DNA of 64,000 nt from the NCBI GenBank assembly GCA_002189035.1, contig CM007992.1, forward strand, positions 2,232,001 to 2,296,000, written 5' to 3'. The DNA comes from Utricularia gibba. Lineage: Eukaryota; Streptophyta; Magnoliopsida; Lamiales; Lentibulariaceae. Under the pieces are notes generated by a model. The model saw only the letters and a list, made by a program, of their open reading frames with translations, had not been told where the DNA came from and ran no database searches. Shown here piece by piece: positions 1 through 64,000 of the stretch; positions within the stretch are counted from its first letter, which is position 1, and the number at the start of each line of letters is the position of its first letter. Position numbers and translations under genes: made by a program.

Positions 1-3000
1 AATCCTTACCTCACTACCTGATAGCTACTCGCAGTTTGTGATGAACTATCAGATGAACAAGATGGATCAAACTGAGAAAACTATCACAAAGGAACAAAAG
101 AATGTCATGCTTGTCTCTTCAAGAAAAAAGGTTTCCAAGAAGAAGAGTCAAGACAAGAAACTCAAAGCTAAAAGTGAGATCAAGAAGAAGAAGCTTGTTG
201 AAAAACTGGCTAAGGGTGAATGCTTTCATTGTGGGAAATCTGGTCATTGGAAGAGAAACTGCAAAGCCTATCTAGAGTCAATCAAGGGCAAGAAGCAGAA
301 TGAAAATTCAGCTTCAGGTATTCACATGATTGAGATTAACACTACTATCAAGAATGGTTCTTGGGTGTTAGATTCTGGTTGTGGTGCTCACATTTGCACT
401 AACATGCAGGACCTAATGAGTAGTAGAATCTTGAAGAAAAGCGATGTTGACCTAAGAGTTGGGAATGGTGCATGAGTTGCTACCATGGCAGTTGGGACTT
501 GCCACATCGCCCTACCTTCTGGATTATCTCTTGAATTAGATTCTGTTTATTGTGTTCCCTCATTGTCTAAGAACATCGTCTCTATTTCTTGTTTAGACAA
601 GATTGGTTTCGAGTTTTCTATAAAGAACAATTGTTGTTCCATACGACGAGGGAATGTGCATTATGGTACTGCTACGATAGTAAACGGAATGTATGTTTTG
701 GATCATCATGATTCAGAACAGATTAACATGTGCATAAAAAGGCCAAGGATTGACAATGTCTTGAATTCTTACCTCTGACATTGTCGTTTAGGCCATATAA
801 ACAAGAAGCGTGTTGAGTACTTATATCGATTGGGATATTTGGACTCAGAAGATTATGAATCTTATGAAACATGCGAATCTTGTTTATTGGGCAAAATGAC
901 AAAGCAACCTTTTCTAGGAAAAGGAACAAGAGCTGAAAACTTATTGGATTTAATACATTCTGATGTATGTGGTCCAATGAACATCACTGCTAGAGGGGGT
1001 TTCTCGTATTTTATCACTTTTACAGATGACCATTCAAGATATGGACGCATCTACTTGATGAAACGAAAATCTGAAGCCTTTGAAAAGTTCAAAGAGTTTC
1101 GGATGGAGGTCGAGAACCAACTTGAGCGTTCCATCAAGAAACTTCGATCAAATCGTGGTGGGGAATACTTGAGTAATGAATTCAAGAATCATTTGAAGGA
1201 CAATGGTATTGTCTCAGAAAGAACTCCTCCTGATACACTTGAGCACAATGGTGTTTCTAAGAGGAGAAATCGAACTTTGCTTGACATGGTTCGATCCATG
1301 ATGAGTTTTGCAGAACTACCAAAGTCCATGTGGGGATATGCTTTAGAGGCAGCGGCTCATGTTTTGAACAAAGCCCCATCGAAATCGGTTGAAACCACTC
1401 CTTATGAGATTTGGACTGGCAGAAAACCGAGTTTCTACTATCTCAAAGCTTGGGGATGCCCCGCTTATGTAAGAAGGTTGAAGTCAGATAAGTTGGAGAA
1501 CAAATCTGACAAGTGTTTCTTTCTAGAATATCCACAAGAAACCATGGGATACTACTTCTATAATCCTCAAGAGGGAAAAATTTTCATCTCGAGGAATGTC
1601 GTCTTTTTAGAGAAAGAGTTTCTCCTCAAAGAAGCAAGTGGGAGTCGTTTTGAACTTGAGGAGATGTTTGAGAATGAGCCAGTGACACCTATAGAGATGC
1701 CAGTGGGTGACTCAAAAGGTAATCTAGGCTCACCATCTCGAAATTGTGTCCTAGAAGCTGGTAATGTACTAGTGAGCAATCAACCTGAGCAATCTGACTT
1801 CCCAAATGTACCAAGCATATTTTCTGTCAGAAGATCAGTCTGACAACATAACCCTATTGTGAGATATGGTTTCATTGTTGATGCCGAAGGCATGGGAGAC
1901 CTCATATTAGATGAGGAACCTCGGACTTATGACGAAGCAATCAATAGTGATGAGTCAAGTAAATGGCTTGTTGCCATGAGAAGAATGTATGGACATTGGT
2001 CAATGCTCCAGAGGGAGTAAATCCTATTGGATGCAAATGGGTATTCAAAAGGAAAACTGACATGGATGGAAATATATCTACCTATAAGGCACGACTTGTG
2101 GCAAAAGGGTATCGTCAAAAACAAGGTGTTGACTATGACGAAACCTTCTCGCCTGTTGCTATGCTGAAGTCCATTCGAATTTTACTTGCCATTGTTGCTC
2201 ATTTTGATTATGAGATATGGCAGATGGATGTGAAAACAGCCTTCCTAAATGGAAATTTGGCTGAGGAAGTGTACATGACACAACCTGAAGGTTTCACACA
2301 AGATACTAGTAAAGTGTGTAAACTGAACAAATCCATCTATGGGTTAAAGCAAGCTTCAAGAAGTTGGAACATCAAATTTGATGAGACAATCAAAGAGTTT
2401 GGTTTCTCTCAAAATGAAGATGAACCTTGTGTATACAAGAAGGTAGATGGCTTGGCAATCGTATTTCTCATACTATATGTGGATGGCATATTAGTAATGG
2501 GAAATGATGTTGCAACAATGCAATCAGTAAAAATCTGGTTATCCAAGAGCTTTTCAATGAAAGATCTTGGAGATGCGGCTTATATATTGGGCATAAAGAT
2601 CTATAGAGATAGATCAAAGAGACTGATTGGATTATCACAATCGACCTACATCGATAAAGTGTTAAAGAAGTTTAACATGGCTGATTCCAAGAGAGGTTTA
2701 ATGCCCATGACACATAAGGCACTTTCAAAAGCAATGTGCCCCAAGATAGAAGAAGAAAGGGATCAGATGGCTCAAATCCCATATGCTTCTACTATTGGGT
2801 CAATAATGTATACCACGTTGTGTACTAGACCAAATGTGTCATATGCTTTAAGTGTTACAAGCATATATGAGTCGAACCCTAGAATGGATCATTGGACTGC
2901 ACTCAAGAGCATTCTTAAGTACTTAAGAAGTACTAAATACATGTTCCTGATTTATGGTGGTCAAGATCTTGAAATGGGAGAATATGTTTCAAATCTCATT

Positions 3001-3055
3001 TGACTTGACGTCTCAATCAAGATACATATTCACCCTAAATGGAGGTGCAGTCACT
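1..3055 (+). mobile_element. Ty1/copia retrotransposon, 5' end outside window, decayed
   Basis: Internal region of a copia-type LTR retrotransposon in the usual order: gag tail, protease, integrase, reverse transcriptase, start of RNase H. The window begins inside gag, so the 5' LTR is not visible. The reading disappears at about 3055 in a degraded RNase H segment that still reads TLNGGAV. No 3' LTR was recognised before the next, opposite-strand element begins near 3410. Stops and a frameshift show that it is dead. Confidence 0.93.
2..3003 (+). pseudogene. copia gag-pol polyprotein, broken
   Basis: The zinc knuckle CFHCGKSGHWKRNC lies near 220-265 and the protease motif WVLDSGCGAHICTN near 360-405. 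The integrase core near 940-1200 contains DVCGP, TDDHSRYG and NRGGEYLS, followed by the C-terminal GRKPSF region. Reverse transcriptase starts in another frame near 1963 with [19 protein letters not shown] and continues to [11 protein letters not shown] and [10 protein letters not shown]. One frame runs from 38 to 1843 with in-frame TGA stops at 473-475 and 776-778. A frameshift or deletion between about 1840 and 1985 joins it to the RT frame. The RT catalytic box reads YVDG instead of YVDD, so the enzyme would be inactive even with the frame restored. Confidence 0.92.
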
Positions 3056-3410
3056 TAGAAAAGTTCTTGAGATCTGCTCCAAGGTCTTCGTGCTCTCTGA
3101 GACTAATCCACAAGGAGGCGTTTTTCTCTACTAGCACCTGAGAAATTCGACCAGCATTCAAGAGCCTTGAGAAGTCGACGGAGTGCTCCACGTGTGGATA
3201 CCATAGAGGCCGTCTGCTATTGGCAGTTCGTGAACAACGGAGTCATCTGAAAGGTATTTCAGAATCCCTTTGTCTAATGTATACCGTATTCCAAGATCTG
3301 CGTTGGGGGTTTCTCAAAATTTTTAAAATTCCACTGCTTTTGAGACATACGATGTCTACGAGAAACCCAACACAAATGACTGTGAGGTACCTGACATGGA
3401 AGTATAGGAG
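3056..3410. other. unassigned junction between two retrotransposons
   Basis: About 350 bases between the end of the plus-strand copia remnant and the minus-strand copia integrase remnant. I could not recognise a coding motif, LTR end or promoter. It may be worn LTR or linker sequence of either element. Confidence 0.5.
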
Positions 3411-3416
3411 GGAGCC

Positions 3417-4270
3417 TCAGATAGAATAATGGATGGGGTGAGCTCGGGTGTTGCTATAGGCACTAGGTCGCATGGTGGAAAAACAGACTGAGGATGAAGA
3501 CTGATAGGGAGAGACATCCTCATTAAAAACAATATCACGAGCAATAGAACAATGCTTTTCATGCAAGTCAAACAAACGATAATTACCGGAGGTCATAGTA
3601 TATCCCAAGATAGATGGAATGGATTGTGGAGCAAACTTATCTTTATGAGGAGTGGTATCCACTGCATATGTCAAGCACCTGATGAAGCATCTCATAGGAT
3701 GTTTTCCATTGTGACAGTGTATTAAGGAGGCGATTAATAAGATAGGCAGAAAGAAGAATTGCATCACCTCAAAAAGAACGAGACAAGCCAGCATGTATAA
3801 GCATCAATTAAGCCAGATCCGTTAAGCGCTGATGTTTGCGTTCAACTTGCCCATTCTATTGTGCTGAACGAACATAAGTAGGATTATGTAGGATACCCCT
3901 TATGGCAAATAGAGCCCCACAAGCATGATTAATACTCATACCCATTATCTGAGCGAACCTTTTTAACCATTCTCTGATATTGAACTTCCATCATCATCAA
4001 AAAATTAGTAAGTGTGACCAGGACATGCAATTTATCTTGAAGCAAGTAAATCCATATTACACGAGAGTGATCATCAACAATCGTAGGAAAATATTGTGCA
4101 CTAGTGCAAGAAGGTATCTGATATTTTCTCCATAAATCAGTATATAGTAAGTCAAAAATGGTCATTGCCTTCTTCGATTTAATGGGCGTCGAGTTTACTT
4201 TACCAAATGAAATATATGATGATAAACGAAAAATTTGATACCATTGTAATAAAATCAAATTCTGTATCAA
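3417..4270 (-). pseudogene. copia integrase fragment
   Basis: Minus-strand integrase core of the split copia element. Visible motifs are DLLYTDLW, TIVDDHSRVIWIYLL and KVRSDNGYEY in the 4270-3929 stretch. The downstream part (3794-3417) has GYTMTSGNYRLFDLHEK and ARDIVFNEDVSPY, typical of the integrase C-terminal region and linker. The two pieces lie in different frames with stops between them. The catalytic aspartates of the core can be seen, but the conserved QNG(V) stretch is not intact. Confidence 0.85.
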
Positions 4271-4998
4271 ATAAATCTATAAACCCTACTATTCAAAAAA
4301 TACAAGTTCAGAGAACATAAATCGTGGTTTTTGGGGTCAATCATAAGGACTGAATGCTTACTATGTGTTCTAGTCTACGCAGAATCACAGAAAGATTTCA
4401 GTTTTAGTCTAAGGTCAAACTAAAAATAACAGACAAACTCGTTAAGTAGGGTCAAGTTATAGAGTAGGAAATAACAAGTGCTAGGTCTAAGTATAGATAT
4501 ATTAAGATGCCTCAAAGATGTACAAGTGATGTGATACAAATGTCTCTAATTTAATTTACAAAGTTTCTATACTCACAACTTCAAACAACATAAGTCTACC
4601 TAGTTCATTTATCATGTTTTCGACTACGATAGCCCCAAATATCATCACTAAGTTCACAATGAAGTCTACCCACATACAAATCATATAGAACTAGGTCTAC
4701 TTGGTTCTACTGATTCGCTTCAAACTAATACCTACTGTCTTTGCCTTGATTTGTTGGTTTGCTTCTAAATCAAGCATATGAGTTATGAAGCTTCTTGTTC
4801 CCATTGCGAACATGACCTCAGGCAACTATGGCATCACTGTGTCGGTCCTACAGAAAACAATCATCTGAATCAAAAAATGCTCGTAGGTTCCCTTTCTTCA
4901 CTATACGATATATGGAGGCCAAAGTAAAATGGAATTCAGGAGCATGGAGCACATCAGTTAAGACCAAGTTGGGTTACAGATGAAAGTCTCCCATCCCA

Positions 4999-5001
4999 TT
5001 A
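4999..5001. repeat. TTA target site duplication, left side of Harbinger
   Basis: TTA immediately precedes the left terminal repeat and recurs at 8895-8897 just after the right terminal repeat. A 3-bp TTA/TAA duplication is characteristic of PIF/Harbinger insertion. Confidence 0.85.
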
Positions 5002-5539
5002 GAGCATCTCCAACTGTTTCCACAAAAGCTTATGTGGCACTTCCATTTTACTTATTAAATTTTCGGAAATCATTGTGTGGGTGTAATTTTGTTTTTGGAT
5101 TTTCGTAGAATGGAGTTTTCATTTCCATTATGAAAATCCATCAAATTGGGTGCCATTTTTCTTCTCCCTCCACTGACACCAACTAATGCCAATTTCACTA
5201 ACCATTCGGTTCTTCCCTATTGACACCAGACTCAAATCATGTACTCATTCTTTGTAGCTCACTATCAGATGCATCTGTTTTGACAAATCTCTACGTAATC
5301 ATAGCCTTTATTTGCTGCCCTTCCATCAACAAATCGTAATCATATCCTATAATTTCTTATGATGTGATGCCGCATATCGTTGTTGCTCCTCTGCTTTGTT
5401 TAGAGTTGGGGATTGATGTTTCTTATGATGAGAATAATCAATCACATGAATGTCTCTGGTATGGGTTTTGGGTAATCAGGAGTATTAATGTTTAGATAAA
5501 TTTGATTGTGCCTTTTTATAGGATAGTTGATAGAGGATT

Positions 5540-6415
5540 AGTTTCTATAAGGTTGTGTGAAGAAGATAAACTCATTCTTGTTTCGACTTGGCTTAATGTA
5601 AGAAAGGATTCGGAACATGGAGCTTAACAAAAAGGAAATAGTCAAAAAATAGATGAGTATTATTATCAAGCTGGACCAACTCAAGCTCATACTCAGGATA
5701 CAATTTTTCAAAAATGGGTAAATCCAAGCCATTCTATAAGCAAGTTTAGTGATTGTTTTGATCGTATTGTTACAAGAGGAGAGAGTGGATTTAATGAACA
5801 TGATTTTAAGCAACAAGCTTTAGAGTTGTACAAAGTTGAAGTGAATAAAGATTTCCTTGATATCAAGTGTTGGGAGATACTACGTAATGAACCAAAATGG
5901 ATGTCGGTAGGAAATGTTAAGTTGTTTTGTTTTTTTTTCGCTAGACTAATGGAACGAAAGTGCTACTCAAGCTTCAAAGCACTATGGAATCACTATCAAA
6001 TGAGCATGGAAAGTTTCTAATACACTTGATCTTTGTATTTACTTTTTATTGTTGATTTCTTATTATTTATTCACCTACTCCATCGGAAGAAAGGCCAATT
6101 GGGAAGAAGGCGGCAAACTGTAAATGCATGGAAAAACAAGTGGTTGGATCAAATTCTAAACAAGTTGCATATTCAAAACTCCGAGATGTTATCAAGGCAA
6201 TGAAGATGAGTATTGATAAGAGAAATGAATCGATGTGGGAATTCAAGCAACTATATATGGCATCATTGAAAAATGAGCTTTCAAAGGTAGATATTGCAAG
6301 TATGACTTTGGAACAAAAAAGGATACAAGAACTTGCATATCATGGTCTTGCAAATGGCTCTGACAATTTCTGCCCAAATTATCCAAAACCAACAGGGGAT
6401 GCGTCTGATGATTAA
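5540..6415 (+). pseudogene. Harbinger ORF1 (Myb/SANT-like, NAM-associated type)
   Basis: ORF1 of PIF/Harbinger elements encodes a trihelix/Myb-like protein that works with the transposase on the element ends. It reads in pieces: EDKLILVSTWLNVRKDSEHG near 5560-5620, then SDCFDRIVTRGESGFNEHDF and the KCWEILRNEPKW motif (about 5720-5900), then RPIGKKAA near 6090. Next comes a coiled-coil-like 95-codon tail (6128-6415) with LEQKRIQELAYHG. The W..LR..PKW and RPIG.KAAK motifs are the plant signature for this family, often annotated as NAM-associated or mis-annotated as GST T3-like. Stops after 6018 and near 5626 and a frame change break it. The true start is not clear. Confidence 0.82.
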
Positions 6416-7020
6416 TATTATTGTATTTGACTTTGAAGTTTGGTTTCCAGTAGAGACTACTTTAATTTAGTGACTTTTAAACTTGTTAATGGTTTTTTCA
6501 TAACTTATAATATGATTATCATTTAGTTATGTTATTTCAATGTAAATAAATTGATAAATAATAATGAAATGTAAATTAATTGTTATTAGTAGTTTATAAG
6601 AATTAAATTTGTAGATCTAAATAAAAGTATTCAGTAAAATGCTGATTAAATAAATGTGTAGTTAATATGAATATGCTAATTAAAATCAAATTAATTTTGT
6701 GTAGTTAAAAATGAAACTGATAATTGAAATAAAAATTAAATCTTCTAGTAACTAGAAACATAATTGATAGAAATAAAATTAGTAATGAAAATAAAAATTG
6801 AATCACCTAGTAGATTGAAATAGTATTAGTAATTAAAATGAAAATTAAATTATCTAATAAATAGAAATATACTTACTAAAATAAAATTAGAAATTGAAAT
6901 GAAAGTTAAATCACTTAGTAAATCAAAATAACATTAATAGTTGAAATAAATATTAAATCACCTAATAAATAGAAATAACATTGGTAATTAAAATGAATAT
7001 ACGCATGAAAATAATTTTTC

Positions 7021-7040
7021 TATATATATATATATATATA
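7021..7040. repeat. (TA)n microsatellite
   Basis: About ten TA units in the spacer between Harbinger ORF1 and the transposase. Confidence 0.9.
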
Positions 7041-7381
7041 CGCCTCATCAGGGGTCCTTCCCCCAAATATAACCATGCATACGTTCTTAAGATGCACATA
7101 GTAGTTTTTCTCTTCTTCCTCATAAGACTTGTTCCACATTGGGTGTATGTGCACCCACTGCAGCCACAATAGCTGCTGCCAGTTGTTCCGTCTCGCTAGG
7201 TGGAGTCTCCACGTTCTCTGCAACTGAATTCTGCTCTTCCTTGTCCCTTGATAGTGTTCGGTTCTCATTACTTGTACTCTCCCTAGATGCCTATCACATG
7301 ACTTAACTCATTAGTATCATCGTACCTATCACATGACTGAATTATGCTCTTCCTTATCCATTTCTTCTATTGTTACAAGAA

Positions 7382-8660
7382 ATGGATCCTTATTTGTCAA
7401 AAAGTTGGCCGATGATTTTTTATGATGAAGATGTAATTTGTACGGCAAACTTATTAGAAGTGGCTGAAGCCTCTTGCAAGAATTCTGATGATGAGGAAGA
7501 AGAACCACATCCCCAACTACATTGAGTGTAATCATGAATTAGGCTATGAAAAGTTAGTAACTGATTACTTCTGTGACCGTCCATCTTCTATAGATGAACA
7601 ATTCTGCCAAAGATTTCGAATGCATCAATGCTTATTTCAATGGATTGTTGATATTGTCAAAGGAGTAGATCCATTTTTTCAGGAAAAATTAGATTGTATT
7701 GGTCGACTTGGATTGAGTGTATTACAAAAATGCACAACATTTATTCAAATGCTAGCATATGTATGTGGGGCATATGTTATTGATGAATATATTCATATTG
7801 AAGAGACAACATTCATAGATTGTCTTCGACACTTTATTATTGCTATTCGTTCATGTTTTTCGACAGAATATTTAAGGTCGCCAACAATAGAAGATCTAAA
7901 ATGTTCACTTGCATGAGTAGAATCTCGTGGATTTCATAAAATGCTTGGAAGTATAGATTGCATACATTGGGAATAGAAAAATTGCTCTGTAACATGGCAA
8001 GTTCAATTTAAATGTGGGGACCATGGCAAACCTTCCCTCATGTTTGAGGTCATGGCTTCTGCTAATATATAGATTTGACACTTTTTTTAAAAAAATGTTA
8101 GGTGCAAATAATGATATAATTATTCTACAACATTCACCTTTGCTCAATGAGTTACATAACGGTATTGCTCCAAAAGTACAATTTACTATCAATGATAATC
8201 ACTATGACATGAGATATTATTTGACGGATGCAATTTACCCTGAGTGCCCTATTTTTATAAAGTCTATTACATTGTCTCAAGGTCAAAAAGCTCAGCTATT
8301 TTCTCAATTACATAATAGTGTCAAAAAAGATATAGAACGCATCTTTGGGATCTAACAAATCCAATTTGTGATTTTGAAAGTGCCAGCAAGAGTTTGAGAT
8401 CGAAAAACGCTAGGAAATATTATGTATGCATGTATCATATTGCATAATATGATAGTTGAAGACGAAGATCATATAATTCCACCTGATAATGCTGAAGATG
8501 ATAATGATCCTTGTCCAAGTTCATCTTCTGAAAAATTACAAGAATGCTTGTGCAAATTTACAAAGCTACCTTGAACGTGTGGAACACTCATGTGATATCA
8601 ACATCTATCGACAGTTGAAAAAGGTCTTGATTGAGCATATTTGGGCAAATTTCAATTGAT
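7382..8660 (+). pseudogene. Harbinger DDE transposase (HARBI1-like)
   Basis: The ATG at 7382 opens MDPYLSKSWPMIFYDEDVIC with an acidic run. A frameshift near 7500 leads into the helix-turn-helix region (7505-7915) with FRMHQCLFQWIVDIV. The catalytic domain follows: first Asp in LGSIDCIHW (about 7940-7972), second Asp in YYLTDAIYPECPIF (about 8213-8250), and the Glu in VKKDIERIFGI (about 8320-8355). CIILHNMIVEDED (about 8430-8470) is the usual C-terminal signature, and LIEHIWANFN ends the reading near 8660. In-frame stops at 7914-7916, after CIHWE and after FGI inactivate it. Confidence 0.9.
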
Positions 8661-8894
8661 ATTTTGTATGAATGATTTTAATTTTTAGTTGTTATAATTT
8701 TATTGAAATTGGTTTTCGTAATTTTTTTTATGTTGTATGTTTTTTAATATTTAATCAATTATCTTCTATCTCTTTTAATACTATTTGTTTATGAAAATGA
8801 TTATAAAGAAAATGAAAATTTAGTAATTAAATTTTCGGAAATGTAGTAAAAGTGAAATGATACTACAGATTTTCGGAAACCATTGGAGATACTC

Positions 8895-8897
8895 TTA
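8895..8897. repeat. TTA target site duplication, right side of Harbinger
   Basis: Matches the TTA at 4999-5001. Confidence 0.85.
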
Positions 8898-10117
8898 GAG
8901 GATAATCGTGTGTTTTTTGGCGAGAAAACATGCAAATCTTGGTCAGGTTTTCGTAAGTTGAACAAACGTGTGTTTTCCCCACGCATATGAGAGGTTGCCC
9001 TTGAATCCAAAATCCAATCGTGAATATTACGATTAAAATAAGAATAGTTCATACCTGCAAAATTCTCCTCGAATGCAAGCTCATTTGTCACCGACGGCAT
9101 ACTTGACTTCCCCTTAGCTTGATATAAAGACCACATAGAATTCACGAAATTGATGAAGTCTGGTAGTGGATGAGTGGAATCATTGGTGACATCAAGAGGT
9201 GTGCTCGTCCCATCGCCTACAAAGTGAGCAACTACTACATTGGGCTTGCACCAATTCTCTTGATCGCATTGCAGTTTGTAGCACTTATCCTTTGTATGCC
9301 CAAGCTTATTGCAATAACTACAACAATCACGCTGTTTGCGAGTCTGGCTGGAACTTATAGAGGTGGGAGCACCCATATCCAGCTTTGTTGACTTCCCACC
9401 TTGGAGACCCAGTGCAACATCATGTCTAGAATCAGCAGCTGACTCTGCGGAAATTGTCTTGTGTCGCTTGGCTGATAAGACCAATCGATATGCTTCATCC
9501 ACAGAAGGAGTAGGGCGAGTGTCGATAATTTGATTGCTGAGGGAGTCATGAGATCCGTGCAATCTAGTCAAAAATTATTGTATTCGATTAGAATTTTCTA
9601 TGAGTTGTAGCTGTTCCCCCAAGTCTCCTGGAATGAATGGTAGTGAACGTAGGGCATCTAACTCATTCCAAATCCTCGCTAATTTGGAGAAATACACCAC
9701 GACTGAGTCATCCCCTGTGAAAGAGATTGTAGTTCTATATGAAAGTGAAAAATCTAAGGTTCGATGGAAGCCCCAAATCGCCGTTCGATCTCAACCCACA
9801 AGCTGTGTGCATCCGATGAAAAAAACGGAGGAGTCTACAATCTCTCATTCTATAGAATTGAGAATTAATGTCATCACCGCTCTTTTCCAGTCGTGTAGGA
9901 GTTTGGCTGAAGCTTCCCAAACTTTCATGGCTGTCATGATCTCTGACTTCGCATCAATAATGGGTTTGGGACTCAAAATGGGGGCTGCTTCAGTTCCATC
10001 AATGTGACCTAGCAGACCATGCCCTCCCAAACCTATCATTACGGCCTTCGACCAAGCAAGATAATTCTGGTCATTGAAGCGGCTTGAAACAAGAGAAGGA
10101 GAAGATTCGGACAACAT
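8898..10117 (-). pseudogene. copia gag and protease start (5' part of split element)
   Basis: The N-terminal gag domain reads FNDQNYLAWSKAVMIGLGGH and then GLLGHIDG in the 10117-9845 stretch. This is the conserved Retrotran_gag_3/UBN2-type start of plant copia gag. Further along is the zinc knuckle CSYCNKLGHTKDKC (near 9300-9260), then the protease motif WILDSRATSHM (near 9015-8980), where the expected DSGA is changed to DSRA. The frame is broken between gag parts near 9600-9740. The reading stops at 8898, where the Harbinger element is inserted, and resumes beyond it at 4998. Confidence 0.88.
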
Positions 10118-10131
10118 TGAAGAAGCGGTAT

Positions 10132-10144
10132 CGCTTCGATACCA
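10132..10144 (-). promoter_or_regulatory. primer binding site, initiator tRNA-Met type
   Basis: The minus strand reads TGGTATCGAAGCG directly after an LTR-like CA. Plant copia elements are primed at TGGTATCAGAGC, so this is a near match. It fixes the 5' end of the internal region of the minus-strand copia and places its LTR above 10145. Confidence 0.65.
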
Positions 10145-10309
10145 TGAAGAAGTGGAAACGAGAGTTGGAGAATCCTTAATCTTTCATTCATCCAAAAGGG
10201 GTACATTGTACAAAGTAAAGCATGAAGTAAACTACTATATACACAGAAAGGAAACTAAATTAATGAGAGAAGGAAAGTATTTCAACAGGTAGCCTTAAAT
10301 CTGCATTCT

Positions 10310-11031
10310 TAACATGAGCTGGCTTATGCACTTTTTTTTTTTTTTGTCAAAAAGCATGTTGCGAAATTGGTCTGTCCAGAGCACGGAATTGAAGGTAAGA
10401 GAAGGGCAATGGAAAGTATGAGGACATTCAGTAGAAAAGTTTTGATGATTAATGAAAGAGTTTAGCTTTCAGTAATGATTGGAGAAGGTACAGTCTTGTG
10501 AAGTAAAATAGTATTTTCCCGGCTACTTGATAATTTGAATCTGTGTTTCTAAGAGGGAAAAAGAAAAATAATTCGATCTTCCGGTCCTAGTCCTAGGAAT
10601 CACAATGATTCAGAGAGCAGGCGCTTTGTACGTGTTTCAGTTTCCAGCATGTAGTTCTAATATTTTGAAGCTAGAAATGGATATGAATGGTCGGGGTTAG
10701 AAGTTTTTTTCTGCGGATTCTTGTATCATACGTTACTCACTTCCCTCTCAATGCCTTGTGTTAACATCATCTTGCTGTTCCAGTGGTTTTGCGTTGCAGA
10801 TAAAAGGCCATAGATCACAGTAGCCAGGGGAATGGGAGGATGAAGCACTAGGCATTTCTTGTATAACAGGCGCAGCCAGTGTAAGAGATCGTGCAACTGG
10901 TTGTTCATTGATCGTCGTTGTTGATTATGTAGGAATGAGTCCCCTCCATTGAAGGATTAGAAATACAACCAGGTAGTTGTCAGCGAATTTTCAAGAAATG
11001 GTGCCGTAGCAGCACTCATGGGCCAGGCAAA
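10310..11031. other. intergenic, no recognised feature
   Basis: AT-rich spacer between the minus-strand copia and the Rab pseudogene, with a poly-T run near 10330. It may contain the remains of the old Rab promoter. I could not identify a gene or repeat in it. Confidence 0.5.
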
Positions 11032-11918
11032 ATGGCTTTTCATGTTGAAGAAGAACACACAGAAGATTACCTTTTCAAGATAGTTCTGATGGCTGTTGCT
11101 AAATCGAATTTGCTCCCCATGTTTTCTAGAGATGAGTTTTATTCGAATTCCAAATCCGCTATAGGTCTTGAGTCTCAAACTCAGAAGATGGTAATCAACG
11201 GGAAGGAGGTTAAGGCACAAATCTGGGACAAAGCAGGGCAGGAGCGGTTTCGGGCAGTAACATCTGCATACTAACGAGGTGCAGTCGGAGCCCTTCTTGT
11301 CAATGACATTACCAGACGGCAGGACGTTTTAAAGTGTTGGGAGGTGGCTCAATTGAGCTGTATAGTAAGCAAGCCTGCTTTCCATTTGCTCATCTCCATG
11401 TTTGCTTGATTAAAGCTATGAGAACTCAGACAGAGGAGAATGAGCAATTTGTCCCGTCCCATATCCGTTTGTTGAAACAATAAACTACTGCAGATACAGA
11501 GCAATGTGCCGTTTGTTTATCAGATTCTGATGTGTCTATCCATCTGTCTTACTAGTTTCTCTTGAACAGCCCACTCGGACATGAATGTGGTAACAATATT
11601 GGTAGGAAACAAGTCCGATCTGAAAGATGCCCGTGAGGCGTCATGAGAAGAAGGCAAAAGCTTAGCCGAAGCAAAGACTATGTTCTTCACGAAACCTCGG
11701 CTTTCGATTCATCGAACGTGGCTGCTGCGTTTCGACAAGTCATGAAAGAAATCTTCGAAATCCTCAGTCGAAAGGTGATCCAATCTCAAGAACTGAAGGT
11801 TAAGGACCCTGGATGGATGGATGGGTGATGGGAAAACGGTAGTTTTGCAGGCTGATGTGAATCAGGATACAGATGGAGAAATCAAGAAAGGTGGTTGCTG
11901 TTCCTCATGGGAAGCAGG
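11032..11918 (+). pseudogene. RabA5-type small GTPase pseudogene, intron retained
   Basis: Rab GTPases of the plant RabA (Rab11) group direct vesicle traffic. The first part (11032 to about 11350) starts [19 protein letters not shown] and keeps the switch region [19 protein letters not shown] and RGAVGALLV. The second part (from about 11574) keeps SDMNVVTILVGNKSDLKDAR, then ETSAFDSSNVAAAF. The tail ends GGCCSS, the geranylgeranylated cysteine pair, at about 11911. Damage is clear: the P-loop GDSAVGKS has shrunk to AVAKS, there is a stop after TSAY (11272-11274), another stop near 11643, frameshifts near 11700 and 11828, and the stop after the CC motif is lost. A GT-AG intron (about 11350-11573) remains, so this is a decayed gene copy and not a retrocopy. 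Confidence 0.9.
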
Positions 11919-12337
11919 CCTGCGAACTTCGATTGTTATTCCATTTGGGCACGGTGGTGGTTACTTTCTATACTGCTTCATCCTATACCACTTCAGGCGT
12001 ATGCATATCAGCTCCACCATTTTCATACATCGAAGCGAACGCCATGAATTTACGTGCATCGTGATGACAATAACACGCACAAGAACGAGGAATACAATCC
12101 CAACTATAACTCCAAACTACGACTGAAACATGAAGAAAGGAGAAAAATGCCTTTCTTATGGGAGGAGGGGAAGAAAAAAGTTCCTCCCTTCTGGTCAAAA
12201 TTGAAATGCATAAACCCTAACATTAAAAACCCCGCTTTCAAAATTCTGGCTGCACGGTGTCGTGGGCTCCCGGCGCCGTGCTCAAGCAGCAAAATTTCAT
12301 GTGTATTCCTTGTGTGGCACCATTCAGTCTCTTGTAA
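11919..12337 (+). promoter_or_regulatory. upstream region of thymidine kinase gene
   Basis: About 420 bases between the Rab pseudogene tail and the thymidine kinase start. It presumably holds the promoter and 5' leader of that gene. I see no clear TATA box close to the start codon; the sequence just upstream of the ATG is pyrimidine-containing and moderately GC-rich. Confidence 0.4.
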
Positions 12338-13827
12338 ATGCTCAGGATTTGCAGAATGACATCACTCCTCACTCGCGGCCCTGTTTTCTCGAGCTCCGCC
12401 GCTTCAGTGGGAGATGTTAGACCCCTTAGCTTCTGCTTCCAGCGACCATTTCTACTCTGCCCGTCATCTGGCCAAAAGCCCCGTAAAAATTACAGCTCTC
12501 TTATGCTGCGGTCCAAAATTCACATGGGGTCTAATAGTGCGATCCCTGCGGTTTATTGTCGAAGTCGAGGTTTCCATGTTGAAGGCCGGGCTTCGGGCGA
12601 GATTCACGTTATCGTGGGACCTATGTTCGCTGGGAAAACTACCACCTTACTGAAAAGAATGAAGGCTGAGAGCAGCAATGGCAGGTCCAATTCACAGTGT
12701 TCTGCTTGAGTTTTCTTCATATGCTTTGCTTGATTCAGTTAATTCATTGGCTGTTTCGATTGCTTTTTGTGGGATTCACCATCATGTTTATCGGGATACT
12801 GCAATATAGGAGCTCACAGCAATAGTATGCTGCTGTTATTATTTCAGAGTTTTGGCACTCTCCACTATGTTATGACGGAATGCATTGCGTATGTAAGAAA
12901 AGGGTAGGCAGATGATTTGTGTTTATTGGCGGTTTCTAGAAAAAAAAAATAGAAGAACTGAATCACCAAATGTTGATTCTTTGTAGACTGCTCTAGATAC
13001 TGACATGTTGAAGCTGCCGACTTGAATATTGATAATGTGTTCTCTTGATTGTTCAACTTGGCTTTGCACTGTTCCACGCTTAATCTTATCTCAGCTTACA
13101 ACTTCAGGAGCGTTGCGATAATCAAATCTGACAAGGATACAAGGTATGAAAGAGACTCAATTGTGACACACGATGGCGAGAGTTTGCCCTGCTTGCCATT
13201 AGCAGACCTGCTGTCCTTCAGAGAGAAGCTTGGAATCGAAGCATACGAAAAGGTACCTGCTTTCGAGTGCTGGGGGTTTTATGTGGCCGTAATGTGCCCC
13301 TCAGGTCCCTCGGGTTTCTTCAAATCTTGACTCTTTCTTTCTAACTCGTCCTGATAACTCGATGGCAGTTGGAGGTGATTGGTATTGATGAAGCCCAGTT
13401 CTTTGATGACCTCTATGATTTCTGCTGCAAAGCTGCAGATCTGGATGGGAAGACTGTCATAGTCGCCGGGTTAGATGGCGATTTTCGAAGGTAGCACCTC
13501 CCTTTAGCAATGTACATCGCCATAATTTGCATTAGACTGATATGACCTTCCCTTCGCTTCCCAAGGAGGAGGTTTGGATCAGTTCTGGATGTCATCCCTA
13601 TCGCTGATACGGTCACAAAGTTAACCGCACGATGCGAGGTTTGCGGCGATCGGGCCTTCTTTACGCTGCGCAAGACTGGCGAGACGAAAACCGAACTCAT
13701 CGGCGGGGCTGAGGTGTACATGCCCGTGTGCCGGAAACACTACGTGAATGGGCAGGCAGTTAAAGAAGTTGCAAAGGCTGTGGTGGAGTCGCAGTCAAAG
13801 CAGCCTGTCTCAGCTTCGTTGGTGTGA
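12338..13827 (+). CDS. thymidine kinase (TK1 type), four exons, organelle-type leader
   Basis: Phosphorylates thymidine with ATP to dTMP in the nucleotide salvage pathway. Model: join(12338..12684,13108..13252,13369..13490,13566..13827), 291 residues, every intron GT-AG and all phases consistent. The P-loop GPMFAGKT is at residues 94-101, DEAQFF at 171-176 and GLDGDFRR just before the last intron. The zinc site is CEVC (228-231) and CRKH (260-263); [13 protein letters not shown] is the conserved lasso region. About 90 residues before the kinase core are rich in Ser, Arg and aromatic residues and low in acids, as expected for a plastid or mitochondrial transit peptide, like the organellar plant TK1b. 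A second ATG at 12356 is an alternative start (285 residues). All catalytic motifs are intact, so it looks functional. Confidence 0.93.
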
Positions 13828-14101
13828 TCATTCATCGGCGCCACCGCCGGAATAGGTTCTTGGATGTGAATTTACGATTCAAACCTTAGTCTCAAGATGC
13901 AGCCTTTTATTTTTGTAGTTGCTGTATGTAGAAATTGTGAAAATTGATGATTGCCGGTCAAAGCGTGTGGTTGTTAGTTGTCTCTCGTCTCCAAATCTCA
14001 AGTTCCATTTGCCAACTACGACTCCTTCAACACCCAACGGACAGACAGCCACCTTAAGAGGACTTGAAACAAAAGGCGGCGAATTTGAATAATCGGCGAC
14101 C

Positions 14102-14737
14102 ATGGAGAACAAGCACAAGTTCAAGTTTCTACCGAAGGCTCTATCCTTCCAGAGCCGCCTCTCGCCGGAGAGGAACCCCCACCGCCAACCAGCCCATATC
14201 AGAAACGGGTTCTCCGGACCGATTCCGCCGTTGATACCTCGTCGGAGATCTGCCAGATTAGCGGTGGAGCAAGAACCAACCTCCCCGAAGGTCTCCTGCA
14301 TCGGACGGGTCAGGTCCAGGAAGAAGAAGAAGATGAAGAACAATAACAACAGGAACGGCAGCAGCAATAACAAGAAGAAGGCCTCGTGGATCAATTTGCT
14401 GTTCTGGATAAAAAAGGAGAAGAAGAAACAGGTCTTGGATCAACGTGCCCCACCGCGGCCGCCGCCACCGCAGGATGAGGAGTTCGAGGCGCCCCGCCTG
14501 AGCCAGTTGAAGAAATTCGCCAGCGGCCGTGATACCTTATCCGGATTCGATTGGAGAAACATAGAGACTCGGTCGCCGGAGAGGCAGAGCAACGGAGACG
14601 ATGACGTCATCATCCCGTTCTCGGCGCCGATGCTCGGAAGCCTCCGAGTGGGCTCGGTATCGGAGCCCAGAAATGAAATTAGTTTATGGAAAAGGCGAAC
14701 AATGGCCCAGCCCAAACCTCTTCATTTGAACCCGTGA
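14102..14737 (+). CDS. syringolide-induced protein 14-1-1-like, single exon
   Basis: A 211-residue basic protein with no enzyme domain. Recognition rests on the N-terminal KFKFLPKALSFQSR, the conserved block EPTSPKVSCIGRVR (about residues 59-72) and the later SGRDTLSGFDWRN (about 140-152). These blocks mark the plant family named after a soybean transcript induced by the syringolide elicitor; its molecular role is unknown. In between are a Lys/Asn-rich stretch and a Pro-rich segment, probably disordered. A near-C-terminal IIPFSAPML segment may be a second conserved block. The ATG at 14102 is the first in frame and directly precedes the conserved start. The Lys runs could target the nucleus, which is an inference only. 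Confidence 0.8.
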   Translation: MENKHKFKFLPKALSFQSRLSPERNPHRQPAHIRNGFSGPIPPLIPRRRSARLAVEQEPTSPKVSCIGRVRSRKKKKMKNNNNRNGSSNNKKKASWINLLFWIKKEKKKQVLDQRAPPRPPPPQDEEFEAPRLSQLKKFASGRDTLSGFDWRNIETRSPERQSNGDDDVIIPFSAPMLGSLRVGSVSEPRNEISLWKRRTMAQPKPLHLNP

Positions 14738-15878
14738 CGCAAATTCCACTGTTTTCTTTTTCTTTTGATAATTAAATGTATTTTTCTTTTCAATGGAAAA
14801 AAATAAAAAAATGAAGCGCCAACGAAATATGGCAATTGTGCGACGTCTTAATGATTATTCGAATGCCCCCCTTTGAAATTCATCAAACTTTGCTGTTATG
14901 AATTATAGTGTTATATAATTAGAAATAAGAAAACTAGTTATTACAATCCACCACATCTTGCATAATGAATTTTCAGTCAAAACGACATCGATTAATCCAT
15001 AACATTGAAATGGAATCAGAGATTTTGGTGAAACACAGATGTTTCACTAGCGGGAGGAGGCATGGTGGTTCTCAATTCTCACCCCCTTATCAACCATGCC
15101 ACAGGTAGCTTCACTATGAAACACCATATTTGTCTGCAACAGTAGCTAGTTTATGATCAGATGAAGCAGGTGAAGTCTTCCGTCCCCACGTAAGTTGATT
15201 CGGGCTCATTAACTCCAATGATGCGGCTGGCTTGAGGGGCTAGCAGGGCTATGAGAGATAATACATTGGCTTCCTTGAACGATATGCAAATCAATTATGA
15301 GGATCCTACTCTCAATATCACTTGATGATGACGTTGGACGAAACATGAGCAAACTGAAGTGTGGGAAGATTTCGGGCTCCCTCGACTTTTTTACCTCTGT
15401 CAGATACCTGAGGTTTACATTTTATCCTATTAATACAGTTTATTTGCATTTTAACTTACTAATAACATTTATTTACAGTTTACTTTTCTTAAAATTTTTT
15501 ATCAAATAGTGTGTTAATTTTTCTTTTTTTATTGCGCATGTGATGAGCAATTCCTTGGGGACTCATCGAAATTGAATTCAAGGGTTTGCAGAGATTGCAC
15601 CTTGGTGAATTCATCCTTGAAGGGAGCACCATTGAGCCATGCTGAATCATTTAAGGCATTATAGAATAGAAATTGATCTTTATTGGAGAAAGATCAATGG
15701 ATAAATAAGAAAGGAGAGCAGCAAACAAACTCACTTACAAAAACCAAGATATAAAAAGTTGGAGGATAATTCAAAATATCCTACTCACACATACCATGGT
15801 TAACACACATGTTTACTTAAAGATTCATAAGATCTTGCTAACTATATATGGAAATCTCAATCGCAATTTGTAAAGAGG
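14738..15878. other. intergenic, no gene seen
   Basis: AT-rich spacer downstream of the 14-1-1-like gene; its first part should contain that gene's 3' UTR. Short imperfect hairpins occur near 15030-15055 (GTGAAAC/GTTTCAC arms) and 15060-15105 (GGCATGGT/ACCATGCC arms). No coding motif was recognised. Confidence 0.55.
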
Positions 15879-18171
15879 TGATAACACATATTTTTTAGTC
15901 AATTTATAAAATTAATGTGTTTGATAATTAAATTGACGTATTTTGATAATATTAGCATTGTTTGTATTTTTATGTACAATGGTGAACGAAACAGATGATT
16001 TGACTCACAATATATACAAAATCATAGGGCACATAGAGGGTACGGTCCCCGAAGAGACGGGGCCGGTGATGTTGTTTTGTCGCCTTCCAGATATAAGAAA
16101 GGAACATGATTGATTATTTCAGATGCCCACAATATCTAGATTTAACTAAATTACGGACATTCAAAATAATGATTATTTTCTGCTTCAAAATGCTACTATT
16201 AATTTTAGTTAGAATTTAAAATATAATTAAGTTGTGATTCTGCATTCTATTAGAACACCACATACAATCTTCTCAATTTCATTATAATTTTTCATTTGAA
16301 TTGTATTTTATATGCATTAAATTTATAAATTTATTTGATATGAAAATTTTTTAAAATTGCACAACTTGAAAATTTTCATTTATAAAGAGTATTGGAATCA
16401 TTGAATAAAAGAATGGATCTAAGCAACCAACCATTTATTAATTCTACTTGTAACATTGTTTTTTAAAATGAGGAAATCCGAAAAACAACTTTTATATCAT
16501 TCAATTCATTTTCAGTGCTTAACATTGCAACGTGTGATCTCTCCAATCGGTATCTATGTAATCGATCATCCCTCTTGATCATTTATTGATCCTGTTTTCT
16601 TTCACACTTCTGCAAATTCCATTGGTTAGTCATGTCAACCAAAAACTCTGTAGTTTTCGGGAGTTTTTCCACCATTCTAAAGGCTTCTAAGTTTTTTAGA
16701 GTTCTATCCATCACATTAACTAGGTTAAGGCATTGAAAAACTGGTAGCACATAGTTTTTAGTGTTTTTAAATTAGAAAATTAGTGGTATTATGCTATTAA
16801 AATAGAATTTTATTAAGTATTTAATATTTTTACAAATGGCAACACGATTTTAATGTTTTATTACAAATTGTAACTAAATCTTTGATTTAAACCATGTTCT
16901 GAAAAATTTTTGAAAACTGTTTTTACTTTTCAAAATTATTTTAGAAAAGTAGAAACAATAATTAAAAGTAACCAACTTTTTCTAAAATAATTTTTGTAGT
17001 ATAAATTTAAAAGTATTTTTGATGGAATTACTTTTACAATTGAAATTATTTTAGAATAAAACTATTTTTATTTTTGAAAAGTATAAATAGATTTAAAAAT
17101 TTCCAAAACACTGCTTCAGTCTCAATTTTAATTTAATCTTTTTAATTAGAGTTATGCAGCATATTTTTAGTAAATCAAACCCCAAGAAGCCAATAGTGCA
17201 TACGACATGAGTAGGAAAATGGAGACAAAATGAGAGATAAAAGATAAAAGGGAAAAAAGATAAATACCAAATCTCTAGAAGATGATAAAAATAAGAGTTT
17301 TGGAAGAAAAGGAGAAGAGAGAATAATATCAGGTATAGCTTGGCAGAACAACAAGAAGGGAGAGGGTTTGGAGAAGAAATTTGAAAAACAATGAAAGAGA
17401 AAGGGGTGAATTTAAGAAATCAGCTCATTTTTGAAGATTTTTTTATGAAGAATATTACTTCTAACATAAACTAAATTACAAGCATTTTAACATTTCATGT
17501 GGAAACTGTTTCCGTTTATGCTATTGTTTATTTCCTTCTTATCAAACTACAACTTGAAAATTATTGATTTTCTTTTATGAAATTGTTTTATTCTTTGCAG
17601 TTAAACACCAAATGATGTCTTGTAGCCAAAAAGAAGTGGGTATGATTATTAATTATTTGACCATACTAACTAGATTATCACATTAATTCATTATCAAATT
17701 ACAATAGATTTAGGGGGAGAAGAAGTGATTTGTTCATTCTAAGACAAACCTAACTGTACATAGGCTAAGGTCACTAAGAATAAAGGATTTAGATACAATT
17801 GAACATTTTATTTTATTTGATGAATGATTTTTAATTTGGATGAAATATAATAATGATTATACTACTCTTATATGCCTTAAAATATCACATTATTTTTTTT
17901 TCTAAACTGTAATCTGATTTGCATGTTTATTGTTTTTATTATATCTTATCATTAAATTGTGTTAGTCCTAATTTAGATTTAATATTCAATGATGACGAAA
18001 CAAAATAATTAGACTTCACACAACAAATATCTCGCTCTTCATATTCAATTATAATTTATTATTATCGAATTTGATTGATGTTTAATTGAAAATTAAATTT
18101 ATAAATTTATTTGATATTGAGAATTGATAATTGTACAACAACATGCAAAATTTCTCATTTATCAAAAGCTG
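15879..18171 (+). repeat. possible decayed non-coding LTR element or paired LTR remnants
   Basis: The left edge reads TGATAACACATATTTTT, the same start as the LTR-like block at 41585. Two stretches inside, about 16260-16395 and 18030-18171, share the 3'-end consensus AAATTTATAAATTTATTTGA followed by a TTTATCA-like end. A purine tract GGGGGAGAAGAAG near 17713-17725 looks like a polypurine tract. Together these suggest a small, non-coding LTR element of about 2.3 kb. I found no coding domain, no clear primer binding site and no clean target duplication (AGAGG versus AAAGC), so this is tentative. Confidence 0.35.
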
Positions 18172-19450
18172 TAGGTGGAGACCAAAACATTGGTAACTTG
18201 GAAAAACAACAAAAATTGAGGATGCTTTCATAGTATCAGAAATGGATGAAGGTGCATAAAGTTAAAAGAATTATGAGCATTTGCTCATCCTAAGGCTTGT
18301 GAGTTGACCTTCATCTACCAACAACCGGCCCTTATCTTCTCTTTATTACTTCTGATAAAAAACTGACGGATTTGACGTAGTTTTCCTTCGGCATGGTATG
18401 GCCATATCTTCACTACCTTGGCAATATGTACCTCTATTTTCAAGAAAGTATCCGATCAACCTCGTACAACGTGACAAGATGACAGGTCAGCATTATCCGA
18501 TGACAACCGTTTTATTATCTTCTCTTTATTACTCGAGAGAGCGGCCCTCTTGTCCGGTTGCTCGTCATAGGCAAAAGGCTTGTAATATCTTCTTGTATCT
18601 GTAACTCTTGTCGGGTTGGTCTTTCAAAGATTTTTATTATCGGTCATTTAGTTGAATCTTCTTGTAGCTGCTCTTGTGAGGCAGGGGCTTATCCCGAAAA
18701 TTACTTGGAAAATTTGGAAATTATTTTCCCTTATCTTGAACACTAGCCTTATCAGCCATAGTCAAAGGTTGGCATAACCTAAGGGTTCAATCTTTTTCAA
18801 AGAAGTAATATTTTCTTAGGTTCCACACGGACCCGATTCAAAAGTTGACATAGGCTGAAGATTCAATCTTTTTCTTACGCGCAGGTGATTGTACACTCGC
18901 GTGGACATGCAAAGAGCGAATAGCCTGATGAGGCATATTATTCAAGAATGACGCATGATGCCCGACAAGGGAAGAGCGTCTCCCTCTCGAGCATCTTCTC
19001 GATATAGGACACTTGGTGTGTTAGATACATCACCTGGGTTAAATGCATTTGGGATCCACATCGTTTCCGCTCCCATCCCGAATATTTTCGTGACCTCAAA
19101 AATGCCTTGAGCTCCTACGATCGATATTCTTACGAACTATGGACTTTTGGGACGAAGATTTCATGAGAATAACGAGATGGAAGAAGAGTAAAATTTAGAG
19201 AAATATAAAATTTATTATAGCAATTACACAACGAATGTCATGGATGAAGATGATTTTTAGTTATTCATACTACTTGTTTTATGTCTTCTTTGGTATATTA
19301 TGAATTTGTTTATGGGTTTTATATTATAGCTTTATTAGTAGCCAAAATTTACGATAATAAAACTATTCAAAAAGACGATCGATTCTGGTATCATCTGGCG
19401 TAGATAAGAACCCATCATCTTGAGTTGCTTTTCACCCTTGAAAACTATAA
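18172..19450. other. repeat-like intergenic DNA, unclassified
   Basis: More GC-balanced than its surroundings. The 15-mer ATCTTCTCTTTATTA occurs at about 18333 and again at about 18515. The phrase GGTTCAATCTTTTTC near 18785 recurs imperfectly near 18865, preceded in both cases by a TTG(G/A)CATA block. Such internal repeats resemble worn LTR sequence, but no ends, primer site or coding domain could be identified. Confidence 0.4.
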
Positions 19451-22400
19451 TATCATTTTGGAGAGTTGGATGATAGGGGAGTGTTGGAGACCATCCAACT
19501 TATAGCACCTAACGTAGTTCAGTGGGAAAGAAGATTTCGATTCTCCTATCTCTCCTTTTTCTTTTGCACCGTTATGGGAGAAGCTCATTTTGATTATAAA
19601 TTAGGGTTGCTTAATTTATTTGAGCAGGGTTGAAAAACTTGTTTCATATTGTGTCCTCAATGAGTTTTTGGAGTTGCCAATCATCTTCCTCCTAAATCTA
19701 TCACCATCAACATTCAATGAACATAAAGCGTGTTTGTTTCACCTTTTCTCAATTCCTACACCTTCTATCCACCTCACCCTATGAGTATTTCAAAAGCAAC
19801 CAGTCCTTCATGAACAAAAATGTGAATCTTTTTTTTTTTTTCAACCATTCACAAAAAAAGGAATTGATAAGAATCCCAAAATTAAAAGCATGAATCATTT
19901 CAAGAAAATGTCAATCCTCGACTACCGGGTGTCCATCCTCGAGGGATGGTTTGCAAATCTATTCATCCCTTTGATTTTATACTTTTATATAAATTATAGC
20001 ATAAATTTAAATTATAATATAATCAATATAAAGGTATTTTGTTTATTTATTGAGTGAACAAAATCTTTTTTAAAACTCATATCATTAACCATGTTTTTTT
20101 ATTTGAATCTTCGGCACAATTTAAAAAGTCATAATCCATTTAGGATCTTATGTTTCATAAATGATATCATGAATCTTTATGTAAATTTTGACACGAACAC
20201 GCCTATGTTTGCAAAAATGCCACACAGTAAGCGATGTCCGTGTAGTTTTTTTTATCCAGTTTAAGTTTAGGATTTAGGGTTACACATGCGCGACTTATGC
20301 ATAAACGGTGCTCGTGTGAATATTCATTTTTATATGACACCTTTCGAGATGATCTTAGTGACTCTCGGCCTCACATACACGTTGTTATGCTCTCCACGGA
20401 TAGTCACACATCTATGCTTGCGACAGCCAAATTCAGATATTTACACCCATAAGGATAAAGAACATAGAACAATTCTTCAATTTCTTGACTGTGTATTCAC
20501 GTTGCTTGCTGGGTAGATGCAACTTTGATGTAAAAATACAATATGTATGAAGAGAGTGTAAACAGGTATGAAAGTGAGTTTTTCTTTTCTTCAATTTTGA
20601 AGAATTGAGTTACAGCAAGTTACAGCGAAGAGCTCGTTACTTATAGGGAAATTCATATGCTTTTTTTTTTTTTTTGGACCGTTAGAGACGTGTATGGATG
20701 GCCTTTGCATTAATTCCGTTTCTAGCCATTGCATATCTGTAGATTTCCTCTTGGATTTTCTTCTTCATCAATGTGGTTTGCAGTTGATTCTTCTGATTTG
20801 TTTGATTGGAGCAGTTTGCTTGTAATTTCCTTCTCAGGTTGCATCAACAAAGGAGACATAAAATCAGACAAGATTAGACTTGCTCCTATACACATAAGTC
20901 ATGGTTGAGTTTTTGTGACAGTTTCCAATTTGGGTCACTTGAAAACCATTCGAAAAGAAAGTTTACTATAATTTTCTAATTAGGGACATAGAAAATATGT
21001 TTATCATCGTGTAAGGATGTGCTAGAGCTTTTGAATGTGATCTTATATAAATAATACCACACCGGCACAACTTATGCATAAATGTTAGGGAATTTGATAT
21101 GAGCCCGTATGTGGTGAGGGCAGAGTGAGGTGGGGAATCTTCATACGGATGTGGGTTATTGTTAAAACTCAAATTCCTAACTTTACAAACCAAGGCCTTG
21201 ATATCATGTTCCTAGGCAAAGAACATAAGACCCTATTATCTTACTAACTCATGGAAACTATTGTTACAAGACTGAACTCCAAAACTCATATTCATAAGGA
21301 AATTAGGCACATTTCAGTGAACAATAAATTTTCATTTCATTCAAACTATCATACAAGATCAAGGAGGAACACAAGAAAATTATTCACATATCCCATAACA
21401 AAACATGGTGTGAAGCCATGTTTAGTCCTCTCTACAAAACTCTCTAATTAGACACAAGGCTTAAAAAGTACGTGGATACAACCTAGAAATTACAAGAAAC
21501 TCCTTACTCTATGACTTGGACCAGTACCTAGTGTTCTATTTCCATTTTATTTCCCAAAAAAATTAGTGATTAAGACACTGAATACAACATAAAACAATCA
21601 AGAAGAACATGTAATGTAAGCATGTAACTATTTAAAATTCAAGTTAATTTGGAAATAAAAAATAACCAATAACAATGAGCATGCAATGTCACTTAGTTAT
21701 GCTATCATTGAAATGTATGAGTGCACCACTTTAATCTCGGTAACTTCAATCTGGCAATCTTAGACACCAGGATTAAAAGGTTCTTTTCGTTCTGGTATCA
21801 TGAAATCAGTAAAAGAGTGCTATTTCTTTTACCAATTTCACTTGATTGCATTCTCTTTATCTTTTTTTTTTCAATTCCTCAACTTTATACCATTTGGTGT
21901 TTATAACTCTATGAGTAGTTTTCTCAAGCATGATTAACAAAAAAACATATTCGTCCACAATTCCCTCAAAAGTCTTCTACATCGTGTAGTCTCACACTAC
22001 CTTGACTCATAAACATAGCATAACAGCCATGTACACAATAATTATATTTTATGAACTTTTATTTATTCAAAAATTATAAAATATTTTTCAGTTAAAAGCT
22101 ATCAAGCATGGCTTTCTCTATAAAAAAAAAAACTCATCAAAATCCGAGCACCCAATAGAAAATTGCAAAATTTTAAAAGTTAAACTCAGAAATCAATCTT
22201 TGAGATTCAATAGTTTTGAAAGGTTTTAAAAGAAAATTCATAGCTTTCTTCTTCAAACTCCAAACCACGAAATTCTTTTTTGAAACATGACAACACTGAA
22301 CAAAATACAAAACTCATAAGTATCATAGTTCAACAATCATAGTCAATCAATACAAAAAAATTATAAAACATAGAAGCAGTCATATAAGTACAGATTTATA

Positions 22401-22958
22401 TGTAAAACATGAAGTAGAAATCAAAACTCATCATTTCGCAATGATTCTCCTTGTTGACAGACTTCCAAGTGTTATCACTTTTTTTTTTCTGCCTGAAAAT
22501 GCTTCTCCTTCTGATATATTATCTTCCTAATACCAATAAAGCTTATCTATATATCTTGACAATAAAATACATGTTTTCAAATATATTCTCTTTTTTCCTT
22601 CTTTCAATCCAAATGTTGAACATGAAATACCTAATAGTTGACATCACTCATACTTGTGTGCTATTTTTGAATGTGTATGTTTTTCAATTTTTAGTACTAA
22701 TTTAAATAAAAAATAGGTTATATTATTATTTATTTAAAAAAATATTTGGATTTGTAATATTAGAAAATATATTGAAATTCCTATTAAATTTATATATTTT
22801 TTAAAAATTTTATCTCAAAAATATATTTTGTTATTAAATAAATTTTTTTATTATAAACAGTATTTCAGAAATATAATTTCAATACATCAAACGAAATACA
22901 TATAAACAACAATAATTATTTTTTTTAAAAAAGACTATTCAACCAATCTTTATCAAAT
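19451..22958. other. AT-rich intergenic DNA, no gene seen
   Basis: A long AT-rich stretch with poly-T runs near 19832 and 20661, and a plant telobox-like AGGATTTAGGGTT near 20268. Open frames here are short, low in complexity and without family motifs. I see no RNA gene or transposon end. Confidence 0.5.
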
Positions 22959-23357
22959 ATGACTAATTTGCTAATATTAATTTTGGAGTGGGTTACTTTG
23001 GTAACACGTGTCTACCACAGAGGACAGTTATATGCTGGCGACTATTCTTGCCTAATCTCTAATGTTACACGAACACCCCTCGATGATTTGAAAGAAAAGT
23101 CGTTGAGAGTCACTAGAGCGGTATCCAAACTCCTTGACTTTTCTAGTTCGGTGTACAGACAAAAGTGGCGGGCCATTTTAAGGTTAAACCATACCGAGAA
23201 CAACTTGGGAGGTGCTTTGGGCTTTATTATGCCCAATTCATTGAACTCCATGGATCATCTAAGCCAAGAATATCTAATGCATGCCCAAACCCATGGATTA
23301 GGCTTCCCAAATCAAGATGGAAGTCCAATGGGCATACATAGCATAGGTAAAGTATAA
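22959..23357. other. 132-codon open frame of unknown nature
   Basis: The frame 22959-23357 is open for 132 codons on the plus strand, with a shorter open frame overlapping on the minus strand. The stretch is distinctly richer in GC than its flanks. The translation has no recognised domain. The base composition change suggests a fragment of a different origin, for example part of an LTR or a captured gene piece. I would not call it a gene. Confidence 0.3.
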
Positions 23358-23805
23358 AAAGAAATCAGATCTAGCCGAGAACAAATTGTTGCGTGCCCTA
23401 AAAAATTAAAAGTACGTGAAAAATACTTTTTTATAAGTACAAAAATTCAAAATGTGTTATGAGCATTAAAAAATCCTTAAGATATTTCCGAAAGCACTAG
23501 CGAATTCTTTCAAGAGAGGCAAACAAAATAATGAAGGTTTCGGAAAGTCAACCCAACATTTTTGGAAGGAAACACTACTAAGCTTTAGAAATTAAATGAG
23601 TTGGAAGAGGAAATGTGGTGAAATAAATATTCAAAATGAAGACAAAAAATTTCTTAAAGCACTTGGGTAATTAAATAGATCAAGTGATATTTTGAGCCCT
23701 TCGTATTCGATCATTTAGTGATACTCAATGATGTTGAAAACCTACATTCACCTCCTCTTCACTCACAATCATACTCCCAAAACTTTCACTCCAATTCTCA
23801 TCACT
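23358..23805. other. AT-rich spacer, no feature seen
   Basis: Spacer between the unknown open frame and the TIR-flanked repeat. No coding motif or repeat end recognised. Confidence 0.45.
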
Positions 23806-24465
23806 TAGAGTTGTAATCAGTTCGGTTCCGGTTCGAATAGGGAATGCAAGTGTCCGTATGGTTGGAACTATACAGTTTCAGGTTGGTTCAAGATATTTGG
23901 AACTGGCAAACCCTGGTTCCAATCAATGTGGAATCGATGGAACTGAGGGTTCGAAACGGATAAAATGTTAGTTTCATATTTAGATGGTCTCAAAAACTCT
24001 TAATAACGGTTATGGAGCTTGAAAAAACATGTAAAAGAACGATGGGTTTTTCAGATATCCCTAACGCTCATATGAATATCTGAAAAATATTTTGTATTTA
24101 TAAGATTTTTTGTAAACAATCTTAATAATTGTTATGGGAGCCTGAAAATACTCTAAAAAAACAATGCATTTCATGGGCAATCACAATGACTCATGTGAGT
24201 GCTTGAGAATTAATCTCTATTTTTTAGAAATAAAATTTGTTTTATTTCATAATTAATTTTTTATTTTTTATTTTTAAAATCGTGGTTCGAAGTGAAAACA
24301 TCTTGTTCCAATTCTAATTCAGTTTTGGTTTTGAACCGAAATCATGTGGCTCAAGGTTTAAAAATTCAATTTTGAATTGAAATCAAAACTGAAGTCAATA
24401 ATAAACCACAGTTTATGAATGACGGTTTGAAACAACCGTTTGGTTTCGAATCGGTCGCAACTCTA
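23806..24465. mobile_element. non-autonomous TIR element (hAT-like MITE), about 660 bp
   Basis: The left end TAGAGTTGTAATCAGTTCG is mirrored at the right end, whose reverse complement is TAGAGTTGCGACCGATTCG. Both ends continue into GGTTCCGGTTCG-type runs. There is no ORF of note, so this fits a deletion derivative. TAGAGTTG-type ends followed by CGGTTCGGTT-rich subterminal DNA are common in plant hAT-derived repeats, but the superfamily is not proven: I could not find a clean 8-bp duplication (flanks CTCATCAC and TCAATGAT). Confidence 0.65.
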
Positions 24466-24596
24466 TCAATGATAATTCTCACCTCACAAAAACTACGTCC
24501 CACACACAAGACGCCTGATTTGAATTCCCTCTCTCACTCGACATCAACACCTTGATTCCTCATACGAAGTACTACATTGGGTACTAAACAACCCTG

Positions 24597-24601
24597 ATAC
24601 A
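24597..24601. repeat. ATACA target site duplication, left
   Basis: ATACA directly precedes the 5' LTR and recurs at 34103-34107 directly after the 3' LTR: a perfect 5-bp duplication for the copia element between them. Confidence 0.92.
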
Positions 24602-25050
24602 TGTGGAAACCCACGTGGTTCCATGTACAGGCTGGAAGGTACACATGTTGGGCCTAAGAGAGATGAGGGGCCTGACGGTTATCCCATGATCAGCAGCAGT
24701 TGCAGCAGGCATGATCATGAAGACGTGAGTAGAGCTCACAGGAGGTGGTGTGGGAGAATTCTGTCTGTTACGGGGGTGCTGCTGGTTGGGTGCTATTGTG
24801 TGTCAAACAGAGCATCTTCATCAAGGCTGCAAGGAAGGGTGTAGTAGTTGTTGTGTGTATTGCCTTTCCTATTGTATTGATTACCCGAACATAGTGAAAT
24901 TCTCACTGTTAGGAGTTGCTCTCAACACAAGGAGGTTTCCCCATTATTGGGGTTTTACCTGGCTAAATCGCTGTCTCCTTTCCCTAATTATACTACGCAT
25001 ACAAGGACTACGTGCAGGTGGCTGGGCTATATTTATTTGCTGCGCTTACA
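24602..25050 (+). repeat. copia 5' LTR
   Basis: Begins TGTGGAAACCCACGTGG and ends GCTGCGCTTACA. By hand it differs from the 3' LTR at about 30 positions over about 425 aligned bases, plus a roughly 21-base indel near 24717. Confidence 0.93.
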
Positions 25051-25052
25051 AT

Positions 25053-25064
25053 TGGTATCGGAGC
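25053..25064 (+). promoter_or_regulatory. copia primer binding site
   Basis: TGGTATCGGAGC lies two bases after the 5' LTR. It matches the plant initiator tRNA-Met priming site TGGTATCAGAGC except at one base. Confidence 0.85.
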
Positions 25065-26372
25065 ATGGATGAGGTCCATGGGGTGCTGAAGCTGACGTCC
25101 ACGAACTATTCATTGTGGCGATCCAACACCTTTGTTGCAAGAGGAATTACGTCGCAAGAATACCATTGCTGGGAAAAGTGGCGACCTCAAAAATACACTA
25201 GCTTTTGGAGATGGAAATTTCAGGGGAAGATCACAAGACCGGCAAGGAAGGTGTGAGTGAGATAAGTCCAAATGTAGGGACAAATCTCAAGGGGCTGATG
25301 GTAAGTATGCTAAAAAATATGAATCACGGTCTTGTTTCTTCTATGGAAAAAAGGGCCATTTGAGAAAGGATTGTCGTGGGTATAAACGTGCCCAACAAGA
25401 GAAGAAGGACACGAAGACGTCTGATAATGCTGAGATGAATACCTCAGCATACCTTAGTGAAATTGATGATGACCTTTTAGTGTTGCTTGTAGCAGAGGCC
25501 GGAGAAGCGGGGCTTGTTAACTCTTGGTTTGTAGATTCGGCTGCTTCGTTTCATGCCTCTCCATTTCGTGATGGTTTGCTGAATTATAAGCCATGCAATT
25601 CTAGTACGGTGAGGATGGGAAATCAATCGGTGTTTGAGATTGCTGGAATTGGTGACTTGGTAGTCATCATAGATCTGGGTGCACCACTAAAGCTGACTGA
25701 AGTCAGACATGTTACATCGTTGCGTGTAAATTTACTCTCTGCAGGTGAGCTGGATGTTGTAGGGTTTCGGCATAGTCTCGGTGCACAAACCTGGAAATTA
25801 ATTAGAGGTTCTATGAAGGTTGCTACTAGCACTATGGTTGGAAGGCTCTATCTGACAGAGTTAAAACCTGTAACCCAAGGGATATTGGCAGCAGCAGAGC
25901 GGGATGTGATTTATGACATATGGCATCGACGGTTAGGCCATCTCTCAGAATCTAGAATTCAGAAATTAATTCGGAATCAGCTGATAAATACATGCAATGC
26001 ATCAGCGGTTTGTGAAGACTGCATCTATGGAAAACAACACAGCGTTGCTTTCAAGTCAATGATATACAAGAGTAAGAACAAGCTGGATGTTATCTTTTCT
26101 GATGTAGGTGGTCCGGTGAACGTTCCAACAGCAGGAGGCATGAGGCATTACCTAACCTTTGTTGATGATGCCATCCGCAAGTCATGGGTCTACTTGGTGA
26201 ATTGAAAATCAGAGGTGTTTGAGTGTTTCAAGCAGTTCGATGTCATGGTGGAATGGGAAACGGGTATGAAGCTGAAATGCTTGTGGACTGAAAATGGTGG
26301 GGAGTATTGCAGCACAGAATTCAAACAATACTGTCTAGATCTGGGTATCAAGAAGGTATCAATGGAACCAGG
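25065..26372 (+). pseudogene. copia gag, protease and first half of integrase
   Basis: Gag starts MDEVHGVLKLTSTNYSLW (25065 on) and soon loses its middle part by deletion. The zinc knuckle reads CFFYGKKGHLRKDC (about 25335-25376): the second Cys is Tyr, so zinc binding would be lost. Protease shows WFVDSAASFHASP (near 25525-25563). Pre-integrase has DIWHRRLGHLSESRI (near 25917-25961). The integrase core has DVIFSDVGGPVN and LTFVDDAIRKSWVYL, a stop at 26202-26204, then WTENGGEYCSTEFKQYC. The reading breaks after SMEPG at the gypsy insertion and resumes at 31479 with TPQHNPIAERLN, restoring the conserved integrase motif around the third catalytic residue. Confidence 0.92.
26368..26372. repeat. 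CCAGG target site duplication, left side of gypsy
   Basis: CCAGG precedes the gypsy terminus TGATGCGTGTCG and recurs at 31474-31478 right after its other end, TTAACA. Joining across one copy restores the copia integrase frame. Confidence 0.93.
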
Positions 26373-26856
26373 TGATGCGTGTCGTTTCCACAACAAATTT
26401 TAATACTTTTAAAACTCGTAAAACACAAAAGTGTAGTACGGGTGTTGAACACAGAGAGTTGTTTTTAGGTGAAAGGTGAGGTACCCCGAATACAACTATC
26501 ATGATTTGTAAACGGTTTTGAAAGCAAAAGGTGCGAGAAACGTTGGTGATGAAGCATGAGTAAGGGAATAAGAGAGGGTTTGAATAAACTACTGAAATAA
26601 ATGTAAGTGATGAACCTTAAATAAAGTAAATGTTCCTGGGTTTGGATCCCGTCCAGCTATGTTCGTTGCGTCTTCACTCTTCTTTGGTCTTCTTGAGTAC
26701 TTAGTTATAGGAGTAAGGAATTGCCTACCCTCTTTTACACTCTCTTGCAAGAAGGCACGGGAATAGCTCGATGTTGCTCCTCCTTGGATGAATGTGAGAA
26801 TACGAGGTCCTGCAACCGTACCATCACGGTCGAATTGCACGCGTGTACCCGAGTGT
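26373..26856 (-). repeat. gypsy 3' LTR, truncated
   Basis: In plus orientation it starts TGATGCGTGTCGTTTCC and follows the other LTR from about 26611 (ATGTAAGTGATGAACC) to about 26856 (CGAGTGTTTG). It then jumps straight into integrase coding sequence. About 240 bases after its start (up to 26610) are absent from the other LTR, so each LTR has its own deletion. Confidence 0.85.
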
Positions 26857-29800
26857 TTGTATGCCATGGCCTCGACCCACTTAGAAATGTAATCAACAAC
26901 AAGAAGGATATAAATCTTTCCCTTTGATGAAGGGAATGATCCCATGAAGTCAATACCCCAAGCATCGAAAATTTCGCACATCACAATGGGCTGAAGTGGC
27001 ATTTGGTCCCTGAAACCTAAGCCTCCACCTCTTTGGCAATTCGGGCATGCCTTGCAATGAAGGTATGCATCTCAAAAATTCACAATGTCTGTGTACCAGG
27101 GACTTCCATCACGGATCATGAATAAGTGTTCATCAAGGAAGTTGCCATCAATGGGGCTGGATGCTTCTCTAGAGGTAATGCGGCTAAGATGATCTACCAC
27201 CAAATTCTCGCATCAATTCTTATCTCGAATTTCTATGCCAAACTCCTGGAGCAATAGGATCCATCTGATAAGACAAGGTTTTGAATCCTTTTTGTTGAGG
27301 AGATACTTCAATGATGCATGATCGGAGTAAACAATGATCTTGGCTCCAAGCAAGTAGGGTCGGAATTTTTCCAATGCAAAAATGATGGCTAAAAGCTCCT
27401 TCTCTGTTGTCGTATAATTCCGCTGTGCATCATCTAGACATTTTGAGGCATAGTGGATCACATGTGATCCCTTCTCCAATTTCTGTCCTAGGACCGCTCC
27501 TAATGCTACATCACTAGCGTCACACATGAGCTCAAAAGGCAAATTCCAGTTAGGAGCCTGAATGATAGGGGCCGAAACAAGTCTTTCTTTCAAGGTATCA
27601 AAAGCTAACCGACAATTTTCATCAAAAGTGAAATCAACATCTTTGTGTAACAAGGCACATAAGGGGGATGCAATTTTCGAAAAATCTTGGATAAACCTTC
27701 TATAGAATCCCGCATGACCAGGAAAGGAGCGAATGTCTCGAACACAAGTAGGGTAAGGTAGTTTTTGGATTACCTCAACCTTTGCTTTGTCCACTTCAAT
27801 TCCTCTCTTGGAAACTATATGTTCCAAAATGATGCCTTGCTCAATCATAAAATGACACTTCTCATAGTTAAGCACAAGGTTAGTCTTAACACATCTTTTC
27901 AAAATCAAAGATAAGTTTCCTAAGCATTCATCAAAACTATTGCCATAAACAATGAAATCATCCATGAAGACCTCAATAATTTCTTCCACATACTCCGAAA
28001 AGATACTCACCATGCATCTTTGGAAAGTGGTAGGTGCATTGCATAATCCAAATGGCATCCTATAATAGGCAAAAGTTCCAAAAGGGCAGACAAAAACTAC
28101 CTTTGATTGATCTTCAAGAGCCACGGGAATTTGATGTAAACCGGAGTATCCATCCAAGCAACAATAATGGCTCTTCCCTGCAAGTCGTTCAAGCATTTGA
28201 TCTATAAAAGGAAGGGGATAGTGGTCTTTCCTGCTGGCAGAATTAAGCTTGCGATAGTCCACACACATCCTCCAACCATTTTGCACTCATGTGGGAATAA
28301 GTTCCCCTTGTTCATTGTTTATCACTGTGATACCAGTCATCTTTGGGACAACCTGCACACGGCTAACCCACTCACTGTCAGAGATATGATAAATGATACC
28401 TGCGGATAACAGCTTCAAAATCTCCTTCTTGACCACTTCCACCATCGGGGGGTTCAGTCTCCTCTGTGGCTGTCGAAATGGCTTCGTCCCATCCTCTAGG
28501 TAAATCCTGTGAGTGCAAATAGAAGGCTGATTCCCTTGATGTTAGCTAAAGTCCAACCAATTGCTTGTTTGTACTCTTGAAGCATAGCCTTAAGCTTCTC
28601 CTCCTGTTCCAAGGTTAGTAAACTAGAAACAATAACGGGTAGGGTCTCATCATCACCAAGAAACAAATATTTCAAATGTTCGGGCAAAGTCTTTAACTCT
28701 AATGATGGTGCTCAAATAACGGAAGGCACTAGCGGCTCGCTAGGTGTTTCTAAGCTAAGAAAAGAAACATCCTGCACATTAGGTTCATCGGGTGGATCAT
28801 CTGAATGATTAAAGACTTCAAGTTCAGCAAAAGGAAAGTCTTCATATTGAAAAATTTCCATGTCTAAATCACATTCGGGCCCTTGTTCATGGATCATCGC
28901 ATAGTGATCAGTGTCAATTTCACATGTGGAGATCGCATGTATCTCACTGATCTGATCAGGATGCTTCATGGCTTTATCAAGACTGAAATTCAGCACCTGC
29001 TCGTTGAATTGAAGACTAATGGTGCTTGTTTGAACATCAATCTTTGTACCTATAGTTGCCATGAATGGGCGTCTCAAAATAATGGACTCCGAAACCTTAG
29101 GTTTATCACTTTCCATGGGAATAACCAAAAAGTCAGCTAGAAAAACTAAATCCTTAACATGAACAAAAACATCTTCAATTCTACCATCTGGTAACTTGTG
29201 ATCTATCTGTTAATTGGCATACGACATTCGTCGGTTCAAGTTTGCCTAACTTAGATGTAAGAGACAAATAGAGAGATCTAGGCATGACATTAACCGAGGC
29301 ACCAAGATCACACATAGCTACTGAAATCTTTGTATTTCCAATGGTAACGAGAATTGAAAACATATCGGGATCCCTACACTTACGTGGCATTCTCCTTTGA
29401 ATGATGGTTGAAATGTTTTCAGTCAAAGGGATCACTTCTTATTCCACCTTTGCTTTCTTCTGCGGGTCACATAGGTCCTTCAGCAACTTGGCATACTTGG
29501 GGACCTGTTCAATCATATCAAGAAGAGGAATAGAAACATTAACCTTCTTCATCATTTCCATAAAAGTTTTCAGTCCTTTCTTGTCCTTGTTGCTTCTTCG
29601 AAGCCTCATCGAGAAGGGTGGCAGTATGACCAAAGGCTTGGTCTGGGAAACTTCAATTGCCTCCTTCTCTTGAACATCTTCAAGTAGCTTCGGAACATCA
29701 TTGTTTTGCACTGGTGAGTCATCTAGATCGTCACCAATGATTTCTTCATCAACATCAGAATCACTGTCTATGACCTCCAGCTCCTTTTCTTCGGACCTAT

Positions 29801-30511
29801 CTACCTTGTTTGTGAACCATTGGTAAGGGTTTGATAGCTCAGTCCCACTTCTTAGCGAGATGGCATTTATGTGCTCTGGATGCTGCAAGATTTGGCCTTT
29901 AGTGAGTCCATGCTGAGGGTAGGAGTTGCAGATTCGATTGAAACGATCATAATACTCTTGCAAGTTTTCTCCTTCACTCTGCATCATGGTTGTTAAGGCT
30001 CTCCTTCCGGCTGAAGCTCTTCCTAATGGTGCATAGCGATCTAAGAACTTTTGAACCATCTTCTCCCATGTGGCGATAGATGAAGGGGAAGTCCATAGAG
30101 CCACTCCAAAGCTCGTTCGGTAAGACTGAAGGGAAATACTCTAAGTTTGACCTGATTCTCCGTGGCTCCCTTGGGGCACATGGATGCACAAGCCGTGTTC
30201 AACTCACGTAGATGACGGTTAGGGTCATCATTTTCCCTTCCAGCAAAATTTGGAAGCGTCTAGAATAAGTAAGGACGTTGCTCATAGTCTTCTTCTCCAT
30301 CGAAAATGATGCATAAGGGACGGTCAGAGTGATTTGCAATGATTTCCTCCTTGATAGTCCGTAGTGCTGGTCCATAGTTAGTGGGAACTAGTACTGGAAA
30401 GTTTCCATGAGGTTGTTCTCCCAGGGTCTCAGGCACTACTGAAAAGTTTCCATGATGTCTCCAGTGGTTGAATAGGACGATTGCTCTCTCTTTTTGGCAA
30501 TAAAGTTTCAT
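26857..30511 (-). pseudogene. Athila-like gag-pol polyprotein, broken
   Basis: Gag, in two frames (30189-29974 and 30104 downward), has WEKMVQKFLDRYAP and ENLQEYYDRFNRICNSYPQH. A linker with HINAISLRSG follows. Protease (29435-29181) has VAMCDLGASVNVMPRSLY. Reverse transcriptase (28286 on) shows [20 protein letters not shown], then [14 protein letters not shown], and the catalytic [10 protein letters not shown]. RNase H has [15 protein letters not shown], then [20 protein letters not shown] and [12 protein letters not shown]. Integrase keeps only AWGIDFMGSFPSSKGK and VVDYISKWVEAMAY before truncation at 26857. Stops and frame changes near 27213, 28290-28496 and 29435 break it. Of the parts, RT and RNase H (28286-27213) are the longest open stretch, 357 codons. 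Confidence 0.92.
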
Positions 30512-30599
30512 TCAACCTCTTGGTCCAAAGGATATAGAACTTCTCGGAAAGATCTCAGGCTTGGACGAGCCCTTGATGGACCTGGCTGCATAAAAAGAG

Positions 30600-30712
30600 A
30601 AAAATAGAGCAGAAACGGAAACAAGAAAAGAAACAAGGAAAAGAAAGAAAAAAGAAAAAAAAAAGAAAAAGAAAAGAAGACAAAAGGGAAAAATAAAATG
30701 AAACTCACACAC
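30600..30712. repeat. purine-rich tract (plus strand) in gypsy leader
   Basis: A/G-rich run of A and GAAAAG units between the gypsy primer site and gag. It generates a fake Phe/Leu-rich open frame on the minus strand. Confidence 0.8.
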
Positions 30713-30739
30713 ATAACACCAAACACAAAAAATTCAACT

Positions 30740-30756
30740 CCCCGACAATGGCGCCA
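30740..30756 (-). promoter_or_regulatory. gypsy primer binding site
   Basis: The minus strand reads TGGCGCCATTGTCGGGG a few bases inside the 5' LTR. TGGCGCC(G)TTG(C)CGGGG is the priming site typical of plant Athila/Tat gypsy elements; two positions differ from that form. Confidence 0.75.
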
Positions 30757-30762
30757 AAAATT

Positions 30763-31473
30763 TGATGTGTGTCACAAAAATGTAAGCGATGAACCTTAAA
30801 TAAAGTAAATGTTCCGGGGTTTGGAATCCTGTCCAGCTATGTTTTTGTATCTTCACTCTTCTCTGGTCTTCTTGAGTACTCGGTTATAGGAGTAAGGAAT
30901 TGCCTATCCTCCCTTACACTCTCTTGCAAGAAGGCATGGGAATAGCCCAATATTGCTCCTCCTTGGATGTACGTGAGAATAAGAGGTTCTGCCAGCATAC
31001 CCTCACGGCTGAATTGCGCGCGTGTGCCCGAGTGTTGCCAATGACCAGAATGGAACTTCAATGAGAGTCTGAGATTTCGTGTTCCTGGGGTTCTACTAAA
31101 CTTGGGATGACTTGCAAGCAACGTCTAACACTAGTACACTAATGATGTTGCCTGTCAGAGACTCCCTTGTTCCGCACGTCAAGGCTCATGATTAAGCGTC
31201 TGCAGTCTTCCGGAAATCAAGGGAATGTCAGCTTGGGAAGATGCAATTTGTCGCCATCTGATGCTCTCTTTCTCTCACTTGCTGCCATGTGTGCACCTCT
31301 AGAAAAACTCAATTAAAACTAGTAAAATTAATAGATAAAATACAAGATTTAGGATAATTACCCTAAACTAGATAAAAACCTAAATCTCATATTATAGACT
31401 CGTAATTAGACACTTCTAATAACATTAAGACATAAAAGCAGCCTAAGAAATAGTAAGAAAATAGCACTTAACA
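30763..31473 (-). repeat. gypsy 5' LTR
   Basis: 711 bases in plus orientation from TGATGTGTGTC to CACTTAACA. Compared with the truncated partner it lacks about 230 bases near its start. By hand about 28 substitutions separate the two over about 255 shared bases. Confidence 0.88.
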
Positions 31474-31478
31474 CCAGG
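31474..31478. repeat. CCAGG target site duplication, right side of gypsy
   Basis: Matches 26368-26372; the copia integrase resumes here. Confidence 0.93.
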
Positions 31479-33660
31479 GACCCCACAGCATAACCCAATT
31501 GCAGAACGCTTGAATCAAACTCTATTCGATAAGGTGAGGTGTATGCTCAAAGGTGGTGAGCTGCCTGGTAAATTCTGGGGTGAGGCTTTAAAAACAGCCT
31601 GTTATCTGTCAAATCGAAGTCCCAAGAAGGCCCTGGAATTTCGGATACCAAAAGAATTATGATCAGGATGGTCTGTGAATCTACATCATTTACGTGTGTT
31701 TGGTTGTAAATCATTTGTTCTTGTTCCAAGTGAGCAGAGAAGGAAGTTGGATGATCACTCCAGACCGTGTGTGTTTCTAGGATTTGGAGACACAGAGAAG
31801 GGATATCGTTTATGGGATCCTGCAGCAAGCAAAATCGTGAGATCTAGGGATGTTGAGTTTTTGGAAGATCAGAAAAGTGCAGGGGTAGAAACAGGGACGT
31901 TACAGCCAGAGGTGCAATTGAACTTGGAGTTTCAGCGATGTAATAGCAGTGATGAAGCTTCAGCAGACAGTTTGCTGAAGAGATCACACGAGAGGTATCT
32001 CATTCTGAAGAACCTACTGCTCATGGACACACATCAGCAGCAGCATCGCAACCTGTGCAGAGATCTTCTAGAGGTATTGTACCTAGCACCAGGTACACAC
32101 CTGCAGAATTTATTTTCATTACGGAAGAAGCTGAACCAGAAACGGTTGCTGAAGTGCTACAAGCGCCAGATAAATCTCAGTGGCTGGAAGCAATGAAAGA
32201 AGAAATGCACTCAGTGTGGCAGAACAACACATATGAGCTTACGAATTTGCCATAGGGAAGAAGAGCATTAGATAACAAATGGATTTTTAAGTTGAAGCGA
32301 AATCCTGATGATAGTGTTAGGTACAATGCAAGGATTGTGGTTAAGGGGTTTAACCAGAAAGAGGGTGTGGATTATCAAGAAATTTTCTCCCCTATAGCCA
32401 AGATTTCAGTTATTCAGATTCTTCTGTCATTTGCAGCAATGTTGGACTTGGAGTTGCATCAAATGGATGTGAAAACCGCATTTTTGCATGGAGAATTAGA
32501 AGAGGAGATTTTTATGAAACAAATTCCTGGATTTATTCAGCAAGGAAGTGAACATTTAGTATGCAAACTCAAGAGAAGCTTGTATGGTTTGAAGCAGGCT
32601 CCTAGACAATGGAATCAAAAGTTTGATGCCTACATGATTGAGCTGGGTTATCATAAATCAATATCTGATTCATGTGTTTATTTCCAGAGGTTTTCTGATG
32701 ATATTCTCATACTTGTGCTCTACGTGGATGACATGTTGCTGTTAAGCCAGTAGCTGGGTTTGATAAATCGATTGAAGCAATAGCTCAGTAGGGCATTTGA
32801 GATGAAGGATCTTGGAGAAGCCAAATATATTTTGGGCATTGACATTTCACGGAATCGAGGCACAGGCAGTGCATCATTGTGTCAGATGCGGTATATCAAA
32901 CAGGTGATTAAAAAGTTTGGCATGTCTGAGAGTAAGTACCAATGAACCCATTAATTATATTATCTACTGGGTCTTTTTCGACATCAGAGAGTGAAAGTGA
33001 GGAGACAAAGACTCTACCTTTTGCGTCTCTAGTTAGTTCGGTTATGTATATAATGCTAGGCACGAGACCAGATATTGCCTACACTGTTAGTCGCATCAGC
33101 AGATTTATGGGAGGCACCTAAGTGGCTTTTGCGCTATCTCAAAGGAATATGGGTCAAAAGCTGGTATTCCCCAGGTGTATGTGGACTCAGATTTAGCAAG
33201 GGATGTGGACACCTGCAGGTTAACTACAGGCTTGATTACTATGCTAGGCGGTGTTGGTGTTATTTGGATGTCATCTCTGCAGAAAAGTGTAACATTATCC
33301 TCCACAGAAGCAGAGTACATGGCACTTGCATAAGCTGGAAAAGAGGCTGTGTGGCTGGATTGGTTTCTGGAAGAGTTTGGTTGGAAAAATCCAAATCAGA
33401 AGGTGCAGATATTGTATGATAATCAGAGTGCAATAGCCCTCAGTAAGCATGGTGCACACCATTCTCGTACCAAGCATATAGACATCAGATATCACTAGAT
33501 CCGTGAATTGCTAAGTGAGAATCGGGTTAAGTTGCTGAAGGTAAGTACGGAGCAGAATGTTACTGATTTAATGACAAAAAGTCTGGCTTCTTCGAGGCAC
33601 TTGATGCTGTTGAAAGAAGCTAGGCTACGCTTGCAGTGTTGATGCAGTATAGACCTTCCA
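31479..33660 (+). pseudogene. copia integrase second half, reverse transcriptase, RNase H
   Basis: Continues the outer copia after the gypsy. The integrase end reads TPQHNPIAERLNQTL and then NLHHLRVFGCKSFVLVPSEQ. Reverse transcriptase (about 32280-32950) has VKGFNQKEGVDYQEIFSPIA, then [35 protein letters not shown] and the intact catalytic box LYVDDMLL. TAG stops follow directly in LLLSQ*LGLINRLKQ*LS. Frameshifts scatter the RNase H, but STEAEYMALA (near 33300-33335), YDNQSAIALSKHGAHHSRTK and VSTEQNVTDLMTKSL remain readable. A stop near 32255 also interrupts the start of RT. Confidence 0.92.
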
Positions 33661-33675
33661 GCCTGAGGGGGTGAT
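33661..33675 (+). promoter_or_regulatory. copia polypurine tract
   Basis: GAGGGGGTGAT immediately upstream of the 3' LTR start TGTGG, the usual priming site for plus-strand synthesis. Confidence 0.8.
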
Positions 33676-34102
33676 TGTGGAAACTCACGTGGTTCCATGT
33701 ACATGCTGGAAGGTACACATGTTGAGCCTAAGAGAGATGAGGGGCTTGACGGTTATCCCATGATCAGCAGTAGTTGCAGCAGGCATGATCATAGGAGGTG
33801 GTGTGGGAGAATCATGTCTGTTACGGGGGTGCTGAGGGTTGGGTGCTGCTGTGTGTCAAATAGAGCATCTTCATCAAGGCTGCAAGGAAGGGTGTAGTAT
33901 TTGCTATGTGTGTTGCCTTTCCTATTGTATTGATTACCCAAACATAGTGACATTCTCACTGTTGGGAGTTGCTCTCAACACCAGGAGGTTTCCGCATTGT
34001 TAGGGTTTACTTGGCTAAATCGCTGTCTCCTTTCCCTAATTATACGATGCGTACAAGCACTACGTGCAGGTGGCTGGGCTATATTTATTTGATGCGCTTA
34101 CA
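33676..34102 (+). repeat. copia 3' LTR
   Basis: Begins TGTGGAAACTCACGTGG and ends GATGCGCTTACA; pairs with 24602-25050. It is followed by the target duplication ATACA at 34103-34107. Confidence 0.93.
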
Positions 34103-34107
34103 ATACA

Positions 34108-34479
34108 TTTGATATGAGTCTTCATTATCAAGGGTAACTCTCTCGCACCTTTGATGCTGACCAATCGAGTGACAACTAAAGACAATTGAAGATATAATGA
34201 GCTTAGACGATGATGATTGATGAAGCCATTAGGAAACAAAGCACAATACAACACAACAAAAGAACTTGGCATGTTTCTTTTATACTTTAGATAATTGAGA
34301 TAATACTATAAACACTAGATAATAGCATTGTTTTCAAATGATGATAAATAAAAAGTTTTTATGTGATGTCTAAAATCATTCTATTTATGGTGCGATGAAT
34401 GTGGTTCAGCCATGCACTTATCAATGGGTTGACGCTGGAGAATGATGATGAACATTTATGAACTCGAAGATCTTTGTTC
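34108..34479. other. spacer, no feature recognised
   Basis: Original flank of the copia insertion; it joins the sequence before 24597. Weak similarity to the region upstream of the LTR copy at 46370 begins around 34385, so part may belong to the same old repeat. Confidence 0.45.
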
Positions 34480-35263
34480 AGTGTCATTTTCTAGTTTATT
34501 ATTATGTATTATTAGGTGTTAATCTTGTATTAAGTCGCCCGAATAAGGAGTCTTATTGTTAAATATTTGATTTTATTAGAAAATTTCTCTTTTTCTATTT
34601 TGTATATATTTTTTTTGTCTTTTTCGTGCACTTTGATCGAGATATGTCAGGAGGCAGTCGTGGAGTAGCAAGAGATCAAACTCTGACTTTTCGTGCCTTG
34701 CACGCAACTTGGAACAGCTGTGGGTTTAAGATTGACATTAGTGAAGGCCCCTGACATATGGTATATCAGAGTCTGCAGCAATGATTGGATGCTAACTTGC
34801 ATGTAAAGAAAAGCTGGTGGCGCACGCAAGACAGAAGGAATGATGGGAAGAGGACCAGAAGGAGTTAATGCACAATAGGGAGTGATATAAAAGCAACTTG
34901 GAACACTTATTTTGAGATTTTGAGATTTTTGGATTTTTGACGTTATCTTTGTACTTAGAACTTTTCAGTTCTTCCTCTCTCTCAAGGGAGGAAGAACACT
35001 TAGCTTTTATTTTCATTTCTGTTTTCATGGCCCTTTTGGGCTAAACTCTTTTAATTTTTGGGAGTAGATGAAGTTTCCTTTCAAGTCATGAGCATTCCAC
35101 TCGGTTCTTCATAAGATTCACTCCAGATTTCGCATACTTCCACGCATTTTGTTGCAGTCTTTCTGTAACAACTCTTAGTCACGGTCCAGGAGTAGCAGGC
35201 CACTCTTTGTGGATTTTAATGAAAGAACTGAATGGTAGGATGGTTACCAATGCGTGCACTGGT
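34480..35263 (+). repeat. gypsy-family LTR fragment (copy A)
   Basis: Contains AGGTGTTAATCTTGTATTAA near 34515. A long block from about 34640 to 35240 aligns by eye with the reverse complement of 45130-45720 and with 46430-46760. Shared landmarks are the CTTCCTCTCTCTCAAGGGAGG/AAGA segment, TTTCCTTTCAAGTC(A)TGAGCAT and GTGGATTTTAATGAA. It is cut at 35263 where the next copia LTR begins. The 5' boundary is uncertain because similarity runs upstream of TGTTAA. Confidence 0.7.
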
Positions 35264-35614
35264 TGTTATGGGATCAGAATTTTCACACTAGTTACACAGC
35301 TAGTGAGGGTTGGACGAATCAAAAGAGCAATGCATTGATTTGATAAAAAAGCAGTTTTGATTGATGAATATCAGCACATTACCAGCAGCTATTTTTGTGC
35401 CAAAAACAATTAAAGACTAAGACAAACAAACGGAACTTAAAGACAACGGAAAAAATAACAGAAACCCGTAAGTGGGTGAGTGGACTTGTTCATGACACCA
35501 TAATTTTCGAAGAGGTGGTTGAGGACTTGAAGCGTGGCTAACTAAGTTAGGAACTGACGTGGATCATGTTTTTATCACTGATATTGAGGCTTGCTAACTT
35601 CATATGATCCAACA
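35264..35614 (-). repeat. copia LTR (3' LTR of minus-strand element)
   Basis: In plus orientation TGTTATGGGATCAG to TATGATCCAACA, 351 bases. It is preceded on the coding strand by a purine tract, which fixes the inner edge. The outer edge is set by TG and by the loss of similarity to LTR copy A. With no 5' LTR left, no pair or target duplication can be checked. Confidence 0.72.
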
Positions 35615-38600
35615 GACTCCCCCTTGAAGTCAGCACTACTCACAAGTCCAAGCTTGCTCCGGAATGCTGCAAACATACCAACTGACAGAGGCTTGGTCAG
35701 CATATCTGCAAGCTGCAATTCTATAGGACAGTATTCAACACATATTTGCTGATCCTCAAGCAATTCTCTCACGGCATGATACTTGATAGAAATATACTTG
35801 GTTCGACCATGAAACACAGGATCTTTGATCATGGCAATTGCACTTGAAGAATCACAATGAAGCTTAGTTGCCACAGTCTGCTCCAAACCTAGATCTTTCA
35901 GCGTTTTTCGCAACCATACAGCATTGTTTGCTACTAAGGAAGCAACAATGTATTCAGCTTCTGCTGTTGATTGAGCAACAAGGCTTTGTTTTTTGGAACT
36001 CCAGCTGATCATTGCAGTTCCAATGTGGAAAACATAGCCACTTGTACTTCGAAAATCTGCATCACCAATAAAGTTTGCATCAACATAGCCTTCAAGCTGA
36101 GGAGTTAGATTTTTGTGATAGAGTAGGCCATAGTCTTAAGTGCCAGCAACATAGTGAAGAATTCGTTTAACACAAGTGAGCAGGTTTGCTGTTGGTTGAT
36201 GTATGTAGCGAGAGATAAAACCAATAGCTTGTGCTAAGTTTGGTCTAGTGTTGGTTAAGAACATGAGGCATCCAATCATGGCCCTCACAAGTGTACTCTC
36301 GAGCTTGGGAATGGTTTGTGTCACTAGATCAATAGCTTTAGTACCTGCTAAGAGTGGAGTGGATACAAGAGTGCAATCTGCAAGATCAAATCAATGCAAC
36401 ATATTCCTTACATATTTGCCTTGCGTGATTAGTACACCCTCTGCTAATTGTTGTACTTCCATGCTCAAAAACTGATTCATAAGCCCAAGATCAGTCATTT
36501 GAAACTTGGTTCTCATGAACTCCTTGAAATGAGTAATGAAGCATTCATCCTCCCCTGTAATAAGTGTGTCATCAACATAAATGACTATCACTAGAAAATG
36601 CTTGGTCGAAGGATGCTTCACAAATAACACAGCTTTGTTTTGACTCTTTTCAAACCCAAAGTCCAGTAGGGCTGCTTTAAGCTTAGAGTACCAAGCTCTA
36701 GGAGCCTGTTTCAAACCATAGAGAGCTTTTGACAGCAGAACAACCTGATGATTGTTCACCTCAAAACCTGGTGGTTGGACTGCATATATTCGTTCTTACA
36801 ACTCACCATTTAAAAAGGCAGATTTCACATCCAATTTGATGGATGTTCCAGTGTTTTTGAGCTGATATTAATAGAATCAACTGTATGGTGTCAAACCGAG
36901 CAACTGGTGCGAAAGTCTCAAAATAATCTACACCATGTTCTTGAGAATACCAATTTGCCACAAGTGTAGCTTTGTATTTTTGGACACTACCATCAGGATT
37001 TGTTTTGATCCGGAATACCCATTTTAAGCCAACTATATTTGCATCATGTGGGGCATCAACCAATGTCCAAGTACTATGCTACTCGATCATATTGAGTTCA
37101 GTTAACATAGCTTCTCTCCAATGAGGAAGAAGCAAAGCCTCAGTGATAGTATCTGGTCTAGTTTCTGGGATTGCCACATTTGCATACTCATAAACCTCTG
37201 ATAGTAGTTTGGTTCGAGTAGGAGGTGAGTCAGAAGATGTGGAATCAGAACCTGGAGTTGCAAAAGGCATCAGATTATCATCCGGTATTTGTTCACCACC
37301 TGCATTATTTACCTCAAGGTGATGATCAGCCTCTGAATTTGGATCTGGCTGTTGCAAAGGTGCATCATCATCTAAGTCTTGCTCTGTCCAATCATACAAT
37401 GTGGCCATATCAAAATCTTCACGTTTATGATTACCTGTATTGATTAGACAACGTTTAAGAGTGTTTGGATGGCTAGAAGACCAGTTCCAAATGTATGCTT
37501 CATCTATCCTCACTCTTATAGCAATTTGCAGACTTATGGTTAAAGGATTAAAGATTCGATATCCCTTTGTGACTTAAGAATAGCCAACCAGAATCCTTGT
37601 AGCACCCTTGGCATCCAGTTTTGTTCGTGCTACTGGTGTGGTTAGATAATAGACCACTGATCCAAAATTCGCAAATGTTGACAAGATGGAGTAACTCCTG
37701 TCCATTTTTCATATGCATTTACACCATTTAGTGCCTTACTAGGAAGCCGATTTTGAAGATAAACAGCAGTAGCTACAACCTCTCCCCATAGGAAATTTAA
37801 CACTTGTTTGTCTGGGAGTAGACATCTCACCATTGACATGATGCTTCGGTTTATCCTCTCAACCACCCCATTTTGAGATGGAGTATGAGGGACAATTTTA
37901 TGATGTAAAATTCCCTGCTGCTGCAAGAAAACTTCAAATATTGTAGAGCCAAATTCTCCACCATTATTTGTATGTAAGCATTTGAGTGGAAGGCCACTCT
38001 CTTTTTCTGCATAAGCCTTGAAGACTAGAAATTTTTCATATGCATCAGCTTTGTATCTCAAGAAGTATACCTAGCAATAGTGCGTAAATTCATCAATAAA
38101 GGTTAAAAAAAATACTTACTTCCTCCTAATGAATCGACTTTCATTGGCCCACAAAGATCTGAGTGCACCAACACCAACTTTACAGTAGCTCTGAAGTTAG
38201 TAAAATGAGGCAAAGGTTTTTGTATCAGTTTACCTTGTGCACAGATACCACACTAAGTCTCACTACTCTTGGTAAGATGATGAGGCATATTTCTGATAGA
38301 GCCCTTTCATGACATGTTGCTAATGTCACGAAAATTTGCATGTCCAAAGACTTTATGACAATAATCAGGTGAGGTGGAATGAGCTATATAACACTGAACT
38401 AGTTGTCTCGGAGGCTGCAAAGACCATGGCAATGTGTATAAACCACCTTTTGCTTCTCCATATATCAAATAACCTGTTGAATCATGGATGGAACATGATG
38501 TACCACTAAACAGCACTTTATAATCTTTTTTGTTGAATTGAATAACACTCAGAAGATTGATCTCAAGCATCGGCACCCATAAAAATTCATCTATAAACCG

Positions 38601-39700
38601 CAAACCAAATGGTGTCATAACCTGAACCTTGCCTTTCCCACATGCTTCAATGACATTTCCATTTCCAATTTTGACACATGTGGTGTAGGTTGTGTCCAAT
38701 GAATGAAAAAATGCTCATTTACTTACCATATGTCAGGAGCAACCACAGTCTATCAGCCATGTATCAAAAGCTTGAGATTCTATAGAAAAATAGGCAAACA
38801 CGTATTCAGTTTTATGCAAAACATCCTGTTGTTCTTGTTGAGAGGCCATAGCCACAGCCATTGCAGCAGCCTGTCTTGCAACACCCTGTTTTTTCATGGG
38901 ACAAATCCTTTCAACATGGCCTAATTGTTTGCACAATTTGCAGATGGCATCTGGCCGTTTCTAGCAATATTTGCTCGAATGAGAATTCCATTGGCAATGA
39001 GAGCATGGAGGGAATTTATTTTTCTTGTCCTTGTTGAACTTTCGTGCCTTTTGTGATTGATGTGGTTCAAAACTATTTCCTGTTGCCTCAAAAACATGCT
39101 GTAAACGAAGAGCAGCCAAGGCCTTTTCTGTGTTATCACGAGCAAGCCGATTTTCAAGTGCTTGAAGCGAGCTCACAACCTTTCCAACTGTTAGGTTTCG
39201 ATAATCTTGCCCATTCTCAAGCACACTGACTTTTGGCTCAAAATGTGGTAGCAACAAATGCAATATTTTCTTGGCAACAGAGAACTCATCCTTTTGCATG
39301 CCCAGAACATGTAGCTGATTTACTACACGAGATACTCGATCTACAAACTATATGATGGTCTCAGAGGATTGCATGCAGAGGCTCTCGAGTTCTTGCTCAA
39401 TAGTGGTGATCTTTAGCTCCTTTGAAAGCTCGTCACCTTCAAATTCAAGCTTCAGCTTGGCCCAAATTTCCTTGGTAGTTGCACAAGTCATCACTCTAGG
39501 AGTAATTGATTGATCAAGGTTGGAGAAGATCACAACTTTAGCTGCTTCCTTCCGAGCCATCAACTCCTCATGGCATGCTTGTACTGGTGCTGAGTTTGCT
39601 TGTTCAGGGACAGGTGAATCGTGTTCCACCACATCCCATAGTTTGGTAGCACAAAGATAAGCCTTCATGTGTAGTGCCCACACATGGAAATTGCAGAGAA
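35575..39700 (-). pseudogene. copia gag-pol polyprotein, broken
   Basis: Gag (about 39700-38950) reads NFHVWALHMKAYL, then TTIEQELESLCMQSSETI. Two zinc knuckles are visible, CSHCQWNSHSSKYC and CKLCKQLGHVERIC, both with complete CCHC ligands. Protease has FDTWLIDCGCS (Cys in place of Ser after Asp). Integrase (38061-37642) has CLHTNNGGEFGSTIFE and HTPSQNGVVERINRSIMSMV. Reverse transcriptase (37063-36391) has VGLKWVFRIKTNPDGSVQKY, YGLKQAPRAWYSKL and IYVDDTLITG. RNase H (36012-35575) has STAEAEYIVA and LQLADMLTKPLS. It is split into at least eight open pieces by stops and frameshifts. Confidence 0.92.
35615..35625 (-). promoter_or_regulatory. copia polypurine tract
   Basis: The minus strand reads AAGGGGGAGTC directly before the LTR start TGTTGGATC. 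Confidence 0.75.
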
Positions 39701-40680
39701 GTTATAAAGGAAAAGGGAAATTGGCTGTTGAAGAATCATCCATAGAGCCACCCCAAATTGTTTACCAGAAAAAGAAACCGGGGAGAAAGGGCCAGAGGAA
39801 GCAGAAAGACACCACCACGAACACTGCAGTGGAAGAGGTGATCGAAAATGTGGAGAAGAACTTGGAATCAAGAGAAGAGATCGCACCAACAAGGGTTGAG
39901 GAAGTCCCAGAAGTTGCAGAGCAGGAAACTGTAGAAAAAGAGGCAGAATCTGGTGAGGCAGAACAGTTTCAGATAGGAAAGGAGAAACTGGATGAGAATG
40001 CCAGCGAGGAGGAGGAACAGGTACAAACAAAAAGAGAGAAATTTTTACCTGACCTTGCTCCACTATACTTGAGTTAAGGCAGGTTTGAAGAGGAAGAGAA
40101 AGGGAAATTACAGCAAAAAATGACTAGCAAAGGCATCCCATACTTCAAGCAACATGCAGAAACGCTCAACCTCAAGTACCTACGTTTCAATGAAGAAGAA
40201 TTCACAGCCAGGTACAATGAGGTAAAAGGGGCAAGGGTGCTGCCATGTCGGGTCATAGATTTCGAAATATTGGTAGAATTGGGTGGGTATAGTTACATAA
40301 GTTCACTCAATTTTAGAGGATTCTGCACTGCTTGTTTTATGTGATTTGAACCATCCTTCTTATGTTGAATTTCTGAGTTGGAATTTTTGCACGTAGAAAC
40401 AAAGGTAGCCTCGCTTGATGCTCATTTTCTTAAAATTGCTGGACTAATTCGTGCACGAGAAAGTGGATTTGTTTTCAAGTCTCTTGCAGGACTTTGTGGG
40501 GAGGTATCTCCAGTGAAGGAAAAAGGAAAAACCCCTGATCAGACAGCCATGACTCAAAGGAATGAGAAAGTTTGCTGCTGCACTGAAAGGATTGACATGA
40601 TATATGACAGGCTCGGGAATTTGCTAAAGGAAGTGAAGGAACTAAAACAGGGAGTGCAAGACTCCTCCCTGACCAAGTAA
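39700..40680 (+). pseudogene. plant retroelement ORF (putative transposon-protein domain plus coiled coil)
   Basis: One plus-strand frame runs to 40680 with two stops, at 40075-40077 and 40342-40344. The first part is very rich in Glu and Lys (many EEV and EKE units). The middle reads YLRFNEEEFTARYNEVKGAR, then VLPCRVIDFEILVELGG, resembling the putative plant transposon protein domain found in some gypsy-type elements. The last part (40540-40680) looks like a coiled coil: ERIDMIYDRLGNLLKEVKEL. Family assignment is from memory of the motif pattern, so moderate at best. It abuts the truncated copia gag at about 39700. It could belong to the same old element as the LTR-like block at 41585. Confidence 0.5.
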
Positions 40681-41584
40681 CATTGCTGCATTGCCTTAGT
40701 TTTATTTTTATTTTTATTTTTATTTTTTATGGCATTAGTCTAAGTTAGGAGTAATTTAGTAGTACGACGTTATGGTCAGGAGGATTTTGTGAATGGTTGA
40801 GGGATTCCCTTACAAGCATGGGATGTTTTTCATGATGCACGAAATGCATGAATTTTGTTATGACCATTTTATGAACCAGTGAGCACGTTTTCCCTTTGAT
40901 TATTTTTGTGAGATAGCAACATGTTCAATGTAGTCAGATTGGTGCATTTAGTAGATTGGCATGTGTTGATTTTTCATGGGGGACTGGTTGTCACGAAATC
41001 TGTAGATAGCAAAAACAAATGGATCTAAAAAAGCATCATCAACAGAAAAGCGATGAGACCCACGTCTTGAAAAGCAACACACAACAAAAGAGCGTTTATA
41101 GACGACAGAGTAAAGAGCACAGGGGGGTTATGAGAACAACTCAGAGAAGTAGAAGGGACCCCTGGAGGAATAAGGAGGAGCGTGCATAGCCCACACTCAC
41201 AAACAAAGAGGGGAAGCAACAGTATACCTGAGTTGAACTCTAAATTCTCCCTGGTCTCGATCTCTGTAGAAAGAAAAAAAAAGAGAATGAAAAGAAAAAA
41301 AAAAGAAGAAGAAAAGAAAAAAATATAGCAGTGACAATCAACATTCTTTGGAGGTAAGCACATGCTATTTTCGCTCATTTAATCTTCGAATGCACCTTTC
41401 AGGATAAAATTGTCATGTATGCTCGAGTGACACCCTCGCATGCACACTGGCACCCCTGCAATTCATGCGTTCTTAGTTGAATGATAAGCATCCACATCAC
41501 TCTGTAGGAGATTCATCAACTATTTACCTCTTATTAGTCTTAGTTAAAACTTGAAGACAAGTCTAGTGTCGTTGTAGCATAATG
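40681..41584. other. non-coding retroelement-like spacer
   Basis: Begins with a (TTTTTA)n run near 40700-40728. It contains an A/G-rich tract near 41268-41322 that creates a false open frame on the other strand. Probably internal or leader sequence of the retroelement whose ORF lies upstream. No gene recognised. Confidence 0.5.
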
Positions 41585-42762
41585 TGATAACACATATTTT
41601 TGAGTGACTCAATGCATGGAATTTACTCATGTTGTGCTACAAAAATTATGCTTTATTGCCTAGTTTTATATTTTTGCGCATAAGTACCGTAGTAGTGTCA
41701 ATTTAATCTTACTTAGGACTAAATCTGCGATTTAGTCTCAACCTTCTAATAGTTTTATTTGAGTAATGCAGTGCAGGTCGTAACACAAATCCCAAGGAGC
41801 CGAATATGCACAGTGTAGTGGCATAAGATGAGTCCAAAAGTCTGCAAATTGGTACACACAAAATCCAAGGAGGGAAAAAGGGAGATTTTGGACAAAAGGA
41901 GGGAAAGTTGGAGAGAGAAGGCAGATCTCCCCTTGGAGACTCATGAACAAGTTTCTGGAGATTTTTCTGGAGAAAGAAGTAGGAGGGGACGACGAACCAG
42001 AAGAACACAGCTTCTCTTGAGAAATTATTTTCGTTCTTCATGTTTACTGTTCCTAGCTAAGACTAGATTTGGATTTTCTATGTTAATGAAGTGTCTGTCC
42101 TACTTTTACTTCATATTGCTCGTTGTTGTTTAGCATTTGTAGCCAGGATGTTACTTAGTATCTGCTATGAAAATGTTTTACTTTTCATTGTCATGAGTAG
42201 CTAAGCACTTAGAGGGGGTGCCTTGAGGTGAAGAGGGGAGAAATATGCTAATCAATCCTTATACCTAATAAACCATAAGTCACACTACTTCCTTAACAAA
42301 TCAAGATAGATTCAGGAGGGGGAGGTAGTGAAACCCAACTTAACAACCCTAATTAGAAGTAGACCAAAGATTAGGGGGAAAAACAAGAATTCGGGTAGAC
42401 CTAGATCTTGTGAGTTAGTTGTATGATTTGTGGTTTGTGTGAACTTGTTTAGTGATAAGCATACATTCCCTAGGATTCCCAAGGCATCACCCATTCCATT
42501 CTAGAAACAACCGAACTCCAGAACTTATTACCTTTTTTTACTGTATTTCGTTTTAGTTCTGCCTTAGTCCTAGCTAAGACCAATTTTACTAACGTGACAC
42601 TGATTTCATGCATTAACTTTCACATAGCAAGCACTTGTCTTCGTGTTCGACCCTAATCACTATGCTCATAATTGTTTTATGCTTGAATGTATATTAGGTT
42701 ATAAATTTATTTGATAGGAGAAATTTGCAATTTAACGACATTGCGTAATTTTTTGTTTATCA
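41585..42762 (+). repeat. LTR-like block, TGATAA...TTATCA
   Basis: Starts TGATAACACATATTTTTGAG and ends TTGTTTATCA, about 1.18 kb, with inverted hexamer ends. The same start occurs at 15879, and the same 3'-end pattern (ATAAATTTATTTGATA, then TTTATCA) near 16320 and 18090-18171. No target duplication could be confirmed (TAATG versus ATCTT). It may be a solo LTR or the LTR of the retroelement ORF at 39700-40680. Confidence 0.5.
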
Positions 42763-43360
42763 ATCTTGTATGTCATTTAGTGTTGCCATGTTTTTGAGCC
42801 ATGTGTCTTTCTCCAACCATGTACTTAAATACAATTAAACTCAATGAAAATAATTACACTAATATAAAAAATATATATATTTCATACTTAATATTTCTAA
42901 TTGGGTAACTCCAATCATATTTAAATATAGAAAATAACATGAAATATAATAGTAAAACTACACTTAAAATTTACCAAATGTTAGTAAAGTATTTATTGGA
43001 ATAGATGAGAAATGTGACAATTTGAAGAACAGCTCGGTTAATTTTTTACAACATTTAATGTGTTTCTTTGATGGAACTTTATGTGAAGAGAATAAAAATT
43101 GATTGTGACATTGCACGCTTGGGCACATTTCGGATTCATAATCTACATATATGAATGCTGATTGTGGATTAAATGGTAACCTTTGCTTAAGTTTATCAAA
43201 AACATATCATAGCTTATATCTCAAAAAGTAGAAGAGTTTATTTCCTTTCGTTTTAGTGGTAGAAATTTTTGCATGTCTACTAATGATTTTAATGTGGCAT
43301 TATGTTTTGTTTATAAATCTCATTTAGCCATGTTTTTCTCTAGCAATGATGAAAAAGCTT
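42763..43360. other. AT-rich spacer, nothing recognised
   Basis: No coding motif, repeat end or RNA gene found. Confidence 0.5.
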
Positions 43361-43900
43361 CTAATAAATCTTGGAAGGTGGATTGCTATTTAAATACATT
43401 CCATCACTGCGAAGAATGAACATGTGCTTTCGTTTGCTTCTCTCATCACCAAACTCATCTAGTATCTCAACGTGAATCTGAGCAAACACACCTCTATCAC
43501 TTTTATTATCAAGATTTAGATGATCTCTTCTCTTGTAGCCACCTGAAGGGAGTAGATGGGAAAGCTGTTTTGTGCAAGTAGGTATCAAATGTGCCATCAC
43601 TTCCATGCCTCCAACAATTGTCAACCCCTAGAGTGTGGCTATACTCTTCTCCTTGCTATACAAAGCCTTCAAGAACAAGTTTCTTCAGTCTCCAACAAGT
43701 TGCGCTCTTTTATCACACCATCTCACACTCTGGACTGCCCCATAATTTAGGTAACCTCTACTGTATTTGATGATGAGAACATCCTCAAGATTAAGTGTGG
43801 GGAGGAGTTTGTGTTTATTTTTATTTTCAGTATGTGTTTTCTGGGCATTAAAACTTTTGTGTTGTTAATTTGTCATTAATTTGTATTTATGCATCATTTT
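43361..43900. repeat. probable gypsy internal fragment
   Basis: Balanced base composition compared with its flanks. The phrase CAAGATTAAGTGTGGGGAGG near 43780-43800 resembles a sequence often met downstream of the coding region in Athila/Tat-type gypsy elements. The open frames on both strands (43361-43624 minus and 43556-43750 plus) have no domain I recognise. Confidence 0.4.
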
Positions 43901-44617
43901 TCTTTTTGGATTGTGAAACCATCATCATTATGCTTCTCAAGTACATTTGCTACCATGACTAAGATTAGGACCTTAAGATTGATCATGTTTAGGTTTTTAC
44001 ATTCTTGCTGCTAAGATAATATTCAAATTCTTTTTTCATCTAGATATCAAGCTCTTATTGTATACTTTAGAAAAGATACATACCATGATTTATTTAGAAA
44101 TAAATGAGTGTAATACAATATATAAATTCTGCATTCTGATCCCTCTTCTTGTCACGGAACCTAGCAACATTTTAGATTTAACAACTAAGTAAATAATGAA
44201 TAAATGTTTAACCTAGTTACATTCTAACTGACTGGTGCACACAACACTGGAATTTCTTTAATTCAAGAGTTGATTTCTTTGGTTTCTTGCAAGCATATAT
44301 CATTTCCACAAATCTAATGCTGACAACAACAAAAATCATAAGTTTTAGGTTTACAAGACAATATACAATACGCATTCTAATGTTACTCAATTAAAAGACT
44401 GCATTTTTTTCACCAATACATAATATAAAGAAAGAAATATAAATTACATTCATCAGTATGGATGTCCACATATTCAATAAGCCCCACATGGCTAAGTAGA
44501 AGTGTTGCCTTTGTTCTTATGTAGCTTTCCAAATTTATCAGCATAGATGTCCACATATGCAAAAAGTTGCCATGAACGACCACTAATAGACTAACAACTC
44601 ATATTTTACATGGACAA
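43901..44617. other. AT-rich spacer, nothing recognised
   Basis: No coding motif. A 14-base phrase GTCCACATATGCA/GTCCACATATTCA recurs at about 44463 and 44549 (ATGTCCACATAT), suggesting a short local duplication. Confidence 0.45.
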
Positions 44618-45820
44618 TGTTGCGTGTCGTTTCCTCAACAAAGTTTAATTTCAAAAAAACGTAAAATACAAAAGAGCATAGGATAAGTGTGGATTTCAGG
44701 GAGTTGAGTTTTGCGAAAGGTGTTTTGTAGAAAACTTTTACATATTATCATGGGTTTGTAAAATGAGGTTTTTAAAATATAGAAATAAAAGATACAACGT
44801 AAGTAATGAACCTTAATTAAGGGATGTAGTTCTTGGGAAATGGATTTCATTTCCTTCTTTTGTCTATTCTCGCCTCGGCTTTCACTAATTCCTTTCGAAT
44901 AGTTGGTTATAGGAGCAAGAAATAGTCTACTGTCCCTTACATTCTTATTGATAAGGAGGCACAAGAATAACCTCATGTGATTTCCTCTTGGACGATTGAG
45001 AATACAAGAAGATTGTCGTCGATTGCCTTCAAAACCGAATTCTGTGCGTATGCCTAGCTGTTGCCAATGACCAATGATGAATACGAAATCACTATCCATC
45101 CACTATCGTGGTACCTCAATCACAAACAATTTACTATCTCACTCGAATCGGTAGGGTTGGAGATGGTGCTCTTCACCTTCCTCTTCATCAAAATCCGTGA
45201 GGAGTAGATTGCTACTCATACACCATGACTTGAAGACATTACATAAAGAATGCAACAAGACACATGGAAATATGCAAAATCCGGAAGAATTTCAATAAAG
45301 TATCGAGATTAATGCTCAAGACGTGAAAGGAAACTTCATTTATTCCCAAAAACGAAAAGGGTTTAGCTATGAATGGCCATAAAAACATAAAACAAAAATA
45401 AAAAGCTAATGTGTTCTTCCTCCCTTGGTGGAGAGAAAGAACCAAAAGTTCTAAGTGCAAAAACAAAGTGCGAAAATAGATTCGAAAGATTGTCCCCAAA
45501 TTGTTTCAAATTGGTTTTAATTCACTCCCCACTGCATTAACTTCCTCTGTTCTCTTTCCATCATTCTTTCTGTCTTGCATACGCCACTAGTTTTCCCATG
45601 CATGCAAGTAAGCTCCTACTCATTGCTACAGACTCTAACATGCCGTAAGTCAGGGGTTCTAACTAGTGTCAGTCTTCTGCCTACAATTGACCCAAATTGT
45701 GTGAAAGACATGAAAAAAGATAACAAAATATATAAAAAATACAAACATAAGAATTTTCTAATAAAATGAAATACCTACCAATATAAATTCTAAATTGCGC
45801 GATTTAATACTTAATTAACA
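44618..45820 (-). repeat. gypsy LTR, probably solo (copy B)
   Basis: Plus-strand start TGTTGCGTGTCGTTTCC matches the nested gypsy LTR start TGATGCGTGTCGTTTCC, and the two stay alignable for long stretches, for example GGTTATAGGAGCAAG near 44905. It ends TTAATTAACA at 45820. No internal gypsy domains flank it, so recombination to a solo LTR is likely. The flanking 5-mers (GACAA, CATAA) do not match, so the exact edges are uncertain. Confidence 0.72.
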
Positions 45821-46369
45821 CATAATAATTTATAATAAACAATTAAAAAATGATACTTAAAAATTAGTATTCCTATTTATTCTTTTTTTTTCATGTATTG
45901 AATCTATGTGGCTCCTTATATATATATTAGGGGTGCCAAGTATAGTTGTTGATGAAACTGTGGTTAACTATGTCATATAAGATTTTGTAATTCAAACAAT
46001 CTTTTCCAAAATAGGGGTTCCCTTAAAAAAAATAGAAAAAAAGAAAAAAAAAAAAGAAAAGAAGGTATTTTGTAACTATAATATATATTTCTTGTTATTT
46101 ACCTTCATGATGTGACTGTGCTAAGGAGTCACTAGTCTAATCTTTATTTGATGCATACTTATTTGAGTGGCTAGTCTTAATTTGATTAAAGTATAGGTTT
46201 AAAAAATGGAGTACATCATTGCGATAGAATGAAGGTACCATAGTGATGCAACTTAGGTTCTGCTTCTATCGTAGATTGTTATGATTTTTATTTTTGAGGA
46301 CAACGATAATTGAAGTGTAGAGAAATATATTAAGTATCATTTTCTATATGTTTATTAAGTATTATTAGA
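45821..46369. other. spacer between two inverted LTR copies
   Basis: AT-rich, with A-rich runs near 46025-46065. Its two ends carry sequence similar to what lies upstream of TGTTAA in LTR copy A, in opposite orientations, so the inverted pair may extend into it. Confidence 0.45.
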
Positions 46370-47309
46370 TGTTAATTTAGAATTAAAGAAGATGAGTAGA
46401 AGACTTAAATGCATTTGAGGATGTAAGTTAAAAGGAACTTCGAACTCATTTTATCAACATTTCTTTTTTTCACACTAAAACTTGTAGAAATTTTGTTCTT
46501 CCTCTCCACCATAGAGAGGAAGAAGACTTTTAATTTCCATTTTTTGTTTCTGTTTTTTATATTCATTAGTGGCTAAATGTTTCTAGTTTCTAGAAGCTAA
46601 TAAATTTCCTTCAATGTCTTGAGCATAACTCTTGGTTATTCATTGATTCTCTTCCACATTTTGCATATTTTTATATATAATATTATAGTCTTTTTGTAAC
46701 ATCACTTAATCATGATCTATGATCAACTAACCACTTCTTGTGAATTTTGATATAGAATAAGATGAAGAGCATCATCTATGACCCCATTGTTTCATGGTAG
46801 ATATCAAACTGTATGTGATTGGGATATTTCATTAATGGGCAAGTAGTGACCTTGTACTTGGATCATTGGTCATTGACAACACTCGGACACATGTGCAGAA
46901 TTGGGTCTTAAGAATAATCGATGGCGATCCTTTTTTTCTTTCAATTGTCGATGAGAAGACAACATGAGGCTATTTCCAGGCCTCATTGTAAAAGAGTGCA
47001 TTAGAGAGTAGGTTATTTCTTGCTTTTATAATCGATTATTCGGATGAAACCAATAAAAGCCAAAGTAATAGGAGACAAAGACAAAAATGAATTCTCTTTT
47101 CCCAGGAACTAATTTTGTTAATTAAGATCCATTACTTATGTTTCCTTTAGTGTTTCAATGTTTTAAACTCTTACAAACTTGTGACAATTTGTAATAGGTT
47201 AACACAAAACACTTTTAACAAAACTCAATTCATTGAGATCAACACTCATATTATGTTTAATTTAGCTTTACCTTTTTATAATTAAAATTTATTGAAATAA
47301 CAACCTGCA
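46370..47309 (+). repeat. gypsy LTR, probably solo (copy C)
   Basis: Starts TGTTAATTTAGAATTAAAG and runs through GTGAATTTTGATATAG (matching copy A) to AACAACCTGCA near 47309. That end corresponds to the reverse complement of the nested gypsy LTR start. Orientation is opposite to copy B, 550 bases away. Confidence 0.68.
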
Positions 47310-48000
47310 GTAGTTGGCTATTTCTTTTCTTTTCTTTGATGAAGATGTGCCATCAATTTTTCATTGTTATCCATTACAAAATATAAAAGAACCATATAAT
47401 CCATATCTACAATTGTTATTATAAAATTATATCTAACATATCCATCAACATAATTAAATTCATAAAATAAAAATAAATAAATTAACGATAGCACCTTAGC
47501 AACCAATGTCATCATCAATTCACCCTAGGTTCAAAAATAATCTAATATGTCTTAATAAAAAATAATATTTACCAACAGATTCAATATTCAAAAACAGCTC
47601 ATAGCTAATCACTCCAAGAAGATGATGATTAAATAATTTATATTACCTTCAACTAAAATAAATATTTATTGAGGAAGAAGAGAAACTGCTAGCGTAACCC
47701 TTTAAATGATTCATAAAAGGGAGACACCCATGTGCATTGAGGCTTTAAGAATTGAACTCTTCATGGTTTCGCACCCGATTACCATTTTAAAGAAATGCAA
47801 TAAATGAAAAATGAAAAAAAAAAACTCTAATTGTTAGTTTTTTAGGGTTTGTGAGAATGAACAGATCTAGTGATGGGATTTAATTTATAAGACCACCACT
47901 CGACTCAAATTTGTTAAATTTTATTTTATAAAACCTATTTTCGTTTTTTGGGTTTTTTTCAACCATTCAAAGTGGGTTCACTGGCACGGCTAGTGGGCAG
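47310..48000. other. AT-rich spacer, nothing recognised
   Basis: No gene, repeat end or RNA recognised. Confidence 0.5.
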
Positions 48001-48710
48001 GTCAGCTGGGGGTTCAATTTATGTCAAATGATGAAGAGCACAATACGGATACGTGTAACAAAGTATTTAGGCTTAGAAATGATGATTAGCTTTCGCCTGA
48101 TATTCCAATGAGTATAAGGTATGATATCTTAGAGCATCTTATCATGGATGAATTTCAAGAGATTAATGGTAATCAGTTTCATGAGCTGCCTAATACTGAA
48201 GACTTTCATGAATAAGCTCTTTATGAAATTAGGAATATCTACATGGTGGCTAAAAGATTGACATATTTGCCAGGTTGATATGCGCGGTTCGAAAGAGCTT
48301 TTATTAATCATGGAACCTCGGATATCTAGACAAGCACACAAATTCCAATATTGGTGCAATGCTATGTCATAGGATAAGAGCTTTTGAATGCAATGGAACA
48401 TGGGAGGTCATGCCTTTATCATAAGAAATACGTGTTATTGGTTTAACTGAATATATAAAATTGAGAGTATAGATTATAATTAAAGCTACATCCATTAGGA
48501 TATTATTGGCTGTAACAGCCAAGCTTCATTGTGTATACATTAAAAATGCAGTTCTTTATGGTTTACAAAATAAAAAATTTAAATCAACTCCTGGAAAGGA
48601 TATCCTTTCAAAGAGAAGGATATATGCTTAGTTAAAAAATCTGTATATGATTTAAAGCAAACTTCTAGATAATGGAATGTTGAGATCACTTAATGCCTGT
48701 TAAACTTAAA
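48001..48710 (+). pseudogene. heavily decayed copia reverse transcriptase fragment
   Basis: The readable remnants are in copia order. ECNGTWEVMPLS lies near 48390, SIRILLAVTAKLH near 48492 (compare the family's VRILLA block), and GYPFKEKDICLVKKSVYDLK then QTSR and WNVE near 48597-48685. Many stops and frame changes interrupt it. No LTRs can be assigned to it. Confidence 0.65.
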
Positions 48711-48925
48711 ATTCACTTAATGTACTTAATATTGAGCCTACACTTTATGTTTTCCGTTTCTCTTTCTTTTTAACAACCCATTTCCTCATACTAGTTTTGC
48801 GAAGTAACTAATACTTGGACTGAGGATTGAAACAGTTTAGAATTATTATTAATGGTTATTGTTAGTCTTTTTGTGAGTTTGTAAGAGTCTAAATCAGGTT
48901 CTTATTTTTCTTATGCACAATCGAA

Positions 48926-48933
48926 GTCTAGCA
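48926..48933. repeat. hAT target site duplication, left
   Basis: GTCTAGCA here versus GTCTAATA at 52112-52119: six of eight bases agree. An 8-bp duplication is the hallmark of hAT insertion. Confidence 0.75.
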
Positions 48934-49047
48934 TAGGAATGGGAGTGAGGCAGGTTTGTGGTGGTTTTTATCAAACCTGTAGCCGTCTGACCTTTTTTAA
49001 ATCCAAATCTAAATCCTCTCATCCCCTCCTTTGAGGTTTTAATTTTT

Positions 49048-49151
49048 AAATTCATACCCAATCCATCGGGTAATTCATCCATTATGGGTATCCATCACAT
49101 TACTTTTTACATTAAAATAAAAATGAAAGTAAACGATTTTATGATCCAATG
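49048..49151 (+). repeat. 104-base direct repeat, copy 1 (hAT subterminal)
   Basis: Starts AAATTCATACCCAATCCATC. It pairs with 50181-50284 at 96 of 104 positions by hand, with no indel. This copy lies between the transposase end and the left terminus of the hAT. Confidence 0.9.
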
Positions 49152-49439
49152 GAACTATTATTATCCCTCTTCGAAATCACATAAGATCAAATAATTAATA
49201 CATCAAAAGATTGGATAGAAAGAGTTCATTCATAAAGATTTAGAGTTAATGCAAAAAATATATATATTTCTTGTTCTTCTTCTTCGGACTCAACAATCTC
49301 TTGGTCACCTTCTTCATCTTTCAGAAATATTACAAATGGAGTTAATGTAGTAATAAATTTAGAAATTAAGTGATACAATCATAATTATTCAATAAAAAAT
49401 AAATATTGACAATAAATAGTTTATTATCTTTTTCATTGG

Positions 49440-51210
49440 ATATCCAGTTTCTTAAACAAACTAAAGACTCAACAAAATATGAATGCAATCAGCTCTGATG
49501 TGGATTAATGATTTGACCTCCTATGCTAAAAACTAATTCATAAACCATTGACATAATAGGGATAGTTAATATCTCTTGCTTTTTTTTTTTTTTTGTTTTT
49601 TGCAGAGTTGGAGATTTCACTACATTTATTTTCTACCAATCCAATATAAGAAAATTTTCAGATAGTGGCATAACATCATCATTCAAGTTAGACTTGCAGC
49701 TCTTTTTAAAGTTAACAAAGTTAGCATAAGATTACATATATAAACCAACACTAAAAACTAGATCCTAAAGTTGATAGAAACCTTTCCTTGTATCCTTTTA
49801 TCTTTGATATTCCAACAACATTATTGAAGAAATGTTCACAATTTTCTCAACATGACTATGTCATAAAACTTTCCATAATAAAATTTCAAAAAATATTATT
49901 TATATCTAGGATCCAACAAGCAAACAACCCTCACAATACCATGAATCATATTCCAATATTTCATATGCTTATCAAACATCTTAATTGTCATATCTCTTGT
50001 CAACACATCGGGATCATTAATATATATGTTTTAAGGCCAATCTGATTTCGCATAATTGGAGAAAAAATAAATTTGCAATAGGATAACATGTCCATATAAA
50101 AATTTATTAAATATTAAATCTAAAAATCATGAGTATATAAAATTTTAAAAATAATTTTAACAAGATATAAGTAGCTGAATAAATTCATACCAAATCCATT
50201 GGGTAATCCATCCACTATGGGTATCCATCACACTACTTTTTATATTAAAATAAAAATGAAAGTAAACGATTTTGCGATCCAATGAAAATAAAAATAGAAA
50301 AAGATAATTTCTCCTTTCTATTTAGTGTTGATGGCCAATATGTTACACTTTTATGGATTTTTTTCAATTTTTTTCCCAATAACAGTCATATCATCTTCAA
50401 CAATGAGATTTAATATATGAGTCGCACATTACATATAGACATAATTATCATCTAGCAACAATGCACCACTACCAAGTTGATTTACTACTAATTCCATGAC
50501 CACAAAATTCACTAAACTATTCTCCAAAGCAAATATTTCTATCAACATTTCAATCCATCAAAGATTGAAATAAATATTGTGATATGATTTCTTTATTATG
50601 AGGGCTGGCACATAACAAAATCTATAATATGAAAAGATAAAATACAATGAAAATATGTTAATAAAAATTATAATATAATAAATTAGTATACCTTAAACTT
50701 TTATTTTATTGCATCCAATTATCATCAATGTAGTGTACTATTACTACCATATATCCTTTAATCATTTGTTGTCCTCGTATCAGTAGTAATAGAAATTCTA
50801 TCTTCACATACTTCTAAAATATTCATAACATCAACTCTTGTACTCTATATGTTCTGAATATCTCTACGAAGAGTTCTCTGACTTGGCATCTTAAATGAAA
50901 GTTATAAAATTGCTACAAAATTTCTGAACCCTTTATAGTCAACCATAGGAAGTGAATACTCATGCAAAATAATCATTTTAACTAGCTCTTTTCAAGAAAT
51001 TTCCTGATAAAACATAGAAGAAGTCACCATGTTTTACAATCTGTTTTTCTTTGTTTTACTTTAAGCATTACTTGATGAATATTTGATTGATTGCCATGCT
51101 TTTTACACTTTTGAGAATGTTGCTTCAAGTGTAAAGTCCTACTCTTTGGTTCTAAAATAAGTTCTGATAAGCAATAATTGCATATTGCCTTCCACTTTCC
51201 ATCAATTTGT
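49440..51210 (-). pseudogene. hAT transposase (ZBED/RICESLEEPER-like), broken
   Basis: Reading down the minus strand: LKQHSQKCKKHG with spacing of a BED zinc finger end (about 51150-51100), then MIILHEY with VDYKGFRNFV (about 50980-50930). MPSQRTLRRDIQNI and DRISITTDTRTTND (about 50890-50770) hold the first catalytic Asp region. CATHILNLIVEDDM lies near 50430, KMFDKHMKYWNMIHGIVRVV near 49970 and LDPRYK shortly after. DILTIPIMSMVYELVFSIGG and NPHQS (about 49600-49480) form the C-terminal hAT dimerisation motif, with ESLVCLRNW at the end. Stops and frame shifts are frequent. The part expected between NLIV and KMFDKH (the RWNSTY region) is missing and a repeat copy sits there. Confidence 0.83.
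50181..50284 (+). repeat. 104-base direct repeat, copy 2 (inside hAT transposase)
   Basis: Starts AAATTCATACCAAATCCATT. Same length and orientation as 49048-49151, but located in the middle of the transposase reading, where coding motifs are missing. Confidence 0.9.
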
Positions 51211-52111
51211 GTCTTTCCAAGATGCTACAAAACCTTAGATGTCAATCATTCTACTCTATCTTTTGATTATTTGTTGAAGGAGTGTTAGATTTTGCTATAT
51301 TTTTAGGGCACTGAATATTTAGATAATGATAGAATTTTCTTCATCTAAAGCCGTATCACTGAAAGTAGAAGCAACATAATGAGCACAAGTAGAGATTGAG
51401 AAAAGAAATTTTATTTTCTTTGATTTGACAAAAAATTATTAAATTAATACAAAAATATAAAGAACCACGAACCATTAAAAGCAAGCTCATTTCATATTCC
51501 AATGATTATAGATTTGAGTCTTTTAATAGATAGATTTAATGACCTAACCCACCAAAAGCAAGTAAGAAAACTATCATCATAGCCTATGAAACCTCATTCG
51601 CAAGCAAGGAACAGGTAAGGAGGTGGAAAATTGAAAAAGTAAAATATACACACTATGAAGGTTTGTGAAAGCCAAGTTCTTCAGTCTCCATAATCCTTAA
51701 CCTACCAATATGCATCACAAGCTCTCTTCAACTTAGCCTCTATTTTAGAGCATCATCTCCTTTTTAGAGAAAAGAAAATTGGAAGCTAAAATGCAAGGAA
51801 AAATAGAAGGGAAAATATAGCGATAGAAAGAGATATGAACTTTTATTAGAGTTGTTTATCATGTGATCTCCATGTTATGTCCTTTTCAATCTACACAAAT
51901 TCATTACAATAATTTTTTAAAAAAACATATTTGTGGATCGAGTATATGGGGAAAGCATGTATTATTTTTTCTAAAAATCTATTCCCACCCCCACATGGAT
52001 TCAAGATCTTAAAATCCATATCCCTCCCCTCCTCCCCCTTATCCACTAAAAATCTCTCACGGGTTGGTTAGGGATGGGTATGCAATGAGTTGGACTTTTT
52101 ACCCATTCCTA

Positions 52112-52119
52112 GTCTAATA
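52112..52119. repeat. hAT target site duplication, right
   Basis: GTCTAATA, pairs with GTCTAGCA at 48926-48933. The intact 3' LTR reads GTCTAATG at the equivalent place, supporting the right copy as nearer the original. Confidence 0.75.
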
Positions 52120-52219
52120 TCATGTTCTAATATCTTTATAGTTTCAAATGACATATTTACTACAATCATTGTCGCAATAAATATGCCAATTTTTGTTATT
52201 GATTGGCTCTCTTTTAACA

Positions 52220-55200
52220 ATTAGCATCAGAACCCTAAGGCATTTCTACAATGACAATAGATGGTGATATACATTCTTTTGTACAATTTATAATACTAAA
52301 ATTAAATCAATTATATGAGCATTGGTCAATGCTCATGGAGAACTTCTTGAAGTAGAAGAAGTTTTATCATCTCATTAAATGTGGAATGCCAACGACCCCT
52401 TGATCTACCACCACTACTGAGCGAAGGAAGGCATAAGAAGACAAAAAAGTAAAGGCATATGAAGGCAAAAATTAAAGGATCTTTGATGATAAATTGTTTC
52501 TTCAAATTGTAGAAATTTGGACACAATTCTTAATAAAAATACATCAAAGGAGACTTGGGATGCATGGCCAAATGATTCATTGGAAATGCAAGGGTCAAAT
52601 AATCTTACCTTTAACTTCATGTAAGAATTTGAGACCTTAAAATGCACGAAAATAAAGGTATCACTTTTTTTTTTGAAACTATGTGTGCATTAAAGGAAAC
52701 TTGGAATACCATGGTAGGTAAGATTAGCACCAATGGAGAGGTTGTATGATGTAGGTGTGAATAAGGAGAAAAATTTCCACAAACCAATTCTCATACCAAC
52801 ACACTAAAATGATTTCAACAGAACAATTTCACTGAAGTATAAACAACAAGTCTACAAAATAACACCCAAAGGACACCAAGTTCACAAAAGGTTCCAAACA
52901 AGAATGCTCAACCAAATACAAGCAACAATCAACATAAGATGAACTACCTGAAATGTCCCATAGAAATGAAACAAAAAAAATCAAATAAACTCTGGGAAGG
53001 TTGGCATTTTCAACTTCTAGGAAACAAATGGTGTTAGCTGGTACTCTCATGCTAAGCTTTTGAACTCAACTATCAGAAGAGGAGAACCTCCTTTCCTCAT
53101 TGCCACCACAACTATTTGAAAAGGGAATCCTGACGATTTGGATATGCATCACGGACCAATCCAAGGAGTGGTTGGGCTTCTTTGATCCACACCATTGTGA
53201 GAGATACTAAGTTTGTTGAAAAGGTTTTATGATACTAAGGGAAAAGTACAATTTTATTGTGTGCTTCATTAAAGATTGCAAGGATGCTAACATCATGTCA
53301 ATAGATGAACTTTCAAGTTCATTGTTAGTGCATAAATAGAAACTTGGGAAGTTCAAGTAGAATGCAAATAAAAAAAGAAAATCAATAAGTACTAATGACT
53401 CAAACCTAGAATTTAGAGACTTCTAACAAAAGAGGTTGAGGTGGGTTTCAAAGAAGAGGTAGAGATCATGTTAGATAATTAACTAAGAGATCATTGAATT
53501 GTATAAATGCCATAAGTTGGATCACTTCAAAAGCACATGCCTAGAGATTTAACAAATGAATCACAACATTGAGGAATAAGATGAAGGTATCCTTTTAATG
53601 GCTTCTGATGATGTGATTCAAAAAGATAAAATTTTTAACGGTCAAAATGATCACATGTTCGATATTAAGAATGATGGTTAGTATTTAGACTTTGGTATTG
53701 AAATCATATGTGTGGGGAGAAAGCTTTTCTTGCCTCCCTAGATCCGTCAACCAACAAATTCATTAGACTAGGTGACATAAGGCTCAAGATAAGAGGCATA
53801 GATGCCATTTCATTGTTTTTAATACTTGCAATACATTTCATACTCAAACTTCAAAGCAATTTATTGAGTGTTGGACAACTTGCTGAAAAACATCGACAAT
53901 AAGTTTTAAGAAGCAGCATTAGATAGCCTATCATCCAAAAAGAGGTTAAATCTTATTTGTTCCAGCAAGCTCCAATTATTTATCTTTTATGAAGGCATCC
54001 ATACAAGGATATTTTAAATATTGCAACATAATATGGAATGAGAAAATAGTGTTCTAGAAAAATTGATATGCTTATCTTAACTATCAAAGGTGAAATGAAC
54101 TTCTTACCAAAAACATGGTACATGGCTCGTACTCGATATGTTTTTTTTTCCTCTGTGTCCGATGCCTCGTAGGAAAACAACATTATGAAGCTCGCAAGTA
54201 AAAAAGTGACTAGAGAGCAACTGAATCTCTTGAACTGATGCATTTAGATATATTTGATCCAATCAATCCTTATACTAATGGTTTCTAAAAGTATTTTATT
54301 ACAAGATCTGGATTTTTTTATGTTATTCAAATCTACTATTGAGAGGGAATTGGGTTTACTCATTAAGACATATGAAATTGACAAAGGAATTGAATATAAT
54401 TCTACAAAAATTTTTACTTTCTACCATGCATCAAAAGGTATTTAAAACCTCCAAAAACATCATAAAAAATGGGATAACAAAAAGGGAAAATCATGCTATT
54501 TTAGATATGACTATATCTATCTTGGCACCCACTAAAATGCCAAAGTACTTTTGGAAACGAGCAATTAATTAGAATGCTTATGTTATAAGTAGAAGTCCAA
54601 TATCATTATTCTAAAGTACTACTCCAGAAGAGACTTAGAATGGTAAGAAGGCTAATGCAATACATTTTTTAATTTTTGGATGCATTGGTCATGTTCATGT
54701 TTTAAATGAGAATAGAACAAAGTTGAACAAAAGAAGTTATGCGTATGTCATGCTAGGCATGATGTAATTGTAGATTTTACAATGTAATCACTATTAGCAT
54801 TATAATAATAAGAGATGTTTTTGAAGAAAATAAAGTTTGGAACAAGAATCTAGTAGGGCCAAATACACCCAATATTGCCACTAGAACCTATTGAAATTAA
54901 AGATGAAGAACAACAAAAAGAATTAAAACCACCTTTTGCATCTGAAGAGTCTATTGAGCAATAAAACACTAATACATCATCAAGTGATGCTGCAACCATC
55001 GGGTAGCAATAAGAAAAAACCAGCTAGCCACTAGTAAGATTTCACGACTATGTGATGGATGATGAAGTTGATGCTCTTATAGCTATGATTGATGAAACAC
55101 CAAGAACATTTGAAGAAGTTATGAAGGTCAGACATTCAAAAGATGCAATGCATGTTGAAAGGAATAACATAGGTTTTGGTATATTTTCCTTAAAATGCAA

Positions 55201-55850
55201 AAACAAATTGGTCTTAAATGGGTCTTTAAGGTCAAATACAAGGAGACAAATGAACTAGACAAATACCAGATGAGATTGGTGGGAAAAGGTTAGTCTCAAA
55301 GGAAGGTATTGATTTGAATGAAATATTTGCACCAATAGCTCATTTAGACACTATTCATCTGATCTTGCATTTCAACATACATTCATTGGTTCCTATTTCA
55401 ATTAGAAGTTAAATCAACTTTTATACACGGTAATTTACTAGAAAATGTGCATGTTGTGCAACTGCAGGGATATAGAGATAACACAACAAAGTCTACAAGT
55501 TAAATAAAGCTTTTTATGGTCTTTAACAAGCACCATGTGCTTGGTTTAACAAATTATAAACTTTTTTTTTCGGATGATGGATTGGAAAGGAATGAGGAAA
55601 GGATAGATTCATCCAGAAAGGTTATGAAAATAAATGTTTAATATTAAATGTTTATATTGATAATCTTCTTAATATGAAAATAGCTTAGAATTGATTGAAA
55701 AATGCCGAAACTCCCATGTTGAATCACTATGAGATGACTATCCTGGAAAATATGTGATATTTTATATTGAATCTCCAGTATAAAAAATTCCAAATTTTAG
55801 GGTACCTTGAAGATATCAAGCAATTCTCTTAACTAGTTGCATATGCATCT
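52220..55850 (+). pseudogene. copia gag-pol remnant, many stops
   Basis: Gag begins near 52300 with RWSMLMENFLRSKKFYHLI (family motif around W.MLMENFLRS). The zinc knuckle near 53497-53545 reads YKCHKLDHFKSTC, with the first Cys replaced by Tyr. The protease region near 53690 reads YLDFGIEIICVG in place of YLDSGCSNHMCG. Integrase remnants (54240-54570) include IERELGLLIKTYEIDKGIEY; RT remnants (55170-55550) include NKLVLNGSLRSN and the QAPCAWFNK block. Nearly every domain carries stops or frameshifts, making this the most decayed full-length retroelement of the window. Confidence 0.75.
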
Positions 55851-56025
55851 CTTTTGGATGAGGTGATGTACGGACTAGGTGCTGTGAGGGCCTATACAAT
55901 GTTAGACCGAGTTGCCCTCAAATATATTAAAATTTCAATCATTTGTCGCATGTCTCCTGCATTGCCTTCTATATTACTGCCCAATTGTCTTCAAAGCAAT
56001 TCAGATTTATATTCTTAACACTTAC

Positions 56026-56208
56026 TGTTAGTCTTTTCACAAGTTTTTTAGAATTTAAGTCATATTCCTATTTTTGTTATTCTCAATCGGAGTCTAATGT
56101 CACATTCTAGTTATCTTCGTCTTTCATTTGTAGGTGGCTTATTTACAGCCATCATTGTCAGCAAAAAGACATGTCATTTTCCCTTTAACATGTGACTCTC
56201 TTCTAACA
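56026..56208 (+). repeat. copia 3' LTR (183 bp)
   Basis: TGTTAGTCTTTTCACAAG to CTCTTCTAACA. Pairs with 48860-48933 plus 52120-52219. It shows the LTR sequence as it was before hAT insertion into the other copy. Confidence 0.8.
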
Positions 56209-57880
56209 AGGATAAAGCTCATTAGCGATCGAGTGTCGCTTAGTGTAGCCATTCACTCCGACGAATTGCTTTGTTTGTGTTCGGATTGAAGACTATATAT
56301 TTGAACACCCAGAAAATAAAGCAATTCAACGGCAAATTTCTGAAATTAAAAAATGTGAAGCAGTAATTTTGTTTGTTTGGAGTATTCAGTCTGTGATTGC
56401 GTGCTGGAGCAGTACGTGGTTGTAAAGAATCCAATGAGTATAGTTGTAGTGGCATATAATAAATAATGAGTCAGATGGTCCATCCACTGCATCATCATGA
56501 TCGAGATGAGGAGGATGCGTAGCTTTCATTGCATGCTCCAAAACAAAACACAACAAGAAGAAATGCCTTGGGAGAGTAGTTTTTGTTGTGTTTCTGGTAG
56601 ATGGGAATTTTCTACGTCTTCCGAAACCAGACTACATTCTATTCCCCTTTTTCTATTCGCCTTCGCCTTTTCATGCATCAACAGCGACGTCTCATCTTTT
56701 TTTCAAATTCCACCATGCTACATCCTCTAAAAAAAAATGCAATATTCAAACATGTTCATATTTCACGGTGCCTAAATCCCAATTCATGCAAAATTAAATT
56801 TCAAATGTTTAATAGTTTTAACAATTTAATCATTTTTGCGTCAGATTGCAGATAAAATTTTTAAAATGGGGTAAAATGTTTAAGATACCATGAAATTCGT
56901 AGTACTGTTGAATATTAAAAAAAAAATGAGTGCCACAAATAGTTTATTTTCAAAACAGAAATAGTATGCTTTGTCCTAAAATTTTACCTATTTCCCATAT
57001 CCTTACATTCGAAAAATTAGTCCCACTCTCCTCCAACTCACTATCTTCCAAGCCATGAACCAAAACTAAAGGCGCTTTTCCAAGTAGAATGCATGCCACC
57101 GTTGAATTCAGCGATGGCATGATTTGCAGTTGTTGATTCACATGATCAAATCGTGTGAAACCACTGATTCAGACTTGAAAAAGTCACTTACAGGTTCGAT
57201 TTTCCATCTTATAAACCGTCACTGCTTTTTCTGATGTAGGATGAAACCTCTTTATCCGATGAGAAGAAGCTGGAATTGAGGAAGTTATGTGCATGGATCG
57301 AAAGAGTCGTGTGTCCAGCTTCGCAGTGCATGGACTCTGGAAGACATTAATCTGTGTCACTAACGTAGTATCATTAGCCTCGAATTATTGTCTGCAAAAA
57401 GAATGTTACATAAAGAAGCACAAAGATTCCTTGAACCGCACAGTTCCATATGCAAGATCTAAACACTGTTGGCTCTTTCTCATCGGCCATTTTCCTTTTT
57501 TCCTTCCTGCATGATTACTCCTCATCGTTTTCCTCCTTGGACTGGACTCTCCCCGCTTTTTTTTGAATGTTTAGATAGATTTTGGAAAACCTCCTCGTAA
57601 AATAAACTGATTAACTTATACAGTATGTAATAATGTGACGACTGTGCTGATATGCAACGATTGTTCAAAGAAAAGGAGAAGTGCACTGTGGCATTATCAT
57701 TTTTGATCGTTGTATAATAGTTTAATTAGTAACCAAATTCTGTGATTTGGAGCTCTTGAATAAAGAAGTGTCTGTGTGTGCGGGGTGCGTGAACTGTAAA
57801 GCTTGTACTGAACAACAAAAACAAGACATGTAAATGCAAAATGGATTCCCTTTTCAGATTAACAGCAGTAACAAACTTCC
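56209..57880. other. intergenic, no gene recognised
   Basis: Contains several short open frames on both strands, for example at 56497-56730, 57287-57514 and 57726-57944. None has a recognisable domain, good start context or splice partners. The last 200 bases should hold the promoter of the small gene at 57959. Confidence 0.45.
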
Positions 57881-57892
57881 ATGAAATTCTAC

Positions 57893-57900
57893 TATATATA
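57893..57900 (+). promoter_or_regulatory. TATA box of the small EAR-like gene
   Basis: TATATATA lies 59 bases before the ATG at 57959, with a C/A-rich leader between (CACCTCCACCAAACCC). This is a normal distance for a short plant 5' UTR. Confidence 0.6.
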
Positions 57901-57958
57901 CTTCCATCTCCATGCACCATTCTTCTTTCTAACACCTCCACCAAACCCTACAAAAAAC

Positions 57959-58291
57959 ATGGCGCTCCAAGACGATAAATCAGTCAAGACCCCCGCTCCA
58001 TCTTCCATCGCCTTGTTGCGGGAGAGATTCCGACGACTGGAGAGAGTGAAAGAGCTCCGGCACGAGCAACAGATTCTCCGATCCTTTTCAAAATTGGGAC
58101 GACATGATTCGAGTCCACGGCGGTGGGAGCCCGCGCCGCCGTGTCAGCTATCCCTGTCCCTTTGGCCACCCGCGGCGGAGCCAAGGATGAATCCGGCGTG
58201 CCCGAATGCTGCGAGGCGTGCGGATGCTCGTTGGGTGCAGTTGGAGATCGAAGGCGCAACCTCGGATGTGGATACCTCTCTTCATCTCTGA
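57959..58291 (+). CDS. small unknown protein with LxLxL (EAR-like) motif
   Basis: 110 residues, single exon. I do not recognise a named family. A basic amphipathic stretch IALLRERFRRLERVKELRHE (residues 17-36) looks helical. CQLSLSLWPP (about residues 67-76) contains LSLSL, the form of an EAR repression motif, and the protein ends DVDTSLHL. The ATG at 57959 was chosen over the upstream in-frame ATG at 57881 because the TATA box at 57893 lies between them and the context AAAACATGGCG is good. The region 58120-58260 is GC-rich (CGGCGG units), unlike the AT-rich surroundings, which supports coding. A frameshift cannot be excluded, since another frame is also open to 58380. Confidence 0.6.
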   Translation: MALQDDKSVKTPAPSSIALLRERFRRLERVKELRHEQQILRSFSKLGRHDSSPRRWEPAPPCQLSLSLWPPAAEPRMNPACPNAARRADARWVQLEIEGATSDVDTSLHL

Positions 58292-59571
58292 TGTTGCAGC
58301 AGGATACACTAGCTTTATCATCAATAAGCTCCTCCTTCCTTCTCATCCATGTTACAGTTTTCATATGTAGCCTAAATTAGAAGTCTTCCTATGTTTAAAT
58401 GTACCTCCAAATTCAAAGGTTTTTTTTTTATTTATTTTCATATTGAAGTCGATCGTACACAGGAGTTGAATTCATCGAAATTCACCCAAAGATTTTGGAC
58501 TCAGAAAATTTGACTCAATCACCATTCACATGGAACAGTTCTAGCTCAAACCCAACGCATGGGCTCACCTGCCCATGCCTTAAAATTATATAGTTAATAA
58601 AAAAATATTTATCTATATAATAAATAATTCTATACAAGTATTTTGGGTTGGTGGGTTCGTAGATGAATTCATATGAATTCAAATCCAAAAGTTAAAATTT
58701 TATGGATTTGAAATTCCACTTATTTTCGAATTCAAAGCTACTTGAGATTGCAAATTCACATTTATCATCCCAAAAAGGCGCAAAATGTTTTAAAAGTTTC
58801 AGGGCCCAGCCCATAAGGGTAGTTGAGCTACTCTCCCCCACCAGGCTCAATTGTTGAACCGGACAAGAAGAATTGGACAGCCCGGTTTTCAACTCACTGC
58901 GTTGATCCCTGAACGGCGGCGGTGCGGCTTTCTACCGACCAATAGTGTAAGGTTTTTTTATATTCTATTATTTTAAAAAAAAACTTTTTGTTTAGTAACT
59001 TTAATAAAATAAGAATTATATCTCTGCTTTAATAAAATAATAAATAATAAATATTTTTTTTTTTTTAAAACATGGATCACTAGTATCTGTCAACAAAAGT
59101 AAAATCATTAAACTATTCAAAGCAGAATTTTAATTCATCCACTATCCTTCCCAAATTGTAGCAACATCAAGTATTGATGGTAATTATGAAAGTATACAAA
59201 TCGTTTCTCCACATGGAATTGATTATTCAATTTTTATTAAAACAATGATTCAAAAATAATTGAAAACAAAAGGAAAGAAAAATTTTAAAAATAATATAAA
59301 AAATGGTTTTAAATCTATGTTTCACTTTTCTAAAATTCATTCATGTATATATGTGTAAACTTTCAGACTTACCTACTTACAAAAATTCTGAAGATGTTAT
59401 TTCTCAAATAATGTTAATTTGTAACTATTAGAGTATCATACCTTATTTAGTGAGAATATAAAATCAATCACATCATCAAATACATTCAATCCCAACTTCT
59501 ACACTTCACATAATGGTAGATAGATTAGGTCAATGTGTCATACCAATGTTATTTGATTGAACTCTTTTCCT
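58292..59571. other. intergenic with worn repeat-like segments
   Basis: The first part holds the 3' UTR of the small gene. A stretch at 58440-58910 rich in GAATTC and AATTCAAA units looks like an old transposon remnant, but no ends were found. The remainder is AT-rich with no gene. Confidence 0.45.
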
Positions 59572-59574
59572 TAG

Positions 59575-60069
59575 AGTCACGTTTGGTTGTTCGGTAACGC
59601 TCAAACTTGGTTTAGTTTAATTGAGTTTAGATAAAAGGATTTTATAACTTTAAAAAATTATTCGTGTTTGGTTGATGAGTTTAATTGATTTGAGTTTAAA
59701 ATGAAAACTTGTTTGATATGTGGATATAAAATTAAATATATGATGAATTTATATATAAAATTACTAATATACCTTTTAATTAATTAAAAACATAGATTGG
59801 TGGATAGATCTACGTTTGAGATGCTTTCAATTGGGTTCTCATAGATCTGCATTCAAATTTGTACTAACGTGAGGATAGAATTAGAAGCTACAATCCTTGT
59901 TTATCTAACCCGAACACCCTTTATCAATTTAGTTAAAACCCATTCAATGGATTCCCGTTAGGTGTATAGGCAGTAGGTGGGTATATCCACCTGAAATCCA
60001 TGTATCAAACATGGGTTTATTCCTAAACTCACACAGAAACCCACCTAAACTATCCAATCAAACATGGCC
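59575..60069. mobile_element. MITE, about 495 bp, TAG duplication
   Basis: The left end AGTCACGTTTGGTTG and the reverse complement of the right end GGCCATGTTTGATTG agree at 11 of 15 positions. TAG flanks both sides (59572-59574 and 60070-60072). There is no coding sequence. The 3-bp flank and (G)GCCATGTTTGGTTG-type ends suggest a non-autonomous, possibly Harbinger-related, element, but the superfamily is not certain. Confidence 0.6.
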
Positions 60070-60072
60070 TAG

Positions 60073-61664
60073 ATGTTTATGACCAATTCTACATTATTCT
60101 TATAATCTAAGGTTATGTAGTATTAGAAAAACATATTGATATTAAAAAACATAGTAAAATAATCACATGTCCAATAATTTATGCAAACAAAACTTCATTA
60201 CAAATCTTTATTCACAAGTGCCTAGATATGCATATTCAACTCTAATATACAAAAAATGATAAAAAATGAAAAGAAATGAAACTGACACATGCTGTACTTG
60301 ATTCCAGGCTTCTAAGCTGATTCAAAGACTCTTGGGACTCAAAAGATTTGTATCGAGATCTTCATATAAGTGCATATACTTCTTTATCTTTCTTGATATA
60401 ATTGTATCAAATATTCTATATGAATCTTTAAGATAAAATACAAATCTTTTAAAATAAGATACAAATCTTTTAAAATAATATTCAAATTTTATCTTATTCA
60501 AGAATCATTGATTAAGTGTTTACTCGTATTGTGTTTAATATTATTAATTTGTAAGAAATTATAATTATCCACATAAGTTTAATATGAATTCAATAGTTTT
60601 CTAAATTCTAATAAACTTTTAATAATGACTCATCATCTGGATATAATTCATACTTTTTAAAATTGGAATGAGAGGAAAGTATGAATAAAATAATTTAGAT
60701 AATTAAATAAAAGATAGACAATTAGATTATATGGATAAATAAGTCTTTTCAATATTGAATATAAAAACAATCATATTCTCTTTGTGATTTGATGGGTATA
60801 TAATATTTGAATAGTATATTTATAATCAAGTACTAAATTGTCAAATTTTTATGAAATTATCATAAATCAATATTAAACTGGTACATTTTAAATATACAAT
60901 TATGTAATCAAAATCAAGTGTTGTTGGATTCTTGAAAAGAATAAAATTTATATTTATATTCATTTAAAATAAATTGTAATTTAGAACCATATTTGGAATT
61001 TGAAACTATACAAATCTTTGATTTTACAATTGGTTGTACGTTTCTTCAAATTTTAAAAGTCTCAATCCAAAACTGATTCATTAGTATGGTTTCAAAAGGA
61101 TTAAATTTGTTGTTATTTGTAACGTTTAAACTAATTTGAATTCTCTTTTCCTATCAATGAAATAAAATAATATCACTTTTTAATAATAATATAAAATTTT
61201 TTGGAGAAATTAATATGTGTCACTTTTTAAAATTGATATCAATTATTTAAATTATTTGTTATATATTTTATTAGAAACTTATTAATACAAAATGTTTGTA
61301 TTTAAATTTGAGTGATGCAAATGTATGAATAAAATTTTTATTTGAAAAATTTAATAAAATTTGTCATTAGATAAATTAAATAAATAAACATGCATTAGTT
61401 ATATATAAAAATCCTGAATAAAATAATTTTTAATATGAAGCATTTCTTTTTCTTTCTAATTAATTTAGTAAATGAAATAGTTTCATAAAGCGTTAAAGTC
61501 AGAATGCCTTTTTGTTTCGCAGAGGGTAAGAATTTGAATCTGCTTACGATATCTCTCTGCATTCATTGCTGACACGTCAGATTTCTACTGCTTATACCTC
61601 CTCCTCCACTCTACTCCGACTTGTCTCCGCTCTCTGCATTCTGCAACAAGAACAAGCAACGAAG
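60073..61664. other. AT-rich upstream region of the HIPP gene
   Basis: Very AT-rich with no gene or repeat end recognised. The last 70 bases are C/T-rich (CCTCCTCCTCCACTC and on) and should be the 5' UTR of the HIPP gene. Confidence 0.5.
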
Positions 61665-63241
61665 ATGGGCGAGGTAGGTTTTCCCTTCGGATTCCTCATT
61701 TCTCTGCTGTGATTATTCATTTCTTGTGTCGACCGAAGGAGAAGCAAAAGGAAGGAGGCAAGAAGAAGGACGAAGCGTCTCTGTCTCAGGAAATTATCCT
61801 CAAAGTCGATATGCACTGCCAAGCCTGCGCCAGAAAAATCGTCACGGCACTCAAAGGCTCTCAGGGTATTATTTTCTCTACATGATTAATTTCCATTTTC
61901 CATGTTTGGGTTTCCATTTTCCATTCTCTCTAAATGTGGGTTTTTTTGGGGGTCGTGTTTCTAGGTGTTGAGGAGATTACAGCGGATTGCAAAGCAGGGA
62001 GAGTGGTTGTGAAGGGGGAGGGGATGGATCCTTTGAATTTATGCCAACGGATTCAGAAGAGAAGCGGCCGGAAAGCCGAAGTTATATCTCCAGTACCCAA
62101 ACCGCCGCCTCAGAGCAAGCCGGATGAGACTAAAGCCTCCTCGAAACAAGAAAACACAAAGCAGGTACCTCATGAAATTTCAAATCTTGGCAATGTGAAA
62201 TGGAAAACAGGGGACTTGTACAACATCAATGATCCTTAGTCTACTTCTTAGGGAAAAAATGAGTAGAGATTTTGACTGATTTGGTGGATAACTAGATTGT
62301 GTTTTATTGTTCTTATGCTTCTCATGAGATTTATGCCCTGAAAACCCCCACTTTGTCAAGGTTAGTATGTTTCTATATGAATGCATGATAGTCTCGGGTT
62401 CCATGAAAGTAACACTGGAGCAGAATTAAGGAAGGAGCCGTATGGGGACACTGACGGATGAGTTTCAGCATTTAGCAAAGAAATGGTAGTTCGATTCTGC
62501 TGCATTCAATTATGAATGTCCCAACTATTGGCCCTCACTTTTCTATCAGTATACATTGCCCGTTGAAACAATTTGTAGAAGCTGAAGGTGATGTGGTCTA
62601 TAGGATTGCAAGGATGACTCGTCTTCCATGTTGGGTCATATTCGCTGCCTCCTGTGGACCATAAGCATTATCTGCTTTTACTCGCCTAGTGACATGCTTT
62701 TGGCTGATGCATCCTAGTGTAATGCGTTCATTGTTTGAATCTTGGTTTCATCATAGGAGACTCCATCCGCTGCAACCGCAGTGTTGAAAGTCAGAATGCA
62801 TTGTGAAGCGTGTGCTCAAGCATTGCAGAAGAGGATTGGAAAAATCAAAGGTAGCTCTGTTTTATCTTTAACCACTATAAACTTTTCGAACTGAACCGCG
62901 GGTGCATTCGATTTGCAGGGGTGGAGTCCGTGGCGACCGATACCAGTAAGGATCAAGTGACTGTGAAAAGTGTCCTGGAGAATGAGAAGCTGCTGACTGA
63001 AGTGTATAAGCGAACAGGGAAGCAGGCGACGATCGAGAAGGCGGAGGACAAGGACAAGAAGAAAGAAGAAGAGAAAAGGGGTGACGAGAAGCAAGAAGAG
63101 GAGAAGAAAACTGATGCAAAGAAAGCTGAAACGATCTCTCCATCAAAATGCTACTCGGAGGCTGATGGCACTGCAGCTGCTTACACCTATGCACCTCAGT
63201 ACTTCAGTGATGAGAATCCGAATGCTTGTGCGGTAATGTGA
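61665..63241 (+). CDS. heavy-metal-associated isoprenylated plant protein (HIPP), two HMA domains
   Basis: A metallochaperone-like protein thought to bind heavy metals and be tethered to membranes by a prenyl group. Model: join(61665..61673,61739..61865,61965..62164,62757..62850,62919..63241), 250 residues; all introns GT-AG with matching phases. The first exon codes only Met-Gly-Glu. HMA1 (about residues 20-85) carries MHCQAC at 28-33 and HMA2 (about 120-185) carries MHCEAC at 126-131; both keep the MxCxxC metal site. Between them is a Pro/Lys linker; after HMA2 comes a highly charged Glu/Lys region. The protein ends CAVM, a CaaX farnesylation signal. The tiny first exon and two-HMA layout fit the family. 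Everything needed for function is intact. Confidence 0.93.
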
Positions 63242-64000
63242 TGAAGTTTCTCGGTATGAGATGCAATGCATATATATGATATGTATGCCCAGTAGTGTAT
63301 TTGTAAGAACTGAATAATAGCTTTTGTTTCTTTGATGTCAATCCATTACTTTTGAAGTTGTTAAATGTCTGATAATAATTTATATATATATATATATGTT
63401 AGGACGAGACTCACAACCACTTTTACATAATAAATTCATATAATTTAAATTTTTAAATAAAATACTAAAACATAAAAAGGATAAGAAGCTAACAATAAAA
63501 ATTAACATAGAGTTTTTATATTTGTATAATTTAACGAAAAACATTTTTTAAGAAGTGATCTTGAAAAAATACAAGTTAGGTTTTCTTTTGCAGATAGTTT
63601 ATTATTTTCTAAAATCGTTTCTAAATGTTTAAGCTTTTTAAAATATAATTTAATTATATTTAATAATAAAAAAAATTTTAATATTTTTTTATAAACAATA
63701 TGTTTCAAAAAATAATATAAGGATTGGACGAAACACGCCGCTTCCGTAACAGCAAAGCAATTTGGATCCCGTTTTTGTGTTGCCAACGTCCACCGTCCAC
63801 GGCCACCGCCCACGCCGGCACCTTTTCCTTCAACGGCGACCAAAGAGCAGAATGGCAGTAAGATTGTGTTTCGTGTGTTCTGGATTTCAGGGATTTCTTG
63901 AAGGAGGGGAGATGGTTAGGGATTTGGATTGTATGTTGTCTCATCAAGCATTTGCGTAGAATTATGCGAATCAATGGATATCATACTTTTAACATATAGA
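63242..64000. other. HIPP 3' flank and unassigned GC-rich end
   Basis: The 3' UTR is followed by a (TA)n run at 63380-63398 and AT-rich DNA to 63720. From 63720 to 63960 the sequence becomes GC-rich (CCACCGTCCACGGCCACCGC near 63790) with short open frames on both strands (63762-63959 plus, 63705-63974 minus). It may be the 5' part of a gene continuing beyond the window, but I recognise no product. Confidence 0.45.

Follow-up and report, generated by a model that had tools for sequence, protein, structure and literature searches.

The window (the whole 64,000-nucleotide stretch of Utricularia gibba DNA that was analysed) contains a Ty1/copia retrotransposon interrupted by a Ty3/gypsy retrotransposon, and the coordinates of both are collected in Table 1. 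The gypsy lies entirely inside the integrase region of the copia, and both pairs of target-site duplications (TSDs) are present. Pfam matches of the copia comprise gag-pre-integrase, SH3-like and RVT_2 domains, and its integrase precedes the RVT_2 reverse transcriptase (RT), which is the Ty1/copia order. It shares gag-pre-integrase, integrase, RVT_2 RT and a 5-bp TSD with Ty1/copia elements, but differs in its low copy number and in long terminal repeats (LTRs) with unequal change counts. Adjoining this copia, a high-copy repeat of ~625 bp was observed at 34475–35100 of the window, of which at least 39 other copies exist at 78–84% identity. The gypsy gave Pfam matches to gag, RVT_1 and RNase H, and its domains follow the Ty3/gypsy order of RT, RNase H and integrase, of which the integrase remnant is a 160-aa piece with no Pfam match that was called from its position and sequence only. 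Remnants of gag, RT, RNase H and integrase, the 5-bp TSD, the TG...CA LTR ends and the high copy number are all shared with plant-type Ty3/gypsy elements carrying a TGGCGCC primer site, from which the present element differs in having lost sequence through private deletions in each LTR. Going by its primer site, it may belong to a Tat/Athila-like clade.

Table 1. Features of the nested copia and gypsy elements (positions in the window).
Feature	Position	Strand	Basis or remark
Copia TSD ATACA, left	24597..24601	+	sequence
Copia, whole element	24602..34101	+	TG...CA ends, ATACA on both sides
Copia 5' LTR (left)	24602..25047	+	TG...CA, then primer-site-like TTGGTATCGGAGC
Copia internal, first half: gag-pre-integrase, Pol beta-barrel domain, integrase start	25051..26372	+	PF13976, PF22936
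Gypsy TSD CCAGG, left	26368..26372	+	sequence
Gypsy, whole element	26373..31473	-	TG...CA ends
Gypsy 3' LTR (left), last 485 bp kept	26373..26857	-	junction in no other scored copy
Core of left gypsy LTR alignable to right, 258 aligned sites	26599..26857	-	alignment
Gypsy internal: integrase remnant, RNase H, RT, gag	26858..30762	-	PF17917, PF17919, PF00078, PF03732
Gypsy tRNA-type primer site adjoining right LTR, motif TGGCGCCA	within 26858..30762	-	sequence
Gypsy 5' LTR (right), two deletions vs other copies	30763..31473	-	copy comparison
Core of right gypsy LTR alignable to left	30778..31036	-	alignment
Gypsy TSD CCAGG, right	31474..31478	+	sequence
Copia internal, second half: rest of integrase, SH3-like, RT, RNase H region; stop codons present	31479..33675	+	PF25597, PF07727
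Copia 3' LTR (right), 21-bp deletion vs left LTR and two related copies	33676..34101	+	alignment
Copia TSD ATACA, right	34102..34106	+	sequence

The order of the two insertions was read from the junctions. When the flanks of the gypsy are joined, the reading of the copia integrase resumes across the insert (SMEPG followed directly by TPQHNPIAERLNQ, as read from the sequence). This restored frame, together with the CCAGG duplications abutting both ends of the gypsy, identifies the gypsy as the later arrival, as an earlier note on this DNA had held. The LTR divergences nevertheless rank the two elements the other way round. Between the alignable cores of the gypsy LTRs, 28 of 258 sites are different (10.9%; 22 transitions and 6 transversions), giving a K80 distance of 0.120 ± 0.024 (SE), while for the copia LTRs the count is 29 of 426 (6.8%; 18 transitions and 11 transversions), giving 0.072 ± 0.014 (SE). 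The raw divergence of the guest is thus higher than that of the host, but the gap is not significant either by Fisher's test (p = 0.086) or on the K80 distances (z = 1.76, p = 0.079). These counts agree with those made earlier by hand (about 28 of 255 for the gypsy and about 30 of 425 for the copia), which rules out misalignment as the source of the conflict.

The sites were then divided into classes, for which 258 gypsy and 424 copia sites were compared. The gypsy LTR core is the richer in CG sites, at 12.8% compared with 5.2% for the copia LTR, and a larger fraction of these sites has decayed in the gypsy (15 of 33) than in the copia (5 of 22). Transversions are equally frequent in the two pairs (gypsy 6/258, 2.3%; copia 11/424, 2.6%; p = 1.0), whereas transitions alone differ (22/258 vs 18/424, p = 0.028). 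When CG sites were dropped, the gypsy pair differed at 13 of 225 sites (5.8%) and the copia pair at 24 of 402 (6.0%; p = 1.0), and dropping both CG and CHG sites left 9 of 209 (4.3%) and 13 of 351 (3.7%; p = 0.82), respectively. When sites were instead classed by their inferred ancestral state, the non-CG values were 16/225 (7.1%) and 27/411 (6.6%; p = 0.87). The inverted divergence therefore does not survive the removal of methylation-prone sites, whether it is judged on non-CG sites, on transversions or on ancestral classes: in the classes of change without methylation drive both pairs are equally diverged, and the residual gap is within the sampling error of 258 and 424 sites. The earlier note had taken the gypsy to look older than the copia, a reading that it had tied beforehand to the difference outlasting a CpG correction; the difference is removed by that correction. 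Its alternative suggestion, that methylation-type C-to-T change runs faster in the gypsy, fared better, as the excess consists entirely of transitions and is concentrated at CG. The same mutation spectrum was found in 40 other LTR copies of the gypsy family taken from the same genome, which exhibited a transition/transversion ratio of 5.6 and transition rates of 9.3% at CG, 8.2% at CHG, 4.0% at CHH and 0.9% at A/T sites. This spectrum fits the pattern expected for methylated cytosines, and its probable cause, to judge from the substitutions, is cytosine methylation. Elsewhere in the genome (G000:C142:224365-227463), several partial copies of the gypsy LTR at 78–91% identity were observed head to tail within ~3 kb, apparently forming a tandem array.

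The locus is hence very probably an ordinary nested pair, in which the CG-rich gypsy LTR decays fast enough for its raw divergence to overtake that of the CG-poor copia LTR. The copia would have inserted first, and the gypsy would have entered its integrase later, perhaps with little delay. The gypsy LTRs, identical at birth, would then have decayed independently, and their richness in CG combined with fast C-to-T change at CG and CHG, as is expected for methylated transposons, may have carried their raw divergence past that of the copia pair. The deletions in the gypsy LTRs would be later, private losses.

A simpler account is sampling noise: the two elements would be of similar age and mutate in the same way, and 258 sites would not suffice to rank one above the other. 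We consider this a serious possibility, only a little less than evenly balanced. It is favored by the raw tests given above (p = 0.086 and p = 0.079), by a test stratified over the four site classes (p = 0.21), and by the overdispersion of the copia pair described below, owing to which Poisson errors understate the variance. Against sampling noise alone are the difference in transitions (p = 0.028) and the direction of the gap, which is the one expected from a gypsy LTR rich in CG.

Some irregularity was found in the copia pair. Its LTRs failed the relative-rate test with each of two outgroups: changes unique to the left and right LTRs numbered 7 and 19 with C451 (p = 0.019), and 5 and 20 with C413 (p = 0.003). 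The right LTR thus carries about three to four times the changes of the left one, which has 4 sure derived sites and is unusually near the outgroup state. Because of this failure, the Poisson error understates the true error of the copia age, and the case for an inversion becomes weaker still. The relatives of this copia in the searchable genome are one close copy and two diverged ones, and as they are so few, the terminal branches of the copia are poorly resolved. The close copy is a 1.1-kb fragment on contig C304 (region L057, C304:317900-326900) of the copia 3' end that corresponds to 33061–34159 of the window; it spans the right LTR, to which it is 97% identical across the LTR, and ~57 bp of host flank past ATACA, with unrelated sequence on both sides. 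Ten derived sites and the 21-bp deletion are common to the right LTR and this C304 copy, after which the right LTR acquired eleven private changes and the C304 copy one. The internal region at 33061–33643, polarized against the C304 copy, was balanced (7 vs 5 changes, with 8 ambiguous), so that the acceleration in the right LTR does not clearly reach into the interior.

Such asymmetry might mean that the anomaly lies in the copia pair rather than the gypsy, one of the copia LTRs having been replaced or converted whole from another lineage to leave a composite host. We regard this as unlikely; if it were true, the host could not be dated via its LTRs. Conversion between the copia LTRs, or by another copia, such that the host came to look too young, is a quite improbable variant, although the broken rate test would suit it and the closeness of the left LTR to the outgroup state could reflect replacement by a less changed copy. 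The differences between the left and right LTRs are evenly spaced, with a longest identical run of 41 (P = 0.86), and no low-divergence tract was found inside the pair; the gene conversion that had been proposed earlier for these LTRs thus lacks any tract structure. Only one site has the left and right LTRs agreeing against the C304 copy since that copy split off, which gives no sign of recent left-to-right conversion, and no donor nearer to the left LTR was found in the searchable genome. Recent conversion between the two LTRs was rejected, given the even spacing and the C304 comparison.

It is very unlikely that recombination between two RNA templates gave the gypsy unequal LTRs from the start, as had been proposed earlier. 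Standard reverse transcription copies both LTRs from one strand, with which unequal LTRs at birth would conflict. At the sites where the gypsy LTRs differ, 16 derived states lie on the left LTR and 13 on the right, so that the pair passes a rate comparison, and each of these states was found in only 0–7 of the 40 other copies; the differences are mostly private or rare and are not subfamily markers. The two LTRs instead belong to one loose subfamily: minority states are common to both of them and also to the copies L017, L018 and L036, which carry both the T>G change of the left LTR (column 243) and that of the right LTR (column 1046). The gypsy pair on C451 (L017/L018) was excluded as a yardstick, as the LTR of L018 is truncated. 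In the unconstrained tree the left and right LTRs are not sisters, which might be taken to favor two templates, and they pair in 0% of 200 bootstrap trees; this tree is star-like, and the lack of pairing follows from that. A tree with the two LTRs as sisters has a log-likelihood 1.0 higher than the free tree (AU p = 0.56) and is thus at least as likely. Given the same markers in both LTRs and this sister tree, no origin from different subfamilies or sources was found, and unequal LTRs at birth were rejected.

The deletions in the gypsy LTRs had also been taken as a hint of chimeric birth. Compared with other copies, the right LTR lacks ~225 bp at 30771/30772 and ~420 bp at 31045/31046. The left LTR joins the integrase straight after LTR base 485 (junction 26857/26861), where ~4.5 kb are missing relative to the related C451 copy, a loss that removes the rest of the LTR, the polypurine tract (PPT) side and the sequence up to the integrase. 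Each LTR does therefore have a deletion of its own, as was noted earlier, but neither the left junction nor either of the right ones occurs in any other scored copy (the best 40 candidates were scored, and rare sharers could escape). Within this set the deletions are not shared or inherited from known templates, and the chimeric birth drawn from them gains no support.

For the nested pair with fast CG decay, the ages allowed by the LTRs can be bounded as follows. In a simulation with equal rates per class and a gypsy 0.8 times as old as the copia, a gap as large as that observed arose in 1.4% of cases. Taken with the higher CG decay in the gypsy, this implies that equal class rates need a gypsy of nearly the copia's age, and hence that the insertions followed each other closely or else that methylation is stronger on the gypsy LTR. 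The gypsy/copia age ratio estimated from transversions was 0.90 (0.27–2.64), and the interval without CG sites was 0.45–1.98; these intervals are so wide that the LTR data allow a younger gypsy but cannot demonstrate it, and it is the TSDs that demonstrate the order. Any exact interval between the two insertions would thus be a matter of inference.

Inverted LTR divergence in nested pairs is already known. Jedlicka, Lexa and Kejnovsky (2020; PMC7251063) reported that the nested element had the higher LTR divergence in 1042 of 4126 pairs (~25%) from 15 plant species; they proposed gene conversion in the host LTRs as the explanation, and the word methylation is absent from their main text. The present locus is alike in that a nested element is more diverged than its TSD-bearing host, but differs in having no conversion tract and in that its inversion is gone once CG sites are excluded. 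It is one ordinary example of the known phenomenon and yields no new mechanism; CG content and sampling are enough to account for it. The locus serves as a small worked case: when families of unequal CG content are compared, LTR dating can turn a known insertion order around, and the use of transversions or non-CG sites removes the conflict with that order.
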